A stretch of 64,000 nucleotides of DNA from Sedimenticola thiotaurini (lineage in GTDB: Bacteria > Pseudomonadota > Gammaproteobacteria > Chromatiales > Chromatiaceae): positions 620,001 through 684,000 of the forward strand of contig NZ_CP011412.1 of NCBI RefSeq assembly GCF_001007875.1. Reading direction: 5' to 3'. A program made the position numbers and the translations under genes. Shown here in pieces: positions 1-64,000 of the stretch. The notes below the pieces were generated by a model that searched no databases, was not told the DNA's origin, and worked only from the letters and a program-made list of their open reading frames with translations. How positions within the stretch are numbered: position 1 is the first letter of the stretch; every line of letters starts with the position of its first letter.

Positions 1-2
1 GC

Positions 3-1235
3 ACGGTGGATACCAGCTCCGGGCTGGGTATCACGACCCGCTGGCCCCTGGTGGCGGTGGCCGTCATGTCGGTATTTTTCGGCCGTTTGCTGTTTGCCTT
101 CCGCCGTGAATGGAAGGCCGCCCGGCAACCGGCAAAACGGGATCTCAAGCGGGAGGAGAGGCGCGCGGCAACCATTGTGAAACGCTTTTCCACCATTGGC
201 GGTCCGCTGTTCATCGCCTTCGCCCTGGTGTTACCCATGCTGCCGTTTGCCGACCGCTACGTGGTGGATATAGCCACCTATGTGTTGATCTATGTGATGT
301 TGGGTTGGGGACTCAATATTGTGGTCGGACTGGCCGGCCTGCTGGATCTGGGTTACGTGGCGTTCTATGCCGTTGGCGCCTACTCCTATGCCCTGTTTGC
401 CCTCTATTTTGATCTCTCATTCTGGGTCTGCCTGCCCCTGGCCGGGCTCTGTGCGGCCGGTTTTGGTGTGCTGCTGGGGTTTCCGGTTCTGCGGCTGCGT
501 GGCGATTACCTGGCCATTGTTACCCTGGGGTTCGGTGAAATTATCCGGGTGATCCTGCTCAACTGGTACACCTTCACCAACGGGCCTGATGGCATCTCCG
601 GTATTCCACGGCCCAGTTTCTTCGGCCTGGAGTTCAAGCGCAGGGCCAGCGAGGGGGCTGAGACTTTTCACCAGTTCTTCGACCTCGATTACTCCTCCAT
701 GCACCGGCTGATCTTCCTCTATTATCTGATCCTGGTTCTGGCGCTGATGACCAATTTCTTCACCCTGTGTATCCGCAAAATGCCGGTGGGTCGTGCCTGG
801 GAGGCGCTGCGGGAAGATGAGATAGCGTGCCGATCGCTGGGTATCAATCCCACCAATACCAAGCTGACGGCGTTTGCCCTGGGTGCCATGTTTGCCGGCT
901 TTGCCGGCTCCTTCTTCGCCACCCGGCAGGCCTTTATCAGTCCCGAGAGTTTTACTTTTATCGAATCGGCAGTGATCCTTGCCATCGTGGTGCTGGGTGG
1001 AATGGGTTCCCAGGTGGGCGTGGCGATCGCGGCAGTTTTGCTGATCGGCGGCACCGAGTTGTTCCGGGAGTTGGAGGAGTATCGCATGCTCGCCTTCGGT
1101 GGTCTGATGGTTGCCATCATGGTGTGGAAACCACGCGGACTGCTGGCTCATCGTGAACCCACCATCAAACTCCATCCGGATGGTGAGCCGCCGCCTGAAG
1201 AGAGTCCGCCAGCAGCTGCGGGGGAGCGGGCATGA
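3..1235 (+). CDS. livM: Branched-chain amino acid ABC transporter permease LivM (5' end probably outside the window)
   Basis: Inner-membrane permease of a branched-chain amino acid (HAAT-type) ABC transporter. The reading frame holds the LivM hallmarks: the [15 protein letters not shown] segment, [21 protein letters not shown], and the EAA-like cytoplasmic loop ending in AREDEIA-type residues ([15 protein letters not shown]), among many hydrophobic spans. A GTG at position 6 is a possible start, but the protein is about 30 residues shorter at the N-terminus than the second LivM of this window (7257-8489), and the frame is open to the left edge. The true start is therefore probably upstream, and livH should lie there too. 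It overlaps livG by ATGA, so the two are translationally coupled. Confidence 0.9.
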
Positions 1236-2146
1236 GCAGTAGCGTATCCTCCCTGTCACCTGAACTGGTCATACCCAGTGGCGTTGCACCGCTGTTGACC
1301 ATTGAGCACCTGACCATGCGGTTTGGTGGCCTGACCGCCATTGATGATGTCTCCTTCGCCGCGGGCGAGGGGGAGATTACCGCGATTATCGGACCGAATG
1401 GGGCCGGTAAAACCACTCTGTTCAACTGTATCACCGGCTTCTATACACCCACTGTCGGCCGGTTGACCCTGCGGGCCCGGGGGGAAACCTTTCTGCTGGA
1501 ACGGATGGATGGGTTTCGCATCGCCCAGAAGGCCCACGTTGCCCGGACCTTCCAGAATATTCGTCTCTTCTCGGAGATGTCGGTGCTGGAGAATCTGGTC
1601 GTTGCCCAACATAACGAATTGATGAAGGCATCCGGTTATACAGTAACCGGCCTGTTCGGTTTTCGCGGCTATCGGAAAAAGGAGCAGGAGGCGGCCGATC
1701 TGGCGCGCTACTGGCTGGACCGGGTGGGACTGACCCGGCTGGCCGATATCAATGCGGGCAATCTCCCCTATGGCGCCCAGCGACGACTGGAGATTGCCCG
1801 GGCCATGTGCATCAAGCCGACCCTGCTCTGTCTGGATGAGCCGGCCGCGGGGCTGAATCCGAAGGAGTCAGGGGAACTCAACGCCTTGCTGAACTACATC
1901 AAGGATGAACACCGGATCGGGCTGCTGTTGATTGAACACGATATGAGCGTGGTGATGGAGATTTCGGATCACGTGATCGTGCTCGATTACGGCAGCAAGA
2001 TATCCGATGGTACCCCGCTCTATGTGCGCTCCGATCCCAATGTCATTCGGGCCTATCTGGGTGAGGATGAGACAGAGGCATTGCCTCCTGAGGTAGAAGC
2101 GGACCTCAGAAAGGATCTTGATCCGCAAAACAGGGAGGGTGCCTGA
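1232..2146 (+). CDS. livG: Branched-chain amino acid ABC transporter ATP-binding protein LivG
   Basis: ATPase subunit of the liv transporter, driving uptake with LivF at the inner membrane. Visible are the Walker A motif GPNGAGKTT, the LivG-type signature [12 protein letters not shown], Walker [14 protein letters not shown], and the switch region [10 protein letters not shown]. The start ATG overlaps the livM stop. At 304 residues it is longer than typical LivG (about 255): there are about 20 extra residues before the first beta strand and about 25 charged residues after the AYLGE motif that normally ends the family. The extensions look like disordered tails and their role is unknown. Confidence 0.93.
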
Positions 2147-2147
2147 T

Positions 2148-2858
2148 ATGTTGAACATTACCGGCGTACACACCTTCTACGGCAGTATCGAAGCGTTAAG
2201 AGGAGTCGATCTCACGGTCAATGCGGGGGAGATTGTCACCCTGATCGGAGCGAATGGGGCGGGTAAAAGCACCCTGTTGATGACCACCTGCGGTATACCA
2301 CGCGCGGCCCGGGGCAGCATCCGCTATCTGGATCGGGATATCACCCGCTTGAGTACCCACGAGATCATGCACCTGGGGCTGGCCCAGGTACCGGAGGGCC
2401 GGCGTATCTTCCCCCGGATGACGGTGTTGGAGAACCTGTTAATGGGGGCGATTGTCTCTGACGAGGCCTATCTGGAAGAGGACCTGGAGCGTGTCACGAC
2501 CCTGTTCCCGATCTTGAAAAAACGCACCCACCAGCGCGGCGGTACGCTCTCCGGTGGCGAACAGCAGATGCTCGCCATTGCCCGGGCCATGATGAGTCGG
2601 CCTAAACTGCTGCTGCTGGATGAACCCTCACTGGGACTCGCTCCACTGGTGGTAAGGCAGATATTTGAAGTGATCGAGGAGATCAACAGGGAAGATGATG
2701 TGACGGTACTGCTGGTGGAACAGAACGCCTACCATGCACTGAAACTGGCGCACCGTGGTTATGTCATGGTGAACGGCGAGATCACCCTGTCGGGGGAGAG
2801 CAGGGAACTGCTGGAACGCCCCGAGGTGCGGGCCGCCTATCTGGAGGGTGGACATTGA
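2148..2858 (+). CDS. livF: Branched-chain amino acid ABC transporter ATP-binding protein LivF
   Basis: Second ATPase of the liv transporter. It has Walker A GANGAGKST, the signature LSGGEQQMLAIARA, Walker B LLLLDEPSLGLAP, and the LivF-specific QVPEGRRIFPRMTVLENL stretch. I choose ATG 2148 (236 residues), one base after the livG stop, because AGGGAGGG at 2132-2139 is a strong ribosome-binding site for it. A TTG at 2118 would run into livG and give an unneeded extension. Confidence 0.94.
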   Translation: MLNITGVHTFYGSIEALRGVDLTVNAGEIVTLIGANGAGKSTLLMTTCGIPRAARGSIRYLDRDITRLSTHEIMHLGLAQVPEGRRIFPRMTVLENLLMGAIVSDEAYLEEDLERVTTLFPILKKRTHQRGGTLSGGEQQMLAIARAMMSRPKLLLLDEPSLGLAPLVVRQIFEVIEEINREDDVTVLLVEQNAYHALKLAHRGYVMVNGEITLSGESRELLERPEVRAAYLEGGH

Positions 2859-3181
2859 GCATACCTGTTTTTATCGGTATTACCCTGCTGCTGTTTGGTA
2901 GTGCGGGCTACATGACGGGACAGGCGATCGCCCTCACCTGGCGTCCCTGGTACCAGATGATTCCCTATTCGCTGCTGCTCGGGGCGAGTGACCGTTTTCT
3001 GATTTACGCACTGTTTGACGGTGAGTTGTTGTCACCGACAGGTTACCTGATTGATACAGCGGTTATCACCGTGATCGGTTTACTGGGTTTCAGAATCACC
3101 CGGGTAAACCGCATGATCAGTCAATATCCCTGGCTCTATCAACGATCCGGCTTGTTGAGCTGGAAAGGTATTAAGGAGTGA
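2855..3181 (+). CDS. Small membrane protein of the liv operon (DUF6867-like)
   Basis: A 108-residue protein with three or four hydrophobic segments (about residues 3-27, 35-54 and 63-80). It starts at TTG 2855, overlapping the livF stop, with GGAGGG at 2843-2848 as ribosome-binding site, so it is coupled to livF. Its size, membrane character and place between livF and the binding-protein gene match the DUF6867 proteins often found in liv operons of proteobacteria; the family name is from memory and tentative. No catalytic motif is visible. A helper or stabiliser of the transporter is possible. Confidence 0.72.
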   Translation: MSIPVFIGITLLLFGSAGYMTGQAIALTWRPWYQMIPYSLLLGASDRFLIYALFDGELLSPTGYLIDTAVITVIGLLGFRITRVNRMISQYPWLYQRSGLLSWKGIKE

Positions 3182-3358
3182 TACGGCAAAACCGCTCTGA
3201 TGGGTTTTGTCGATAATGCGCGACCTTGAGGTGATGGGGGCGGTTGTGTCCCATGCTTTAAGTGGCAGTTCGGTTTGGCGGGTTGTTTTCATGCTGGACT
3301 GGAGTAGCAGGAGTTGAATGACTGATAACCGGGAATGTACCAAAGGAGATTCGATAAC

Positions 3359-4465
3359 ATGAAAAAAACATTCAGGCTGTCCATGATGGCAGCGATGACT
3401 GCTGCCACTATGAGCTTTGGCTCAGTGGCGCTGGCCGATATTAAGATTGCCACTGCCGGTCCCATGACCGGCCAATACGCAAGTTTTGGCGCCCAGATGC
3501 GGGCGGGTGCTGAACAGGCGGTTGAAGATATCAATGCGGCCGGTGGTGTGCTGGGGCAGAAGCTGGTGCTGGAAGTGGGGGACGACGCCTGCGATCCGAA
3601 GCAGGCCGTGGCCGTTGCCAACCAGATGATCAACAAGGGCGTGGTATTCATGGCCGGACACTTCTGCTCCGGCTCATCCATACCGGCATCTTCGGTGTAT
3701 GAAGAGGAGGGGATTTTGATGATCTCTCCAGCCTCAACCAACCCGAAGCTCACCGAGGAGGGGGGCGAGACGGTATTCCGGGTGTGTGGTCGGGATGACC
3801 AGCAGGGCGCCGTGGCAGGCAAGTTCCTGAAAGAAAATTATTCTGACAAGAATATTGCCTTTATCCATGACAAGACCGCCTACGGTAAGGGACTTGCGGA
3901 TGCCACCCTGGCTGAGTACGAAAAGCTGGGCGGTAAGGCCGCCATGTACGAGGCGATCACCGCCGGTGAGAAGGACTACACCGCGCTGGTCTCGAAAATG
4001 AAACAGGCCAATATCGGGGTGATGTATCTGGGTGGTTACCACACCGAAGGTGGTCTGATTGTGCGGCAGATGCGTGAGCAGGGCATGGATACCGTATTGG
4101 TCTCCGGTGATGCGCTGGTCACCAACGAGTACTGGTCCATTACCGGGCCGGCGGGCGAGGGCACCCTGATGACCTTCAGCCCTGATCCCCGCAAGAACCC
4201 GGTTGCTGCACCCCTGGTGGAGAAGTTCCGCAGCAAGGGCATTGAGCCGGAAGGTTACGTGCTTTACACCTACGGTGCGGTACAGGCCTGGGCGCAGGCG
4301 GCTACCCGGGCAGCTTCAACTGACGCCTACAAGGTGAGCAATGCGCTGCATGCCGGCGAGTTTGATACCGTTCTGGGTAAGTTCGGTTTTGATGCCAAGG
4401 GTGATGTGACCGCACCCGGTTATGTACTCTACAAGTGGGTGAACGGTACTTACGACTATTTGTAA
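3359..4465 (+). CDS. livK: Branched-chain amino acid ABC transporter substrate-binding protein
   Basis: Periplasmic binding protein (368 residues) that delivers branched-chain amino acids to LivHM. The N-terminus is a classic Sec signal peptide (KK at the start, hydrophobic core, cleavage near VALA-DI). The mature part starts with IKIATAGPMTGQ and contains the LivJ/LivK cysteine pair DDACDP and GHFCSG, which form a disulfide in this family, followed by ISPASTNP. ATG 3359 is preferred over an upstream in-frame start at 3335 because AAAGGAG lies at 3342-3348 and the signal peptide then begins correctly. The 177-bp gap to the previous gene suggests its own promoter and high expression. Confidence 0.93.
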   Translation: MKKTFRLSMMAAMTAATMSFGSVALADIKIATAGPMTGQYASFGAQMRAGAEQAVEDINAAGGVLGQKLVLEVGDDACDPKQAVAVANQMINKGVVFMAGHFCSGSSIPASSVYEEEGILMISPASTNPKLTEEGGETVFRVCGRDDQQGAVAGKFLKENYSDKNIAFIHDKTAYGKGLADATLAEYEKLGGKAAMYEAITAGEKDYTALVSKMKQANIGVMYLGGYHTEGGLIVRQMREQGMDTVLVSGDALVTNEYWSITGPAGEGTLMTFSPDPRKNPVAAPLVEKFRSKGIEPEGYVLYTYGAVQAWAQAATRAASTDAYKVSNALHAGEFDTVLGKFGFDAKGDVTAPGYVLYKWVNGTYDYL

Positions 4466-4487
4466 GTTTTTTTAAACTGTTGAAAAG

Positions 4488-4513
4488 AAGCCCGGCTTAG
4501 GCCGGGCTTTTTG
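4488..4513 (+). terminator. Rho-independent terminator after livK
   Basis: Stem AGCCCGGC / GCCGGGCT around a TTAG loop, followed by a T run. The A-rich left flank may let it also serve the convergent DMT gene. Confidence 0.88.
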
Positions 4514-4539
4514 GTTTCGCACACTTCCAACCGGCCCGT

Positions 4540-5523
4540 TCAGGGATCCAGTTCCGTCAGCAGGTGTCGGCTGCGCCAGACATCCAGCAGTGTATAGCCA
4601 AGATTGGTGCCGAGAATAATGGCCATTCCCAGCAGCAGAGTCGGGGTGAACTGCTCGTTCAGAATCAGGACCGCCAGACTGAAACCGAAAATCGGTTCCA
4701 GATAGGAGAGTACCGGTGCCAGGGTGGTACGCACACTGCCGAACCCCTTGAAGTAGATGAGTCCGCCCAGTGCGGTGGCGATAAAGCCCATGCCGAAGGC
4801 GTTGTACAGGTTGTTGCTGTTCAGTTCGATCGGCAACAGGAACAGTGCAGGTAACATGATCAGTGATCCAATAAATGCACTGGAAACGATCATCTGTTCC
4901 GTCTTGATACCCTTTTCCCGGATCACCCGCACCAGCACCATGCTGAAAGAGAATGCCATGCTCGCTGTGACTGCGGCGGCCAGTCCTAACACCGAGGCGG
5001 TGGAGCCGAAATCGGGCAGCTGGGTGGTACCCAGAATAATGGTGAGCAGGCCGAGCAGATTCAGCATCACGGAGATGTAGTAGGCACGACTGAACCGGGT
5101 CGGCTTCAGGTCATGAAACAGGTAGTGACAGACCAGTTTCTCGGTGAGCGGAAACCAGATGGCGGCGGTGTAGAGGAGTATCACGCTCAAGCCCACTGAC
5201 AGCAGCACTGCACCCAGGGTGTAGAGGGCGACCACCAGCGCCATGGAGATGCCTACAAGTATCCAGAGCCCGGTGTGATTCCTGGCAAAATCGATGGTTT
5301 GGCCGATCTTGTTCCGGGTGGTTCGGGGGAACAACGGATAGGCGATCAATCCAATCAGCGGAAAACTGAGGGTACAGAAGAAGAAGCGTAGAAACACGAT
5401 ATTGGCCGGGTGGGTCTGTACGATCTGGTTGGCAAATACGCCCATGGAACCCATCATCAGGCAGCCCAGCACCAGGGTGCCGATGGGTTGGATCTCGGAG
5501 TTACGAAAGAGGCTGAGCACCAA
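4540..5523 (-). CDS. EamA/DMT-family transporter
   Basis: Predicted inner-membrane protein of 327 residues with about ten transmembrane helices in two repeats, the layout of EamA (drug/metabolite transporter) exporters. The N-terminal repeat has the MMGSMGVFANQ and FLRFFFCTL segments; the second ends with the ALGGLIYFKGF, YLEPIFGFSLAVLILNEQ and ILGTNLGY motifs typical of the family. The start at 5523 is TTG directly followed by GTG, so either codon could be used. It sits between two liv transporter sets and converges on livK. Export of an amino acid or a related metabolite is a context-based guess. Confidence 0.85.
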   Translation of the reverse strand: MVLSLFRNSEIQPIGTLVLGCLMMGSMGVFANQIVQTHPANIVFLRFFFCTLSFPLIGLIAYPLFPRTTRNKIGQTIDFARNHTGLWILVGISMALVVALYTLGAVLLSVGLSVILLYTAAIWFPLTEKLVCHYLFHDLKPTRFSRAYYISVMLNLLGLLTIILGTTQLPDFGSTASVLGLAAAVTASMAFSFSMVLVRVIREKGIKTEQMIVSSAFIGSLIMLPALFLLPIELNSNNLYNAFGMGFIATALGGLIYFKGFGSVRTTLAPVLSYLEPIFGFSLAVLILNEQFTPTLLLGMAIILGTNLGYTLLDVWRSRHLLTELDP

Positions 5524-5719
5524 GGAGTGTCCCGGCAGGACAGTTTTATCAACTGTGTGGTTAAAAGGAGATTATAGAAGGAAGCCGGCTTGAAACAAGC
5601 GTTATAGGGGGCTTAAATCACAGGCCCGGTTAATTGCCACAATGGCATGATTCCCTGGGGAGGGAATGCCCGGCAGTGCACTGTTCACCGCGCACTGCAC
5701 AGAGCACTTCCCCAGTATA

Positions 5720-5768
5720 GATCAGGGGCCGTTTTGTAGCCGGGATGCTGCTCTGAGCAGCCCTGATC
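5720..5768 (-). terminator. Compound hairpin just downstream of livF (second set)
   Basis: GATCAGGG (5720-5727) pairs with CCCTGATC (5761-5768) and encloses a second perfect hairpin, GCTGCTC / GAGCAGC (5747-5761). It begins only a few bases past the livF stop. There is no U tract, so it may be a stability or processing element instead of a classic terminator. Confidence 0.5.
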
Positions 5769-5771
5769 AGC

Positions 5772-6479
5772 TTATCCTCCCAGGTAGGCTTTCCGTACCG
5801 CCTCGTTTGAGAGCAGCTTGTCAGCCTTGTCACTGAGAGTGATCTGACCATTCTCGATCACGTAGCCCCGGTCGGCAATGTGCAGTGCCTGGTTAGCATT
5901 CTGCTCCACCAGGAAGATAGTGGTGTTGTGTTCGTCGTTGATTTTTTTGATGATTTCAAAAATCTGCCGAATGATCAGTGGCGCTAATCCCATGGAGGGT
6001 TCATCCAGCAGCAACAGATCGGGGCGTGCCATCAGGGCCCGGGACATGGCCAGCATCTGCTGTTCTCCACCACTCAGGTTACCTCCCGGCTGATGGCGGC
6101 GCTCATCCAGGATCGGGAACAGGGAAAAAACGTAATCCAGGTCTTTTTGAATACCCCGTTTGTCGGAGCGGAGAAAGGCGCCCATGTCCAGGTTCTCCTG
6201 CACGGTGAGCTGGGGAAAAATATGCCGGCCTTCCGGAACCTGGCAGATGCCCATGGCGACAATCTTGTCCGGTGCCACGTTATGGATCGCCTCACCCTTG
6301 TATAGCACTTCACCGCTACGGGGGGGGACAATGCCGGAGATGGACATCAGGGTGGTACTTTTGCCGGCGCCGTTGGCACCGATCAGGGTAATGATCTCCC
6401 CTTCGTTGACCTCCAGGTTTATCCCTTTGAGTGCGTGGATATTGCCGTAATAGGTATCAACATTGCGCAGCTCAAGCAT
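5772..6479 (-). CDS. livF: Branched-chain amino acid ABC transporter ATP-binding protein LivF
   Basis: ATPase of the second liv transporter, last gene of the livKHMGF operon. It shows Walker A GANGAGKST, CQVPEGRHIFPQLTVQENL, the signature LSGGEQQMLAMSRA and Walker B LLLLDEPSMGLAP. ATG 6479 gives 235 residues and is preceded by GGGGAGGATC, a good ribosome-binding site. A longer in-frame start at 6494 is not needed. It overlaps livG by 8 bp. Confidence 0.94.
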   Translation of the reverse strand: MLELRNVDTYYGNIHALKGINLEVNEGEIITLIGANGAGKSTTLMSISGIVPPRSGEVLYKGEAIHNVAPDKIVAMGICQVPEGRHIFPQLTVQENLDMGAFLRSDKRGIQKDLDYVFSLFPILDERRHQPGGNLSGGEQQMLAMSRALMARPDLLLLDEPSMGLAPLIIRQIFEIIKKINDEHNTTIFLVEQNANQALHIADRGYVIENGQITLSDKADKLLSNEAVRKAYLGG

Positions 6480-7260
6480 CGAGATCCTCCCCAAGGTAAG
6501 CCTTGATTACGACCGGATTGGACTGGATCTCTTCAGGGGTTCCCTGGGCGATTTTCTTACCATAGTCCATCACATAAATTCGGTTGGAAAGCGTCATTAC
6601 CAGTTTCATGTCATGTTCAATCAGCAGGATGGAGTAGCCCTGGTCCCGGATCCGCAGGATCAGCTGTACCAGCTCCTGGGTCTCCTGCGGGTTCATACCG
6701 GCCGCCGGTTCATCCAGCAGCAGCAGTGACGGGTCAGTGGCCAGTGCCCGGGCGATCTCCAGACGGCGCTGGGCGCCATAGGAGAGATTGCGGGCGAAGT
6801 TGTCCACTTCATCAGCCAGGCCGACCAGTTCCAGGATCTCGTAGCTTCGCTCCACGATTTCCTGCTCCTCCTTTCTGTTGGAAGGGGTGCGCAGGATGGC
6901 GCCAAGTATAAAGGAGTGGGTCCGGCAGTGACGTCCGATCATGACATTTTCCAGCACCGTCATATTCTGAAACAGACGGATGTTCTGGAAGGTTCTGGCC
7001 ATCCCCTTTTCGGTAACCTTGTTCGGCTTCAGTCCGTTGAGACGGCTGGTGGTGCCTTGCAGGGTGTGGAGAATCACATCTCCCTCAGTCGGGTTGTAGA
7101 TGCCGGTGACGCAGTTGAAAAAGGTGGTTTTTCCCGCGCCATTGGGTCCGATCAAGGCGACGATCTCTCCTCGCTTCACCTCCAGGTCGAGCTGTTTAAG
7201 CGCCTGGATACCTCCGAAGTGCATGGAGAGACCACTGACTTTCAAGATGGTGTCATTCAT
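6472..7260 (-). CDS. livG: Branched-chain amino acid ABC transporter ATP-binding protein LivG
   Basis: 262-residue ATPase subunit of normal LivG length. Walker [10 protein letters not shown], the FQNIRLFQNMTVLENVMIG stretch, the signature [14 protein letters not shown], Walker B LLLLDEPAAGMNP and switch LLIEHDMKLVM are all present, and it ends on the usual AYLGEDLDA. The start ATG overlaps the livM stop (ATGA) and its end overlaps livF, so the ATPase genes are translationally coupled to the permease. Confidence 0.95.
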   Translation of the reverse strand: MNDTILKVSGLSMHFGGIQALKQLDLEVKRGEIVALIGPNGAGKTTFFNCVTGIYNPTEGDVILHTLQGTTSRLNGLKPNKVTEKGMARTFQNIRLFQNMTVLENVMIGRHCRTHSFILGAILRTPSNRKEEQEIVERSYEILELVGLADEVDNFARNLSYGAQRRLEIARALATDPSLLLLDEPAAGMNPQETQELVQLILRIRDQGYSILLIEHDMKLVMTLSNRIYVMDYGKKIAQGTPEEIQSNPVVIKAYLGEDLDA

Positions 7261-8489
7261 TGGGTATTGCCCGCATCTTGCTTTTTAAACTTGTAGGTTC
7301 GTCTTACCGTGGAGATGATGCCCTGGGGTCTGAACACCATCATAATCACCAGAATGGCGCCAAAGGCCAGCATCCGGTAATCGGACAGTGCCCGCAGATA
7401 CTCAGGAAGCAGGATCAGTACCAGTGCACCGACAATGACACCCAGGATCGAGCCCATACCACCCAGGACCACGATGGAGAGGATGATGGCAGACTCAAGG
7501 AAGGTGAAGCTGGCCGGATTGATGAAGGTGGTTTTGGCGGCAAAGATCACCCCCATCATGCCCGCCCAGGTGGCACCCAGGGCAAAGGCGGTCAACTTGG
7601 TTTTGGTCTTGTCGATGCCCATGGCCTGGCAGGCTATCTCGTCCTCGCGCAGGGCGATCCAGGCGCGTCCCAGGCGGGAGTCCTGGAGGCGGTTGACCAC
7701 GAAGATGGTGATGATGACCAGCGCCACCATGATGTAGTAGATGTAGAGAATGGCCGATTCAAGGGACAGTTCAATACCAAACAGTCCCGGACGGGGAATA
7801 TTGGAGATGCCGCTGGGTCCCTGCGAAAAGTCGTTCCAGTTCTCCAGTACCAGGCGAATGATTTCACCAAAGCCCAGGGTCACAATGGCCAGGTAATCAC
7901 CCCGCAACCGTAACACCGGAAAACCGAGCATGATACCGAAACTGGCGGCGAGCAGGGCGCCAATGGGCAGAGCCATCCAGAACCCGATGCCGAAATGGGC
8001 ATTCAACAGGGCGTAGCTGTAAGCGCCCACGGCGTAGAAGGCGACAAATCCCAGATCCAGCAGACCGGCCATACCCACTACGATATTCAGACCCAGTCCC
8101 AGCACCACGTACATCAGTGCAGTGGTCATGATATTGGTCTGGTAGGTATCGAACAGGTAGGGGAATACCAGGGCGAACAGGGTAAGCGCACCGGCCAGGG
8201 GATAGAGGTAGTTGGGGTTGCGCAGAATAATCTGGATCAGTGGCTCGTTGGGTGTGGCATCCGGGTCCAGTGCGGTACGCCTGGCAAGGCGTCTGGTTTT
8301 CTGCTGATTGACCACCCGGATCAGAATCGAGAGCACGAAGCTGCCAATGGCGACGTAGAACATGTTTTCCCATCGCCAGATGATAGTTTTCTCGATCGGA
8401 TTAGCCTTGATGACCATGATCGGAAAGGTCAGGAATACAAACCAGAGCGATACCAGAAACGAACGTTTCAGTTCTTCAAATGAGATCAT
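7257..8489 (-). CDS. livM: Branched-chain amino acid ABC transporter permease LivM
   Basis: Full-length 410-residue LivM. An N-terminal region with two extra hydrophobic segments (about 12-27 and 45-60) precedes the conserved core with [36 protein letters not shown] and the cytoplasmic [14 protein letters not shown] loop that contacts the ATPases. It ends with a charged tail after FRPQGI. It lies 8 bp after livH. Comparison with the first LivM of the window shows that copy is missing its N-terminal part at the window edge. Confidence 0.94.
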   Translation of the reverse strand: MISFEELKRSFLVSLWFVFLTFPIMVIKANPIEKTIIWRWENMFYVAIGSFVLSILIRVVNQQKTRRLARRTALDPDATPNEPLIQIILRNPNYLYPLAGALTLFALVFPYLFDTYQTNIMTTALMYVVLGLGLNIVVGMAGLLDLGFVAFYAVGAYSYALLNAHFGIGFWMALPIGALLAASFGIMLGFPVLRLRGDYLAIVTLGFGEIIRLVLENWNDFSQGPSGISNIPRPGLFGIELSLESAILYIYYIMVALVIITIFVVNRLQDSRLGRAWIALREDEIACQAMGIDKTKTKLTAFALGATWAGMMGVIFAAKTTFINPASFTFLESAIILSIVVLGGMGSILGVIVGALVLILLPEYLRALSDYRMLAFGAILVIMMVFRPQGIISTVRRTYKFKKQDAGNTQ

Positions 8490-8497
8490 TTTCGCCC

Positions 8498-9400
8498 CTA
8501 TACTTTCTGAATCTCGGCCTTACCCAGCAGGCCGGAAGGTTTGAAGATCAAGATCAGAACCAGCAATGAGAAGGCGAACACATCCTCATAGTCACTGGAG
8601 ACATAACCGGTGGCGAAACTTTCGGTTAGTCCGAGAATGACCCCACCCAGTACCGCGCCCGGGATCGAACCAATCCCGCCAAGTACCGCAGCGGTGAAGG
8701 CCTTGATACCCGCTATAAAGCCGATAAAAAAGTTGATCTGTCCGATATGGGAGGCGATTAACAGGCCGCCGACTGCGGCGAGTGCTGAACCGACGATAAA
8801 GGTGGCGGAGATGACCCGGTCGACGTTTATACCCACCAGCATGGCCATTTTACGATCCTGCGAAGTGGCCCGCATCGCCTTGCCGATCCGGGTGAATTTA
8901 ATCAGCACGGTCAGGCCGATCATCATCACGGTGGTGACCACCAGGATGACCATGTCCGAGGATCCCAGGTACTGGATGTAGGGCTCCATGAAATCAAATT
9001 CGGGGATCAACTCGGGAAAGGGCTGGAAATCGGAAGTCTGGGCCAGCAGCACATAGTTCTGCAGGAAAATTGACATACCGATGGCGCTGATCAGTGGCGA
9101 GAGCCTGGGTGCGTGGCGCAACGGTTTATAGGCCAGTTTTTCAACCGTGTACCCATAGGCACTGGACCAGACCGCAGCGGCAAGTCCTGCCAGCACAATA
9201 ATTGCCAGCAGGGGGAAACCGAGAATGGATAGTACGGTGGAGACAATGAAGGCGGTGAAAGCACCGATCATGTATATCTCGCCATGGGCAAAGTTAATCA
9301 GCCCGATAATGCCGTATACCATGGTGTAGCCCAACGCGATAAGCGCGTAGATCGCGCCGCGGGTCAGACCACTAAAAAGAAGTTCAATAAAGTATTCCAT
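8498..9400 (-). CDS. livH: Branched-chain amino acid ABC transporter permease LivH
   Basis: 300-residue permease partner of LivM. Hallmarks are the N-terminal GLTRGAIYALIALGYTMVYGIIGLINFAHG region, the KAFTAAVLGGIGSIPGA loop that contacts ATPases, and the C-terminal KPSGLLG. It starts 65 bp after the binding-protein gene, with a strong hairpin in the gap, the usual arrangement for making more binding protein than permease. Confidence 0.95.
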   Translation of the reverse strand: MEYFIELLFSGLTRGAIYALIALGYTMVYGIIGLINFAHGEIYMIGAFTAFIVSTVLSILGFPLLAIIVLAGLAAAVWSSAYGYTVEKLAYKPLRHAPRLSPLISAIGMSIFLQNYVLLAQTSDFQPFPELIPEFDFMEPYIQYLGSSDMVILVVTTVMMIGLTVLIKFTRIGKAMRATSQDRKMAMLVGINVDRVISATFIVGSALAAVGGLLIASHIGQINFFIGFIAGIKAFTAAVLGGIGSIPGAVLGGVILGLTESFATGYVSSDYEDVFAFSLLVLILIFKPSGLLGKAEIQKV

Positions 9401-9412
9401 AAATAATACAGA

Positions 9413-9452
9413 GGGCCTGGGCTCCGGGATACAGATCCCCGAACCCAGGCCC
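9413..9452 (-). promoter_or_regulatory. Intercistronic hairpin between livK and livH
   Basis: GGGCCTGGG (9413-9421) pairs perfectly with CCCAGGCCC (9444-9452), and the inner arms (CCGGGAT / ATCCCCG) can extend the stem. On the transcribed strand it is followed by UCUGUAUUAUUU and not a pure U tract. Likely a partial terminator or a 3'-end protector that raises livK mRNA over livHMGF. Confidence 0.7.
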
Positions 9453-9465
9453 TATACCCTCTGGC

Positions 9466-10593
9466 TTACTTAACTTCGACGTATTGCCCGTTCTGCACCT
9501 GGTAGACAGCAAAGCCTACACCGACTGCATCACCGTTTTTATCAAAGTGAATCTTGCCAACGGCGGTGGCGACTTCATTGTCCTGAAGGGCCTTGGTAAC
9601 AGCGGCAAGATCGGTTGAACCGGCTTTCTCAATAGCGTTCAGCAGTGCGACTGCACCGGCGTGTGCGCTATCGTAGAAGGCGCCGGGATCTTCACCATAA
9701 GCCTTCTTGTGCGCTTCGATGGCCGCGGTGTAGAGGGGGTTGGTGGAGTTGTCTTTGGCGCCGGTTGCGTAGACACCTTCGGCATTCTTGCCAGCCACCT
9801 TGATGAAGGTGTCGTCTTTCACACCATCACCCGAAATAAAGTCAATCTTGATCCGTTTCTTACGCATCTGGGTGACGATTTTCGAGGCTTCCGGATGATA
9901 ACCACCATAGATCACACCGTCGGCACCGGAGCGCTTGATCTTCTGTACAACAGCGGAGTAGTCCACCGCACCGGGGGTGACACCTTCAAACAGCACAACC
10001 TCTGCCTTGCCGGATTTCTCGATAAACTGCTTGGCGAATTCCGCCAGGCCTTTACCGTAGTCACCCTTGTCATGTACAACAGCAATCTTCTTCAGGTTGC
10101 GGATGTCAAGGGCAAAATCCACCTGGGTTCTGGCCTGAGCGTCATCGGAAGCGATAGTACGAAAAAAGTTCGGATAATCGCCGCTCTGGGTCAGTTCCGG
10201 ATTGGTTGCGGAAGGGGACATGACAGCGACGCCGGCATTCTTATAAATGGGCAACGCCGCCTTGGTGGCACCTGAGCAGATGTGGCCGAGTACCACATCC
10301 ACACCGCTGGAAACCAGTTTGGTGGCGGTGTTGGTTGCCACCTCGGGTTTGCACACATCATCTTCTACCAGCAGCTCGACCTTCTTGCCATTGATACCAC
10401 CCCGGGCGTTGATATCAGCAACCACCAGCTTGGCGGCATTCACGGTCGGCAGACCGTAAGAGGCAAGATCGCCACTATGGGCGCCTGCAACGCCCAGTTT
10501 GATCGTATCATCCGCAGCGGACGCCACAGTCGGTATGGCTAGAGCCAACCCCACAGTGGCGGCGAGTAACTTCTTTACAATGATCGATTTCAT
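9466..10593 (-). CDS. livK: Branched-chain amino acid ABC transporter substrate-binding protein
   Basis: 375-residue periplasmic binding protein, first gene of the second liv operon. A Sec signal peptide (lysine-rich start, hydrophobic core, cleavage around VASA-AD) precedes a mature domain with IKLGVAGAHSGDLASYG, the conserved cysteine pair DDVCKP and GHICSG, and SPSATNP. It is clearly diverged from the binding protein at 3359-4465, so the two transporters probably differ in substrate preference, but the sequence does not show which ligands. Confidence 0.94.
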   Translation of the reverse strand: MKSIIVKKLLAATVGLALAIPTVASAADDTIKLGVAGAHSGDLASYGLPTVNAAKLVVADINARGGINGKKVELLVEDDVCKPEVATNTATKLVSSGVDVVLGHICSGATKAALPIYKNAGVAVMSPSATNPELTQSGDYPNFFRTIASDDAQARTQVDFALDIRNLKKIAVVHDKGDYGKGLAEFAKQFIEKSGKAEVVLFEGVTPGAVDYSAVVQKIKRSGADGVIYGGYHPEASKIVTQMRKKRIKIDFISGDGVKDDTFIKVAGKNAEGVYATGAKDNSTNPLYTAAIEAHKKAYGEDPGAFYDSAHAGAVALLNAIEKAGSTDLAAVTKALQDNEVATAVGKIHFDKNGDAVGVGFAVYQVQNGQYVEVK

Positions 10594-10916
10594 ATCGGTG
10601 TATCCCTGGTCAGTAATTGTCAGTAGATTTTGCGGTGAAATGACCCACGCACAAATAAATAATACTACTGTTAGATGGTGAGAAATGAAACCATTAATGG
10701 CTATAAATGGCCCGCTTCCATCGATTTTATCGGGGCAGGCGGCCGGTTTGCGCCTCCCTGTAATCGGTAGAATCTTCAGGGCCGCTGAGTGATGCCGAGA
10801 GTCCCGGAGAAACCGGGTGACGGTGGGGTTGATGTTTGGTTGCGGTCTGGCCTTGAATCAGTCGGCCTGGGGAGGCCCGGATGCCGACAGAAGGCGTCCG
10901 GATCTCCCCAGAGTTG
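10594..10916 (-). other. Intergenic region between ppk1 and livK
   Basis: A 323-bp gap. The part next to livK is AT-rich (about 10625-10700) and should hold its promoter, though I could not fix the boxes. The part next to ppk1 carries the hairpin at 10867-10911. No coding potential is visible. Confidence 0.5.
10867..10911 (-). terminator. Very strong hairpin after ppk1
   Basis: CTGGGGAG / CTCCCCAG outer arms plus CCGGATGCC / GGCGTCCGG inner arms (one G-T pair) around a GACAGAA loop, starting 6 bp after the ppk1 stop. It has terminator position and stability but lacks a U tract. Confidence 0.6.
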
Positions 10917-13133
10917 CTAGCGCAGGTTGCGGCGCAGGCGCCGCTTTTTTTTCCCTTTGGCCGCTTTGGTCGCCTGTTTGGCCCGTTTTTCGGCCGACTG
11001 GATCAACAGTTCCTGACAGCCGACAGCTTCCGCTTCGCTGGTGGGTTGGCGCTGTATAAAGCTGCCGTCCGACTGCATTTCCCAGGCACTGCGCTGGTCA
11101 TTGAGCTGCGTGTTGAGGATGAACCGAAGCTCTTCGCACAGTTTTTTATCGCTGACCGGGGTGACCACCTCGACCCGGGACTCCAGGTTGCGCTTCATGG
11201 CGTCGGCTGAGCCGATAAAGTACTCCTCTTCGCCACCATTCTGGAAATAGTAGATTCGGGTGTGTTCCAGGAAGCGGCCCACTATACCGATAACCCGGGC
11301 AGTCTCGCTCAGGCCCGGAATGCCGGGGCGGAAACGGCAGGTGTCCCGTACGATCAGGTCGATCCGCACACCATCCCGGGCGGCCTCGTAGAGGGCCCGG
11401 GTGATGTCCGCATCCTCCAGGGCGTTCATTTTGAACTGGATCAGTCCGGGTGTTTCAGGGCTGTGCAACTTGCGCTCCCGCTTGATCTTGGACAGCAGGG
11501 CGTTCTTCAGCATTTTGGGGGAGGGCAGCAGTTTCCGATAACTGCGCTCCTGGGTATAGCCGGTGGTCAGATAGTTGAACAGTTCCGTGGCGTCCCGTCC
11601 CAGGTCTTCATCATTGGTCAGAATCCCGAGGTCGGAATAGAGCCGGGCCGTGCCGGCGTGATAATTACCGGTGCCGATATGCAGATAGCGTTTAATGCCG
11701 CTGTAGTCGTTACGAACCACCAGGATGATCTTTGAGTGGGTCTTGAGTCCCACCACGCCGTAGGTGACGTGGATGCCGGCCTCTTCCATGCGGTTGGCCC
11801 AGCGGATGTTGGCCGCTTCGTCAAAGCGCGCCTTTAATTCCACCACCACCGCCACCTGCTTGCCATTCCGTGCCGCGCTGATCAGGTAGTCAACCACCTT
11901 GGTGTCGCTGGACGTGCGATAGAGGGTCATCTTGATGGCCCGTACCTTTGGGTCGGTGCTGGCCTCTTTCAGAAAGCGCTCCACCGAGGTGCCGAATGAT
12001 TCGTAGGGGTGTTGCAGCAGCAAGGGTCCCCGTTCCCGGATGATATGGAAAATACTGCGGGTATCCACCAGCTCCGGATGATCAATCGGCTTGTGGGGTG
12101 GATCGCGCAGTTCCGGTACATCCAGGGAGGCGAGTTCAAACAGATCCCGCATGGCGGGCATGCTGATCACCTCGTAAACGTCGCTCTCTTCATCCAGGAA
12201 CAGCTCGGCAGCCAGCATGCCCCGGTGGACCGGTTTCATATCTTTCTGCACCTGCAATCGCACGATCGGTGCGAAACGACGCTCCCGCAGTTCAGACTCG
12301 ATCAGTGAAAGCAGATCGTCGGCGTGCTCTTCGCTGCGCTCGGTGTTGGCATTGCGGGTGACCCGGAACACTTCACAGGAGAGCACCTCCATTTCCGGTA
12401 GCAGCATGTCCAGGTTGTTGGCGATGACATATTCCAGGGGCACATAGTGCCGACGGTCCGTGAGTTTAAGGAAGCGTGGTATACCGGCGCCCACCGGCAC
12501 TTTTATGCGGGTCAGGGAGGTTTTGTCGGATGCCCCGGGGTAGCGTACCAGCACCAGCAGGTTCAGGGAGAGATTGGAGATGAACGGGAACGGATGGGCC
12601 GGGTCGATCGACTGGGGGGTGACCAGTGGATAGATGTTTTCGTAATAGTATTCGCGCAGGTAGTTTTTATCTGCCCGGTCCAGTTCATCGTAGCTGAGAA
12701 TGGCAATATCGTGTTCCCTGAGCTTCTCAGTGATCTGCAGGTAGTTTTCCCGCATCTGGCTCTCAATTTCCCGTACCACCTGACTGGTTTCATCGATCTG
12801 TTGCTGGGGAGTCCGGCCATCCACGGTCAATGTGGCGACGCCGGCGCCCACCTGCTGTTTCAGACCGCCCAGGCGCTTCATGAAGAACTCATCCATATTG
12901 GCGCTGACGATGGCGATGAACTTGAGCCGCTCCAGAAGCGGTGTCCGTTCATCGGCTGCTTCATGCAGTACCCGCTTGTTGAACTCCAGCCAGGTCAATT
13001 CCCTGTTAAGGTAATACTCACTGGCGTCCAGGTTCAGACTGCTCTCATCCACTGCCCCGGATGTCTCTTCCTGAGCTGCCGGTTGAGTTGAGTCTGTTGC
13101 TTTGATTTCCATTTTATCTGCGCTATTCGACAT
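10917..13133 (-). CDS. ppk1: Polyphosphate kinase 1
   Basis: Makes inorganic polyphosphate from ATP, reversibly. The frame shows the four-domain Ppk1 layout: an N-terminal helical domain (YYLNRELTWLEFNKRVL), a head domain, and two phospholipase-D-like catalytic domains with the autophosphorylated-histidine region LKTHSKI and the second motif HTRIYYFQNGG, then NLESRVEV. The C-terminus ends in a Lys/Arg-rich tail. ATG 13133 (738 residues) follows GGAAAA; an in-frame ATG at 13145 adds four residues and has no visible ribosome-binding site. Both starts are possible. No exopolyphosphatase gene is adjacent. Confidence 0.94.
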   Translation of the reverse strand: MSNSADKMEIKATDSTQPAAQEETSGAVDESSLNLDASEYYLNRELTWLEFNKRVLHEAADERTPLLERLKFIAIVSANMDEFFMKRLGGLKQQVGAGVATLTVDGRTPQQQIDETSQVVREIESQMRENYLQITEKLREHDIAILSYDELDRADKNYLREYYYENIYPLVTPQSIDPAHPFPFISNLSLNLLVLVRYPGASDKTSLTRIKVPVGAGIPRFLKLTDRRHYVPLEYVIANNLDMLLPEMEVLSCEVFRVTRNANTERSEEHADDLLSLIESELRERRFAPIVRLQVQKDMKPVHRGMLAAELFLDEESDVYEVISMPAMRDLFELASLDVPELRDPPHKPIDHPELVDTRSIFHIIRERGPLLLQHPYESFGTSVERFLKEASTDPKVRAIKMTLYRTSSDTKVVDYLISAARNGKQVAVVVELKARFDEAANIRWANRMEEAGIHVTYGVVGLKTHSKIILVVRNDYSGIKRYLHIGTGNYHAGTARLYSDLGILTNDEDLGRDATELFNYLTTGYTQERSYRKLLPSPKMLKNALLSKIKRERKLHSPETPGLIQFKMNALEDADITRALYEAARDGVRIDLIVRDTCRFRPGIPGLSETARVIGIVGRFLEHTRIYYFQNGGEEEYFIGSADAMKRNLESRVEVVTPVSDKKLCEELRFILNTQLNDQRSAWEMQSDGSFIQRQPTSEAEAVGCQELLIQSAEKRAKQATKAAKGKKKRRLRRNLR

Positions 13134-13328
13134 TGTGTTTTCCATGGCTGGGAACGGTCAGTTGCTGACAATCGGGCAATTAAATACGAGGTTGTTCGAA
13201 TCTCTCCCCGGCAATTCTCACTGCTGCCCGGTAGTCAGGATATTCGAGCCCGGGTTTAACGGACATTGACCGTTAATGGCTCTGTCATGTGATCCCGCTT
13301 TACCGGTCCGGGTGGAGTTACCGGACAG

Positions 13329-14048
13329 TCAAAAGTAGTGTCGCAATGTTTCAAGGGAGAGTCGATAGTGATATTCGATCTGCTCTAAAGTATAACGCTG
13401 TTCGGCTGCAACAGGACAGCCCAGTCGTGCCAGGCAACGATTGGCGCAGTTTGAGCGGGGTGTCAGGCGGTGCCGGGCACATCGATTCATGTCGATAACC
13501 GAATCGGCCGCCAGTGCCCCTGCGGGACAGAGGGAGATGCAGGGTTTTTCCCTGCAGCTGGAGCAGGGCGAGGCGGGAGCTGGCTGAACGATCTCCGGTA
13601 GCGGAGCGTCCGTCAGCAGGGCGGCACGATAGGCAAACCAGAGCCCCCACTGCGGATTGATACCGATACCCAGTGGTGAGGGTGTATGCCAGCCGGTGAT
13701 GCTCCCCAACTGTTGCAGGGGTACCGGGCTGTCACCAGGGTAGATGATCTGATAGCTGTACCCCGCCGCTACCCGCCGGGCAAACTGCTCGGCGGCGTCG
13801 TAGCTGTATTGGTCGATAGGGTCAGTCTGCTGCCACCGGCTGTCGGGTATGGATTCCCAGAGTGCTCGCCCCCCATTTCCGATCAGGATCACCCGTTTCG
13901 GCCTGGATTCTGCTTTATAAGACGCTGCCAGGTTGTCCGCCATCGCGTTGGGCAGGCACTCCATATCCAGAATGGCAACAAGGTTTAGACCGGCATGCCT
14001 GAGCTGATCAATTGCCGGTTTGAGGTTGGGTGACAGAGTCCGGTCCAC
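13329..14048 (-). CDS. QueG-like 4Fe-4S protein, function uncertain
   Basis: A 239-residue protein with a ferredoxin-type region near residues 160-220. The cysteines run CSSCREKPCISLCP, then MNRCARH, then CANRCLARLGCP, resembling the C-terminal iron-sulfur part of epoxyqueuosine reductase (QueG) and related cobalamin-dependent reductases. The preceding domain (IGNGGRALWESIPDS, the WHTPSPLGIGINPQWGLWFAYRAALL stretch) resembles the short relatives of that family. It is far shorter than true QueG (about 350 residues). The start is GTG, supported by AGGAGAG eight bases upstream. Function unknown; a soluble redox protein is the safest call. Confidence 0.72.
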   Translation of the reverse strand: MDRTLSPNLKPAIDQLRHAGLNLVAILDMECLPNAMADNLAASYKAESRPKRVILIGNGGRALWESIPDSRWQQTDPIDQYSYDAAEQFARRVAAGYSYQIIYPGDSPVPLQQLGSITGWHTPSPLGIGINPQWGLWFAYRAALLTDAPLPEIVQPAPASPCSSCREKPCISLCPAGALAADSVIDMNRCARHRLTPRSNCANRCLARLGCPVAAEQRYTLEQIEYHYRLSLETLRHYF

Positions 14049-14200
14049 GCGATGCTCTCCTGTGTGCGCTGAAATGTCATAGCCGGGGAATCCCGGACCG
14101 GGATTATACCGCCAGGATGCAGAATGGAGTGGTGCGATTGCAGGCCTGTTACCCGGGAACTGTGCCCTGTGGGCCTGGGTAATAGGCAGTATTAGGGGGC

Positions 14201-14230
14201 AAAAAAAAGCCTGACGGGGGAAGTCAGGCT
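14201..14230 (-). terminator. Rho-independent terminator
   Basis: Read on the minus strand, AGCCTGAC and GTCAGGCT form an 8-bp stem with a 7-base loop, followed by eight U. It lies about 200 bp past the thioesterase gene and stops transcription before the QueG-like gene. Confidence 0.85.
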
Positions 14231-14433
14231 AAATCTACCGTTATAAAACCACCAAAGGAGGATGGAGGAATTAGAAGGAACAACAGGACCCGACACTACT
14301 ACGATACTGCCTTTGGCCAGGCCCTGTTGACCTTTGCGCCTATTGAAGCACACGGTTGGACTATGCCACATTGATAATCTTCAATCAAGTAAATAATTAT
14401 ATAATTATTTACTATTTCTCCATTCAGGTTACC
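14231..14433. other. Long 3' region with a 26-bp AT-rich perfect palindrome
   Basis: No gene is visible. Bases 14388-14413 form a perfect palindrome centred on AATTAT/ATAATT. The stretch 14255-14285 is purine-rich (AAAGGAGGATGGAGGAATTAG) but opens only a 22-codon frame. Likely the 3' untranslated region of the thioesterase transcript. Confidence 0.5.
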
Positions 14434-14859
14434 TTACCCAACAGTTACCGGGGGAATGGAGTAGGTCCCGGTAGCGTGGGCCACCAGTTCGCCGCCGTTG
14501 TCGGTGGCGATGGAGACCTCCATAATTGCCAGCCGTTTACCGAGTTTGATGATCTTGCCTTCCGCCAGCAGATCGGTCTCCGCCGGTTTGCGTAAAAAGT
14601 TGATATTGAAGTTAGTGGTAACGGCCAGTTTGACCGGACCGATCAGGCCCAGCACCACGGCATACATGCAGGCGTCGGCCAACATCATCATGTGGGGGCC
14701 GGAGATGGTCCCGCCTGGCCGGGTACTGCTGTGGTGATAGGGCAGGCGCATGGTACCCAGGCCCGACTCGATGTGCTCCAGTCGCATACCAAGATCGCTG
14801 GCCCAGGACATTTCACTTTCCAGTATCTTATTGAAATCCTCGCAGGTTATTTTTGGCAT
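14434..14859 (-). CDS. PaaI-type hotdog-fold thioesterase
   Basis: 141-residue single-domain hotdog protein, predicted acyl-CoA or aryl-CoA thioesterase. The motif RPGGTISGPHMMMLADACMY is the active-site helix region of the PaaI family, where the Asp or Asn before the helix and the following glycine pocket act in thioester hydrolysis. FLRKPAETDLLAEG and the terminal ATGTYSIP strand are also typical. ATG 14859 follows AGGAG; a longer in-frame start at 14907 is unlikely. It lies downstream of the acyl-CoA dehydrogenase in the same direction but behind a hairpin, so co-transcription is partial at best. Confidence 0.86.
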   Translation of the reverse strand: MPKITCEDFNKILESEMSWASDLGMRLEHIESGLGTMRLPYHHSSTRPGGTISGPHMMMLADACMYAVVLGLIGPVKLAVTTNFNINFLRKPAETDLLAEGKIIKLGKRLAIMEVSIATDNGGELVAHATGTYSIPPVTVG

Positions 14860-14918
14860 AGTATCTCCTGTCAATTGAGGCATCGGGTGGGGTGCCATGG
14901 AGGGCATGGCGTGGAGAT

Positions 14919-14946
14919 GGCACGGGCGGCAGTGCCCGCCCGTGCC
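14919..14946 (-). terminator. GC-rich hairpin between acyl-CoA dehydrogenase and thioesterase genes
   Basis: An 11-bp perfect stem, GGCACGGGCGG / CCGCCCGTGCC, with loop CAGTGC and no U tract, starting 12 bp after the dehydrogenase stop. Probably limits read-through into the thioesterase gene. Confidence 0.65.
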
Positions 14947-14957
14947 GGATCGGGTGA

Positions 14958-16745
14958 TCAGAACTCGCTTTCGTCAAACGCCATCATCAGCCCGGCGCCG
15001 GAACGAATGCCGCTATTCAAACCCTGGATCTGGGGTAGCAGACGCCCCATGAAGAAACGGGCGGTATTGAGTTTGGTGCGGTAGAAACCACTGCTGTCGC
15101 TCTCCACCTTCTCCAGTGCCACTGCTGCCATGCGGGCCCACAACCAGGCAAAGGTGGTAAGGGCGAATATGCGCAGATAGTCGGTGGCGGCGGCACCCAG
15201 CTCATCCGGGTTCTGTTCACTCTCGGCGATCAGCCAGCTGGTCAGATCCTGCAACAGGGCGTTGGCATCCCGTAACGGATTGATAAATTCAGCCAGGGAC
15301 GGGTTGTCTCCATTTTCGGCGATGTAGTTATCCAGCATGCTGAAGAACCGTTTCGGCAGCCTGCCATCATTGATGTACAGTTTGCGGCGCACCAGGTCGA
15401 GAGCCTGAATGCCATTGGTCCCCTCGTAGATCTGGGCGATACGGGCGTCCCGGACGAACTGTTCCATGCCCCACTCCTGGATGTAACCGTGGCCCCCGTA
15501 GACCTGCTGGCACAGGGTGGTGGTTTCATAGCCGTAATCGGAGAAGAAGGCCTTGATAATGGGAGTTATCAGGGCGACATAGTCGTCCGCTTCCTGACGT
15601 ACCTGCTCGTCCGGGTGCCGGTGTGCCAGGTCGATATTCATTGCGGTCCAGGTGGCCAGCGCACGGGCCCCTTCGTTGTAGGCTCGGGTGGTGAGCAGCA
15701 TGCGGCGGATATCCGGGTGCACCAGCAGGGGATCAGCCGGCTTGTCCGGGGCCTTGACGCCGGTGGCCGAGCGACTCTGGAGGCGCTCCCGGGCATACTC
15801 AACCGCGTTCTGGTAGGCCACTTCACCCAGTCCCAGGCCCTGCATACCAATGGCCAGTCGTTCTGAGTTCATCATGGTGAACATGCAGGCCAGACCCTTG
15901 TTCTCCGGGCCCACCAGATAACCGGTTGCGCTGTCGAAGTTCATGACACAGGTGGCGGAACCCTTGATGCCCATCTTGTGCTCGATGGAACCGCAGCTGA
16001 CGCCGTTCTGTTCCCCCGGCTCGTTGTTGGCGTCGGGTAGCCGTTTCGGCACCAGGAACAGGCTGATGCCACGTACCCCTTCCGGGGCATCCGGCAGGCG
16101 TGCCAGTACCAGATGGATAATGTTCTCGGTCAGGTCGTGTTCGCCACCGGTAATGAATATCTTGGTGCCGCTGATGGCGTAACTGCCATCTTCGTTGGGT
16201 ACCGCACGGGTGCGTACCAACCCCAGGTCGGTTCCGCAGTGCGGTTCGGTCAGACACATGGTGCCGCTCCAGCGACCCTCCACCATCTTGGGCAGATACT
16301 GCTGCTTCAGCTCATCGCTGGCATGGTGGTTGAGGGCGCTGATGGCCCCCCGGGTGAGACCGGGATAGAGACTGAAGGAGACGTTGGCGGAACAGAGCAT
16401 CTCCTCCATCATGAAAGCGACGGTCTCGGGCAGACCCTGGCCACCCAGTTCAGGATCGGCCGCCAGGGATGGCCAGCCCCCCTCAATATAGGTGCTGTAG
16501 GCCTCCTTGAACCCCTTGGGGGTGGTGACCTGGCCATCATTGAACTGGCACCCCTCCTGGTCACCACTCTGGTTCAGGGGATGGAGCAGCTCCTCACAGA
16601 TCTTGCCGCCTTCTTCCAGAATCGCGTCCACCAGGTCCGGGCTCACTTCGTCGAAGCCGGGGAGATTGTGCAGCGTCTCGTCGGCCTCAAGCAGCTCGTG
16701 GAATACAAACTGCAGATCACGGATAGGGGCTTTGTAGCTTGGCAT
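14958..16745 (-). CDS. Acyl-CoA dehydrogenase, long (about 600 aa) family
   Basis: FAD enzyme that makes the first alpha,beta-double bond of acyl-CoA and passes electrons to ETF. The 595-residue length, the MPSYKAPIRDLQFVFHELL start and the extra C-terminal helical domain place it in the large bacterial acyl-CoA dehydrogenase subfamily with an N-terminal extension. Landmarks are MCLTEPHCGTDLG and YAISGTKIFITGGEHD (FAD/substrate region), QVYGGHGYIQEWGMEQFVRD and ARIAQIYEGTNGIQ. ATG 16745 is preceded by AGAGGAA. It lies 96 bp downstream of the ETF-quinone oxidoreductase gene, its electron-acceptor partner. The chain length of its substrate cannot be read from the sequence. Confidence 0.93.
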   Translation of the reverse strand: MPSYKAPIRDLQFVFHELLEADETLHNLPGFDEVSPDLVDAILEEGGKICEELLHPLNQSGDQEGCQFNDGQVTTPKGFKEAYSTYIEGGWPSLAADPELGGQGLPETVAFMMEEMLCSANVSFSLYPGLTRGAISALNHHASDELKQQYLPKMVEGRWSGTMCLTEPHCGTDLGLVRTRAVPNEDGSYAISGTKIFITGGEHDLTENIIHLVLARLPDAPEGVRGISLFLVPKRLPDANNEPGEQNGVSCGSIEHKMGIKGSATCVMNFDSATGYLVGPENKGLACMFTMMNSERLAIGMQGLGLGEVAYQNAVEYARERLQSRSATGVKAPDKPADPLLVHPDIRRMLLTTRAYNEGARALATWTAMNIDLAHRHPDEQVRQEADDYVALITPIIKAFFSDYGYETTTLCQQVYGGHGYIQEWGMEQFVRDARIAQIYEGTNGIQALDLVRRKLYINDGRLPKRFFSMLDNYIAENGDNPSLAEFINPLRDANALLQDLTSWLIAESEQNPDELGAAATDYLRIFALTTFAWLWARMAAVALEKVESDSSGFYRTKLNTARFFMGRLLPQIQGLNSGIRSGAGLMMAFDESEF

Positions 16746-16797
16746 GAATCGATTCCTCTTGAATGGAGCCTGGTAGATGGGACGGTCTGCCATCCCA

Positions 16798-16822
16798 GGC
16801 GGCACCTTCGACCGGTGCCGCC
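16798..16822 (-). promoter_or_regulatory. Intercistronic hairpin between ETF-QO and acyl-CoA dehydrogenase genes
   Basis: Perfect 9-bp stem GGCGGCACC / GGTGCCGCC with loop TTCGACC. No U tract follows. It may set the ratio of the two products. Confidence 0.6.
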
Positions 16823-16841
16823 ATGGAACGGTATGCGTCGA

Positions 16842-18470
16842 TTACATATTTGGGTAGTTGGGACCGCCGCCGCCTTCCGGGACAGTCCAGTTAATATTCT
16901 GGGTCGGATCCTTGATATCACAGGTTTTGCAGTGCACGCAGTTCTGGGCATTGATCTGCAATTCCGGCTGTTGATCTTCACCTTGAATGATTTCATAGAC
17001 CCCGGCGGGGCAGTAGCGCTGCTCCGGGGCGTCGTACAGCGCCAGGTTGACCTTGATCGGCACTTCCGGGTCTTTCAGCTTCAGGTGGATCGGCTGATTC
17101 TCCTCATGATTGGTATTGGAGATGAAGACCGATGAGAGGCGATCAAAGGTGATTTTGCCGTCCGGTTTCGGATAGTCGATTTTCGGGTAGTCAGCCGCCT
17201 TGCCGAGCTGCTCATGGTCAGCGTGATGACGCAGTGTCCAGGGCGCCTTGCCGCGGAACAGGTAGGTCTCCAGGGCGGCATTGAACAGGCCGAACCAGAG
17301 TCCCTTGGTGAAACCGGGGCGGATATTCCTCACCTGGTTCAACTCTTCCCACAGCCAGCTCTGTTGCAGCCTTTCTGGATAGCTGGTGACCTCTTTATGG
17401 CCCGCCTCAGCGAGCTGCTCGAAGATCGCTTCGGCCGCCACCATGGCGCTCTTCATGGCGGTGTGGGTGCCCTTGATTTTGGGTACATTGAGGAAACCGG
17501 CGGTGTCACCAACCAGCACACCGCCCGGGAATGTGAGTTTCGGAATCGATTGGAAGCCCCCTTCGGAGAGGGCTCGGGCCCCATAACTGATGCGACGACC
17601 ACCCTCAAACAGGGGGCGGATGTCGGGGTGGGTCTTGAAACGCTGGAACTCTTCAAACGGACTTAAGTGCGGATTTTTGTAATCCAGGCCCACCACGAAG
17701 CCCACCACCACCTGGTTTTCCAACAGGTGGTAGAGGAATGAGCCGCCATAGGTCTGGCTGTCCAGTGGCCAGCCAATGCTGTGCATAGTGGTGCCCGGTT
17801 TGACCTTGGCCGGGTCGATCTCCCACAGCTCCTTGATACCGATACCGTAGGTCTGGGGATCCACTTCGCTGCGCAGGTTAAACCGCTCCATCAGCTCTTT
17901 GGTCAGCGAGCCCCGGCAGCCTTCGGAAAAGATGGTCTGCTTGGCGTGCAGTTCGATGCCGGGTTCGTAATTGTCGGTCTTTTCTCCGGAGCGCCCGATG
18001 CCCATATCGCCGGTGGCGATACCCCGCACGGCACCATCCTCGTCAAACAGAACCTCGGCGGCAGCGAATCCGGGAAATATCTCCACACCGAGCTGTTCAG
18101 CCTGCTCCGCCAGCCAGCGGCAGAAGTTGCCGAGACTGATAATATAGTTGCCCGCGTTGTGCATCTGGGGCGGGTTGGGCATGGGGATGGACTTCTTTTC
18201 CGTCAGGTAAACAAAGCGATCATTGCTGGCGGGGGTATCCAGCGGCGCGCCACGCTCTTTCCAGTCGGGAATCAGTTCGTTGAGAGCCCTGGGTTCCAGC
18301 ACGGCACCTGAAAGAATATGCGCTCCCACTTCAGAGCCTTTCTCCACGACACAGATGGTCAACTCCTGCCCATTCTCATTGGCCAGTTGGGCCAGGCGAA
18401 TGGCCGCAGAAAGCCCGGAAGGCCCTGCGCCAACTATGACAACATCAAATTCCATCGCTTCGCGTTCCAC
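16842..18470 (-). CDS. etfD: Electron transfer flavoprotein-ubiquinone oxidoreductase
   Basis: Membrane-associated FAD and 4Fe-4S enzyme that moves electrons from reduced ETF to quinone. The N-terminal FAD site is [17 protein letters not shown]; the middle has [18 protein letters not shown]; the C-terminal cluster region has [26 protein letters not shown] and the usual GPNYPNM ending. The length (542 residues) is normal. GTG 18470 is favoured because AAAGGGGGAG lies just upstream; an ATG at 18455 is the alternative. The gene is divergent from etfBA, upstream of an acyl-CoA dehydrogenase, and has a clear promoter with an operator over its start region. Confidence 0.95.
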
Positions 18471-18532
18471 GGCGACTCCCCCTTTGGTGTTAATTCCGGC
18501 AACTGTTCCCGGCGGTCTGTAAATGGCTAGGT

Positions 18533-18552
18533 TGACGTTTACGTAAACGTCA
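18533..18552. promoter_or_regulatory. Perfect 20-bp ACGT-core palindrome (operator)
   Basis: TGACGTTTACGTAAACGTCA is self-complementary over all 20 bases and directly abuts the -10 box of the ETF-QO promoter, so a bound protein would block transcription start. The ACGT-nn-ACGT core resembles sites described for MerR-family LiuR regulators of branched-chain amino acid and fatty acid catabolism. That assignment is inference; no liuR gene is in the window. Confidence 0.75.
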
Positions 18553-18579
18553 TTATACTGAGTCAGGCTGATGGGTCAA
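18552..18579 (-). promoter_or_regulatory. Sigma-70-type promoter of the ETF-QO gene
   Basis: On the minus strand: TTGACC (18579-18574), a 16-bp spacer, then TATAAT (18557-18552). The -10 is perfect and the -35 has one mismatch. Confidence 0.8.
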
Positions 18580-18902
18580 TTTCCTTCAACATCCGACACT
18601 GTTCCAATGATCGCAGAGGTTGAGTACCCCGGCTATTACTGGACCCGGCAGACTGACTGAGGGCGTAGTTTACTACCTAATTCATAAGATACGTAGACAC
18701 CTTATATAGATGGTTCAGCCAACCTTGTCATGGCTGTCCGGCATCTGGGGTCTGCTGCCGGGGATATTGGATTCCACGGGAAGGTAAGCAAATTTATTTG
18801 TCTGGCTAGGGTCCGGACAGGGATAATATTTAATTGAGTGTTTTCTGCATAGAGTCAAGAAATTCGTATCAGGGCGGCAGCCAAACCAATCAAGGGTGAT
18901 GT
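18580..18902. other. Intergenic region upstream of etfBA
   Basis: About 320 bp without coding potential between the ETF-QO promoter and etfB. The stretch 18820-18845 (GGATAATATTTAATTG) is AT-rich and a plausible core promoter for etfBA. I found no copy of the ACGT operator on the etfB side. Confidence 0.4.
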
Positions 18903-19655
18903 ATGAAAGTACTGGTCGCAGTAAAGCGCGTTGTGGACTACAACGTAAAGGTTCGGGTGAAGGCGGATGAGACGGGGGTGGAGTTAGCCAACGTCAAGAT
19001 GTCGATGAACCCGTTTGACGAGATCGCGGTGGAAGAGGCGGTGCGGATCAAGGAGGCGGGCAAGGCGTCGGAGATCGTGGTGGTCTCACTGGGCGTGAAG
19101 CAGAGTCAGGAGACGATACGTAACGCCCTGGCACTGGGTGCTGACCGTGGCGTGCTGGTGGAGAGTGACGAGGAGCTGCAGCCGCTGGCGGTGGCGAAGC
19201 TGCTGAAGGCCGTGGTGGAGAAGGAGCAGCCGGAGCTGGTGATCCTGGGCAAGCAGGCGATTGATGATGACAGCAACCAGGTGGGTCAGATGCTGGCGGC
19301 GCTGCTGGGCTGGCCGCAGGGCACCTTTGCCTCCAAGGTGGAGCTGGCGGACGGCGCGGTGGCGGTGACCCGGGAGATTGACGGGGGGCTGGAGACGGTC
19401 AACCTGCAACTGCCGGCGGTGGTCAGCACCGACCTGCGGTTGAACGAACCGCGTTATGCCAAGTTACCCAACATCATGAAGGCGAAGAAGAAGCCGCTGG
19501 AGGTGATTCCGGTTGCTGAGCTGGGTGTGGACACGGCGCCGCGGCTGAAAGTGTTGAAAGTGAGCGAGCCGGGCCAGCGCCAGGCGGGAGTGAAGGTAGG
19601 CAGCGTCGCCGAGCTGGTGGAGAAGCTGCGCAACGAAGCGAAGGTGATTTCATGA
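18903..19655 (+). CDS. etfB: Electron transfer flavoprotein beta subunit
   Basis: 250-residue small subunit of ETF, the soluble FAD carrier between acyl-CoA dehydrogenases and ETF-QO. It starts [14 protein letters not shown] and contains [15 protein letters not shown], the AMP-site region, and the ETF-beta signature around [33 protein letters not shown] precedes the ATG. The stop overlaps the etfA start. Codon use is strikingly uniform (Ala mostly GCG, Leu mostly CTG) compared with neighbours, which suggests high expression. Confidence 0.96.
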
Positions 19656-20578
19656 GTATTCTGGTCATAGCGGAACACGACAATCGGGAGCTGAAGAGCG
19701 CGACCCTGCACACGGTAACGGCGGCGGGCCAACTGGAAGGTGATATTCACCTGCTGGTGGCGGGCTCGAACTGCGGTGGTGTGGCGGAAGCGGCGGCGAA
19801 GATAGCCGGTGTAGCCAAGGTACTGGTGGCGGATGACTCGGTTTATGAACACCCGCTGGCGGAAGGGCTCTCCCTGCTGGTGACCCGGCTGGCGGAAGGC
19901 TACAGTCACGTGCTGGCGCCGGCCACCACGTTTGGCAAAAACTTCCTGCCGCGGGTGGCGGCGCTGCTGGACGTGGCACAACTGTCGGACATCACGGCGA
20001 TCGAGAGTGGAGACACCTTTGTGCGGCCGATTTACGCGGGCAATGCCCTGGCGACGGTGCAGAGCAGTGACCGGATCAAGCTGATCACGGTACGGGGCAC
20101 GGCGTTTGATGCGGCGGGGGAGGGTGGCAGTGCGGCCATTGAAGGGATCGAAGCGGGGGAGGGTTACGACCGTTCCAGCTACGTGGGTGCCGAACTGACG
20201 GTCTCGGAGCGGCCGGAGCTGACCAGTGCGAAGATTGTGGTCTCGGGTGGCCGGGGCATGGGCAGTGGAGAGAACTTCAAGCTGATCGAAGCGGTGGCGG
20301 ACAAGCTGAATGCGGCGATTGGTGCCTCGCGAGCGGCGGTGGATGCGGGCTATGTACCGAATGACTACCAGGTGGGGCAGACCGGCAAGATCGTGGCGCC
20401 GGAGCTGTATATCGCGGTGGGCATCTCGGGTGCGATCCAGCACCTGGCGGGGATGAAGGAGAGCAAGGTGATCGTGGCGATCAACAAGGACGAGGAGGCG
20501 CCGATCTTCCAGGTGGCCGACTATGGGCTGGTGGCGGATCTGTTCCAGGCGCTACCGGAGTTGGAGCAGGCTTTATAG
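19652..20578 (+). CDS. etfA: Electron transfer flavoprotein alpha subunit
   Basis: 308-residue large subunit of ETF. The C-terminal FAD domain carries [44 protein letters not shown] and the ETF-alpha signature [21 protein letters not shown]-type region followed by [18 protein letters not shown]. The start overlaps etfB by ATGA. It shares the same uniform codon use as etfB. The operon ends in a strong terminator. Confidence 0.96.
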
Positions 20579-20605
20579 TCAGTCCCTCTCTTTAAAGCGG
20601 TTGGA

Positions 20606-20642
20606 AAAACGCCCTGCATTCGGTGATGCAGGGCGTTTTTTT
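20606..20642. terminator. Bidirectional rho-independent terminator
   Basis: AACGCCCTGCAT / ATGCAGGGCGTT stem with A run on the left and T run on the right, between the convergent etfA and nitroreductase genes. Confidence 0.92.
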
Positions 20643-20664
20643 ATACGCCTGGTATGGTTTTCCG

Positions 20665-21330
20665 TTACTCGAAAAAGCGCGTGAACTGTTCCACTTCTTC
20701 ACGGGGTGTGCGGTAGCTGTTGACAATATGGTCCTTGTTTTCGTAACCCATGGCCATACCGACCACCAGTTTTTTATCCTCGGAATATCCCAGTTCCCGT
20801 TTCACAATCTCCGGATACTCACCCAGGGCTGCCTGGGGGCAGGTGGCCAGACCCTGTTCCTCGGCCATCAGCATGATGGATTGAAGAAACATGCCGTAAT
20901 CGAGATAGGAGCCGGTTTCAAGAACACTATCTATAAAGAAGAACAGCATGACCGGTGCATCAAAGGCGCGATAGTTGGCCGCCCACTGATCCTGTTGACG
21001 TTGCTTGTCCTCCCGGCTGATGTTGAGGGTGGAGTACATCTGCAGTCCACAGGCCCGACGACGCTCCTTGTAAACCCCATCCCAGATCTCCGGGTAGTAT
21101 TGGAACTCCATGGCACCTTTCTGGCCATTTCGGAAAGCGGTCTCCATCAGGTCCCCCAGGCGGCGGCGTTTTTCTCCGGTCACGACGGCCACCTGCCAGG
21201 GTTGGGTATTGGTACCTGAGGGCGCATGGCGCGCAGCGTCCAGAATTTTGATGATCTTCTCTTTCTCCACCTCTTGTTGCAGAAAGGCCCGGGTGGATTT
21301 TCTCTGTTTGAGTGCTTCTTCAACTTGCAT
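20665..21330 (-). CDS. Nitroreductase-family FMN oxidoreductase
   Basis: 221-residue nitroreductase-fold protein. The FMN-binding start RKSTRAF, the AARHAPSGTNTQPW motif and the C-terminal VVGMAMGYENKD are diagnostic. The group to which it is most similar in layout reduces nitroaromatics or quinones with NAD(P)H, but the physiological substrate is not readable. ATG 21330 follows TGGAG. Upstream is a promoter-operator module nearly identical to that of the ETF-QO gene, so the enzyme is probably co-regulated with acyl-CoA oxidation and may act on an enoyl or quinone-like metabolite there. Confidence 0.88.
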   Translation of the reverse strand: MQVEEALKQRKSTRAFLQQEVEKEKIIKILDAARHAPSGTNTQPWQVAVVTGEKRRRLGDLMETAFRNGQKGAMEFQYYPEIWDGVYKERRRACGLQMYSTLNISREDKQRQQDQWAANYRAFDAPVMLFFFIDSVLETGSYLDYGMFLQSIMLMAEEQGLATCPQAALGEYPEIVKRELGYSEDKKLVVGMAMGYENKDHIVNSYRTPREEVEQFTRFFE

Positions 21331-21349
21331 GAATGGGCTCCAGTTAACC

Positions 21350-21364
21350 TTAACGTAAACGTCA
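21350..21364. promoter_or_regulatory. ACGT-core operator, second copy
   Basis: TTAACGTAAACGTCA. On the minus strand it reads TGACGTTTACGTTAA and directly abuts the -10 box, exactly as at the ETF-QO promoter. Confidence 0.7.
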
Positions 21365-21391
21365 TAATAGAGAATTCGTTCCAGATGTCTA
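21364..21391 (-). promoter_or_regulatory. Promoter of the nitroreductase gene
   Basis: Minus strand TAGACA (21391-21386), 16-bp spacer, TATTAT (21369-21364). Confidence 0.7.
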
Positions 21392-21670
21392 CGAAAATTA
21401 TGCCAGCTATACAGCATCACCCTAGGATGCGGTAAGTGGGGTAATAAGCGGTTGTTCCATTCTGAATATTGCCACCAAGTCAGTTGCCGTTGCTGATTAA
21501 TGCCAACAGAACTGTCGGGTACTGTCCGTTATGGAAAACTGTTTCCCTTCTCTGGGAAGCATTCAGGGTGTTTCAGGCAGTCTGCCCAGACCAGTTTTTG
21601 TTTGTCACGGATGGCTGATACCACTCCCTGATCCTCCGCACCGATCGATACAAAAGACCTGGACTATCTG

Positions 21671-22361
21671 ATGCCGTACCTAGACTGCGTTAAGTCATAC
21701 GATATAGGCGGGCAGTCGGGCTCTTTCCTGAATGAGGATGTTGTTTATCGTCTCGGTCGTGCCAGCGCCCGATAGATCAACCCCGAACAGGTGGTGTGTG
21801 GTGGCGACATGCATCTCTCTGGCGATATGCTCAAGAGTGCGCTCGCTGTCGGTTTGCCTATCGAAGCGTTTCTGTTCAAGTATCCGGGCAGCAGAATTAT
21901 TCATGATTCCTGATAGGTGTGGAGCACCCTGGAGATGATTGCTTAGCATGGCGGGGAGGTGAGCAGAGCAAATCCGTCATCTATTTATCAATGAACGGAT
22001 GGAGCGGGAGGGTGCTGAACACGACGGTAAGATGAGTGTGCACCACTGTTTTCAGGATTTTTTCTACTGCAATAGCGGTATGATTTTCTGTTTGTTAATG
22101 GCGGAACTGGTTTCAATATAGTGGCAACCCTTATCTGCTTTAGTGAATGACCGAATTGCGCTGTACCCCTCACCGGGGGATATCAACAGTCAGCTTGCCA
22201 ACCCGGCGGCTGCAATCAAACCGGTGTTGGACAACTATAGGGGCAGGTGACTGGTGGCGTATACGGATGGCATCAGTATTGAGTGGCGCAGCGGCAGATT
22301 TAATCTGCGCAGTTCAAATGCCGAACCGGCTGGGTGGCTCAATCTGGAGGCCGGGGGATAA
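21671..22361 (+). pseudogene. Decayed phosphomannomutase/phosphoglucomutase pseudogene
   Basis: Reading the + strand through stops recovers a clear phosphomannomutase. From ATG 21671: KSYDIGG..LNEDVVYRLGRA, a TAG at 21773, INPEQVVCGGDMHLSGDMLKSALA, then a jump to VGLPIEAFLFKYPGSRIIHD, which in intact enzymes lies over 200 residues later. Further stops (from 21908) and a frame change follow, with VWSTLEMIA and GGE pieces. From about 21963 one frame gives [26 protein letters not shown], a TAG near 22119, RIALYPSPGDINSQLANPAAAI, a TGA at 22248, and TDGISIEW..RFNLRSSNAEP to the stop at 22359. The span is about half the usual 1.4 kb, so a large internal deletion including the catalytic serine loop has occurred. 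No mobile element is adjacent. Confidence 0.88.
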
Positions 22362-22419
22362 CCATTTGATGGGCCGGAAATGTAGCGAGGTTCTGTTCCT
22401 GCAGAGCTCCGGACAAAAT

Positions 22420-22453
22420 AAAAGCCCGCTTCCTATAATCGGGGCGGGCTTTT
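22420..22453. terminator. Bidirectional rho-independent terminator
   Basis: AAAGCCCGC / GCGGGCTTT stem flanked by A and T runs. It can serve the H1-like gene on the minus strand and the former phosphomannomutase gene on the plus strand. Confidence 0.85.
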
Positions 22454-22459
22454 CACTGT

Positions 22460-22490
22460 CGGGATCTCTTTGTAAAAAAAAGAGATCCCG
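22460..22490. repeat. Perfect 12-bp inverted repeat
   Basis: CGGGATCTCTTT / AAAGAGATCCCG with a GTAAAAA loop, 10 bp after the H1-like stop and in tandem with the terminator at 22420-22453. A back-up terminator is likely. Confidence 0.65.
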
Positions 22491-22500
22491 CTACCGGCGT

Positions 22501-23091
22501 TTATTCGCTGGCTGCGCTTTCATTAGTTGCAGGAGTTGACGCTTTCCGGGCAGTTGTTTTGCGCGGACGACGCTTGGCCGTGGTTTTGCGTTTTTTCTTC
22601 GGTGCCGTGGCCTTAGCCCAGTCACTTTCAAACTTGGCCATGGCTTTCTGTTGTGCAACAGACTTCTTCTGTGCTGCGATGGCATCTTTGAGAGCCTGTT
22701 TGGCGCTCTTCATCTGCTCACGAAGTTCGGAAACCTTCTGGCTTGCTGTACGCAGGGTTTCACGAGCCCGCTCAAGCTGTTTCTGTGTAGCGGCTGTGCG
22801 GTTGGCGGCAACTTTTTCTGCCACGGCGTTCTTTTTGTCCCGTAGTGTTGCCTGTCGTGCTACAGCCTTATCCAGCTGCCCCTTGATCTTCTCTACACCC
22901 TTCTGTGCCTTAGTTACCTCTTTTTCGTAAAGCTTGGCCAATTGAACCTGGGATTTTGCAATTGACTGTTCAAGTTCAGTAACCGGAGAGATGCTGGGAG
23001 CTGCTTTTTTGGCAGCGGTAGTTCTGGTTGCGCGAACAGCCGTTTTCTTGGCGACGCGTTTCTTCGTGGTTCTTGCTTTTTTCGTGACCAT
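22501..23091 (-). CDS. Histone H1-like Lys/Ala-rich coiled-coil protein
   Basis: A 196-residue, highly basic protein in three parts: a Lys/Arg/Thr/Ala-rich N-terminus (TKKARTTKKRVAKKTAVR), a central coiled coil of about 110 residues rich in Ala, Gln, Lys and Glu (about 38-155), and a second basic tail with KKKRKTTAKRRPRKTTARK and AxTPAT repeats. Basic KTTA/KKAA tails are typical of bacterial H1-like and AlgP-like nucleoid proteins. DNA binding by the tails with the coiled coil as oligomerisation domain is inferred. No enzymatic motif. Confidence 0.75.
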   Translation of the reverse strand: MVTKKARTTKKRVAKKTAVRATRTTAAKKAAPSISPVTELEQSIAKSQVQLAKLYEKEVTKAQKGVEKIKGQLDKAVARQATLRDKKNAVAEKVAANRTAATQKQLERARETLRTASQKVSELREQMKSAKQALKDAIAAQKKSVAQQKAMAKFESDWAKATAPKKKRKTTAKRRPRKTTARKASTPATNESAASE

Positions 23092-23507
23092 CAGAGGTTC
23101 CCCATAAGAGTGTATGAATTGCGACGGGTAGTAGAGTCTTCCACCGGTCGAATATTGCCAAAGTTGGATACTGTTGCCAATACTTTATTGTCAAAAATTG
23201 AAAAAAATTCAAAGGTTTTACGAATAAATACGATACTCCTCTTAAACTGGGCGCGATAATTTTATTTTTTATTCTTAAATTATCTCCATCGATCCTTGTG
23301 TGAGTACCGATCTGATTCATTCAGTCAGGGTTGGCACCAACATCGGTTCTGTTCATAACCATTAGCAGAGCTTGTGTAGAAAAGATTAACCGGTGCGGTT
23401 CAAGTTAGATTTATCTCGGTCGCTATATAGCTCCAAGCAGGGTGAGCAAGACAACCCGGATCGTTTCCGCCCATCACTCCTAAATAATCTAATGTGCAGC
23501 CATAGTT
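23092..23507. other. Intergenic region between divergent H1-like and cheV genes
   Basis: A 416-bp AT-rich stretch, especially 23180-23290. It must carry the promoters of both divergent genes. I see no ORF, no strong hairpin and no clear operator in it. Confidence 0.45.
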
Positions 23508-24431
23508 GTGACTACTCAAAATACAATGCAAAGAAATAATCAAAAGGGCTCGCAACAGCGCGTGCTGCTGTTCAGTCTGTTTGGTCGTCAGGTGTTTGGT
23601 ATCAATGTTCTGAAGATCAAGGAGATCGTTCCCTATCGCGCCATGAACACGCTTCCCAGAGCCCATCCGGCAATTATCGGTATTGCCCGGTTACGGGGCA
23701 AACCGTTTCCGGTCATCGATATCTCTGCCACCCTGGGATTTACGGGTAGCAAGGATGCGTCGGAGCTTGCCGATTGTTCGATTATTATCTCGGAGTTTAA
23801 TCGTTCCCTGCAGGGCTTCCTGGTAAAGAAAGTGGACAAGATTATTCCTCTGGATTGGGATGCCATTCAACCACCGCCGTCATTATCAGGACGATTCAGC
23901 TACATTACCGGTGTGATCAATGTGGAGGACACTATTGTCGAAGTGATCGACGTAGAACGGGTACTGAATGAAGTGGCTCCGCCACCTGACAGTACCGGGA
24001 AGGGGCTCAGCCTGTCAGCAGAGCAACTGGAACAGTTGCGTCGAAAGTTGATCCTGGTGGTGGATGATTCCGGCCTGGCCAGAAAACAGATATCCCAGAC
24101 CCTGGCTATGATGGATATAGAGCCGGTAATGGCTAATGATGGCAAGGAGGCGCTGGAGTTACTTCATGCACTGCATGAAGAAGGTCGCACCGTTGACCTG
24201 ATTATTTCAGATATTGAAATGCCCGAAATGGATGGTTATACCCTGACCAGGGAGTTGCGCAAGGATGAGGATTTTTCATCTGTCTATATATTGCTGCATA
24301 CCTCACTGGCCGGTGTTGTCAGTCAGGAGTATGCGGCGGCCAGTGGCGCAGACGCTGCACTGACGAAGTTTGTTACTGAAGAGCTGGCCGCTGCGGTTCT
24401 GGAAGGACTGGGTCAGCATCAGAACCACTGA
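23508..24431 (+). CDS. cheV: Chemotaxis coupling protein CheV
   Basis: 307 residues: an N-terminal CheW-like domain (about 18-165; LFGRQVFGINVLKIKEIVPY, GIARLRGKPFPVIDI, ITGVINVEDTIVEVIDVE) joined to a C-terminal receiver domain (about 183-300; ILVVDDSGLARKQI, phosphoacceptor Asp235 in IISDIEMPEMDG, conserved Ser/Thr in LLHTS and Lys in LTKF). It couples receptors to CheA and can act as a phosphate sink. The start is probably GTG 23508, since an in-frame stop lies just upstream; ATG 23526 is the only other choice. No other chemotaxis genes are nearby. Confidence 0.92.
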   Translation: MTTQNTMQRNNQKGSQQRVLLFSLFGRQVFGINVLKIKEIVPYRAMNTLPRAHPAIIGIARLRGKPFPVIDISATLGFTGSKDASELADCSIIISEFNRSLQGFLVKKVDKIIPLDWDAIQPPPSLSGRFSYITGVINVEDTIVEVIDVERVLNEVAPPPDSTGKGLSLSAEQLEQLRRKLILVVDDSGLARKQISQTLAMMDIEPVMANDGKEALELLHALHEEGRTVDLIISDIEMPEMDGYTLTRELRKDEDFSSVYILLHTSLAGVVSQEYAAASGADAALTKFVTEELAAAVLEGLGQHQNH

Positions 24432-24530
24432 AGCGTTTCTCAATCTCCGCCATTTTTTCTCTTCGCCCTGGCTCCGGGGTAGGGTTACACTGGTCTTAAT
24501 CTTAAACCGCTTCAAATATCAATAAACAAG

Positions 24531-26879
24531 ATGAGTGTTAAACCCTACGCAGAGCGAATCCGGGTACGTGGCTTGGTACAGGGGGTCGGCTTCAGACCGA
24601 CGGTCTGGAATTTTGCCAATCGCTGCGAACTGCTTGGCGCAGTCTGGAATGATGCGCAGGGTGTATTGATTGATGCGGTGGGCAGCAAGTCCGCCATCGA
24701 CCAACTGACCGATTTAATCGCCCGGCATCCACCACCGCTGGCCAGAATCGATGGCATAGAGCGGCAACCATTGCCACCCGGCGAGCAGCCGGACTATACC
24801 CGGTTCGAGATTATCGAAAGCCGGGGCGGCGATATTCATACCGGTATTGTACCGGATGCGGCAACCTGCAGTGCCTGTCTGCAGGATATAGATGATCCGA
24901 CCAATCGACGTTACCGCTACCCATTCACCAACTGTACCCATTGTGGTCCCCGGCTCTCCATTGTGCGGGCCATCCCCTATGACCGGGCGACCACCAGTAT
25001 GGGTGATTTTCAACAGTGTGACGCCTGCCTGGCGGAATATGGTGATCCGTCCGATCGACGTTTTCATGCCCAACCGAACGCCTGTCCCGCTTGTGGTCCG
25101 CAGGTCTGGTTGGAGAATGGTGCTGGTGAACGGTTGCCTGCTGAACATGATGAAGATCCGATTGAGCGGGCTGCCAGATTGATAGCGTCCGGTGCAATTC
25201 TGGCGATCAAGGGGTTGGGCGGAGTCCATCTTGCCTGTGATGCGGGTAATGAATTGGTGGTTGCTGCTCTGCGATCAAGAAAGCGACGCTACCACAAACC
25301 CTTTGCTCTGATGGCCACTGACGCGGACATGATTCGTCGTTATGCCCACCTCAATGAACAGGAAGTGGCCCTGCTCAAGAGTAGCGCGGCCCCCATTGTC
25401 ATTCTGCAACAGGGGGGTGAAGAAATGCTGGCCCGAGAGGTGGCCCCTGGACAGCAGTCACTGGGTTTTATGCTGCCCTATACCCCCCTGCATCATCTGC
25501 TGATGGGACACCTGGCGCGCCCGATCGTGCTGACCTCGGGTAATCTGTCGGATGAACCACAGGTGATCTCCAACAAAGCCTCCCAGGAACGTCTGGCCGG
25601 AATTGCCGATTACTGGCTGCTGCATGATCGCGAGATCGTTAATCGCCTGGATGACTCGGTGGTGCGGGTGATGGATGGTGACGCCCGGATGTTGCGGCGT
25701 GCGCGCGGTTATGCGCCGGCTCCTATTGTGTTGCCCGATGGGTTCGAAAAGACACCCGCAATTCTGGCTTTGGGAGGTGAACTGAAGAACACGTTTTGTC
25801 TGCTGCGGGATGGCCAGGCCATCGTCTCCCAGCACATGGGGGATCTGGAGAACAGTGCCACAATGCGGGAGTATCATCGTTCCCTGGAACTCTACCGGCA
25901 GCTATATCAGCTCGATCCGGCTCTGGTGGTGGTCGATTACCATCCCAATTATCTCTCTACCCAGTGGGGTCAGCAGATGGCCAGTGAGCAGGACCTGCAA
26001 CTGGAAGCCGTGCAGCACCACCATGCCCATATCGCCAGTTGTATGGCTGAACATGGGCTGGGTCCTGATCATCCCGCTGTCCTGGGTGTCGCCCTGGATG
26101 GTCTGGGAATGGGGGAGAGTGGTTCCCTGTGGGGTGGTGAGTTTCTGAGGGTAAATTACTGTCAATTCCAACGTCTGGCCCATTTCAAACCGACGGCCAT
26201 GTTAGGGGGTGCCAAGGCGATGTATGAACCCTGGCGAAACACATTGGCTTACCTGTTGAGCGAATTCGAATGGGAGACGCTGCTGCAGGAGTATGGGGAT
26301 CTGGAATTGATCCGGTTTCTCAACGCGAAACCGATCATCAATCTGCAGCAGATGTGGGCGCGTGGGATCAATTCACCGCTGGCATCGTCCTGCGGCAGAC
26401 TGTTTGATGCAGTTGCAGCGGCCCTCAATATCTGTCGGGAACAGGCGAGTCATGAAGGACAGGCGGCCATTGAGATGGAAGCGCTGGCTGCACCGCCAAT
26501 GGGGCAACCTGGATACGGTCATCGACTGGAGTTGATTGAGGGGCGGTATGTGCTGGGTTGGCAGCCCCTATGGAGTGATTTGCTGGATGATCTGAAGCGA
26601 TCTGTGCCGGTGGCGATCATGGCGGCCCGGTTTCATCAGGGGATCATCGATGCGGTAACCCGGACTGCTCTTTTGCTTTGTCAGGAGCAGCAACTGGATA
26701 CGGTGGTACTCTCCGGTGGAGTATTTCAGAACAGAATTCTACTGGAGGGGGTCAGTGATCGGCTGCGGCAGCAGGGGCTGAATCTGCTGAGTCCCCGGCT
26801 TGTACCCGCCAATGATGGTGGTCTGTCACTTGGTCAGGCGGTTGTGGCGGCGGCGCGCTGGCAGAATCGCCCCTGCTGA
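24531..26879 (+). CDS. hypF: Hydrogenase maturation carbamoyltransferase HypF
   Basis: 782 residues. Makes the thiocarbamate on HypE that becomes the CN ligand of [NiFe] hydrogenases. Domains in order: acylphosphatase (about 8-95, RVRGLVQGVGFRPTVW), two zinc fingers (about 112-190, CSAC..CTHC and CDAC..CPAC), a YrdC-like domain (about 205-390, AIKGLGGVHLACDA, KRRYHKPFALM, TSGNLSDEP), and a Kae1-like C-terminal domain (HHHAHIASCMAEH, ALDGLGMGESG, SGGVFQNRIL, NDGGLSLGQ). All catalytic regions are intact. It stands alone, without hypABCDE or hydrogenase genes, so the rest of the system must lie elsewhere. Confidence 0.96.
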   Translation: MSVKPYAERIRVRGLVQGVGFRPTVWNFANRCELLGAVWNDAQGVLIDAVGSKSAIDQLTDLIARHPPPLARIDGIERQPLPPGEQPDYTRFEIIESRGGDIHTGIVPDAATCSACLQDIDDPTNRRYRYPFTNCTHCGPRLSIVRAIPYDRATTSMGDFQQCDACLAEYGDPSDRRFHAQPNACPACGPQVWLENGAGERLPAEHDEDPIERAARLIASGAILAIKGLGGVHLACDAGNELVVAALRSRKRRYHKPFALMATDADMIRRYAHLNEQEVALLKSSAAPIVILQQGGEEMLAREVAPGQQSLGFMLPYTPLHHLLMGHLARPIVLTSGNLSDEPQVISNKASQERLAGIADYWLLHDREIVNRLDDSVVRVMDGDARMLRRARGYAPAPIVLPDGFEKTPAILALGGELKNTFCLLRDGQAIVSQHMGDLENSATMREYHRSLELYRQLYQLDPALVVVDYHPNYLSTQWGQQMASEQDLQLEAVQHHHAHIASCMAEHGLGPDHPAVLGVALDGLGMGESGSLWGGEFLRVNYCQFQRLAHFKPTAMLGGAKAMYEPWRNTLAYLLSEFEWETLLQEYGDLELIRFLNAKPIINLQQMWARGINSPLASSCGRLFDAVAAALNICREQASHEGQAAIEMEALAAPPMGQPGYGHRLELIEGRYVLGWQPLWSDLLDDLKRSVPVAIMAARFHQGIIDAVTRTALLLCQEQQLDTVVLSGGVFQNRILLEGVSDRLRQQGLNLLSPRLVPANDGGLSLGQAVVAAARWQNRPC

Positions 26880-26891
26880 GGTCCGGCCGAC

Positions 26892-27329
26892 TTAACTCTC
26901 GAAACAGTGTTTCTGCGCCTTCAGGCGACGCAGCATTTCAATCCGATCCTCTGCTGAGATCATGCGGCCGCGCTCCTGATAGCGGAGATACTCCACATAG
27001 CCCGACAGGGCGTAGGCCGGCATCAGGATAGTGGTGCCAATCCAGATTGAGGCGCCATGGTAGGGATCTTCATAAAAGCCCGGTTGGTAGCTGTAGGTGT
27101 CCGGTGTCAGTTGTGCAATCTCCCGTTCCAGTGCTTCACAGGTGAGGATCTGTTCATTTCTGCTTGGTTCTGGAACAGCGGGGGTGCGGTAGAGCTGGAA
27201 AGGAAACGGGCTGGAATCCTTATCCTGTTCCGCTGAACTGTTCAAGTTATCGGCCATGGCGGTCGATGCAGTGACCAGTAAGAGCAGAAGTGGGGCGAGT
27301 TTTCTGCGGATTTGGACGGTGCCTGACAT
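26892..27329 (-). CDS. Secreted hypothetical protein
   Basis: 145 residues with a clear Sec signal peptide (RRKLAPLLLLLVTASTAMA, cleavage near AMA-DN). The mature part has a short low-complexity linker, two cysteines (ILTCEAL and QKHCFES) that could form a disulfide, and a hydrophobic segment around residues 93-110. GAGGAGAA precedes the ATG. It converges on hypF with a 12-bp gap. I do not recognise the family; periplasmic location is inferred. Confidence 0.65.
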   Translation of the reverse strand: MSGTVQIRRKLAPLLLLLVTASTAMADNLNSSAEQDKDSSPFPFQLYRTPAVPEPSRNEQILTCEALEREIAQLTPDTYSYQPGFYEDPYHGASIWIGTTILMPAYALSGYVEYLRYQERGRMISAEDRIEMLRRLKAQKHCFES

Positions 27330-27519
27330 GGATTTCTCCTCGAGTTCCTCATCTGATGGTAGCAGTATCGGCGATTAGTGCGAAAATTTGATCAGTGGCA
27401 AGGAAATAAAAACACGATTTTTCCAACAATTATCACATTAAGGCCAAAAACTCTGTGAAATCATGTTATCAATGCTGTAGCATAAGTAATTGCTAATATA
27501 ATGTTCGATGGAGCATGTT

Positions 27520-28173
27520 ATGCAAGAGCTGGATCTAGAATTTGAATTCTCCCTCAAGCCGGACCCGGATCCAGAGTTGGCTCCCTACGTGGTCAGGTTT
27601 CTTGGTACCAGTGTGGCCTGGGATGATGAAGCGGCTACCGATCGTATTGCTGGAGAGATACTCGGCCACAGGATAGATCTGGCAGCGGCCATTGTGGATG
27701 GTGTTGAACAGTCCCTGTTGCTCGATTCAGTCTGCCCCGAACTTTCCGAATTTGCCCAGACCGCCTTTGGTGACGATGGTTGTCACTTCATGCAGCAGAC
27801 GGACGAAGGCGTCACCAAGAAGCAGGAGTGCAGCGGACTGGTCTATATCAACGAGATCACCATCGACCCCGATTATCGAGGCCAGGGTATCGGGACCGCC
27901 CTGATGGGGAAGATCGGCCAGATGGTGGATGTGGAAGATAGTATCATCGCACTAAAGGCGTTTCCCCTCTCTCCCGAATATGGCAAACCGGTCCCACCTG
28001 CCGATGTGGAACGGGTCAAGCGGTTTTACGAGCGTCTTGGTTTTGTCCACATCGGCGGCGAGTTCATGGTCAAACAGGCCAATCTCTGCGATAACATCAA
28101 AAAACGGATGGCGTGGAGAAAGGATCGACCAGTTAAATCTGTCCGTGCTCAACCCGCCAAGATGGGTGTTTGA
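27520..28173 (+). CDS. GNAT-family N-acetyltransferase
   Basis: 217 residues. The C-terminal half holds the acetyl-CoA-binding core INEITIDPDYRGQGIGTALM (R/Q-x-x-G-x-G near residue 120) followed by FYERLGFVHIGG, the last strands of the GNAT fold. The N-terminal 90 residues are acidic and not familiar. ATG 27520 is preferred because GGAG lies 6 bp upstream; an ATG at 27508 lacks a site. The substrate is unknown and the gene has no obvious operon partner. Confidence 0.78.
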   Translation: MQELDLEFEFSLKPDPDPELAPYVVRFLGTSVAWDDEAATDRIAGEILGHRIDLAAAIVDGVEQSLLLDSVCPELSEFAQTAFGDDGCHFMQQTDEGVTKKQECSGLVYINEITIDPDYRGQGIGTALMGKIGQMVDVEDSIIALKAFPLSPEYGKPVPPADVERVKRFYERLGFVHIGGEFMVKQANLCDNIKKRMAWRKDRPVKSVRAQPAKMGV

Positions 28174-28289
28174 TTGGGGACAGATTGTCTGCCCGGTTCT
28201 GTGTTATAAATTACTGCTGATTCAACCGACCGATACCGCTATTGGGAATAGGTGGTTGCAACGGTTTTAATTTTTGTTAGGGATACGCT

Positions 28290-28712
28290 ATGGCAGACCG
28301 CAGTTTCAATTTTGCTGGCTTCATGATTCGATGGATCCTGGCCCTGTTTCTGGTTTTTTGTACCTACAATCCTTCCGGTTACTCCTGGTATCACTGGCTG
28401 ATGGGAGCGGAAAATAAAATCGAACCCCTGTTGATACTGGCGGCTGTGCTGTTGCTTATCGGCTGGGTGATCTATGTTCGGGCGACGGCCCGCTCCCTTG
28501 GCATCCTGGGTACGCTGCTGGCCCTGGCCCTGTTTGGCACGCTGGTCTGGGCCCTGATCTACTATCAGATCATCTCCCTGAGCAATACCACGCTTCTCTC
28601 CTATATTGTATTGGTCATACTCTCCGCCGTGATGGCCACCGGCCTCTCCTGGTCCCATATCCGTCGTCGCATCAGTGGCCAGCTGGATGTGGATGACCGG
28701 GACGACGATTAG
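28290..28712 (+). CDS. Four-helix membrane protein (DUF6524-like)
   Basis: 140 residues with four predicted transmembrane helices (about 10-27, 45-62, 68-90 and 97-117) and an acidic C-terminal tail (DVDDRDDD). It fits the small DUF6524-type membrane proteins in size and in the FMIRWILALFLVF..TYNPSGYSW opening; that family name is from memory. It lies directly before an MscS-type channel gene in the same direction, so the two may be co-transcribed. Function unknown. Confidence 0.68.
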   Translation: MADRSFNFAGFMIRWILALFLVFCTYNPSGYSWYHWLMGAENKIEPLLILAAVLLLIGWVIYVRATARSLGILGTLLALALFGTLVWALIYYQIISLSNTTLLSYIVLVILSAVMATGLSWSHIRRRISGQLDVDDRDDD

Positions 28713-28818
28713 TTTGCCCAAGGTGCTGCTGCCGCTCATGGGGACAGCTCCCCATGGTGCCGGAGCGGCGATCGCAGGCGCTTCAGTGATACAACGACAG
28801 ATAGGGAATTTCCACCTG

Positions 28819-30516
28819 ATGAATAATCAAAAAAAGGTATTCAGGGTTAACTTTCTCATCCTGCTGCTATTCGGTTTCCTGGGCCTGGTTGCAATGCCGC
28901 TGTTGGCCCAGGAGCAGCCGGAGACGGAGCAGAAACAGGTCGCTGCGGCCCCATCCACCATAGCGACATTGACCTCCTTCGTGGAGCTGAAGAGAAACCT
29001 TCAGAAGGACATGCAGGCTGTGAACCGGCAGCTTCAGTCCGCCCAGACAGACGCAGAGAAGGCAAATCTGAAGCAGCAACTGGAGAAACTGGAGAGTGAT
29101 CTCAAGACCACCAACCGGAATTTTGAAAATATAGCGGCAGGCGTCGATATGACGACCTTGAGGGGAGAGGTTCAGGAGGAGTTCAATCTGCAGCAGGAGG
29201 TGTTTTCCCTGCTGCGGCCGGCAATCGATGAAATGAAGGAGATCACTGCCCGGGTGCGGCAGAAATCGGAGCTGAAAAAGAAGATCGCCTATTACCAGGG
29301 CCAACTGCCGATTATCACCGAGGCGCTGGCCAATGTGCAGAAATTGGAACAGTCCGCTGATAACAAGACCCTGTTGCAGAGTCTCAAGCAGACGGCGGAG
29401 CAGTGGGCTAAACAGCAGGCTTTTATCCAGAGTGAACTGCAGGCGGCACAGTTACAGCTGGACAAGCTGAGCGCCGATGAGACCTCGTTCACCGAGGCAT
29501 CCCAGAGTTATCTGAAATCATTCTTCCAGAAACGGGGACTCTATCTCACCATCGCCCTGGCAGTGGTCATCGGTATCGCCTTGCTGTCCCGACTGAGTGC
29601 CAGCGCGATGCAGCGTTTTATACCGGGATTTCGGGCCAAGCATCGCAGTTTCAGGATTCGGTTGATTGAACTGCTGCACCGGGTCCTCACCGTGCTGCTC
29701 TCAATCCTCGGCCCCATGGCGGTGTTTTACATTGTCGAGGACTGGGTGCTGTTCAGCCTGGGTATCCTGTTACTGTTCGGCATTGCCTGGGCGTTACGAC
29801 AGACATTACCCCGTTACTGGAGCCAGGTTCAGCTGTTTCTCAATGTCGGCTCGGTGCGGGAGGGCGAGCGGCTGTTGATGGAGGGACTGCCATGGCGGGT
29901 TGAGCAGATCAATGTGTTCAGTACCCTGGTAAACCCGGTCGCGGGAATCAGCCAGCGGGTACCCATCGATGAACTGGTGGATCTTAAATCACGCCCCTCT
30001 GATGCAGATGAACCCTGGTTTCCCTGCAGCAAAGGGGATTGGGTGATTCTGGACAGTGGCGTGCGGGGGAAAGTCAACGGTATCTCCCATGAGTTTGTTC
30101 AGCTGGTACAACGGGGTGGTGCCAGGGTCACTTACCAGATGGCCGATTTCCTGGCTGCTTCGCCACGCAACCTGGCGACAAACTTCCGCATCAAGGAGAT
30201 TATCGGGCTCAGTTACGATCTGCAAAAGGAGATTACCGGCACTATCCCGGAAACACTTCAGAATTATCTGCTGCAGCGATTACAACAGGAAGGCTATGCG
30301 GATCAGCTGCTGAATATGCGGGTTGAGTTTAATGCGGCGAACAACTCGTCACTGGATCTCGTGGTCATTGCCGACTTCAAGGGGGAGGTGGGCGACCTGT
30401 ATAACCGGTTCCGCCGCGCCATCCAGCGCTGGTGCGTGGATGCCTGCAGCGAGAACGGTTGGGAGATTCCGTTCCCCCAGTTGACCCTGCACGGTGCCCT
30501 GTCCCGAGCGGAATAA
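28819..30516 (+). CDS. MscS-like mechanosensitive channel protein with periplasmic coiled coil
   Basis: 565 residues: a hydrophobic signal segment (about 8-30), a long periplasmic coiled coil rich in Gln, Lys and Glu (about 45-230), transmembrane helices (about 245-265, 292-312 and 318-338), then MscS-type soluble domains. The beta domain begins at VGSVREGERLL, and a second beta-like stretch (KGDWVILDSGVRGKVNGISHE) precedes the alpha/beta vestibule domain. ATG 28819 matches the signal peptide; a longer open frame from 28675 overlaps the previous gene and is not coding-like. Predicted role is osmotic protection. The pore-helix Gly/Ala pattern is not well conserved, so gating is uncertain. Confidence 0.8.
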   Translation: MNNQKKVFRVNFLILLLFGFLGLVAMPLLAQEQPETEQKQVAAAPSTIATLTSFVELKRNLQKDMQAVNRQLQSAQTDAEKANLKQQLEKLESDLKTTNRNFENIAAGVDMTTLRGEVQEEFNLQQEVFSLLRPAIDEMKEITARVRQKSELKKKIAYYQGQLPIITEALANVQKLEQSADNKTLLQSLKQTAEQWAKQQAFIQSELQAAQLQLDKLSADETSFTEASQSYLKSFFQKRGLYLTIALAVVIGIALLSRLSASAMQRFIPGFRAKHRSFRIRLIELLHRVLTVLLSILGPMAVFYIVEDWVLFSLGILLLFGIAWALRQTLPRYWSQVQLFLNVGSVREGERLLMEGLPWRVEQINVFSTLVNPVAGISQRVPIDELVDLKSRPSDADEPWFPCSKGDWVILDSGVRGKVNGISHEFVQLVQRGGARVTYQMADFLAASPRNLATNFRIKEIIGLSYDLQKEITGTIPETLQNYLLQRLQQEGYADQLLNMRVEFNAANNSSLDLVVIADFKGEVGDLYNRFRRAIQRWCVDACSENGWEIPFPQLTLHGALSRAE

Positions 30517-30526
30517 CCGGATCGGT

Positions 30527-31921
30527 TCAACGGGGCAGGGTCACCACCGCTTCCAGTCCCGTCGATCTGCCCTTGCGCAGGATCACATCGCCGCCGTGGG
30601 CCCGGGCAATGTTGCGGGCGATACCGAGCCCAAGCCCGGTACCGCCGGTCTCCCGGGCCCGTGACTCTTCGCGGCGATAGAAGGGGTCGAAGAGTCCCTC
30701 CAGCTCCGCTTCCGGTACTCCTTCCCCACGGTCTGCGATAATAATGGTGAGGCGCTCCTGGCTCTCCTCCAGGCGTATCTCTGCAGCCTTACCGTAGCGA
30801 ACGGCGTTCTCAATCAGGTTCATCAGGCAGCGCTTCAATGCCAGGGGTCGGCCGGTGTAGGGCGCAATATTCGCCTTCGACAGGTTTACTTCCCAACCCA
30901 GCTCGCCGGCGTCGTCCTGCAGTGACTCAAGCAGTCCGATGATATTGATCTGTACCGGTTTCTCCTTGCTCTCGGTGCCCCGCAGGTAGTCCAGTGTGGC
31001 GTGTACCATCTGCTCCATATCGTCCAGGTCTTTCTCGAATCGGGTCTGAAGCTCTTCGTCCTTCAGCAACGCGAGGCGCAGGCGTAGGCGGGTGATCGGG
31101 GTCTTCAGATCGTGGGAGACGGCAGCCAGCACCCGGCTGCGATCTTCAATATAGCGTCGCAACCGTTCCTGCATGGTATTGAATGCCTTTACCGCCCGCC
31201 TGACCTCCCGGGGGCCACTCTCGCTGAGGGGGGGATAGGTGATGTCCTTACCGATGTTCTGCGCCGCTTCCGCCAGTGTGCCCAGGGGACGGGTGACCCA
31301 GCGCACCGCCAGCAGTGAGAGCAGGATAATGGAGATCAACAGCACCCCGAGATAGGTGAGCAGCCTGTAGGGCCACTCTTCCACACCCGCAGGGATTGGC
31401 CGCAGGATATTCAGCCAACCGCCATCGGAGAGTTGGATGCTGGCCTGAAAACCGCTCCGGGGCGGGCGGAATCGAGAGGGTCTGGATTCGATATAGCGCC
31501 GTTCCCGGCTATCCTTGCGGTGCTCCCGCCAGTAGGATTTTTCCAGTTCACGGTTGCGCTCGATCGGATTGATCGCCACCTGTATGGCGGTACCCTCGGG
31601 CAGCGCCTGTTTCAGGAGCATTTCCAGATGGTTGGCTGGCAGGGCCCCCTTATCCAGTTCAAGCGGGGCATCGGACAGGCTGGCGCGGAATTGGGGAGTA
31701 CTGAAGGCCCGGACAATATGTGCCCGTTCGGCAGATTGGGTCTCCTCCAGCAGATAGACCAGGGAGGCCACCCGCTGGATCAGCTGTACTCCGGTGTTCT
31801 CCCGTATCACGTTGACCCGGTCTTTCAGCAGCAGCCCGGTGCTGAACAGCTGGGTAAACAGCAGACCGATGATCAGGATCAGGGTCAGGCGTCCGAACAG
31901 TGAGCGTGGCAGCAGCCTCAT
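30527..31921 (-). CDS. Sensor histidine kinase, EnvZ/CpxA type
   Basis: 464 residues: TM1 (about 10-30), a periplasmic sensor domain of about 155 residues rich in Arg, TM2 (about 186-207), HAMP, a dimerisation domain with the phospho-accepting His (SHDLKTP, about 269) and an ATPase domain with N box NLIENAVRYG, G1 DRGEGVP and G2 GTGLGLGIA. It overlaps the upstream response regulator gene by ATGA. Divergent location from a Spy-like gene suggests an envelope-stress or metal signal. Confidence 0.92.
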   Translation of the reverse strand: MRLLPRSLFGRLTLILIIGLLFTQLFSTGLLLKDRVNVIRENTGVQLIQRVASLVYLLEETQSAERAHIVRAFSTPQFRASLSDAPLELDKGALPANHLEMLLKQALPEGTAIQVAINPIERNRELEKSYWREHRKDSRERRYIESRPSRFRPPRSGFQASIQLSDGGWLNILRPIPAGVEEWPYRLLTYLGVLLISIILLSLLAVRWVTRPLGTLAEAAQNIGKDITYPPLSESGPREVRRAVKAFNTMQERLRRYIEDRSRVLAAVSHDLKTPITRLRLRLALLKDEELQTRFEKDLDDMEQMVHATLDYLRGTESKEKPVQINIIGLLESLQDDAGELGWEVNLSKANIAPYTGRPLALKRCLMNLIENAVRYGKAAEIRLEESQERLTIIIADRGEGVPEAELEGLFDPFYRREESRARETGGTGLGLGIARNIARAHGGDVILRKGRSTGLEAVVTLPR

Positions 31922-32649
31922 GCGGTGCTCCCGCTGTTCTCGACCTGGACTGCGAAGATATATCCTTCACCCCGTATCGTCTTGATTATCCGAGGCTCTT
32001 TCGGATCGTCTTCCAGGCGTCTCCGGAGACGGCTGACCAGTACATCGATACTCCGGTCGAACGGGTCGGCTTCCCTGCCCTGGGTGAGGTCGAGCAACTG
32101 GTCCCGGTTCAATATCCGGTTGGGATGATCCAGGAACACTTTCAGTAGCCGGTATTCTGCACCGCTCAGGGGTACTACGCTACCACCCGACGATTCCAGA
32201 TGACGGGCAATCGGGTCCAGTGTCCAGCCGCCGAAACTGATCACTTCGGGTGCCGAGTCGGGCTGGTCGTAGGGTAGGGAGGTAGTGCGGCGCAAAACCA
32301 CTTTTATACGGGCCAGCAGTTCCCGGGGATTGAACGGCTTGGGCAGGTAGTCATCCGCCCCCATCTCCAGGCCCAGGATACGGTCCATCTCGTCACCCCG
32401 GGCGGTCAGCATGATAATGGGAATCTTCGATTTCACCCGCAGGTTGCGGCACAGCTCCAGTCCGTCGGTCCCGGGCAGCATCAGATCCAGCACCACCAGA
32501 TCAATGCGCTGCTCCTCCAATGCCCGGTTCATGGCTTTGCCTTCACCGACGGTGGTTACCCGGTAGCCGTTCTGCTCCAGGTAGGTCTGTAGCAGTTCCC
32601 GGATCTCCCGGTCATCATCGACCACCAGAATATGACGTCTCTTTTTCAT
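31918..32649 (-). CDS. OmpR-family response regulator
   Basis: 243 residues: receiver domain with the acidic pair Asp11-Asp12, phosphoacceptor Asp55 (VLDLMLPG), Thr83 (MLTA) and Lys105 (DYLPKPFNP), then a winged-helix DNA-binding domain (about 135-235; LTPxE-like SGAEYRLLKVFLDHPNRILNRDQLL, SIDVLVSRLRRRLEDDP, TIRGEGYIF). It is first in the operon with its kinase. A tandem direct repeat in the divergent promoter region is its likely binding site. Confidence 0.94.
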   Translation of the reverse strand: MKKRRHILVVDDDREIRELLQTYLEQNGYRVTTVGEGKAMNRALEEQRIDLVVLDLMLPGTDGLELCRNLRVKSKIPIIMLTARGDEMDRILGLEMGADDYLPKPFNPRELLARIKVVLRRTTSLPYDQPDSAPEVISFGGWTLDPIARHLESSGGSVVPLSGAEYRLLKVFLDHPNRILNRDQLLDLTQGREADPFDRSIDVLVSRLRRRLEDDPKEPRIIKTIRGEGYIFAVQVENSGSTA

Positions 32650-32692
32650 GTGTTCTTTATACCTGAAATGTGGTTTTTTGATGGGGCTGTTT

Positions 32693-32710
32693 TGTAACAG
32701 AGTGTAACAG
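32693..32710. promoter_or_regulatory. Tandem TGTAACAG repeat, candidate response-regulator site
   Basis: TGTAACAG at 32693-32700 and again at 32703-32710, spaced 10 bp (one helical turn). OmpR-family regulators typically bind such tandem half-sites. It lies between the regulator gene and the divergent spy-like gene, so it could control both. Confidence 0.6.
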
Positions 32711-32832
32711 CCCGGCTGTTGATACTCAGGATTACAAAAAACCGTTTTCCTGAAATCAGCGAGTTACATGGAACTGGTCTCATAGTACCCACGAACGGGG
32801 CATGTGGTCCCGGTAACAGAGAGGAAAAACCG

Positions 32833-33336
32833 ATGAAACGTTCAAACAAGATTATTCTGACTGCAGTTGCTATCGTTGGTATCAGTGTCGCATCCATCTC
32901 CTTGGTTTCTGCCCAAGGACGCTATGATCGCTGTGGCTATGGGGGTGACTCCATGAGCATGCAGCGGGGTTTTGACGGGGAGCGCGGACACCACAAGTTC
33001 AACCGTGGTATGAAGGGTGATCCGGCTGCTCGGATGGAGCAACGTCTGGACATGATGAAGTATAAACTGCGTATCACCGAAGAGCAGGAGCCGGTCTGGC
33101 AGGCGTTTGCACAGCAGGTGAAGCAGAAGATGGAAAATCGCCTGGAACGGCGGGAAGCGATGCGTGATAACGGTCGTCCAACTGTCTCCGAGCGGGTTAA
33201 GCAGATGCGCACGGGTGCTGAACAGATGAACGAGATGGCGGATGTGATCGAGAAGCTCTACGCCAGCCTGACCCCGGAGCAGCAGAAGATTGCCGATCAG
33301 ATGCGTCCGATGGGTGGCAAGCCCCGCATGCGTTAA
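32833..33336 (+). CDS. Spy/CpxP-family periplasmic protein (LTXXQ motif)
   Basis: 167 residues with a Sec signal peptide (about 1-28, cleavage near VSA-QG) and a helical, Met/Arg-rich mature domain. The repeat RITEEQEPVW and the C-terminal SLTPEQQKIADQ are the two LTxxQ-type motifs of Spy/CpxP chaperones. GAGGA precedes ATG 32833. CpxP and Spy act as periplasmic chaperones or as sensors feeding back on kinases; the divergent kinase/regulator pair suggests the same loop here. Confidence 0.85.
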   Translation: MKRSNKIILTAVAIVGISVASISLVSAQGRYDRCGYGGDSMSMQRGFDGERGHHKFNRGMKGDPAARMEQRLDMMKYKLRITEEQEPVWQAFAQQVKQKMENRLERREAMRDNGRPTVSERVKQMRTGAEQMNEMADVIEKLYASLTPEQQKIADQMRPMGGKPRMR

Positions 33337-33360
33337 CTGGCAACACAACTCCTGCCTGGA

Positions 33361-33399
33361 GAAACAAAACACCCACCGGACCGGTGGGTGTTTTGTTTC
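33361..33399. terminator. Bidirectional terminator, near-perfect 39-bp palindrome
   Basis: Two 19-base arms (GAAACAAAACACCCACCGG and its complement) around a single A, between the convergent spy-like and acetoacetyl-CoA synthetase genes. Confidence 0.9.
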
Positions 33400-33443
33400 A
33401 GATATCCGGATCAGAGTTGTTCAGGTCCGGACCGGAGCCCGGT

Positions 33444-35396
33444 TCAGGACTGCAGTTCCGGGCGATTGGCGAACAGCTCCAGTGCCTCCGGATTGGCCAG
33501 TGCCTCCTTGTTTTTAACCGGCCGGTTATGCACCACTTCCCGCACCGCCAGTTCGACAATTTTGCCGCTCTTGGTACGTGGAATCTGGTCAACCTGAACA
33601 ACCCGGGCCGGCACATGGCGGGGCGTTGTGTTAGCACGGATCTGCTTCTTGATCTTGTCAATCAGTGCTTCATCCAGGGTCAATCCATCGCGCAGATGGA
33701 CGAATAATACCACCCGCACGTCGCCTTCCCACTCCTGGCCAATTACCAGGCTCTCGATAACTTCATCAAGTTTCTCCACCTGACGGTATATCTCGGCTGT
33801 GCCAATCCGCACGCCACCGGGATTGAGGACCGCATCCGAGCGGCCGTAGATGATGATGCCGTCCTGGGCGGTCAGTTCCACATAGTCCCCATGGCACCAG
33901 ACGTTGGGGAAACGGTCGAAGTAGGCGCTGTGGTATTTCTCACCGGTGGGATCGTTCCAGAAACCGATCGGCATGGAGGTGAAGGGAGCGGTACAGACCA
34001 GTTCCCCCTTCTCTTCACGGACCGGCTGTCCGTCGTCGTTCCATACTTCCACCCGCATGCCCAGCCCCCGGCACTGCAATTCGCCCCGGTAGACCGGCAA
34101 CACCGGATTGCCCAGGGCGAAACAGGAGATGATATCGGTGCCACCGGAGATGGAGGAGAGACAGATATCCTGTTTGATCTGTTCATAGACAAAGTCAAAC
34201 GCCTCCGGCACCAGCGGTGAGCCGGTGGAGCAGAGGGTGCGCACAGTGGAGAGATCATGGGTTTCGCGCGGTTTCAGCCCGGCCTTGTTGATCGCGTCGA
34301 TGAACTTGGCCGAAGTGCCGAACTGGGTCATCTTCTCCGCGTCGGCATAATCGAACAGTACATTGCCATCCGGATAGAAGGGTGAGCCATCATACAGCAG
34401 CAGGGTGGCCTCTGCGGCCAGTCCCGAGACCAGCCAGTTCCACATCATCCAGCCACAGGTAGTGAAATAGAAGGTCCGGTCCCCCGGTTTTACATCGGTG
34501 TGCAGCCGATGCTCCTTGAGATGCTGCAGCAGGGTACCGCCGGCGCCGTGCACAATACACTTGGGCACGCCGGTAGTACCGGAGGAGAACATGATATAGA
34601 GCGGATGATCGAACGGCAGCTGGCGGAAATTGATCTCCTGTGCGCTGTAGCCGTCCGTGAATTGGGCCAGTGAAATGGCGCCCGGGATGGACTCCAGCGG
34701 GAATGTTTCCCGGGTATAGGGGATCACCACCACATGCTCAATACTGGGGATGCGCTGGCGGATCTCGGCGACCTTTTCCAGGCTGTCATGGGTTTTGCCG
34801 TTGTAGTAGTAACCGTCAGTGGTGAACAGCAGTTTGGGTTCAATCTGGCCAAAACGATCCACTACGCCATTGACCCCGAAATCGGGTGAGCAGGAGGACC
34901 AGGTGGCCCCAAGGCTGCTGACGGCCAGCATGGCAATAATGGTCTCCGGCATATTGGGCAGATAGGCGGCCACCCGGTCACCTTCACCAATACCGGCGGC
35001 CTCCAGTGCCTGAACCAGGCGGGACACCTGGTCATAGAGCTCCTGGTGGCTGACGCGACGCTGCACCTTGTCTTCCCCACGGAACACCAGCGCATCGCTG
35101 TCATCCCGGCGCCGCAGCAGATTCTGGGCATAGTTGAGTTTCGCCTGGGGGAACCAGCGGGCACCGGGCATTTTGTCGCCGTTCTCCAGCACCACATCCC
35201 CTCGGGTTTCGGCGATAACACCGCTCTCTTCCCAGATGGCACTCCAGAACGCTTCGGGCTGATCAATCGACCACTGGTAGAGTTGGGTGTAGTCGGTCAG
35301 CTCAGTACCGTACTTCTGGTTGATAAAGTGGCGGAATCGGGTGACGTTCGCCTGTTCAATCTGTTCGGGGCGGGGTTGCCAGAGCTTTTTTGCCAT
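33444..35396 (-). CDS. acsA: Acetoacetyl-CoA synthetase
   Basis: 650-residue AMP-forming ligase (EC 6.2.1.16) that activates acetoacetate with ATP and CoA. It has the ACS-type N-terminal lid ([12 protein letters not shown]), the P-loop-like [16 protein letters not shown], the WSSCSPDFG motif shared with acetoacetyl-CoA synthetases, [21 protein letters not shown], and the catalytic Lys region [12 protein letters not shown] 35396 follows GGAGAA; a GTG at 35408 is less likely. It is the last gene of the aromatic cluster and would convert the acetoacetate released by the FAH-type hydrolase. The 246-bp gap before it suggests an additional promoter. Confidence 0.93.
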
Positions 35397-35535
35397 TAAA
35401 TTCTCCACCGGTGGATATGATCTTATAGTTTTAAGCAGTCACGAAGAATAGCACTGATCGGGTAAAAAATTAAAATCGTCCCAACCGGATTCAGGGTAAG
35501 GGAGTGGGACGGTTAAGGATTCTTCTCGCTAGGCT

Positions 35536-35554
35536 GCCGGATGGGCGATCCGGC
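35536..35554 (-). terminator. Hairpin downstream of the maleylacetoacetate isomerase gene
   Basis: Perfect GCCGGAT / ATCCGGC stem with GGGCG loop, no U tract. Possible partial terminator before acsA. Confidence 0.4.
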
Positions 35555-35642
35555 CTGATCGTGGCTCGAGCAGCCGGAGAATTTTTCATCCGATCCCTTG
35601 GTTGTGTCCGGTATCGGATCTGCACCACGGGGCCGCTAACAG

Positions 35643-36284
35643 TTAAACCATTTCCGGCTGGTGCTCCGGCCTGGCCCGGTTAAATGCTTCCAGTTGCAGA
35701 CAGGCCTGCTCAATCTGCACTATACGGGGATAGGGGGTCAGGTCCAGTGCGAAACGGCGTGCGTTGTACACCTGGGGTACCAGGCAGATATCGGCTAGGG
35801 TGACCTGGTCACCGAAACAGAATTTTCCTTTGGCAGCCTGAGCAGCCAGCAGCTGCTCCATGGGGCGGAAACCTTCGTGGATCCAGTGGTGATACCAGGT
35901 CTGCTTCTGCTCCTCGCTGACTCCCAGCTCCCGGGTAAGATACTGGAGTATTCTCAGGTTATTAACCGGATGGATATCAGAGACTACCATCTGGGCCAGA
36001 GCCCGTACCCTGGACCGTTGCCGGGCATCGCCCGGTAACAGGGGAGGTTCAGGCACTGTTTCATCCAGGTATTCACAGATCGCCAGTGACTGCTGCAGCA
36101 CCCCGTCATCCAGGGCCAATGCCGGGACCAGCCCCTGGGGATTGACCGTCCGGTACTCCGCACCACCATCTTCACCGGTCAACAGATTGACCGGTATCTG
36201 CTGGTAATCGAGTCCCTTCAGGTTGAGCGCGATACGTACCCGATAGGCGGCTGTGGAGCGGTAGTAATCATAGAGTTTCATCAT
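35643..36284 (-). CDS. maiA: Maleylacetoacetate isomerase (zeta-class GST)
   Basis: 213 residues, glutathione-dependent cis-trans isomerase. The N-terminal thioredoxin-like domain has the zeta GST motif YYRSTAAYRVRIALNLKGL with the catalytic Ser/Thr, then NPQGLVPAL and QQSLAICEYLDE; the C-terminal helical domain has the GDQVTLADICLVPQVYNA N-capping motif. Two tandem ATGs (36284, 36281) are possible starts. It is 26 bp after the FAH-type gene and acts just before that enzyme in the homogentisate pathway. Confidence 0.94.
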   Translation of the reverse strand: MMKLYDYYRSTAAYRVRIALNLKGLDYQQIPVNLLTGEDGGAEYRTVNPQGLVPALALDDGVLQQSLAICEYLDETVPEPPLLPGDARQRSRVRALAQMVVSDIHPVNNLRILQYLTRELGVSEEQKQTWYHHWIHEGFRPMEQLLAAQAAKGKFCFGDQVTLADICLVPQVYNARRFALDLTPYPRIVQIEQACLQLEAFNRARPEHQPEMV

Positions 36285-36310
36285 GTCGGAATCCCGCTTC
36301 TGGTTGCCCC

Positions 36311-37327
36311 TTACGACGCCTGGTACTGCTCCACCTGCTGGTCGATGTCACCGAAGATATTGTTACCCGCCGGATCCTCCATACGGATGCGAATGGTGTC
36401 GCCGAAGCCCATGAAGGGGGTGGTCGGTTTGCCGTTGTTGATCGTCTCGATCATGCGCACTTCAGCGATGCAGGAGTAGCCGACTCCACCGTCGGCGATG
36501 GCCGAGCCCCATTCTGTGTTCTGTTTGTTGGAGACCGTGCCGGATCCGATAATGGTACCGGCACCCAGGGGGCGGGTCTTGGCGGCATGGGCAATCAGCT
36601 GAGGAAAGTTAAAGGTCATGTCCACCCCTGCGTTGGCCTTGCCGAACGGCTGGCCGTTATAGTCCACCAGCAACGGCAGGCTGACCCGCCCATCCTGCCA
36701 ATGGTCGCCCAGTTCGTCCGGTGTGACGGCCACCGGTGAGAAAGCGCTGGAGGGCTTGGACTGGAAGAAGCCGAACCCCTTGGCCAGTTCCGCCGGAATC
36801 AGTCCGCGCAGGGAGACATCGTTGACCAGCATCAGCAGGCGGATCTGTCCGGCCGCCTGTTCGATGCTGCAGCCCATGGGCACATCCCCGGTGACCACGG
36901 CCACCTCGCCTTCGAAGTCAATTCCCCAGGTGGTATCGGCGATGCGGATCGGCTCCCTTGGTCCCAGGAAACTGTCCGAGCCGCCCTGGTACATCAACGG
37001 ATCGTGCCAGAAGCTCTCCGGGATCTCCGCCCCGCGGGCCTTGCGTACCAACTCCACGTGGTTCACATAGGCGCTGCCGTCGGCCCATTGATAGGCCCGG
37101 GGCAGGGGAGAGGCGAGCTGTTCCATCTCCAGTCGGAAGGCATCAGGGCGATCGCCGCTATTCAGCTCCCGATAGCGCTGTTGCAGCGCCGCTTCGCAGT
37201 CTGCCCAGTCATCCAGGGCCGCCTGTAGGGTCGGGGCGATATCGTTGGCCGGCACCGCCTGACCGAGGTCCTTGGAGACCACCAGCAGCAGGCCATCGCG
37301 CCCCTGTTTCATTGAAGCCAGTTTCAT
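36311..37327 (-). CDS. Fumarylacetoacetate hydrolase family protein
   Basis: 338 residues. It has the FAH fold with an N-terminal domain and the metal-binding core: SFWHDPLMYQGGSDSFLGP, the DFEGEVAVVTGD acidic ligand region, VNDVSLRGLIP, KPSSAFSPVAVTPDEL, SGTVSNKQNTEWGS and the GFGDTIRIRM end. In the homogentisate route this enzyme splits fumarylacetoacetate to fumarate and acetoacetate, which fits the acetoacetyl-CoA synthetase in the same cluster. ATG 37327 has AAGGAAAA at a good distance; a GTG immediately upstream is the alternative. Confidence 0.92.
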   Translation of the reverse strand: MKLASMKQGRDGLLLVVSKDLGQAVPANDIAPTLQAALDDWADCEAALQQRYRELNSGDRPDAFRLEMEQLASPLPRAYQWADGSAYVNHVELVRKARGAEIPESFWHDPLMYQGGSDSFLGPREPIRIADTTWGIDFEGEVAVVTGDVPMGCSIEQAAGQIRLLMLVNDVSLRGLIPAELAKGFGFFQSKPSSAFSPVAVTPDELGDHWQDGRVSLPLLVDYNGQPFGKANAGVDMTFNFPQLIAHAAKTRPLGAGTIIGSGTVSNKQNTEWGSAIADGGVGYSCIAEVRMIETINNGKPTTPFMGFGDTIRIRMEDPAGNNIFGDIDQQVEQYQAS

Positions 37328-37379
37328 CACTGTTTTCCTTTCTGTTTTGCCTGTATGGAGGCTGTTGTGCGGATCGGAA

Positions 37380-37916
37380 TTACTCTTTGAACTCTTTTTC
37401 GTGCAACCAGGAGGCGTGAGTAACGACCTTTTTGGTTTTGCTCCACTCTTCCAGCATAGCGGGTGCGATATCGTGCAACTCCTGCAACATGGCCGGGGTG
37501 GCAGTCACGGTGGTCAGTTCCAGACGGTGACCGTTGGGATCGAAGAAGTAGATCGACTTGATGATCTCATGGTTGGTGGGTCCCACCACCGCGACCCCGT
37601 TCGCCTCCAACTGCGCCTTGGCCTCCAACAGGGCAGCTTCATCCTCAACCTGGAAGGCGATGTGCTGCACCCAGTCCGGGGTGTTGGGGTCCTTACCCAT
37701 GGGGGGCGAGTTCGGCACCTCGAAAAAGGCCAGGATATTGCCCATCCCGGCATCCAGGAACAGGTGCATGTAGGGATCTGGCTCCTTGGTTGAGGGGACC
37801 TTGTCTTCCGAGATGGCCAGCAGAAAATCCATGTTGAGATTCTTGGTGTAGAACTCCACGGTCTCTTTGGCATCCTTACAGCGGTACGCAACATGATGGA
37901 TCTGTTTGATTTCCAC
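37380..37916 (-). CDS. VOC-superfamily protein, candidate ring-cleavage dioxygenase
   Basis: 178 residues with two beta-alpha-beta-beta-beta modules of the vicinal oxygen chelate fold. The metal triad can be read as His in IHHVAYRC, His in VQHIAFQV and Glu in GHRLELTT, the His-His-Glu set used by extradiol dioxygenases. A 30-residue helical C-terminal tail follows. It starts at GTG with AGGAG upstream. It sits between the monooxygenase/DUF2783 genes and the FAH and isomerase genes. Because the cluster has no HmgA-type gene, it is the best candidate for ring opening, but a glyoxalase-like or binding role cannot be excluded. Confidence 0.82.
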   Translation of the reverse strand: MEIKQIHHVAYRCKDAKETVEFYTKNLNMDFLLAISEDKVPSTKEPDPYMHLFLDAGMGNILAFFEVPNSPPMGKDPNTPDWVQHIAFQVEDEAALLEAKAQLEANGVAVVGPTNHEIIKSIYFFDPNGHRLELTTVTATPAMLQELHDIAPAMLEEWSKTKKVVTHASWLHEKEFKE

Positions 37917-37959
37917 GGGTAGCTCCTGTCGAGTGGACGGTAGGGCGAGATTCTGAAGG

Positions 37960-38166
37960 TCAGTTCAACCCGTCGGCGGCGATTCTCAGCGCTTCTTCGA
38001 GTGCTTCCTGGTCACCGATCTGGTTGGCCAGCAGCAGGATCAGCTTGGCGTTGGCCAGTTGACTCTGCTCTTCATTCAGATCCCGGTGCATAGCCACCAG
38101 GGCGTTGTAAAAATCATCCGGGTGGGTGAGTGCCGGTTGTACATTCAGTTTTTGTGGGGCGATCAT
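37960..38166 (-). CDS. DUF2783 family protein
   Basis: 68 residues, all-helical, with the family pattern DDFYNALVAMHRDLNEEQSQLANAKLILLLANQIGD. The ATG follows AGGAGGAG. DUF2783 proteins usually sit next to the FAD monooxygenase of such aromatic clusters, as here (16 bp downstream). A small partner or stabiliser of the monooxygenase is likely, but no biochemical role is known to me. Confidence 0.88.
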   Translation of the reverse strand: MIAPQKLNVQPALTHPDDFYNALVAMHRDLNEEQSQLANAKLILLLANQIGDQEALEEALRIAADGLN

Positions 38167-38182
38167 CTGTCTATCTCCTCCT

Positions 38183-39853
38183 TCAGGTGCGACTGATGGC
38201 TCTGTTCAGGGCCGCGTCGATCTTATCTTTATCCAGGTTGCGCCAACGTCCGGCGACATGCTGATCAGGACGGAACAGATAGAAGGTACCGGGCCGGCCA
38301 TCAAAGCGTTGTTTCAGGATCCCTTTTGTATCCTTCACCGGCATCACCGCTGTCGGGCGGCTGCCATCGGGATCGAGTCCGGCCACCAGTATGGAACAGG
38401 GGATGTCGCTGTTTTCCGTCAGGGCACTGAGGATCGCCTGCTCCTCAGCATTCAGGCTGCCTTCCATCTGGCTGAAGTAGAGTCCGTTAAAGCGGTTGTT
38501 GGCGATCAATTGAAGAAACCAGTCACCGGTATTGACCGGGGCGTCGGTACTGGGAGTGCCCGGCGCCATGTTGCTGTCAAAATTCGCTTCATCCGGGGTG
38601 TTGAGCGTGGAGTCACGATACACCGCAGGTATGGAGAGCCGACCGCTGTTGACCATGGTGCGGGCAAATGGATACTGCTCCGCCAGCAACAGGGTGGCGT
38701 CACGGAAAATTCGGCTCACTTCGCTCTTGGGGGTGATGAAATCGGTGCTGCGGGTCGAGTTACGCAGATTCTCGTCCGCTGCTGGAATGCGCTCTTCATC
38801 GTATGTGTCGAGCAGTCTCGCGGGCGCTTTGCCATCCAGTACCAGTTTCATTTTCCACAACAGGTTGTCGGTGTCCTGAAAACCGCTGTTGGCACCCCGG
38901 GCACCGAAAGGAGAGACCTGGTGGGCCGCATCGCCGGCAAAGAATACCCGGCCATGGCGGAATTTCTCCATACGGCGGCACTGGAAGGTGTAGACCGAAG
39001 TCCACTCCAGTTCGAAGCGGGCCTCCTCACCGAGCATCGCCTTGAGACGGGGAATGACTTTTTCCGGTTTTTTCTCCTCTTCCGGGTCGGCGTCCCAGCC
39101 AAGCTGGAAGTCGATGCGCCAGACGTTGTCCGCCTGTCGATGCAGCAGTGTGGAGCCACCCTTGTGAAAAGGGGGATCAAACCAGAACCAGCGCTCAGGG
39201 GGAAAGTCGGTCTCCATCACTACGTCGGCAATCAGAAAGCGATCCTGGAAAACCTTGCCGCTGCTCTCCAGACCCATCATTTTACGAATACCGCTGTTGG
39301 CGCCATCGGCCACTATCAGGTAATCACAGGTCAGCGTGTATTCGCCCTCGGGGGTCTCGATACGGATTTCCACCCGGTCATCGGACTGCTTTACCGCAAT
39401 GACCCGGCTCTTCCAGCGCAGGTCGACCTGCTCCAGTTGCTCGATGCGATCCACCATGAACTCTTCAAGGTAGTACTGCTGCAGATTAATAAATGCCGGC
39501 CGGTGGTGATCCGACTCCGGTAACAGGTTGAACGAGTAGACCTGGTCGTCACGAAAAAACACCTTGCCCAGGTTCCAGGTGATCCCCTTGTCCACCATGG
39601 GCTGGCCACAACCGAGCCGGTCGAGAATCTCCAGGGCCCGCTTGGCATAACAGACTGCCCGGGAGCCGATGCTGACGGTATTGTTGTCATCCAGGATCAC
39701 GGTCTGGATGCCCTGTGCCGCAGCGTCCAGACCTGCTGCCATACCAACCGGGCCGGCCCCCACCACGATTATCGGGTGATGGACCGGAGTGGCGGCATCC
39801 TGATCGGTTGAGTGTACGAACGGGTAAACCGGGTTCTGATGGGTCTGCAACAT
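38183..39853 (-). CDS. FAD-dependent aromatic monooxygenase (PHBH/MhpA type)
   Basis: 556 residues, class A flavin monooxygenase. FAD-binding GxGxxG motif VVGAGPVGMAAGLDAA (about 30-45), the DG motif LIVADGANSGIRKMMG, and the GD motif VFFAGDAAHQVSPFGARGANSG are all present, followed by a thioredoxin-like C-terminal domain as in MhpA. It probably hydroxylates a phenolic acid to a para-diol ready for ring cleavage; the later enzymes suggest homogentisate or a near analogue. The first residues before the Rossmann fold are an unusual 27-residue leader. Confidence 0.88.
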   Translation of the reverse strand: MLQTHQNPVYPFVHSTDQDAATPVHHPIIVVGAGPVGMAAGLDAAAQGIQTVILDDNNTVSIGSRAVCYAKRALEILDRLGCGQPMVDKGITWNLGKVFFRDDQVYSFNLLPESDHHRPAFINLQQYYLEEFMVDRIEQLEQVDLRWKSRVIAVKQSDDRVEIRIETPEGEYTLTCDYLIVADGANSGIRKMMGLESSGKVFQDRFLIADVVMETDFPPERWFWFDPPFHKGGSTLLHRQADNVWRIDFQLGWDADPEEEKKPEKVIPRLKAMLGEEARFELEWTSVYTFQCRRMEKFRHGRVFFAGDAAHQVSPFGARGANSGFQDTDNLLWKMKLVLDGKAPARLLDTYDEERIPAADENLRNSTRSTDFITPKSEVSRIFRDATLLLAEQYPFARTMVNSGRLSIPAVYRDSTLNTPDEANFDSNMAPGTPSTDAPVNTGDWFLQLIANNRFNGLYFSQMEGSLNAEEQAILSALTENSDIPCSILVAGLDPDGSRPTAVMPVKDTKGILKQRFDGRPGTFYLFRPDQHVAGRWRNLDKDKIDAALNRAISRT

Positions 39854-39928
39854 GATTGAACAATCCTCCTCTCATCGTGGCTTTGCGCCTTTTTTATATT
39901 TTGCTGGCTGTTGCCTTTTTGTTTCGGG

Positions 39929-40885
39929 TCAGAGGGCGTCCTGCAGGGCGTGCCACATCTCAGTATCCCGCTCGGCGGTCCAGATACGGGGGTCCCGGAA
40001 CTCGCCGGCTTCATCGTAGGCGCGGGTGATATCGAACGGCAGGCAGTGGTCGAAGATGACCCAGTCGCCAAACTGGGGCTGCAGTACTTTGTAAGTCTCG
40101 GTGTATATTTCGTTCAGCTGCTTCCCTTCGGCCCGGCCCTTTTTGACACTCTCAAACATCTGGGTCAGGAAGTCCTGTGTGCCACTGATGGCGGCTTCAA
40201 CGGTCTCTGGCGTGGTGAGTGCATCGCCACGCCCCGGCACCAACTTCTCAGCCCCCAGGGCGCGCACATTGGCCAGGGTCTGAGGCCAGTCGGTCAGATA
40301 GGCGTCGCCGGTATAGGGTGTGGCGCCGTACTCCACCAGGTCACCGCTGAACAGAATTTTTTCATCCGGCAGCCAGGCTACGATATCGCCTTTGGTGTGG
40401 CCCCGGCCCAGGTGCAGCAGCTCGACCCGGCGTTTACCCATCCAGAGCGTCATGCCGGTTTTGAACGTGATGGTCGGCCAGGTCAGGCCGGGCACCGATT
40501 CAACACCCTGGAACAGGCGCGGGAAACGGCCAACTTCGGAATCAAAATCAAACTGACCCCGTTCCACGATCAGGTCATAGGTGGCTTCGCTGGAGATGAT
40601 GTGATCGGCACCATAGGCCGATGCACCCATCACACGCACCGCATGATAGTGTGATAACACCACGTATTTAATCGGTTTGTCGGTGACCTCACGAATGCGC
40701 CTGATAACATCCTGCGCCATCTTCGGTGTGGCCTGGGTGTCGATCACCATGACTCCGTCATCACCAATGATGATACCGGTATTGGGATCGCCCTCCGCAG
40801 TATAGGCGTAGACACCTTCTGCCAGCTTATCGAATGAAACTGTTTTCTCTTCGAGATCAGCCTGTGATGCGAATTTCTTGCTCAT
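39929..40885 (-). CDS. Metallo-beta-lactamase-fold hydrolase with altered metal motif
   Basis: 318 residues. The fold is clear: GVYAYTAEGDPNTGIIIGDDGVMVIDTQ, then the metal motif, then GRGHTKGD (site His), LFSGDLVEYG (bridging Asp) and a late DHCLPFD His. The usual HxHxDH reads HYHAVR here, so the Asp and His of the second metal site are replaced by Val and Arg, and a mononuclear site or altered chemistry is expected. It is the first gene of the aromatic operon, downstream of a promoter that overlaps a MarR-like operator. A lactone or thioester hydrolysis step is possible. Confidence 0.88.
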   Translation of the reverse strand: MSKKFASQADLEEKTVSFDKLAEGVYAYTAEGDPNTGIIIGDDGVMVIDTQATPKMAQDVIRRIREVTDKPIKYVVLSHYHAVRVMGASAYGADHIISSEATYDLIVERGQFDFDSEVGRFPRLFQGVESVPGLTWPTITFKTGMTLWMGKRRVELLHLGRGHTKGDIVAWLPDEKILFSGDLVEYGATPYTGDAYLTDWPQTLANVRALGAEKLVPGRGDALTTPETVEAAISGTQDFLTQMFESVKKGRAEGKQLNEIYTETYKVLQPQFGDWVIFDHCLPFDITRAYDEAGEFRDPRIWTAERDTEMWHALQDAL

Positions 40886-40923
40886 TGAGGTTCCTTGTGT
40901 CGGTGTGGGTTAACGACCCTGAG

Positions 40924-40939
40924 TTATCGTCAACGTTAA
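40924..40939. promoter_or_regulatory. Imperfect ACGT-core palindrome upstream of the MBL-fold gene
   Basis: TTATCGTCAACGTTAA; its complement TTAACGTTGACGATAA matches 6 of 8 symmetric positions and resembles the operators at 18533-18552 and 21350-21364, though it lacks the second exact ACGT. Position is downstream of the predicted transcription start. Confidence 0.4.
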
Positions 40940-40964
40940 ATCCTGACAAATATCAGTTGAGGTA

Positions 40965-40993
40965 AATATAGTTGCAAAAGTAACTAATAGCAA
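40965..40993 (-). promoter_or_regulatory. Promoter of the aromatic operon with MarR-type operator in the spacer
   Basis: Minus strand TTGCTA (40993-40988), 17-bp spacer, TATATT (40970-40965). The spacer is nearly filled by AGTTACTTTTGCAACT (40985-40970), an inverted repeat with five of six arm positions matching, the size and placement expected for a MarR repressor site. Confidence 0.6.
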
Positions 40994-41388
40994 ATTTTAC
41001 AAAACCAGGAAAATCAGCGGGAGAGTCACCTGTTTAGGAAAAGTACAGATAATATCCACTATTTACAGATGGGTTATTGGCGTTGTCGGATGGGGAGTGT
41101 GACGAAAGGGCAGATAATCCTTTATGTCACCATGAACGAATCTGACGGCTCTGGGGTACTTCCCGCCAATAGCAGGGCAGCCCGTATGCTGTCTGGTTGT
41201 ACCAGTGGAAATGCCAGATTCGACTGATCAATCTGGTGCAATGCTGCAAAGGGCGCGCTGAATAGCTTTGCCGGGATGGTGAAGGGCGCCTGTTGCGCCC
41301 ATCCCTTATATAACTCGAGTATTTGGGCAGCGGTTTGTTAAGAGGTTGTACAAAACCGTACAGAAAAGATGGTGTTTAGTGACCATGT
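40994..41388. other. Intergenic region between the MarR gene and the aromatic operon
   Basis: About 395 bp with no credible ORF. Apart from the AT-rich end near the promoter, I see only a short GGCGCC-centred repeat near 41285-41300. It may hold a terminator for the MarR gene, but no good hairpin with a U run is visible. Confidence 0.4.
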
Positions 41389-41919
41389 CTAGTCAGTAGC
41401 GCAGAGTTCCCGCGCACGGGTTTCCAGTTTGCTCAATAACCGGTCAAATTCCGCTATCTCATTCTCGTTGAACGGTGCAAGCAACTTCTTTTCACGTTCC
41501 AGGGCCAGCGGCACTATCTGTTGATAGACCTTCATGCCCTTGGCGGCCAGGCGCAGTTGGGATTTGCGTCGATCTTTCTTGTCGGTCTTGCGCAGCACGC
41601 GACCGGACTTGGTCAGGCTGGAGACGGCCCGGCTTACCTGCACTTTGTCCATGTTGGTACGTTCACAGATCTCATTGGCGGATAGCGGCTGATAATTTCC
41701 CAGTACCGCGATGACCCGCCACTCCATGATGCTGATGTTAAAGCGTTCCGAGTAGATGGTGGCAATGCTGCTGGAGACAAAGTTGCTGAGCACCGACAGA
41801 CGATAAGGTATGAAGCTCTCCAACTCTACCCGCGGTTCTTCACTGTTTGTTGTCATTTCGTTATCAGCCAAGGTGTTGCTCCAGGGTACAAAAGGGAACG
41901 AGAAAGCGCCGTTTGGCAT
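41389..41919 (-). CDS. MarR-family transcriptional regulator
   Basis: 176 residues with a winged helix: ISIMEWRVIAVLGNYQPLSANEICERTNMDKVQVSRAVSSLTKSGRVLRKTDKKDRRKSQLRLAAKG covers the recognition helix and the DxRxxxLxLT-like wing, split here only for description. ATG 41919 has GGAGG nine bases upstream; an ATG at 41856 has none, so an unusual 21-residue N-terminal leader is likely translated. It is upstream of and in the same direction as the aromatic operon, and probably represses the promoter at 40965-40993 until an aromatic ligand binds. Confidence 0.9.
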   Translation of the reverse strand: MPNGAFSFPFVPWSNTLADNEMTTNSEEPRVELESFIPYRLSVLSNFVSSSIATIYSERFNISIMEWRVIAVLGNYQPLSANEICERTNMDKVQVSRAVSSLTKSGRVLRKTDKKDRRKSQLRLAAKGMKVYQQIVPLALEREKKLLAPFNENEIAEFDRLLSKLETRARELCATD

Positions 41920-42149
41920 CTGTTTCGGCCTCCACCACCGTCGGTCGCCAGTGCATCGGTCGCAGAGAGCCAGAGTGTGGCCGCATTGTAAGCCAACTCT
42001 GCGTAAGCTGGCCAGATTGCCGGTAGGTTGGGTTTCACGGAAATCGACATTTTTTACCCCGCTGGAACCGCGCGTTACAATTGTTTACGGGATCGTTATA
42101 CAGAATGTCGATCCGGAGCCTGCAGTTTTACCCAACCCGGTTGAGGATC

Positions 42150-43340
42150 ATGACAGATAAACGCATCCGATGGATCATGCACGTGGACATGGATGCCTTT
42201 TATGCCTCGGTAGAGCAGCGTGACCACCCGGAGTATCGTGGTCTGCCCGTGGTGGTGGGCGCCCAACCGGGCCGGCGTGGCGTGGTCTCTACCTGCTCCT
42301 ACGAGGCCCGGGTGTTCGGGATCCGTTCTGCGATGCCCATTTCCGATGCCTATCGACGCTGCCCGGATGCGGTTTACCTGCGTCCGGACATGCCCCGTTA
42401 CGTGGAGGTATCACGCCAGGTGCTGGAGGTGTTGGCGGATATCTCACCGGTTATTGAGCAGGTTTCAGTGGATGAGGCCTATCTGGATATTACCGGTCTT
42501 GAGCGTCTGTACGGGCCTCCCCGTTCCATCGGAGAACGGGTCAAGGAGCGGGTCCGGGAACGGACCGGTCTGAACTGCTCGGTAGGTATCGGCCCCAATC
42601 GATTGATCGCCAAGCTGGCTTCCGATTATGACAAACCGGATGGGTTGACGATTGTGGACGTGAACGAAGTAGAGCGGTTTCTGGACCCCATGCCGGTTTC
42701 CAATCTGCGCGGGGTTGGCCCCCGTAATCTGAAGACGATGGCGCGCCTGGGAATAAAAACCGTGCAACAGTTGCGGGCCCTGCCACTGGATCAGCTTAAC
42801 AGTTATTTCGGTGACAGCATGGGGGAGAGTCTCTATCGTCAGGCTCGAGGTGTTTCATCTGACCGGGTAGGTGAACAGTCGGGGCGTCAGTCACTCTCCA
42901 AAGAGACCACGTTCAACGAGGACATCACTGACCAGGAGCAGCTCAGGGCCACGCTGCGGGGACTGGCCGCTGAAGTGGGGCGTAGCCTGCGCCAGGCGGG
43001 CCTGAAGGGTAACGTGGTGACGCTTAAGCTGCGCCTGAGTGGATTTGAAACCCATACCCGGCAGCGTCGCTTGTCATCGCCGGGCAACGCCGACGCCACG
43101 CTGTTCCGGGTGGCTTGGGAGCTGTTCCAGTCCTCAGCTTTTGTCCGTCGACCGGTCCGCTTGATCGGCCTGGGGGTGTCGGACTGGAGTGATGGAGCCC
43201 ATACCAATCTGGATCTGTTCGACGCGGTTGAAGACGATGAGCGTCAGGAGCGTCTCTACTCCATGTTGGACAAGGCAACCGAGCGCTTTGGCAACGGCAA
43301 GTTGTCACTCGGTGCCCCGCTGGGGAAAAACAGGAAATAG
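42150..43340 (+). CDS. dinB: DNA polymerase IV (Y family)
   Basis: 396 residues, translesion polymerase. The catalytic carboxylates are in MHVDMDAFYASVE and SVDEAYLDITG; the palm/finger motifs VVVGAQPGRRGVVSTCSYEAR and SVGIGPNRLIAKLASDYDKPDG, the HhH thumb (LRGVGPRNLKTMARLGI) and the little-finger domain follow. It ends in a C-terminal stretch LSLGAPLGKNRK instead of a clear beta-clamp motif. ATG 42150 fits the family start. No LexA-like box is obvious just upstream. Confidence 0.94.
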   Translation: MTDKRIRWIMHVDMDAFYASVEQRDHPEYRGLPVVVGAQPGRRGVVSTCSYEARVFGIRSAMPISDAYRRCPDAVYLRPDMPRYVEVSRQVLEVLADISPVIEQVSVDEAYLDITGLERLYGPPRSIGERVKERVRERTGLNCSVGIGPNRLIAKLASDYDKPDGLTIVDVNEVERFLDPMPVSNLRGVGPRNLKTMARLGIKTVQQLRALPLDQLNSYFGDSMGESLYRQARGVSSDRVGEQSGRQSLSKETTFNEDITDQEQLRATLRGLAAEVGRSLRQAGLKGNVVTLKLRLSGFETHTRQRRLSSPGNADATLFRVAWELFQSSAFVRRPVRLIGLGVSDWSDGAHTNLDLFDAVEDDERQERLYSMLDKATERFGNGKLSLGAPLGKNRK

Positions 43341-43350
43341 TATCTGCGGT

Positions 43351-45483
43351 TTATTGAGACGATTTGCTCAGTGGCGGATGATCGGCGACCGGCAGCAGCC
43401 CATCTCCGGAGTCGGTAGCCAGCTGGCGGGAGAGGGCGCTTGCTGTAATCTGCCATTCACCTCGCTGTTGCACTGTCGGTTCCACCCCACTGAACAGGGC
43501 GTAGCTGTAGCGGCTGTAGTGGGGGAGTTTACGGGCCAGGCCGATGAGGGCGGCCGGGTTGTCAGTGGTGATATAGCCCAGGGTCTGGGGATTTTCCGGG
43601 TTACGGGACAGGGTGAGTGCCAGGGTGCCTGATTGCGCTGTCATTTTCTGTTGTGCCAACAGGGGGTTAAACAGATGAGCGAAGCGATTTTCCCTGCCGA
43701 GAATCCACAGGGCGCCGTCCTCCGGTAGCTGGTCGATCGCGCTGTCCTCAAGCAGGGTCAGACCGGGTTGTCGCTGCTGCCACGCTGCTATCAGTCGCCG
43801 GTAGGCCTGCCGGGTATCATCATCTGCGCCTGCAGGGAGTACGGCGAACAGCCGTTTCGCCCCGAACAGTTGTCCCAGACTGCTGGGAGTTTCGCTGGGA
43901 TCCAGTCGTCTGAACAGATCAAACAGAGGATCGGCGCTGATACGTAACGGGCGTTGGTCGGCCTCAATCACCAATGTGGCGCTCCGTTTGTCCATCTCCA
44001 GGGTGTAGGGTACCGCCGCTTTCTGATCGGCAAAATGGATAAACAGCGGGATTCTCAGCCAGAATGGCGCCTCTGCCTGGGTCTGTTCGACCCGCACTTC
44101 CAGACGGTATCCCTTCTCTGTCCGGGTTGTCTCGGCGGCGGCAAGTTTTAAGGTCGGTGCACCGGTCCGGGTCAGCCATTGTCGGAAGAAACGGGTCAGG
44201 TCTTTTCCGGAGATCGATTCGAAGGTCGCCTGCAACTGGGGGAATCCGGCCAGCTTGAACTGATAGGTGCGATAGAACTCCCGCAAGCCCTGGATAAACT
44301 GCTGATCACCCAGTTCCATGCGCAACATATGGAATAGCATCAGGGCCTTGCCGTAGCCGACCGATTGGCTGATCTGACCATGATTGCCACGGAATTGGGT
44401 CAGGGGAAAGTCATCCTGGGTTGCTACATAGTCGGCATATTTCTGCAGGGTGCTCCTGCGGTATCCGGCGCCATTTCCCTGCTGTTCTTTCAACAGATGG
44501 TCCGCCAGGTAGGTGGTCAACCCCTCACTCCAGTTGCCGGATGATGCGTCCACATAGACGCCGTTACCCCACCAGTTGTGCAGAATCTCATGGGGGTAGG
44601 AGCTGTGGACAATGAACGGTAACCGGATCACCCGGGGTCCCAGCAGTGTAAAGGAGGGCATGCCGTAGCCACTCTCCCAGAAGTTCTCTACCAGGGCGAA
44701 CTTGGTGTAGGGGTAAGGGCCGAGCAACTTTTCATACAGAGCTAGATACTCCCCGGTGGCATCCAGATAGCGGCGGGCCAGGTCAGGATTAGGTTGACGC
44801 AGGTAGACCTCGGCCAGGTGGCCTGATGCGGGCTGCTGATAATAGTGGTAGGGGTAGGCGATCAGATAGATCTCCTCCTGGGGATGGGGCATTCGCCAGC
44901 CCTCAGATCGGGGGATGTGGCTGCCCTGGCTGACCGATTTCCAGCCTGTTGGCAGTTTCACCTGCAGTACAAATTCAATGGGTGAATTGCCGGTCCACGG
45001 GTACCAATAACTGCTGCCTGACAGAAAAACGCCGTTGGAGGAGATCTGTCCGGGGGTGAAATGGTGACTATTGCCAGATTCGCCGTTTGGAGTAACCGGA
45101 TGGTTGATGGTACCAACGTAGTTAATGGAAAAAGTTTTCCTGGGTTGGGAAGAGCGGACCAGATAACGACGCACCGGTACCGGTCCCTGTTGCAGCTCAA
45201 GCGTGATCAGTTTGGCATCTTCGTCAAGCAGGGTCGGTCTCAGGGCTGCATGGAGCAGGAAGCCAATCTCCTGTTCGGCAACCGGCAGGGTTAGCAAATC
45301 GGTTACGTTAAGCAGCCCCTGGTCGGGTTGGATCTCAACCTGCAACTGGTGGTGGATCGGGCCTTGCCCACTATCCGGAAAGGCCGGCGCAGTGCAAAAC
45401 AGCAGCAGAAGGAGTACGAGCTGTCTGATAAGATGATCCTGGCGAGGTGCAAAGAGGGGATGTGTGGGAAACTTGTAACGCAA
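43351..45483 (-). CDS. M1-type zinc metallopeptidase, exported
   Basis: 710 residues with an N-terminal signal peptide (hydrophobic LIRQLVLLLLLFCTAPAFP, about 18-36). The zinc site is HEILHNWWGN followed by the third ligand in NWSEGL; the spacing is 17 residues, one less than the classic HExxH-x18-E of M1. The GMPSFTLLG stretch replaces GAMEN. After the catalytic domain comes an unusual C-terminal region of about 200 residues with LAGLARKLPHYSRYSYALFSG. The start codon appears to be TTG, since no ATG precedes the signal peptide. Periplasmic or outer-face peptidase is inferred; substrate unknown. Confidence 0.86.
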   Translation of the reverse strand: MRYKFPTHPLFAPRQDHLIRQLVLLLLLFCTAPAFPDSGQGPIHHQLQVEIQPDQGLLNVTDLLTLPVAEQEIGFLLHAALRPTLLDEDAKLITLELQQGPVPVRRYLVRSSQPRKTFSINYVGTINHPVTPNGESGNSHHFTPGQISSNGVFLSGSSYWYPWTGNSPIEFVLQVKLPTGWKSVSQGSHIPRSEGWRMPHPQEEIYLIAYPYHYYQQPASGHLAEVYLRQPNPDLARRYLDATGEYLALYEKLLGPYPYTKFALVENFWESGYGMPSFTLLGPRVIRLPFIVHSSYPHEILHNWWGNGVYVDASSGNWSEGLTTYLADHLLKEQQGNGAGYRRSTLQKYADYVATQDDFPLTQFRGNHGQISQSVGYGKALMLFHMLRMELGDQQFIQGLREFYRTYQFKLAGFPQLQATFESISGKDLTRFFRQWLTRTGAPTLKLAAAETTRTEKGYRLEVRVEQTQAEAPFWLRIPLFIHFADQKAAVPYTLEMDKRSATLVIEADQRPLRISADPLFDLFRRLDPSETPSSLGQLFGAKRLFAVLPAGADDDTRQAYRRLIAAWQQRQPGLTLLEDSAIDQLPEDGALWILGRENRFAHLFNPLLAQQKMTAQSGTLALTLSRNPENPQTLGYITTDNPAALIGLARKLPHYSRYSYALFSGVEPTVQQRGEWQITASALSRQLATDSGDGLLPVADHPPLSKSSQ

Positions 45484-45559
45484 TTTCTCTACCCTGGTTG
45501 AATCAATCTGAAAGTTTCATGTCTGACACGCGTGTCTTGCTGTTTAAGAGATCTGACTT

Positions 45560-46759
45560 ATGTTTATAACACGATATTCCCGCTATCTTCCGTTGATTTT
45601 AGTTTTGTTGTTTCTCGCCTCTTGTGGAAATGCGGCCATACAGCAGCGCGGCGTTGTTATGCATGAGCCCCATCCCGATAAACAGCCGGACCAGCAGAGC
45701 GATGGAATCCCGACCAAGGCGACTGTGCTGGATCTGCGGCAGGCCATGGGGCTGGAACAGCTGATCCCCATTCTCGTCAACCGGCCAGTGGTCTATGTGG
45801 GGGAATCCCACGATAACTACGCCCACCACCAGGCCCAGTTGGCGGTTATTGATGCGCTGCATGAATCGGGAGCGGATCTGGCCATCGGTATGGAGATGTT
45901 TCAGCAGCCATTCCAGCAATATCTGGATGACTATGTTGCCGGAAGAATAACCGAAGCGGAGATGCTGAAAAAGACCGAATGGTACGACCGCTGGGTCTAT
46001 GACTACCGCTTGTACCAACCCATTCTGGAGTATGCGAAAAGCAAGAGTATTCCGGTGATCGCGTTGAATGTGCCGCGTGAGGTTACCCGGCGGGTATCGG
46101 AGGTCGGGCTGGATGGATTGAATGAAGAAGAGCGCAGCCAGGTTCCTGTGGAGATCGATAACTCTGATCAGGCGTATAGGGAGCGGTTAAAAAAGATTTT
46201 CAATCAGCACGGTAAAGAGATCAGTTCAGATTTCGAGCGCTTTTTACAGGTGCAGTTGGTCTGGGACGAGGGCATGGCCGCCAGGGCCGCCGATTACCTC
46301 CAGGCCCACCCGGATAAACAGATGGTGGTGCTGGCCGGCAGTGGTCACCTGATGCACAGGTCTGGTATTCCCAACCGGGTACAGCGGCGTCATCCGGTCT
46401 CCTCGGCGGTGGTGCTGCCGGGTGGTAACCTGCGGGTTGTTCCCGGTGTTGCTGATTTTATGCTGTTCCCCGAACAGGCCGAGTTACCGCCGGCTGCGGT
46501 ACTGGGCATCTATATGGAGCAGGCGGAGAGCGGGGTGTTGGTGAGCAAGGTGGTAAAGCAGAGTGCCGCCGATCTGGGTGGTGTGGAGCCTGATGACATT
46601 ATTCTGGCATTTGACGGGGAGCAGGTGACATCGCCAAACGACCTGCGTATACAACTGCTCAGGAAAAAACCGGGGGACGAAGCAGAGCTGACACTGTTGC
46701 GTCGGAGAGTACTACTGGGCGAGAAACAGCTGGATGTGAAATTGATTCTGGGGCAATAG
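45560..46759 (+). CDS. ChaN-family lipoprotein fused to a PDZ domain
   Basis: 399 residues. A lipoprotein signal (LVLLFLASC, acylated Cys at about 22) is followed by a ChaN/EreA-like domain (about 70-280) with VVYVGESHDNYAHHQAQ, IGMEMFQQPFQQYLDDY and MVVLAGSGHLMHRSGIP. In ChaN such residues bind haem iron. The last 90 residues form a PDZ domain (AAVLGIYMEQ, GVEPDDIILAFDGEQVTSPNDLRIQLLRKKPGDEAELTLLR), not part of classic ChaN. Its place is probably the periplasmic face of the outer membrane. Confidence 0.86.
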   Translation: MFITRYSRYLPLILVLLFLASCGNAAIQQRGVVMHEPHPDKQPDQQSDGIPTKATVLDLRQAMGLEQLIPILVNRPVVYVGESHDNYAHHQAQLAVIDALHESGADLAIGMEMFQQPFQQYLDDYVAGRITEAEMLKKTEWYDRWVYDYRLYQPILEYAKSKSIPVIALNVPREVTRRVSEVGLDGLNEEERSQVPVEIDNSDQAYRERLKKIFNQHGKEISSDFERFLQVQLVWDEGMAARAADYLQAHPDKQMVVLAGSGHLMHRSGIPNRVQRRHPVSSAVVLPGGNLRVVPGVADFMLFPEQAELPPAAVLGIYMEQAESGVLVSKVVKQSAADLGGVEPDDIILAFDGEQVTSPNDLRIQLLRKKPGDEAELTLLRRRVLLGEKQLDVKLILGQ

Positions 46760-46826
46760 CAATAGGGCCTAAGACCACCTGACCACCCGATAACCGGGGC
46801 CATAAAACAGCTGCAAAGCCAAATGA

Positions 46827-46859
46827 TTCACCGGAAGCGCTTGATACGCTTCCGGTGAA
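46827..46859. terminator. 13-bp hairpin between convergent ChaN and csp genes
   Basis: TTCACCGGAAGCG / CGCTTCCGGTGAA with loop CTTGATA. No clear U tract on either side; it may still end both transcripts. Confidence 0.65.
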
Positions 46860-46873
46860 CGGCGATCGGTAAC

Positions 46874-47083
46874 TTAGACGATGGTTACGTTTTCAGCCTG
46901 TGGGCCTTTCTGGCCCTGCGTAACTTCAAAAGTGACTTTCTGCCCTTCGGTCAGTGTGCGCCGACCAGTGCCATTAATTGCACGGAAGTGGACGAAAACA
47001 TCAGAGCCGCCTTCGCGCTCAATGAAACCAAATCCCTTGTCATCGTTAAACCATTTAACGACACCGGTAACTAAATCAGACAT
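46874..47083 (-). CDS. Cold-shock domain protein
   Basis: 69-residue CspA-family protein: single OB fold with RNP1 KGFGFIE and RNP2 VFVHF, single-strand nucleic-acid chaperone. ATG 47083 follows GAGGG; a longer in-frame start at 47137 is not supported. CspA-type genes often have long 5' leaders, and the gap upstream would allow it. Confidence 0.95.
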
Positions 47084-47477
47084 ATAACCCTCGTACTTAT
47101 GAACAGTGCCAATTTCTATTGGCATTACAAAAAACACTGGCCCTAAACTTCTATTGGTATACTGCCGGTGTGTGATCTTGCGACCACCTATCTTTTCAGA
47201 TAGATGGAGAAAATCCTAGCAAGCCAGATTCTTTTCCATCTACCCGATAACCAGAGTTCATGTACGAGTTTGATTTAAAATTTTAACGTTGGCTGGTGTG
47301 CTCTTTCCTTACCCGAAAATTTGCGCAGAGTCATCTCATTCTCCCTGCGGTTTGTTCGCTAGTCAAGGAATAAATATAGACGGATATTCCAGGAACGACA
47401 ACTATAAAATAATTGTCATATTTTCCTAAGAAACGCTTTTACAAACAGACTGATATGTTGCTTATTTAAATTCTTTA
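47084..47477 (-). other. Leader and intergenic region upstream of the cold-shock gene
   Basis: 394 bp, AT-rich, no ORF. It can house a long 5' leader for the cold-shock gene. I see no cold-box motif that I can assign with confidence. The last 60 bases are the 3' end of the LysR transcript. Confidence 0.45.
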
Positions 47478-48428
47478 TTAAATTAGCGGATCGCTTTCAG
47501 AACCTTCTGTATCGTCTGCGTAACAGGCCTCCATCATGTCGATAAATCGTTTGGCCTGAGGTGACAGGTACTTGCCGCGGCGCAGCACTATTCCGTAAGT
47601 GCGTTTGGGAAAATACTCATTCAGGGGGATCTTGATCAGTCGCTCTTCACCGGTCAGGCAGACATCGGTGACGATCGAGATACCCATGCCAAGTTCCACA
47701 TATTTTTTTATCACTTCCCAACCGCCGGCTTCCAGACCGGTTTTGAATTTCAGTTCATGCTGACGGAACACCAGATCAACCATCCGCCAGGTGGTCAGGC
47801 TGGGGGGAGGGAGTATCAGCCCGTAAGGGGCGATATCTTTCAGGGTAATGGTTTCGATCTCGGCCAGGGGGTGACCGATCGGAACAATCAATTCGGGAGA
47901 GTAGGTGACCAGCGGTTTATAGATAATGTCATCCGGTACTTCCAGCATGGAACCGACCGCGAAATCGGCCTCGTCGGCCCGCAGTCTGGAGAGTCCGTCC
48001 CGTCCGCCCGTCACGTTGTGGAGTTTGACCCGGATCTTGGGGTGCTGCTCCATGAACTGCTTAAGCGGTTCGGGTAGCACGTAAAGGATGGTTGATTCAC
48101 CGGCGGCGATGTTCAGATCACCCGACTCCAGCAAGCCCTGCTGGGCAATAAAGGTCTCCTGAAGTTTGTCCATTCCCTCAACCAGGGGCTGGGCCAGTTT
48201 GAACAGGATCTTACCTTCCGGGGTCAGGCGTATTTTTGGGCCCCGGCGTTCGAAAAGAACGGTTTCCAACTCACGCTCCAGGGCCTGAATCTGCAATGAA
48301 ACGGTCGGCTGACTGAGAAAAACCTTGTCGGCCGCCTCACTGATGCTGCCGGTTCTGGCAGCATGGCAAAAAGCGCGTAATTGCTTGAGTCTGTTCTGTT
48401 TATAGTAAATTGGCGCCGGTGATGCCAT
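47478..48428 (-). CDS. LysR-family transcriptional regulator
   Basis: 316 residues: N-terminal winged helix-turn-helix (about 13-72; LRAFCHAARTGSISEAADKVFLSQPTVSLQIQALE) and a C-terminal effector-binding domain with two Rossmann-like lobes (STILYVLPEPLKQF, GGWEVIKKYVELGMGISIVTDVCL). It is divergent from the rnfB/PFOR operon, the usual LysR arrangement, so it probably regulates that operon and itself. The effector is unknown. Confidence 0.92.
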   Translation of the reverse strand: MASPAPIYYKQNRLKQLRAFCHAARTGSISEAADKVFLSQPTVSLQIQALERELETVLFERRGPKIRLTPEGKILFKLAQPLVEGMDKLQETFIAQQGLLESGDLNIAAGESTILYVLPEPLKQFMEQHPKIRVKLHNVTGGRDGLSRLRADEADFAVGSMLEVPDDIIYKPLVTYSPELIVPIGHPLAEIETITLKDIAPYGLILPPPSLTTWRMVDLVFRQHELKFKTGLEAGGWEVIKKYVELGMGISIVTDVCLTGEERLIKIPLNEYFPKRTYGIVLRRGKYLSPQAKRFIDMMEACYADDTEGSESDPLI

Positions 48429-48459
48429 GGTGCTCTCTTGTTACTTTATTGCTGAAGTT

Positions 48460-48481
48460 AATAGTAAGCATTGAAATAATT
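48460..48481. promoter_or_regulatory. LysR-type dyad motif, copy 1
   Basis: AATAGT-N10-ATAATT. It matches copy 2 at 17 of 22 positions, including the internal ATTGAAA. It is 32 bp upstream of the lysR start, fitting autoregulation. Confidence 0.5.
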
Positions 48482-48587
48482 GACCTGTCAAATACCACAA
48501 ATTCCACTACACTTTGCTGCGCTTGCGAAAAAATACGCATTGTATCTTAGGTAAATGGATTTAACTAACTGATACTAAACGGAAAAT

Positions 48588-48609
48588 AATAGTATAGATT
48601 GAAACTATT
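48588..48609. promoter_or_regulatory. LysR-type dyad motif, copy 2
   Basis: AATAGT-N10-ACTATT, perfect 6-bp arms, 49 bp upstream of rnfB. Fits a LysR site in the divergent region. Confidence 0.55.
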
Positions 48610-48657
48610 GCAATTATTTATGCGGCGATAAGCTGTAGTTTGTTTGAGGGCCGAACA

Positions 48658-49533
48658 ATGATCGATATTACCAGCCTAGCCTTATCCGTTGGTTTTATGG
48701 CTCTACTCGGTTCACTGCTTGCTTCTATTCTGGTGCTGGCTAACAAACGTCTGTTTGTCTATGAAGACCCCCGTATTGATGACGTGGAGGACCTGTTGCC
48801 CCGGGCCAATTGCGGCGCCTGTGGCAGCCCGGGTTGTCGACCTTTTGCGGAAGGCTTGATTGAAGGCACCTACGAGCCGGCCCAGTGCACCGTCAATTCC
48901 AAAGAGATTAATGAACAGATCGCCAATTATCTGGGTGTTGATCTGGGTACGCAAGTTAAACGGGTCGCCCGACTCGCCTGTGCCGGCGGCACCCATGTGG
49001 CCTATATTCGGGCCAGTTACGATGGTATGAGCTCCTGCCGTGCTGCAGCCCTTGTGGCCGGTGGTGGCAAGGGCTGTGCCTGGGGCTGTCTCGGTATGGG
49101 GGACTGCGCCGATGTCTGTGACTTTGACGCAATCAGCATGAACAAATATGGCCTGCCGATGGTGAACGAATCACTCTGTACCGCCTGCGGCGATTGTGTC
49201 GATATCTGTCCCAAGGATCTGTTTGAACTCCACTCCGTCAATGAACAGCTTTTTGTCGCCTGCCGGAATCTGGAGAAGGGTGAAGAGGCAGAGAATGAGT
49301 GCGAAGTCATCTGTACCGCCTGTGAGCGGTGTGCGGTGGATTCTCCGGAAGGGTTGATTGAGATTAAAAACAACCTGGCCGTCATTGATTACAGCAAAAA
49401 CGATCTGGCATCCCGGGTAGCGATTGAGCGCTGTCCCACGGGCGCTATTGTCTGGTTCGACAAGAAGGGCGGTTACCAAGTGGGTAAGGATGCCAAAAAG
49501 ATTATCCGCAAAGAGATGCTGCCCATTGGGTAG
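48658..49533 (+). CDS. rnfB: Ion-translocating ferredoxin:NAD oxidoreductase subunit B, long multi-cluster form
   Basis: 291 residues. One N-terminal transmembrane helix (about 5-28), the RnfB 4Fe-4S motif NCGACGSPGCRPFAEG..QC, then ferredoxin-type Cys sets CAWGCLGMGDCADVCDF and CTACGDCVDICPKDL, and two more Cys groups (VACRNL, CEVICTACERC, ERCPTGAI). E. coli RsxB has about 190 residues, so this is the longer type seen in anaerobes, with at least one extra cluster. It is the entry point for ferredoxin electrons. ATG 48658 follows GAGGG; it is separated from rnfC by two genes. Confidence 0.9.
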   Translation: MIDITSLALSVGFMALLGSLLASILVLANKRLFVYEDPRIDDVEDLLPRANCGACGSPGCRPFAEGLIEGTYEPAQCTVNSKEINEQIANYLGVDLGTQVKRVARLACAGGTHVAYIRASYDGMSSCRAAALVAGGGKGCAWGCLGMGDCADVCDFDAISMNKYGLPMVNESLCTACGDCVDICPKDLFELHSVNEQLFVACRNLEKGEEAENECEVICTACERCAVDSPEGLIEIKNNLAVIDYSKNDLASRVAIERCPTGAIVWFDKKGGYQVGKDAKKIIRKEMLPIG

Positions 49534-49600
49534 TTAGAGTTTTATCGGTTGGGTTGCCAACAATGCTGGTGAATCCAGGAATGTAGAAGAGGAAGTATCC

Positions 49601-52600
49601 ATGTTCGGAAAAAAAGAGCAAAAGCAGTTTAAGTATCCCGGAATCCGCATGGCAATGGATGGCAATACTGCCGTCATCATGTGCGAGCGGGAAGCATCTG
49701 ACGCTGCCGGTGCCTACCCGATTACCCCTTCCACCCAGATGGGCGAGTACTGGGCGGAGGAGGTGGCCAAGGGTCATGTCAACGTTTCCGGCAAGCCGCT
49801 GGTATTCGTAGAGCCTGAATCCGAACACGCCGCCGCCGCAGTGACAGCCGGTATGGCAATGACCGGTATGCGTGCCACTAACTTCTCCTCAGCGCAGGGC
49901 GTCGCCTTCATGCACGAGTCGCTCTATGCCGCAGTTGGCAAGCGTCTGCCCTATGTGTTGAATATCGGCACCCGGGCCATTACCAAGGCTTCACTCAACG
50001 TGCACTGTAGTCACGATGACTACCACTGTATCGACGATACCGGCTTTTTCCAGATTTTTGGTGCCAATGCCCAGGAAGCCGCGGACCTGAACCTGATCGG
50101 CCGCAAGATTGCCGAACTGAGTCTGACGCCCGCGGCAGTGGCCCAGGACGGCTTCCTCACCACCCACCTGATTGAACCCCTGATGGTCCCGGAGCGGGAA
50201 CTGATCGAGGAGTTCTGCGGGTCGCCGGATGACATCATTCCCTGTCCGACTCCGGCACAGAAAATGATCTATGGCGAGAAGCGTCGTCGTGTGCCGGAGA
50301 TCTGGGATGTGGACAATCCTATGTTGTCCGGTGCCGTACAGAACCAGGATGCCTATATGCAGGCGGTGGCTGCCCAGCGTCCTTACTTCTTTGACCACAT
50401 CTCCAGCCTGACTGACCAGGTGATGGATGAGTATTACGAACTGACCGGCCGGCGCTACAACCGGGTCAGTGAATACCGGATGGACGATGCGGACTACGTG
50501 ATCGTGGGGCAGGGCTCCATGATCATCCAGGCCCAGGCGGTGGCCGACTATCTGCGTGAAACCCGCAAACTCAAAGTGGGCGTGCTGAACGTCACCATGT
50601 ACCGTCCGTTCCCCGGTGACCTGATCGGCAAAGTGTTGAAAAAGCGCAAAGGCGTAGTGGTCCTGGAGCGTACCGACCAGCCGCTGGCGGAAGATCTGCC
50701 GCTGATCCGCGAGATCCGTTCATCGCTCACCAAGTGTATTGAGAACGGGGCTACCAGCGGTGATGCACCCTATCCGAAATACGCCTCTTACAAGGCGGGT
50801 GAGGCACCGGCTCTCTACTCCGGTTCCTACGGACTGGGATCTCGGGACCTGCAGCCGGAAGGGCTGATCGGTGCCGTCGAGAATATGCTGCCGAATGGCA
50901 AAAAACGTCGTTTCTTCTATCTGGGTGTGGATTTCGTGCGGGAAGCGGCCGATCCAAAAGCGGAGATCCGCCAGCAGGAGCTGCTGGAGGCCTATCCCCA
51001 TATCAGTGAAATGGCGATCCGGGGCAGTGAAAACCCCGACTTGCTGCCCAAGGAAGCGATCACCATGCGCATGCATTCGGTCGGTGGCTGGGGCGCCATC
51101 ACGACCGGCAAGAACCTGGCCATGACCCTGTATGATCTGCTGGGCTACGACATCCGGGCCAATCCCAAGTACGGTTCCGAAAAGAAGGGCCAGCCCACCA
51201 CCTACTATCTGTCTGCTGCGCCGGTACCCATCCGACTGAACTGTGAATATCACTATGTGGATGTGGTGCTGTCACCCGATCCCAACGTGTTCCAGCACTC
51301 CAATCCGCTGTACGGATTGAAAGAGGGCGGTTACTTCATTATCCAGAGCAACCTGGAGACCGAAGAAGAGGTGTGGGCGCAGATCCCGGTGATGTACCAG
51401 AAGTACATTGTGGATCACAACATCCATGTCTACTTTGTCGATGGATTCAAGATCGCCAAGGAGGAGGCTTCCAATCCGGAACTGCAGTTCCGTATGCAGG
51501 GTAACGCCTTCCAGGGTGCTTTCTTTGCCGCATCACCCCTGTTGCAGCGGGCCAACCTGACCGAGCAGGGACTGTTCGATGCTATCGAGACCCAGCTGCG
51601 GGAGAAATTCGGCGGCAAGGGCGAGCGCGTGGTAGCTGACAACCTGCGGGTGGTACGGCGTGGATTCGATGAGATCCGTGAGATCACCAACAAACCGGTG
51701 GGTCTGACCGAGCAGGATATCCGCAAACCGGCCAAGATTCCGGTTATGCTGCAGCAGCTGCCCGAGGGCGACGGTCATCTTTCCGATGTCCATCGCTTCT
51801 GGGAACAGACCGGTTCGTTCTACCTGAACGGCAAGGGCTCGGAGAATCTGGCCGATCCCTACATGGCCACCAGCCTGATCCCGGCGGCCACCGGTGTGTA
51901 TCGCGACATGACCCAGATCCGCTTCGACTACCCGAAGTTCATTACCGAGAACTGTACTGCCTGTGGTGATTGTTACACCGCCTGTCCGGATAGCGCGATA
52001 CCGGGCCTGGTCAACACCATCGGTGAGATTTTTAATACCGCCATCGAGCGTATCGAGAAGAGAGGTACGCCGACCCTCTACCTGCGGCGTGAAACCCGCA
52101 ATGTGGAGAAGAAACTGCGTGCCCTGATTGATGCTCAGGGAGAGGCAGCAGTGGTCTCCAAGCTGCTGGATCAGGCGGTACTCGAAGTGCTGGCCGAGTC
52201 CGAGCTGGATGAGCAGAAAAAGGCCGGCCTGGAGCGGGAGTTCGGCCTGTTCCTGGAATCCATCGGTGGTTTCGAATTCTCGGTCACCAAACCCTATTAC
52301 AGCAACCGGGAGAAGAAGAACAAAGGCTCTGGCGGCCTGTTCTCCATCACCGTCAACCCCTACACCTGTAAAGGCTGTATGGAGTGCGTAGACGTCTGTG
52401 ACGATGGAGCGCTGGTGGTTGAACTGCAGACCGAGGCCGCAGTCGAGAAACTGCGGAACGACTGGAAGTTCTGGATGGATCTGCCCACCACCAATCCTGA
52501 CTTTATCCGTATCGACGATCTGAATGAAAAGATCGGCGCACTGGAGACCCTGCTGCTGGACAAGACCAACTACCAGTCCATGGTTTCCGGCGACGGTGCC

Positions 52601-54529
52601 TGCCTCGGTTGTGGTGAGAAGACCGCCATCCACCTGTTCACCAGTACGGCGACTGCCCTGATGCAACCCCGGGTAAAGGCGCACCTGGCCGAGCTGGATG
52701 ACCTGATCAATCGCCTGGAGACCCATGTTCGTCTGAAATTGGCAGCCGGCATGGATCTCACCAATACGGCGGCGATCAACGAAGTGGTTGAGGAGAACCG
52801 GGATACGGACCTGACCCTGACCAATCTCTCTGCCACCCTGGCCGATGGCCAGGCGTCGGAGCCGGTCGATCCCAAGTGGCTGAAGTGGGTCACCCAGCTG
52901 CTGGAGAAACTGCGTCATCTGAAATGGCTCTATACTGATGGCAATACCAATCAGGGACGCGCCACCATGGGTATTATCAACGCCACCGGTTGTACCTCGG
53001 TGTGGGGATCGACTTTCCCGTTCAACCCCTATCCGTTCCCCTGGACCAGTCACCTGTTCCAGGACAGCCCGTCCGTAGCTATGGGTATCTTCGAGGGCCA
53101 CATGGCCAAGATGGCCGAGGGCTTCAAGGCGATCCGCCAGGCCAAGCTGGAACTGGAAGACAAGTATGATCCCGAGGTGCACGATAACTTCTTCACCTAC
53201 TTCGACTGGAAGTCCTTCAGTGATGAAGAGTGGCTGCTCTGCCCGCCGGTGGTCTCCATCGGTGGTGACGGCGCCATGTACGATATCGGTTTCCAGAACC
53301 TCTCCCGTGCGCTGGCTTCCGGCACGCCGATCAAGGTGTTGATCCTGGATACCCAGGTCTATTCCAACACCGGTGGCCAGTCCTGTACCTCCGGTTTTAT
53401 CGGCCAGGTGGCGGATATGGCACCCTACGGTAAGTCGTGGAAGGGCAAGACCGAGATCCGTAAGGAGATGGGCGTGATCGGCATGGCGCACCGCACCAGT
53501 TTTGTGTTGCAGAGCTCCCAGGCCAACATCACCCATCTGCTGGAGGGTTTCATTGATGGACTGAACAGCCGTCGTCCGGCCATGTTCAACATCTATACCA
53601 CCTGCCAGCCGGAGCACGGTGTGGCGGACGACGCGTCGGAGGCCCAGGCCAAGCTGGCACTGGAATCCCGCGCCTATCCGCTGTTCCGCTATGACCCGGA
53701 TGCCGGTGTGACCTTTGCTGAATGCTCCAGTGTGGAAGGCAACCCGGCGCTGGATGCGGACTGGCCCACTTACCAGCTCACCTATCAGGATGAGCACGGC
53801 AAGGAGTCCAAGCTGGAGCTGCCGATCACGTTTGCCGACTTCGCCTTCAGTGAGGGACGTTTCCGCAAGCATTTCCGCTCCGTGCCCCAGGATGCCTGGA
53901 ACGATGACATGGTGCCGCTGCACGAGTTCCTGGAGATGGATGAGGATGACCGGGATGGTCGCTACCCCTACATCTGGGCGGTGAACAACAAGCAGCGCCT
54001 GATACGGGTGCTGGTCTCCCAGGAGATCGTGCTCTCCTGTGAAGAGCGGCGCGATTTCTGGCATCAGCTGCGTGCCCTGGCCGGTGTGGGTGAAGCGGTG
54101 GACGAGATTGAAATCGCCAACCGCGCCAAGGCGGAGATGGCGCAGAAGCTCAGCGCCAGTCTGCTGGCCCTGGCCAACAATGGCGATGTCTCGGCTCTGA
54201 CCGATATGCCGGCTTCAAATGGTAACGGCAATGGTACAGCTGCTGCGGCAGCCGGGGGGAATGGTGCTGCACCGGCGGATTACGAGCCGGTCTGGATCGA
54301 AACTCCGGAGTGTACCGCCTGTGATGAGTGCACCGATATAGCGCCCAACGTGTTCAAGTACAACGATCAGAAGCTGGCGATTGTTGTCGATCCCAAGGGC
54401 GCTCCTTACAAGGACATCGTCAAGGCGGCAGAGAAGTGTACAGCGGGTTGTCTGCATCCTGGCACCCCCTGGAATCCCAACGAGAAAGATCTCGATAAAC
54501 TGGTCAAACGTGCGGCAAAGTACCAGTAA
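49601..54529 (+). CDS. nifJ: Pyruvate:ferredoxin (flavodoxin) oxidoreductase with C-terminal ferredoxin domain
   Basis: 1642 residues; typical homodimeric PFOR has about 1170-1200. Reversibly converts pyruvate plus CoA to acetyl-CoA, CO2 and reduced ferredoxin. Order: domain I (about 15-260; [17 protein letters not shown]), domain II (about 290-420; [14 protein letters not shown]), gamma domain (about 485-690; [17 protein letters not shown]), first 4Fe-4S motif [12 protein letters not shown] (about 783), a long insert, second motif [11 protein letters not shown] (about 921), then the TPP domain ([11 protein letters not shown] about 997, [17 protein letters not shown] about 1222, SNTGGQ). After about 1533 a Gly/Asn/Ala linker leads to an added ferredoxin-like domain ([15 protein letters not shown], then [10 protein letters not shown]). 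The true 2-oxoacid is not proven by sequence. Confidence 0.92.
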
Positions 54530-54555
54530 TACAACCATCAGAGGAGAGAGTGAAC

Positions 54556-55056
54556 ATGGCAACTGTAACCTTACAAGGAAACCCGGTTTCCACCAGCGGA
54601 GAGCTGCCGGCAGTTGGTAGCAAGGCCCCGGAGTTTTCCCTGGCCAACAAGGAGTTGGCGGATGTGGGGCTGGCGGATTTTGCCGGCAAAAAACGGCTGT
54701 TGAATATCGTGCCGAGCCTGGATACGCCAACCTGCGCCGTTTCCACCAAGAAGTTCAACGAGTCATTCGCCAGCCGCGATGACGCGGTGGCGATGGTGAT
54801 TTCGGCCGATCTGCCGTTCGCCCAGGGCCGTTTCTGTGAGACGGAGGGTCTGAAAAACGTGGTCACGCTGTCGATGATGCATGACCAGCAGTTTGCCACC
54901 GACTACGGTGTGCTGATTACCGATGGCCCACTGCGGGGTCTCACCTGTCGCGCCGTGGTGGTGATCGACGAAAACGGTACGGTCACCTATACCCAACTGG
55001 TGCCGGAGATCGGTGATGAGCCGGATTACGAGGCAGCTCTGGCCGCGTTGAAATAA
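54556..55056 (+). CDS. tpx: Thiol peroxidase Tpx
   Basis: 166-residue atypical 2-Cys peroxiredoxin. Peroxidatic Cys60 in [12 protein letters not shown], resolving Cys94 in GRFCETEGL, and the typical start [15 protein letters not shown] and [17 protein letters not shown] 54556 has GAGGAG nine bases upstream. It stands inside the PFOR/Rnf gene row, 26 bp after PFOR, and probably protects these oxygen-sensitive Fe-S proteins from peroxide. A hairpin follows it. Confidence 0.95.
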
Positions 55057-55084
55057 GTTTGTAGTAGTTAGCAGACAACAGGGC

Positions 55085-55116
55085 CCGGTCGCCCGGCCGT
55101 AGAGCCGGGTGACCGG
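55085..55116 (+). promoter_or_regulatory. Strong hairpin between tpx and rnfC
   Basis: CCGGTCGCCCGGC pairs with GCCGGGTGACCGG (13 bp with one G-U) around loop CGTAGA. No U tract; probably attenuates or protects the message between tpx and rnfC. Confidence 0.6.
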
Positions 55117-55144
55117 TCAGGTTGTCGAGAGTAGTGGAGAGAGA

Positions 55145-56500
55145 ATGGGTCTACTCAATCTATTCAGGCGTACCCCGACCTTCAGACATGGGGTACACCC
55201 CATGGAGCACAAGGAGCAGACGGCACACCTGGCGATCAGGCGCCTGCCATTTGCTCCCACGATCTATGTGCCGCTTGCCCAGCATATTGGCGCACCAGCG
55301 CTAGCGTTGGTGAAACCGGGGCAGGAGGTAGTACGTGGTGAACCAATCGCCGAGGCGGGCGGATTTGTCTCCGTGCCCATGCACGCCCCGGTGACCGGTA
55401 TCGTGCGCTCGGTGGACCATCTGGTGCCGACGGCGGCGGGTCCCAAGACACCGGCGATCGTGATCGACACCTACGAGGCATCGACCCAGGAAGTGTTGTA
55501 TGGCCGGGAGCAGGATCTGTCCACTCTGTCCCGGGAGGCGTTGATCGAGGCGGTCAAGGCCAGCGGTATGGTGGGCCTGGGCGGAGCGGCCTTTCCCAGT
55601 CATGTGAAACTGCTGCCGCCGGAAGGGAAGGTGATCGATACCCTGATTATCAACGGCTGCGAGTGTGAACCCTACCTGACCTGCGACCACCGGGTGATGC
55701 TGGAGCAGACCGATCGGCTGATCGCCGGTATCCGCACCATCATGCGGGCCACCGGGGCGAAACGGGCCATCATCGGGGTGGAAGACAACAAACTGGATGC
55801 GGTGCAGGCGATCCGGGAGAAACTGCCGGAAGATGGTGTGATCAGCTGCGAGGCGGTGGAAACCAAGTACCCGCAGGGCGCGGAGAAGATGCTGATCAGC
55901 AGTCTGCTGAAGCGGGAAGTGCCCTCCGGCGGACTGCCGGTGGATATCGGTGTGGCGGTTTATAACGTCGGCACACTGGCACAGTTGGGGGAATTGATTC
56001 CCCACAGTCAGGGCTTGATTGAGCGGGTGGTCACTGTATCGGGTCCCGGGGTTGGTAAACCGGGGAATTACCTGGTGCCGATCGGCACGCCCCTGAGTTT
56101 CCTGATGGATCAGGTGAAGTCCAGTTCGGATGCCAACGAAGTGATCGTCGGCGGGCCGATGATGGGGATGACCGTTGCTTCCCTTAGTGTCCCCATCACC
56201 AAGGGTGTCTCCGGGGTGGTGGTGTTCGAACAGGCCGCCGAGGATCAGCGGGAGCGACCGGTACACCCCTGTATCAAGTGTGGTGCCTGCCTGGATGCCT
56301 GTCCGATCAATCTCAATCCGTCCATGCTGGGCCAGCTGGCCAGCGTGCGTCACTATGAGACGATGGAATCCGAGTATCACCTCAACGACTGTTTTGAGTG
56401 CGGTTGTTGCAGCTATGTCTGTCCATCCAATATTCCGCTTACCCAGTATTTCCGTATCGCCAAGTCGGTGAATCGGGAGGCTCGGGCGGCGGCAGCCTGA
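55145..56500 (+). CDS. rnfC: Ion-translocating ferredoxin:NAD oxidoreductase subunit C
   Basis: 451 residues. NADH-side subunit of Rnf. Carries the lipoyl-like N-terminal domain (FRHGVHPMEHKE), the SLBB/NADH-FMN Rossmann region with GMVGLGGAAFPSHVKL and INGCECEPYLTCDHR, and two 4Fe-4S motifs near the end: CIKCGACLDACPINLNP and CFECGCCSYVCPSNIPL. ATG 55145 is preceded by GGAGAGAG; a longer start at 55109 lies over the hairpin and is unlikely. Confidence 0.95.
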   Translation: MGLLNLFRRTPTFRHGVHPMEHKEQTAHLAIRRLPFAPTIYVPLAQHIGAPALALVKPGQEVVRGEPIAEAGGFVSVPMHAPVTGIVRSVDHLVPTAAGPKTPAIVIDTYEASTQEVLYGREQDLSTLSREALIEAVKASGMVGLGGAAFPSHVKLLPPEGKVIDTLIINGCECEPYLTCDHRVMLEQTDRLIAGIRTIMRATGAKRAIIGVEDNKLDAVQAIREKLPEDGVISCEAVETKYPQGAEKMLISSLLKREVPSGGLPVDIGVAVYNVGTLAQLGELIPHSQGLIERVVTVSGPGVGKPGNYLVPIGTPLSFLMDQVKSSSDANEVIVGGPMMGMTVASLSVPITKGVSGVVVFEQAAEDQRERPVHPCIKCGACLDACPINLNPSMLGQLASVRHYETMESEYHLNDCFECGCCSYVCPSNIPLTQYFRIAKSVNREARAAAA

Positions 56501-56568
56501 AGCAAGGGAAGTTGGTCAACCCGGCCAGTGAGTAGTAAACGGGATCGGACGCCCCTGCAGAGTAGAGT

Positions 56569-57627
56569 ATGAGTAGAAAACAGAAAAAAGTTGTCGAGAT
56601 CCGAACTTCCCCCCATCTGAAGAAGGCCATCTCTGTCGAACAGATCATGCGTAACGTGGTGTATGCGTTGCTGCCGGTCTGTGGTTGGTCGGTGTATCAG
56701 TTTGGACTCAGTGCGCTGGTGCTGATTCTGGTGACGATCCTCTCCTGTGTACTGACCGAATCTCTGTTTTGCCGCCTCTCCGGCCGACCCAACAGCGTCG
56801 GTGATTTCAGTGTCATCATCACCGGCATGCTGCTGGCCCTGACGCTGCCGCCCGGCTTTCCCCTCTGGATGGCGGCGGTGGCCGGTTTCATGGCCATAGG
56901 CCTGGGTAAGGCGCTGTTTGGCGGGCTGGGCTACAACGTCATGAACCCGGCCCTGGTCGGACGAGCCTTTGTGCAGGCCGCGTTTCCGGTGGCTATCACC
57001 ACCTGGACACCCGGTTTTACGGAGGGTCGTTTCCTGGAATTCATCCCCTCCAGCCTGGCGCTGCCGTTCATGTCGCCGGTGGATACCGCTGACTGGGTTA
57101 AATCCCATGCCGTGGATGGCTTTACCGGTGCCACGCCCCTGGCGCTGCAGAAGTTCGAACACGTTACCACCAGTACCATGGATCTGCTGACCGGCAGCGT
57201 GTCCGGTTCCGCCGGGGAGGCTTCGGCACTGCTGATTTTTGTCTGCGGGCTCTACCTGGCCTTCCGCAAGATGATGGATTGGCGGATACCGGCCGCTGTA
57301 TTCCTGGGGGCCGCATTGATCTCCGGGCCATTACACCTCATGAATCCGGAGATCTATCCCTCCCCGCTGTTTGTGATCCTCTCCGGTGGTCTGATGCTGG
57401 GTGCCATGTTTATGGCGACCGATATGGTAATTTCGCCCATGACCCCTCGCGGAGTCTGGCTCTACGGTATTGTGATCGGAGTGCTGACGGTGATTATCCG
57501 GCAGTTTGGCGGACTCACCGAAGGGGTGATGTACGCCATCCTGGTGGCCAATGCGCTGTCGCCCTTGATCGCCTCGGTGACCCAGCCGCGTATCTATGGC
57601 GCAACCAAAAAGGGGGCTGAATCATGA
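56569..57627 (+). CDS. rnfD: Rnf complex subunit D
   Basis: 352 residues, NqrB/RnfD family membrane subunit with about nine helices. The covalent FMN site is DGFTGATPL, with the second Thr as attachment point. It opens with TSPHLKKAISVEQIMRNVVYALLP-type residues, which are typical. It overlaps rnfG by ATGA. Confidence 0.95.
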   Translation: MSRKQKKVVEIRTSPHLKKAISVEQIMRNVVYALLPVCGWSVYQFGLSALVLILVTILSCVLTESLFCRLSGRPNSVGDFSVIITGMLLALTLPPGFPLWMAAVAGFMAIGLGKALFGGLGYNVMNPALVGRAFVQAAFPVAITTWTPGFTEGRFLEFIPSSLALPFMSPVDTADWVKSHAVDGFTGATPLALQKFEHVTTSTMDLLTGSVSGSAGEASALLIFVCGLYLAFRKMMDWRIPAAVFLGAALISGPLHLMNPEIYPSPLFVILSGGLMLGAMFMATDMVISPMTPRGVWLYGIVIGVLTVIIRQFGGLTEGVMYAILVANALSPLIASVTQPRIYGATKKGAES

Positions 57628-58313
57628 GCAGCGCGGAACAGAGCCAGGTTCAGCCCCAGACCCCCAGCTTCGCCATGTTGCGGACCCTGGGCGGTATCGC
57701 CATGTTGTCCGGTCTGCTGGTGGTGCTGGTGTATCAGTTCACCCAGCCGATTATTGAGAATAACAAGCGTATCGCCATCGAACAGGCGGTATCCCGGGTG
57801 GTACCGGGGGTGGTGAACAAAAAGGATTTTATCCTCGGCCCCGATGGGCTGTTTGCCCCGGATACCCCGGGTGCGGTGGGTGAGACGATTTATGCAGCCT
57901 ACAACGCCGAGGGCAAACTGCAGGGTGTGGCGCTGGAAGCTGCCGCCACCGGTTATCAGGATGTGATACGTATCCTTTACGGTTATAACCAGGACTGCCA
58001 GTGCGTCACCGGGATTAAGGTGCTGAAGATGGCGGAGACGCCGGGGCTGGGTGACAAGATCGCCTTTGATCCGGAGTTTCTGAAAAACTTCGAGGCGCTG
58101 GATGCCCGATTGAACAGTCAGAAAAATGCCCTGGAGAATGCCATCGTGACAGTCAAGCATGGCGCCAAACGGGAGCAGTGGGAGATCGATGCCATTTCCG
58201 GTGCCACCATCTCCTCCAAGGCGATCGGACGCATGATCAATGACAGCGGACAACGCATGTTCCCATTGATCATCAAGCATCTGGACGAATTAAGAGCCGG
58301 TCAGGCGAATTGA
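57624..58313 (+). CDS. rnfG: Rnf complex subunit G
   Basis: 229 residues, NqrC/RnfG family: one N-terminal transmembrane helix (about 18-38) and a periplasmic flavin domain with the covalent FMN motif SGATISS, plus GYQDVIRILYGYN and KVLKMAETPGLGDKI. Coupled to rnfD and 10 bp before rnfE. An ApbE flavin transferase is needed for its FMN but is not in the window. Confidence 0.95.
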   Translation: MSSAEQSQVQPQTPSFAMLRTLGGIAMLSGLLVVLVYQFTQPIIENNKRIAIEQAVSRVVPGVVNKKDFILGPDGLFAPDTPGAVGETIYAAYNAEGKLQGVALEAAATGYQDVIRILYGYNQDCQCVTGIKVLKMAETPGLGDKIAFDPEFLKNFEALDARLNSQKNALENAIVTVKHGAKREQWEIDAISGATISSKAIGRMINDSGQRMFPLIIKHLDELRAGQAN

Positions 58314-58323
58314 GGTAGAAGCG

Positions 58324-58983
58324 ATGTCGTTACCCAATAAACAGGAGAAGGTGACGCTGGACACCTTCATGCGGGGTATCTGGGAAGAGAACCCGGTATT
58401 TGTCATGCTGCTGGGACTCTGCCCGGTACTGGCGGTAACCAACTCCACCATGAACGCCATTGCCATGGGATTGGCAACTCTGTTCGTGCTGGTGGCGTCC
58501 AGCACCCTGGTATCCCTGTTGCGCAAGGTGATTCCGAAACAGGTGCGAATCGCCACCTACATTGTCATTATTGCAACCTTTGTCACCATCGTGGACTACG
58601 TGATCCAGGCGATCAGCCTGGATCTCTACAATGCGCTGGGCGCCTTTATCCAGCTGATTGTTGCCAACTGCGTGATCCTGGGCCGGGCCGAGGCCTATGC
58701 CTCCAAGCAGAAAGTGGGGGCCTCGATTGTCAACGCCCTGGGCATGGGGACCGGTTTTACAATTGCACTGCTCTGCCTCGGTACCGTGCGCGAACTGCTG
58801 GGGGCCGGCACTATCCTGGGTGTACAGATTTTCAGCAGCAACTTTGAACCCTGGGTAGTGATGATCCTGCCCCCGGGCGGCTTCTTTGTGCTGGGTGGCT
58901 GGCTGTTGTTGTTTGACTATCTGAAACACCGCAAGGAACAGAAACTGCTGAATACCGAGGGGGCCGTTGCCAATGGATCCTAA
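58324..58983 (+). CDS. rnfE: Rnf complex subunit E
   Basis: 219 residues, six-helix membrane subunit of the NqrD/RnfE family, with FMRGIWEENPVFVMLLGLCPVLAVTNS at the start and the ANCVILGRAEAYA motif whose Cys helps hold the intramembrane iron-sulfur centre shared with RnfA. The stop overlaps rnfA by 11 bp. Confidence 0.95.
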   Translation: MSLPNKQEKVTLDTFMRGIWEENPVFVMLLGLCPVLAVTNSTMNAIAMGLATLFVLVASSTLVSLLRKVIPKQVRIATYIVIIATFVTIVDYVIQAISLDLYNALGAFIQLIVANCVILGRAEAYASKQKVGASIVNALGMGTGFTIALLCLGTVRELLGAGTILGVQIFSSNFEPWVVMILPPGGFFVLGGWLLLFDYLKHRKEQKLLNTEGAVANGS

Positions 58984-59563
58984 TTCACTCACTTTTATCT
59001 TTCTCAACGCGGCCCTGATCAACAACTTCGTGCTGGCGCTGTTTCTCGGGCTCTGTCCATTTCTCGGCGTATCGGCCAAGAAAGAGACCGCCTGGAACAT
59101 GGGTCTGGCCACCATGTTTGTGATGCTGGTCAGCTCCATCTCTGCCTACGGCATCAACTGGGTGCTGGTGAAGTTCGATATCGAGTTCCTGCGCCTGATC
59201 TGCTACATCGCGGTTATCGCATCGGCTGTGCAGCTAGTGGAGATGACGGTCAAAAAGTTCAGCCCCGAACTGTTCCGTGCCCTGGGTATTTTTCTGCCGC
59301 TGATCACCACCAACTGCGCCATTCTGGGACTGGCCCTGTTCCAGACCTTCCGGGATTACGACTTCTTCCAATCCCTGGCGTTCAGCACCGGCGCCGGAGT
59401 CGGCTTTACCATCGCCCTGATGCTGATGGCCGGTTTGCGTGAGAAACTGGAGCTGGCCAAGTTGCCGACCGCCAGCCAGGGGGCGGCCATGGGCCTGATG
59501 CTGGCGGGCCTGCTGTCCCTGGCGTTTATGGGATTCGCCGGGCTGGGAGGTTCCCATGCTTAA
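58973..59563 (+). CDS. rnfA: Rnf complex subunit A
   Basis: 196 residues, six-helix NqrE/RnfA family subunit, pseudo-symmetric partner of RnfE. LALFLGLCPFLGVS and the TTNCAILGLALF motif carry the conserved cysteines. ATG 58973 has AGGGGG upstream; a TTG at 58967 would add two residues. It is the last rnf gene, so the order is C-D-G-E-A, as in clostridia, and not the A-B-C-D-G-E order of enteric rsx. Confidence 0.95.
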   Translation: MDPNSLTFIFLNAALINNFVLALFLGLCPFLGVSAKKETAWNMGLATMFVMLVSSISAYGINWVLVKFDIEFLRLICYIAVIASAVQLVEMTVKKFSPELFRALGIFLPLITTNCAILGLALFQTFRDYDFFQSLAFSTGAGVGFTIALMLMAGLREKLELAKLPTASQGAAMGLMLAGLLSLAFMGFAGLGGSHA

Positions 59564-59735
59564 GGTGTTGTTGGCCAGTGGCGTCATCATGGGGGTGCTG
59601 GTAGGCTGGGTCATGGTGCAGAACCTGGCCCGGGAATTTGCCCGTCGGCATCCGGAGTTCGGTCCCTACCAGGAGAAACGGGGCTGCGGGGGGAACTGCT
59701 CCTGCAGCGGCGGCTCCAGTTGCCGCAACAAGTAG
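59556..59735 (+). CDS. NqrM-like small membrane protein with cysteine tail
   Basis: 59 residues, missed by length cut-offs. Its ATG lies inside the end of rnfA, so it is translationally coupled. One N-terminal helix (LKVLLASGVIMGVLVGWVMV), a short charged segment, then a C-terminal Cys cluster, GCGGNCSCSGGSSCRNK. One helix plus a CGG..CxC..C tail is the layout of NqrM (DUF539), the maturation factor of Na+-NQR that is needed for the iron centre between NqrD and NqrE, the homologues of RnfE and RnfA. A matching role for this Rnf complex is inference. Confidence 0.7.
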   Translation: MLKVLLASGVIMGVLVGWVMVQNLAREFARRHPEFGPYQEKRGCGGNCSCSGGSSCRNK

Positions 59736-59742
59736 CAGAGTG

Positions 59743-59761
59743 CCGGGCCTGCCAGGCCCGG
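59743..59761 (+). promoter_or_regulatory. GC hairpin between the NqrM-like and FNR-like genes
   Basis: CCGGGCCT / AGGCCCGG, 8 bp, three-base loop GCC. No U tract. Confidence 0.5.
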
Positions 59762-59777
59762 TGACGCGGGGGAGATT

Positions 59778-60632
59778 ATGGGTGTGACCGAACTGGGTGC
59801 AACGGCGGTGGCGGAAGTGGTTGAGAACCGGCGTATCACCCCGGAAAAGACCGACGAGGTTCGGCACATTGTCCTGCGGGTGGATGAGCCTTCGTTCCGC
59901 TACCGGGAAGGCCAGTCGATCGGGGTGGTGGTACCGGGTCCGCACGCCTTCGGCAACAAGTACCACATGCGGCGTTACTCCATCGCCAATGATCGCAGTC
60001 ACTCCGATGAAGCAGGAGTGGAGTTTTCCATCCTGGTTCGGCGCTGCTTCTATATCGACCCGCTGAATGGCGAACGCTATCCCGGCATCGCCTCCAACTA
60101 TCTCTGCGATGCCCCGGTCGGGAAGAGCATCTCGGTTACCGGTCCCTACAAAAGCCCCTTTATCATCCCGACCAACAACCAAAGTAATCTGGTGATGATC
60201 GGCGTGGGCACCGGTATCGCGCCGTTTCGGGCCTTTATTCAGCATCTCTATGGAGAACAGGGTGGCTGGAGCGGCCAGGTACGGCTGTTTTATGGCGCCC
60301 GTACCGGTATGGATATGCTCTACATGAATGATCACAACAGTGATCTGAAAGAGTATTTTCAGGAAGAGACCTTCATGGCCTACAACGCACTGGCCAATCG
60401 ACCTTTGATGAGCGCTACCGAGGCACTGCAACAGTCACTCGACTCCCATGTGGAGGAGGCGTTGTCGCTGATCAGCCAGCCCCAGACCTATGTGTGCGTG
60501 GCCGGGTTGAGCAAAGTAGAGCAGGCGATGGACAGGGTATTGGCGGAAGCGATGGGTTCCGATCAGGAGTGGGCCGCTCTTAAGGGCCAACTGGTCTCCC
60601 AGGGACGCTGGTCCCAGTTGCTGTACAGCTGA
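59778..60632 (+). CDS. Ferredoxin-NADP reductase-type FAD oxidoreductase
   Basis: 284 residues, plant-type FNR fold. FAD site RRYSIAND (about 70), NAD(P) site GVGTGIAPFRAFIQ (about 140), then YVCVAGLSKVEQAMD and a C-terminal aromatic residue next to the end (LLYS). Unlike NqrF it has no 2Fe-2S domain, so it must take electrons from a separate ferredoxin or from the PFOR-tethered one. GGGGGAG precedes the ATG. It ends the PFOR/Rnf gene row and would let reduced ferredoxin exchange with NAD(P)H without the membrane complex. Confidence 0.88.
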   Translation: MGVTELGATAVAEVVENRRITPEKTDEVRHIVLRVDEPSFRYREGQSIGVVVPGPHAFGNKYHMRRYSIANDRSHSDEAGVEFSILVRRCFYIDPLNGERYPGIASNYLCDAPVGKSISVTGPYKSPFIIPTNNQSNLVMIGVGTGIAPFRAFIQHLYGEQGGWSGQVRLFYGARTGMDMLYMNDHNSDLKEYFQEETFMAYNALANRPLMSATEALQQSLDSHVEEALSLISQPQTYVCVAGLSKVEQAMDRVLAEAMGSDQEWAALKGQLVSQGRWSQLLYS

Positions 60633-60839
60633 TTCCGCTGCCACCGACCCACAGTATGGTCCGTTAAATTCCCCGCGTGCTTGTGTTTCTGCCTGAAAAG
60701 ACTAGAATGGCGGTCTGCACGCACTCCGGTCTGCGTACCCGTCGCGGTAAAACCTTCAGGAACACCTCGATTTAGCATCTATTATCGTTTTGCCTAGGCT
60801 GGGCCCACCAAGGGTAGGCATTCAGGAGCAATTATTCAT

Positions 60840-62291
60840 ATGTCGTTTGATTCACTCGGCCTTTCCGCCGAAATACTCCGTGCTGTCTCCGAACAGGGTT
60901 ACACGGAACCGACGCCTGTACAGCGTCAAGCCATCCCTGTCGTTCTGGAAGGAAAAGACATTCTTGCCGGCGCACAGACCGGCACTGGCAAAACCGCCGG
61001 GTTTACCCTGCCGTTGTTGCAACTGCTCAGTCAGCAGGCCCAGGGCAAGGGCCATCGTCCCATCCGCGCCCTGGTATTGACGCCTACCCGGGAGCTGGCC
61101 GCCCAGGTGGCCGAAAGCATAGAGACCTATGGCAAGCATCTGCCGTTGCGATCCACCGTTGTGTTCGGTGGTGTGAAGATCAATCCACAGATCGAGAAAC
61201 TGCGCCACGGCGTGGATATCCTGGTGGCAACCCCGGGTCGCCTGCTGGATCACGCCCAGCAGAAGACAGTGGATCTCTCCCATGTGGAGTTCCTGGTACT
61301 GGACGAGGCGGATCGCATGCTGGATATGGGCTTTATCCACGATATCCGCAAGGTGCTGGCGCTGCTGCCCTCCGCTCGCCAGAACCTGCTGTTCTCGGCC
61401 ACCTATTCCCAGGAGATCAAGACCCTGGCGGATAAACTGCTGAACGCCCCCGTACTGATCGAAGTGGCACGGAGAAATACAGCGGCGGAAACGGTCGAAC
61501 AGCGAGTCTACCGGGTGGATCGGGAACGCAAGCGGGAGTTGCTCTCGTTCCTGGTCGGCTCACGTAACTGGCGCCAGGTGCTGGTGTTTACCCGTACCAA
61601 GCACGGTGCCAACCGGCTCGCCCAGCAGTTGGAGAAGGATGGCCTGAGCGCCGCGGCGATCCACGGCAACAAGAGCCAGGGTGCCCGTACCCGGGCCCTG
61701 GCCGGTTTCAAACAGGGGGATATCCGGGTGCTGGTGGCCACCGATATTGCGGCCCGCGGACTGGATATCGACCAACTGCCCCACGTGGTCAATTTTGAAC
61801 TGCCCAACGTGCCGGAAGACTATGTGCATCGGATCGGACGGACCGGCCGTGCCGGCCGTGAGGGAGAGGCGATCTCCCTGGTCTGTGTGGATGAGAACAG
61901 GCTGCTGCGGGATATCGAACGGCTGTTGAAGCGTGAACTGCCCAGCGAGATTCTGCCGGGCTATGAGCCGGACCCGAGTATCAAACCGGAACCGATCAAG
62001 AACGGACGTAATGGTGGTGGTGACCGTGGTCGGGGCCGGGCACAGCAACAGGCACCGCGTCGGCGGAACACGGGACAGAAGACGGCCACTGCGCCGGAGC
62101 AGCCGGGCGCGCGGCGGAAACGGTCCGCACCGGCAGCCGCCAAGTCCGGCAATGAAGCCCCCAGATCGCAAAACAGTCGTCCGCAACGACCGGCGGCCAA
62201 GGGTCAGCAGCAGTCCGCACCGTCAGAAGCAAACGGCAACCGGCGGGCACCACAACGGCGTCGCCAGCGGGCGACACTGCTCGGCGGTTAG
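60840..62291 (+). CDS. rhlE: DEAD-box RNA helicase RhlE
   Basis: 483 residues. Q motif ([26 protein letters not shown], cited by ends only), Walker A AQTGTGKT, motif Ia [12 protein letters not shown] box [16 protein letters not shown] motif, and [16 protein letters not shown]. After about 375 comes a basic, low-complexity tail rich in Arg, Gln, Pro and Ala that helps RNA binding. RNA remodelling in ribosome assembly or cold growth is the family role. Confidence 0.94.
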
Positions 62292-62333
62292 CTGTCTCTC
62301 CACGGGTCGCCCCGTGGCCAGGGTGAGGGGATG

Positions 62334-63089
62334 TCAGGGGTTGTAACCGATCCTGATACTCAGCGGCCAGGTCACGGGGCGACGCATTTGGGGATCTCCC
62401 CAGGCTGCGCCCAATGGCTGCGCTAGCTGTTCAACCGGATCAACCCCCGTTGTCTGAATCATCCGTTGTACCGCAGACCAGGTTCCCAGATAACCCGACA
62501 GATCGGACAGATCCCAATCGGCCGCCATGGCAAACCCGGGTATGGGGGAGACCGGAGTGAAAGGGAAGGGGATAGCGCCATAGCCTCTCTCCACCCGTTG
62601 CCGCTCTTTCGGCCAATACGCCTCCAGTGTGTCGTGATAGAGCCTGTTGATGATGGGGTCGATTTCCGGCGCTATTTTCAACAGATTGTAACTCCAGACG
62701 GCTATCACTCCGCCGGGTTTCAGCACCCGTCTGACTTCAGTATAAAACGCCGCCAGGTCAAACCAGTGCAGTGCCTGCGCCACGGTCACCAGGTCCACGC
62801 CGGCATCCGCTATGCCGCTCTGCTCCGCAGCCGCCACCCGGTAGTCTATGTTCTCCTGTGGCGGTGCGGCGGCAATCTGGCTGCTGCTGGCGTCGGTCGC
62901 GATGACCCGGCCATAGTGGTCAACCAGTCGACGGGCAGCCTGGCTGTTGCCCGTGGCGCAATCCCAGGCGGTCTGGTGATCTCTGCACAGGGATGCCAGG
63001 TAACCGAATAGTCCGGACGGGTAGCCGGGCCGGAATCGGGCATAACCGGCCGAGTCTTTCGAAAAGTGGTCCTTGAACTGTTTTGTCAT
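62334..63089 (-). CDS. Class I SAM-dependent methyltransferase
   Basis: 251 residues. FKDHFSKDSAGYARFRPGYP start, SAM motif I as AWDCATGNSQAA (about 40), an acidic loop, LVTVAQALHWFDL (motif IV-like) and VLKPGGVIAVWSYN (post-motif). This layout matches the small group of UbiE/YcgJ-like methyltransferases that act on small molecules. No ribosome-binding site is obvious before ATG 63089. Convergent with rhlE; substrate unknown. Confidence 0.86.
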   Translation of the reverse strand: MTKQFKDHFSKDSAGYARFRPGYPSGLFGYLASLCRDHQTAWDCATGNSQAARRLVDHYGRVIATDASSSQIAAAPPQENIDYRVAAAEQSGIADAGVDLVTVAQALHWFDLAAFYTEVRRVLKPGGVIAVWSYNLLKIAPEIDPIINRLYHDTLEAYWPKERQRVERGYGAIPFPFTPVSPIPGFAMAADWDLSDLSGYLGTWSAVQRMIQTTGVDPVEQLAQPLGAAWGDPQMRRPVTWPLSIRIGYNP

Positions 63090-63222
63090 GCTGGTTACCA
63101 GTTAAAAGGTCTGGGTTATTCGGCTGGGAAATGGCCGCCGAATATGGGAAAATGCCGCCTTCTTGTTCCATTGCCAGTGGTCCACACTGAACGGCCAGTC
63201 CCAATATCGAGCATCCGGGTAA

Positions 63223-64000
63223 ATGAAACTAAAAGTCGCCATCAACGGATATGGACGCATCGGCCGTTGTATCCTGCGGGCCCTGTACGAGTCACCCTAT
63301 TACCGCAGACAGATAGAGATTGTGGCCATCAATGAGCTGGCCGACCTGGACGTGGTGACCCACCTGACCAAGTACGATACCACCCATGGACGCTTTCCCG
63401 GCAGCGTGGCGCGGGATGAACGCCATCTGCTGATTGATGGCGATAAAATAGCCCTGCTCTCCGAACCCGATCCCGAGCTATTGCCTTGGCGCGCCCTGGA
63501 GGTGGATCTGGTGCTTGAGTGCAGCGGCGTGTTCAAGTCCCGGCAGGATGCGGAGCAGCATATCCGGGCCGGCGCTACCAAAGTGCTGTTTTCCCATCCC
63601 GCTGAACCGGATGTGGATGCCACCATTGTTTACGGTGTCAATGAACAGCAGTTGCAGCCGACCGACACCATCGTCTCCAACGCCTCCTGTACCACCAACG
63701 CCATTATTCCGGTATTGCATGCGCTGCAGGGAAGTTTCGGCATTGAGTGTGCGTTGATTACCACGATCCATTCGGCCATGCATGACCAGCCGGTAATCGA
63801 TGCCTACGACTCCGATCTGCGTAAGACCCGCTCCGCCTTGCAGTCGATCATCCCGGTGGAAACCGGCCTGGCCAGGGGAGTGGTGCGGATTCTGCCGGAA
63901 CTCCAGAACCGGGTGCATGCCCAGGCGATCCGGGTACCCACGATCAACGTCTCCATGATGGATCTGTCCGTGGAACTGGAACGACCGGCTACCCGCAATG
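63223..64000 (+). CDS. epd: D-erythrose-4-phosphate dehydrogenase (3' end outside the window)
   Basis: First 259 codons, running off the right edge. GAPDH-fold enzyme of the Epd group: NAD-binding INGYGRIGRCILRALYES, ELADLDVVTHLTKYDTTHGRF, catalytic Cys156 in SNASCTTNAIIPV, TTIHSAMHDQPVIDAYDSDLRKTR (a motif that is STAMHDQ-like in Epd, not AYT as in classic GAPDH) and VPTINVSMMDLSVEL. It makes 4-phosphoerythronate for pyridoxal phosphate synthesis. A true glycolytic GAPDH is less likely because of the TTIHSAMHD stretch. Confidence 0.92.
   Translation, partial: MKLKVAINGYGRIGRCILRALYESPYYRRQIEIVAINELADLDVVTHLTKYDTTHGRFPGSVARDERHLLIDGDKIALLSEPDPELLPWRALEVDLVLECSGVFKSRQDAEQHIRAGATKVLFSHPAEPDVDATIVYGVNEQQLQPTDTIVSNASCTTNAIIPVLHALQGSFGIECALITTIHSAMHDQPVIDAYDSDLRKTRSALQSIIPVETGLARGVVRILPELQNRVHAQAIRVPTINVSMMDLSVELERPATRN

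Follow-up and report, generated by a model that had tools for sequence, protein, structure and literature searches.

In Sedimenticola thiotaurini SIP-G1, a marsh bacterium that oxidises sulfur, the genes of a six-subunit Rnf complex and of a giant single-chain PFOR lie in one gene row. This PFOR-Rnf row is real and deeply conserved, and is no chance arrangement. From its sequence and a structure model, the PFOR is predicted to end in a ferredoxin domain carried on a disordered linker. We propose that Rnf and the ion gradient probably drive the giant PFOR as a pyruvate synthase through this tethered ferredoxin, in a process that may also reverse.

Layout and conservation of the PFOR-Rnf row

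Within the window (the whole stretch of S. thiotaurini DNA that was analysed, 64,000 nucleotides), rnfB, PFOR, tpx, rnfC, rnfD, rnfG, rnfE, rnfA, a microprotein gene and an FNR gene all lie on the + strand (Table 1). By their coordinates, the intergenic gaps are 10-68 bp, and genes overlap at rnfD/rnfG, rnfE/rnfA and rnfA/microprotein. Profile searches and coordinates thus confirmed the same-strand order and overlaps given in the original prediction, with every named gene present. In a consensus scan, promoter-like sites in the row were no more frequent than by chance (4 against 5.5 expected), and a scan of both strands found 15 terminator-like sites against 9.9 ± 2.9 expected; these scans mark no transcript end with certainty.

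Table 1. Features of the PFOR-Rnf row, in window coordinates
Feature	Position	Strand	Basis
LysR-type regulator, divergent, candidate switch of the row	47478..48428	-	HTH_1 and LysR_substrate domains
Conserved box ATTGAAATAATTG, candidate operator, between lysR and rnfB	48470..48482	+	Recurrent 8-mer
rnfB, long Acetobacterium/Clostridium-type	48640..49533 (ATG likely 48658)	+	phmmer; adjacency to PFOR
Giant single-chain PFOR (2-oxoacid:ferredoxin oxidoreductase), 1642 aa	49601..54529	+	Pfam domains, PDB matches
Predicted disordered linker of PFOR, about residues 1526-1559	54176..54277	+	Composition across rows, pLDDT
Predicted tethered single [4Fe-4S] ferredoxin domain, PFOR residues 1560-1642	54278..54526	+	Fer4_13, phmmer, Cys conservation, Foldseek
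tpx thiol peroxidase, Sedimenticola-type addition	54550..55056	+	PRK00522
rnfC	55109..56500	+	TIGR01945 504.9 bits, cut-off 245.95
rnfD	56569..57627	+	TIGR01946 303.4 bits, cut-off 207.05
rnfG	57624..58313	+	TIGR01947 94.6 bits, cut-off 102; FMN_bind 61 bits, cut-off 22
rnfE	58324..58983	+	TIGR01948 238.8 bits, cut-off 213.4
rnfA	58967..59563	+	TIGR01943 234.6 bits, cut-off 229.3
59-aa microprotein, NqrM-like in architecture only	59556..59735	+	Hydrophobic N-terminus, Cys-rich tail
Plant-type FNR/PetH-like reductase	59778..60632	+	PDB match, NAD_binding_1, FAD_binding_6

All six Rnf subunits (A, B, C, D, E and G) are present, and A, B, C, D and E meet the cut-offs of their NCBIfam subfamilies. 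RnfG scores narrowly below the cut-off of its model, yet is above the FMN_bind cut-off, and an SGAT motif, which we take to be the flavin site, is visible in its translation. In phmmer searches, RnfB scored 181 bits against 9eri_B and 157 bits against 7zc6_B, which we assume to be Rnf of Acetobacterium woodii and Clostridium tetanomorphum, and 55 bits against 8ahx_B, presumably Azotobacter Rnf1. The A. woodii and C. tetanomorphum complexes share with the row six subunits and a long, multi-cluster RnfB, whereas the row differs in its B-PFOR-CDGEA order, its Cys-rich microprotein, its occurrence in Proteobacteria and its tie to one enzyme. The C, D, G, E and A subunits of the row also have homologues in canonical proteobacterial Rnf/Rsx and in Azotobacter Rnf1, but there RnfB is short. 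The S. thiotaurini genome holds three further rnf clusters and another PFOR, and in our tree the RnfC of the row groups in a single clade (99/98 support), with the three other RnfC copies of the genome placed outside it.

Conservation was counted in the best 80 of 418 relatives (named collection), and the counts therefore describe the closest relatives; denominators differ because loci with a contig end inside the row were dropped gene by gene. Among these 80, the gene immediately upstream of the giant PFOR is rnfB in 73/73 loci with flank, rnfC lies downstream in 66/66, rnfD-G-E-A are present in 57/57, and the core rnfB-PFOR-rnfCDGEA is complete in all 55 loci with both flanks. Named isolates that carry the row include Sedimenticola, Thiothrix caldifontis, Ectothiorhodospira and Rhodoferax antarcticus, and the same core is also found in two genomes that belong to different families within the class. 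This neighbourhood search, which had been suggested as a check, excludes an adjacency unique to the strain. Because the core is complete in 55/55 loci and its RnfC lineage is separate, the proposal that the row is one device is strongly supported.

The giant PFOR was found in 3 of 398 phylum genomes, S. thiotaurini itself included (E ≤ 1e-250), and in 56 of 112 family genomes (at least 60% identity), so a PFOR link with Rnf in a gammaproteobacterium is uncommon overall, as had been predicted, but not within the family. In the family search, a long RnfB of the row's class (at least 61% identity) was present in 53 of the 56 PFOR genomes and in 0 of the 56 PFOR-less genomes, at a distance from PFOR of 643 bp at most. 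As to the three PFOR genomes lacking it, G014 and G064 begin at a contig end, and the copy in G072 is cut at residue 300. More distant giant PFORs (about 30% and 38% identity) have partly different partners, and in other genomes a related row combines genes for a 2-oxoacid oxidoreductase with those of a related Rnf. In full-text searches of open-licence papers we found no description of the PFOR-Rnf row as a system, nor the row itself in the accessible parts of PMC6315080, PMC4853749, PMC6704655, PMC12383625 and PMC9796809.

The remaining genes of the row are conserved to different degrees. A divergent LysR gene does adjoin the row, outside the interval originally proposed, but this supposed switch is non-core, with a homologue in 26/62 loci with flank among the best 80 of 418 relatives. 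The 8-mer ATTGAAAT recurs in 14 of 21 less redundant lysR-rnfB intergenic regions (7 of 28 had been dropped as near-copies), compared with a mean of 4.1 and a maximum of 6 for the best 8-mer in 100 shuffles; no consistent LysR T-N11-A dyad was found in the intergenic regions. The tpx product scores 238.5 bits against PRK00522 (cut-off 123), and the gene lies between PFOR and rnfC in 7/64 of the loci from the best 80 of 418 relatives, all 7 labelled Sedimenticola; tpx is not core.

A microprotein homologue is present in 51/57 loci (best 80 of 418 relatives), and in a 56-row alignment C44 and C56 occur in 56/56 rows and C50 in 54. The protein is short, with an N-terminus that is hydrophobic by eye and a conserved Cys tail, and is encoded beside an RnfA/NqrE-type subunit; NqrM presumably has the same look. 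As there is no Pfam match at E ≤ 1, and so none to NqrM (DUF539), we rejected the 59-aa protein as NqrM, and the likeness holds for architecture but not for family membership. The FNR has ferredoxin-NADP reductase 2b5o_A as its best PDB match (E 3.6e-38), contains NAD_binding_1 (41.4 bits, cut-off 22) and FAD_binding_6 (at its cut-off of 21.1), and falls below the PetH (145.6-148.8 vs 600-635 bits) and BoxA (140.2 vs 459.2 bits) model cut-offs. The predicted FNR-type reductase is thus present, but with a homologue behind the row in 17/57 loci (best 80 of 418 relatives) it is not core, and this part of the device is lineage-specific.

The giant PFOR and its predicted tethered ferredoxin

The PFOR superfamily domains POR_N, PFOR_II, POR and TPP_enzyme_C all score above their Pfam cut-offs, with Fer4 matches as well. 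By sequence, the best PDB matches are PFORs, and so are the best Foldseek matches of the C-terminal half, with loose superposition. Compared with the NifJ PFORs of Desulfovibrio africanus (1b0p) and Moorella thermoacetica (6cin), the protein shares the domain order and the TPP and Fe-S parts, with YPITPS aligned, but differs in its length (1642 vs 1171-1232 residues), in additional segments that separate the Fe-S from the TPP parts, and in its C-terminal ferredoxin on a linker. It also scores far below the NifJ equivalog cut-off (TIGR02176, 403 vs 911 bits), so pyruvate is a putative substrate. Residues C785/788/791/795, C923/926/929/933 and C1001/1004/1131/1335 are conserved in 100 of 104 alignment rows, a set with some duplicates because some contigs enter twice, once per genome collection. 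We take these twelve Cys, assigned by position, to be those of the three canonical PFOR [4Fe-4S] clusters.

The linker is 16-66 residues long (median 37) and consists of 27% Ala and 19% Gly across 103 rows, some of them duplicates, and its pLDDT is below 50 at residues 747-780 of the structure model. The C-terminal domain matches Fer4_13 and, by phmmer, ferredoxin I (1dax/1fxr, E 2.6e-5), and Foldseek aligned it to 1fxr with TMt 0.82, rmsd 1.2 and E 0.057. Its four Cys are present in 35/35 selected rows, picked from the 77/80 loci with a C-terminal part of normal length (split copies such as L059 were left out), and in 99-100 of 104 rows, some duplicates. In pyruvate:NADP+ oxidoreductase (PNO) of Euglena and Cryptosporidium, a PFOR is likewise fused to the acceptor of its electrons; the partner there is a cytochrome-P450-reductase-like flavoprotein, whereas that of the giant PFOR is a ferredoxin. 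Neither the tethered ferredoxin nor the PEP synthase link described below formed part of the original prediction.

We considered whether the genes are neighbours by inheritance or regulation only, with PFOR and Rnf trading electrons through the cell's common pool of ferredoxin and the tail being an ordinary extra cluster. Contact between PFOR and Rnf is something we infer, adjacency alone proves no channelling, and the genome has other Rnf clusters and another PFOR. However, we judge this explanation unlikely, given the near-strict one-to-one co-occurrence of PFOR and long RnfB, the separate RnfC clade and the ferredoxin-fold tail on a flexible linker; in the related 2-oxoacid oxidoreductase-Rnf row, a similar C-terminus sits on another subunit.

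Direction of electron flow and metabolic context

In the mechanism that we propose, NADH would enter at RnfC, and Rnf would spend a Na+ or H+ gradient, raising electrons to ferredoxin potential. The flexible C-terminal arm of PFOR may dock on RnfB, from which electrons would pass to the [4Fe-4S] ferredoxin of the arm, then to PFOR's own clusters and to TPP, where acetyl-CoA and CO2 would yield pyruvate. PEP synthase, whose gene adjoins the row in many relatives, would pull the pyruvate towards PEP. In Sedimenticola, this route may support renewed growth on acetate or on stored PHA, and tpx may protect against peroxide.

Among the best 80 of 418 relatives, ppsA (PEP synthase) lies right behind the row in 16/59 loci and ppsR in 11/59, and no ppsA was found elsewhere in the examined flanks of these loci; flank ORFs were clustered with a codon-usage filter against long antisense ORFs, and neighbours were checked by tblastn. 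The 16 ppsA loci are non-independent, as five are from Thiodiazotropha and L042, L043 and L047 are closely related to one another. In L132, ppsR and ppsA flank the row, one per side; neither FNR nor ppsA/ppsR was found in L131, and 24/59 loci of the same 80 lack all of these. A ppsA-like frame also follows the row in L094, a locus too short to enter the count. S. thiotaurini has FNR in the row and no ppsA there, its own ppsA being ~1 Mb away. PEP synthase next to the row in relatives points to a path from acetyl-CoA through pyruvate to PEP. The original prediction had left two directions, pyruvate synthesis or disposal of fermentative electrons; these neighbours favour the former, and PDH and isocitrate lyase are also encoded in the genome.

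In the opposite direction, PFOR would split pyruvate and the tethered ferredoxin would pass electrons to Rnf for NADH formation and ion pumping, giving an extra coupling site in anaerobic or hypoxic catabolism of glycogen, lactate or alanine. This is the downhill direction for both enzymes, and it is that of the Rnf of Acetobacterium and clostridia, which pumps ions as electrons pass from ferredoxin to NADH and whose type of RnfB the row has. Surplus ferredoxin electrons could go to NADPH through FNR where it is present, and the related row with 2-oxoacid oxidoreductase and Rnf could have its use in an oxidative TCA cycle. We nevertheless consider oxidative operation somewhat unlikely, as the adjoining PEP synthase and its regulator fit pyruvate supply, not removal, and PDH (aceE) is encoded in 6/6 PFOR genomes examined.

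With regard to the favoured synthesis of pyruvate, the S. thiotaurini genome has two aceE (PDH) genes and isocitrate lyase, so PFOR is not necessarily required for acetate use. Isocitrate lyase occurs in 29/56 PFOR genomes and 14/56 without PFOR (p 0.006, uncorrected for phylogeny or genome size); as it is commoner in PFOR genomes, a role of PFOR as glyoxylate shunt replacement is unsupported. A PHA-synthase-family match occurs in 44/56 PFOR genomes and 21/56 without (p 1.9e-5, likewise uncorrected), where any match at E ≤ 0.001 was counted and only 14/112 genomes passed the PHA synthase I cut-off. SIP-G1 stores PHA under excess organics, acetate especially (PMC4472907), and in Kentron symbionts a PFOR is highly expressed, which the authors, in the part of the paper available to us, interpret as acting in pyruvate synthesis while PHA is being used (PMC6593406).

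SIP-G1 also has nif genes (PMC4472907), and the row is present at locus L109. We rejected nitrogen fixation as the main function because nifH showed no association with PFOR in 112 family genomes (22/56 with PFOR, 24/56 without; p 0.85, likewise uncorrected). Both Rnf and NifJ are known to feed electrons to nitrogenase, but such a role is very improbable for this row: of the three further genomes in the genus, two (G003 and G061) carry PFOR but no nifH that passes the cut-off, while G095 carries both, and another Rnf of S. thiotaurini lies ~20 kb from nifH.

Implications for sulfur oxidisers

How ferredoxin is supplied for reductive carboxylation without photosystem I or electron bifurcation is a long-standing question. 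The row suggests a route to run ferredoxin-level carboxylation on an ion gradient, and a PFOR-Rnf row with a built-in ferredoxin in named isolates provides one defined, testable enzyme-pump pair. In the portions of the sources available, the role of the multiple Rnf clusters of Allochromatium vinosum is called entirely unclear (PMC3368242), and Rnf direction in the Riftia symbiont is given as unknown (PMC11636981). In tubeworm symbionts, as described in the accessible text, the rTCA gene clusters also include Hdr-Flx, pntAB and Rnf (PMC6315080, PMC11636981). Like the row, they belong to sulfur oxidisers and are proposed to supply a 2-oxoacid carboxylase with electrons by a route linked to ions or bifurcation, but they use korABCD and ATP citrate lyase, as far as that text goes, whereas the row has a giant PFOR, with its tethered ferredoxin, and an RnfB of the acetogen type.

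Tentatively, and with some doubt, we suggest that PFOR could belong to an Rnf supercomplex as a soluble part, with its arm swinging between the PFOR clusters and RnfB and the fixation of CO2 onto acetyl-CoA powered directly by the gradient, and with a sister machine doing likewise for succinyl-CoA to 2-oxoglutarate. If this is true, Calvin-cycle sulfur oxidisers would own a pair of gradient-powered reductive carboxylases.

Conservation of the PFOR-Rnf gene row

Gene calls and profile matches across the window bore out the gene list and order of the original prediction. On the + strand, rnfB, a 1642-residue PFOR, tpx, rnfC-D-G-E-A, a 59-residue microprotein and an FNR-type reductase follow one another with intergenic gaps of no more than 68 bp. 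The microprotein family has no Pfam match, and may assist Fe-S assembly in RnfA/RnfE.

Features of the gene row and its upstream region (window coordinates)
Feature	Position	Strand	Remark
lysR	47478-48428		divergent from the row
Box ATTGAAATAATTG	48470-48482		conserved in lysR-rnfB intergenic regions
8-mer ATTGAAAT	48470		
Microprotein, 59 aa	59556-59735	+	conserved family, Cys tail

A one-genome-per-species scan returned 418 relatives of the PFOR, from which we retained the best 80 and counted neighbours, using only loci with sufficient flank in each denominator. Of the neighbourhood rnfB-PFOR-tpx-rnfC singled out by the original prediction, the Rnf genes held in these best 80 of 418 relatives (rnfB directly upstream of PFOR, 73/73 loci; rnfC downstream, 66/66), but tpx lay within the row at only 7 of 64 loci. 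In the same set, rnfD, G, E and A were downstream of PFOR at 57/57 loci, the core (rnfB-PFOR-rnfCDGEA) was complete at 55/55, and the microprotein was present at 51/57, a divergent LysR homologue at 26/62 and FNR downstream of the row at 17/57. The best 80 of 418 include Gammaproteobacteria (Sedimenticola, Thiodiazotropha, Thiothrix, Ectothiorhodospira, Thiorhodospira and the Solemya velum symbiont), Betaproteobacteria (Rhodocyclaceae, Gallionella, Sulfuritalea and Rhodoferax antarcticus) plus a small number of bins assigned to Alphaproteobacteria or other phyla, perhaps through misbinning.

Among the 112 genomes of the window's GTDB family, 56 carry the PFOR (identity at least 60%). A long RnfB of the same class (at least 61% identity) was found in 53 of these 56, never more than 643 bp from PFOR, compared with 0 of the 56 genomes without PFOR. 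Two of the three misses begin at a contig start (G014 and G064), and the third copy (G072) is cut at residue 300, presumably by a contig end too. One genome without such a PFOR (G032, C1:241829-242647) has a long-type RnfB at only 33% identity. The PFOR is rare in the phylum as a whole: at E<=1e-250, 3 of 398 genomes carry it, the window's own among them. The two other matches, from other families of the same class, have an identical core order and lack tpx. The predicted association of PFOR with Rnf is right and more general than had been claimed, and the reading of the PFOR and the Rnf row as one unit is well supported and very probable.

Of 21 lysR-rnfB regions, 14 contain the 8-mer ATTGAAAT, against at most 6 for the best 8-mer in 100 shuffles, although true relatedness of the regions may inflate this count. 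The conserved box is a candidate operator, putatively for LysR.

A probable ferredoxin arm on the PFOR and its Rnf partner

The giant PFOR contains the usual PFOR domains (Pfam) and, by alignment, the canonical Fe-S cysteines. After about residue 1525, a low-complexity linker (16-66 residues, median 37; 27% Ala, 19% Gly; 103 rows, some duplicates) leads into an 80-residue C-terminal domain, Pfam Fer4_13, in which residues 1565-1619 match Desulfovibrio ferredoxin I (1dax/1fxr; phmmer E 2.6e-5). The four cysteines of this tail are invariant in 35/35 selected rows; in a 104-row alignment, 99-100 rows have them. An AlphaFold2 model of residues 780-1642, middling overall (mean pLDDT 73.3; four other models 57.9-69.2), predicts a disordered linker (block means 24-46) and a confident last 80 residues (73-91). 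With Foldseek, the tail superposed on ferredoxin I (1fxr) over 58 columns at 1.2 Å (TMt 0.82, 31% identity, E 0.057). The remainder fell on PFORs, though matches to whole-length PFORs superposed loosely overall (TMq mostly 0.33-0.38, rmsd 8.5-16). From the domain, linker and fold matches, we infer that the PFOR probably bears its own ferredoxin on a flexible arm; that this arm physically channels between PFOR and Rnf is a tentative and rather doubtful hypothesis. In one family member (L133:10306-15881), PFOR tail and body lie in separate frames, as do two halves of rnfB, and the Solemya symbiont copy (L059:9337-14912) looks split at rnfB and at the tail; the cause may be error, decay or a ferredoxin encoded by a gene of its own.

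The row's RnfB is far closer to RnfB of Acetobacterium and Clostridium (181 and 157 bits) than to that of Azotobacter (55 bits), which we take to be the source organisms of the matched structures. In a 74-row RnfC tree, rooted for drawing only, the 68 rows linked to PFOR cluster together (support 99/98), three rows of a related system make up a second group, and the other three RnfC of the S. thiotaurini genome a third, to which a long-branch warning chiefly applies. These three come from further Rnf clusters at 1.77, 3.54 and 3.59 Mb (L119-L121), the last about 20 kb from nifH. The genome also encodes a second, ordinary single-chain PFOR (1203-residue frame at 3.33 Mb). A separate RnfC-like protein, presumably resembling PduS, lies in an apparent microcompartment-type locus (L122, G000:C1:704000-716000), perhaps the published ethanolamine pathway.

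Direction of the PFOR reaction

PEP synthase uses up pyruvate for gluconeogenesis, so its genes as neighbours argue for pyruvate synthesis rather than for the oxidative direction. Directly behind the row and on its strand, 16 of 59 loci carry ppsA and 11 of 59 the regulator gene ppsR, 10 of these with ppsA; elsewhere in the available flanks of these 59 loci, ppsA occurred at 0 and ppsR at 1. Both Gamma- and Betaproteobacteria are represented among the 16 ppsA loci, which are non-independent (five Thiodiazotropha, three mutual close relatives). One PEP synthase tested scored 1182 bits against a TIGR01418 cut-off of 740, and one PpsR fell short in one model (348.8, cut-off 350) but passed in another (276.1, cut-off 225). 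In one relative (L132), ppsR lies beyond lysR with ppsA behind the row; neither gene was found in another (L131). FNR stood behind the row at 18 of 59 loci, by a slightly wider rule than the 17/57 count, and never with ppsA; 24 of 59 loci had none of the three. S. thiotaurini itself has ppsA elsewhere in its genome and FNR in the row.

Among the family genomes, with kinship ignored, a PHA-synthase-family match occurred in 44/56 with PFOR and 21/56 without (p 1.9e-5), which is consistent with carbon storage; nifH showed no association (22/56 and 24/56, p 0.85). Isocitrate lyase was likewise in excess (29/56 and 14/56, p 0.006, kinship ignored), and PDH was present in all six PFOR genomes looked at, both of which speak against a simple acetate story. 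We consider PFOR action as a pyruvate synthase moderately supported and somewhat the likelier direction.

Related giant systems and published parts

The family search also brought up a giant sharing about 30% identity, arranged as korA-korB-[850 aa]-rnfB-[1575 aa]-rnfC-D-G-E-A (L126, 1275-16458). Another genome has both succinate-CoA ligase subunits beside korA, korB, an 832-aa gene, rnfB and a 1516-aa giant (L127, 1640-15263, a stretch without rnfC-A), an adjacency from which we infer 2-oxoglutarate as the substrate. KorA passes the cut-off for the alpha subunit of 2-oxoacid:acceptor oxidoreductase (491.8, threshold 482.75), and KorB falls under that of the beta subunit (230, threshold 261.9). 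This row comprises 2-oxoacid:ferredoxin oxidoreductase genes, the substrate probably being 2-oxoglutarate, with a TPP-type partner, a giant POR-like protein and an rnfB of its own. Its ferredoxin-like tail sits on the 832-869-residue partner and is absent from the giant, whereas in S. thiotaurini the giant carries the tail. A third relative, at about 38% identity (1668-aa frame; L124, 2821-10676), adjoins a 989-residue GltD/dihydroorotate-dehydrogenase-B-like fusion that we assume to resemble ferredoxin:NADP transhydrogenase, which suggests a PFOR-transhydrogenase pair.

In published work, PFOR of Kentron symbionts is highly expressed and read as a pyruvate synthase (PMC6593406), Allochromatium carries three rnf clusters whose role is unclear (PMC3368242), and tubeworm symbionts have rTCA genes that cluster together with Hdr-Flx, pntAB and Rnf (PMC11636981, PMC6315080). 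The available part of an RNF/NQR review ties NqrM to NQR and does not contain the term PFOR (PMC12174285), and our search of such partial texts found no description of a PFOR-Rnf row or of a tethered ferredoxin. The parts of this system are already known; their combination appears to be new.
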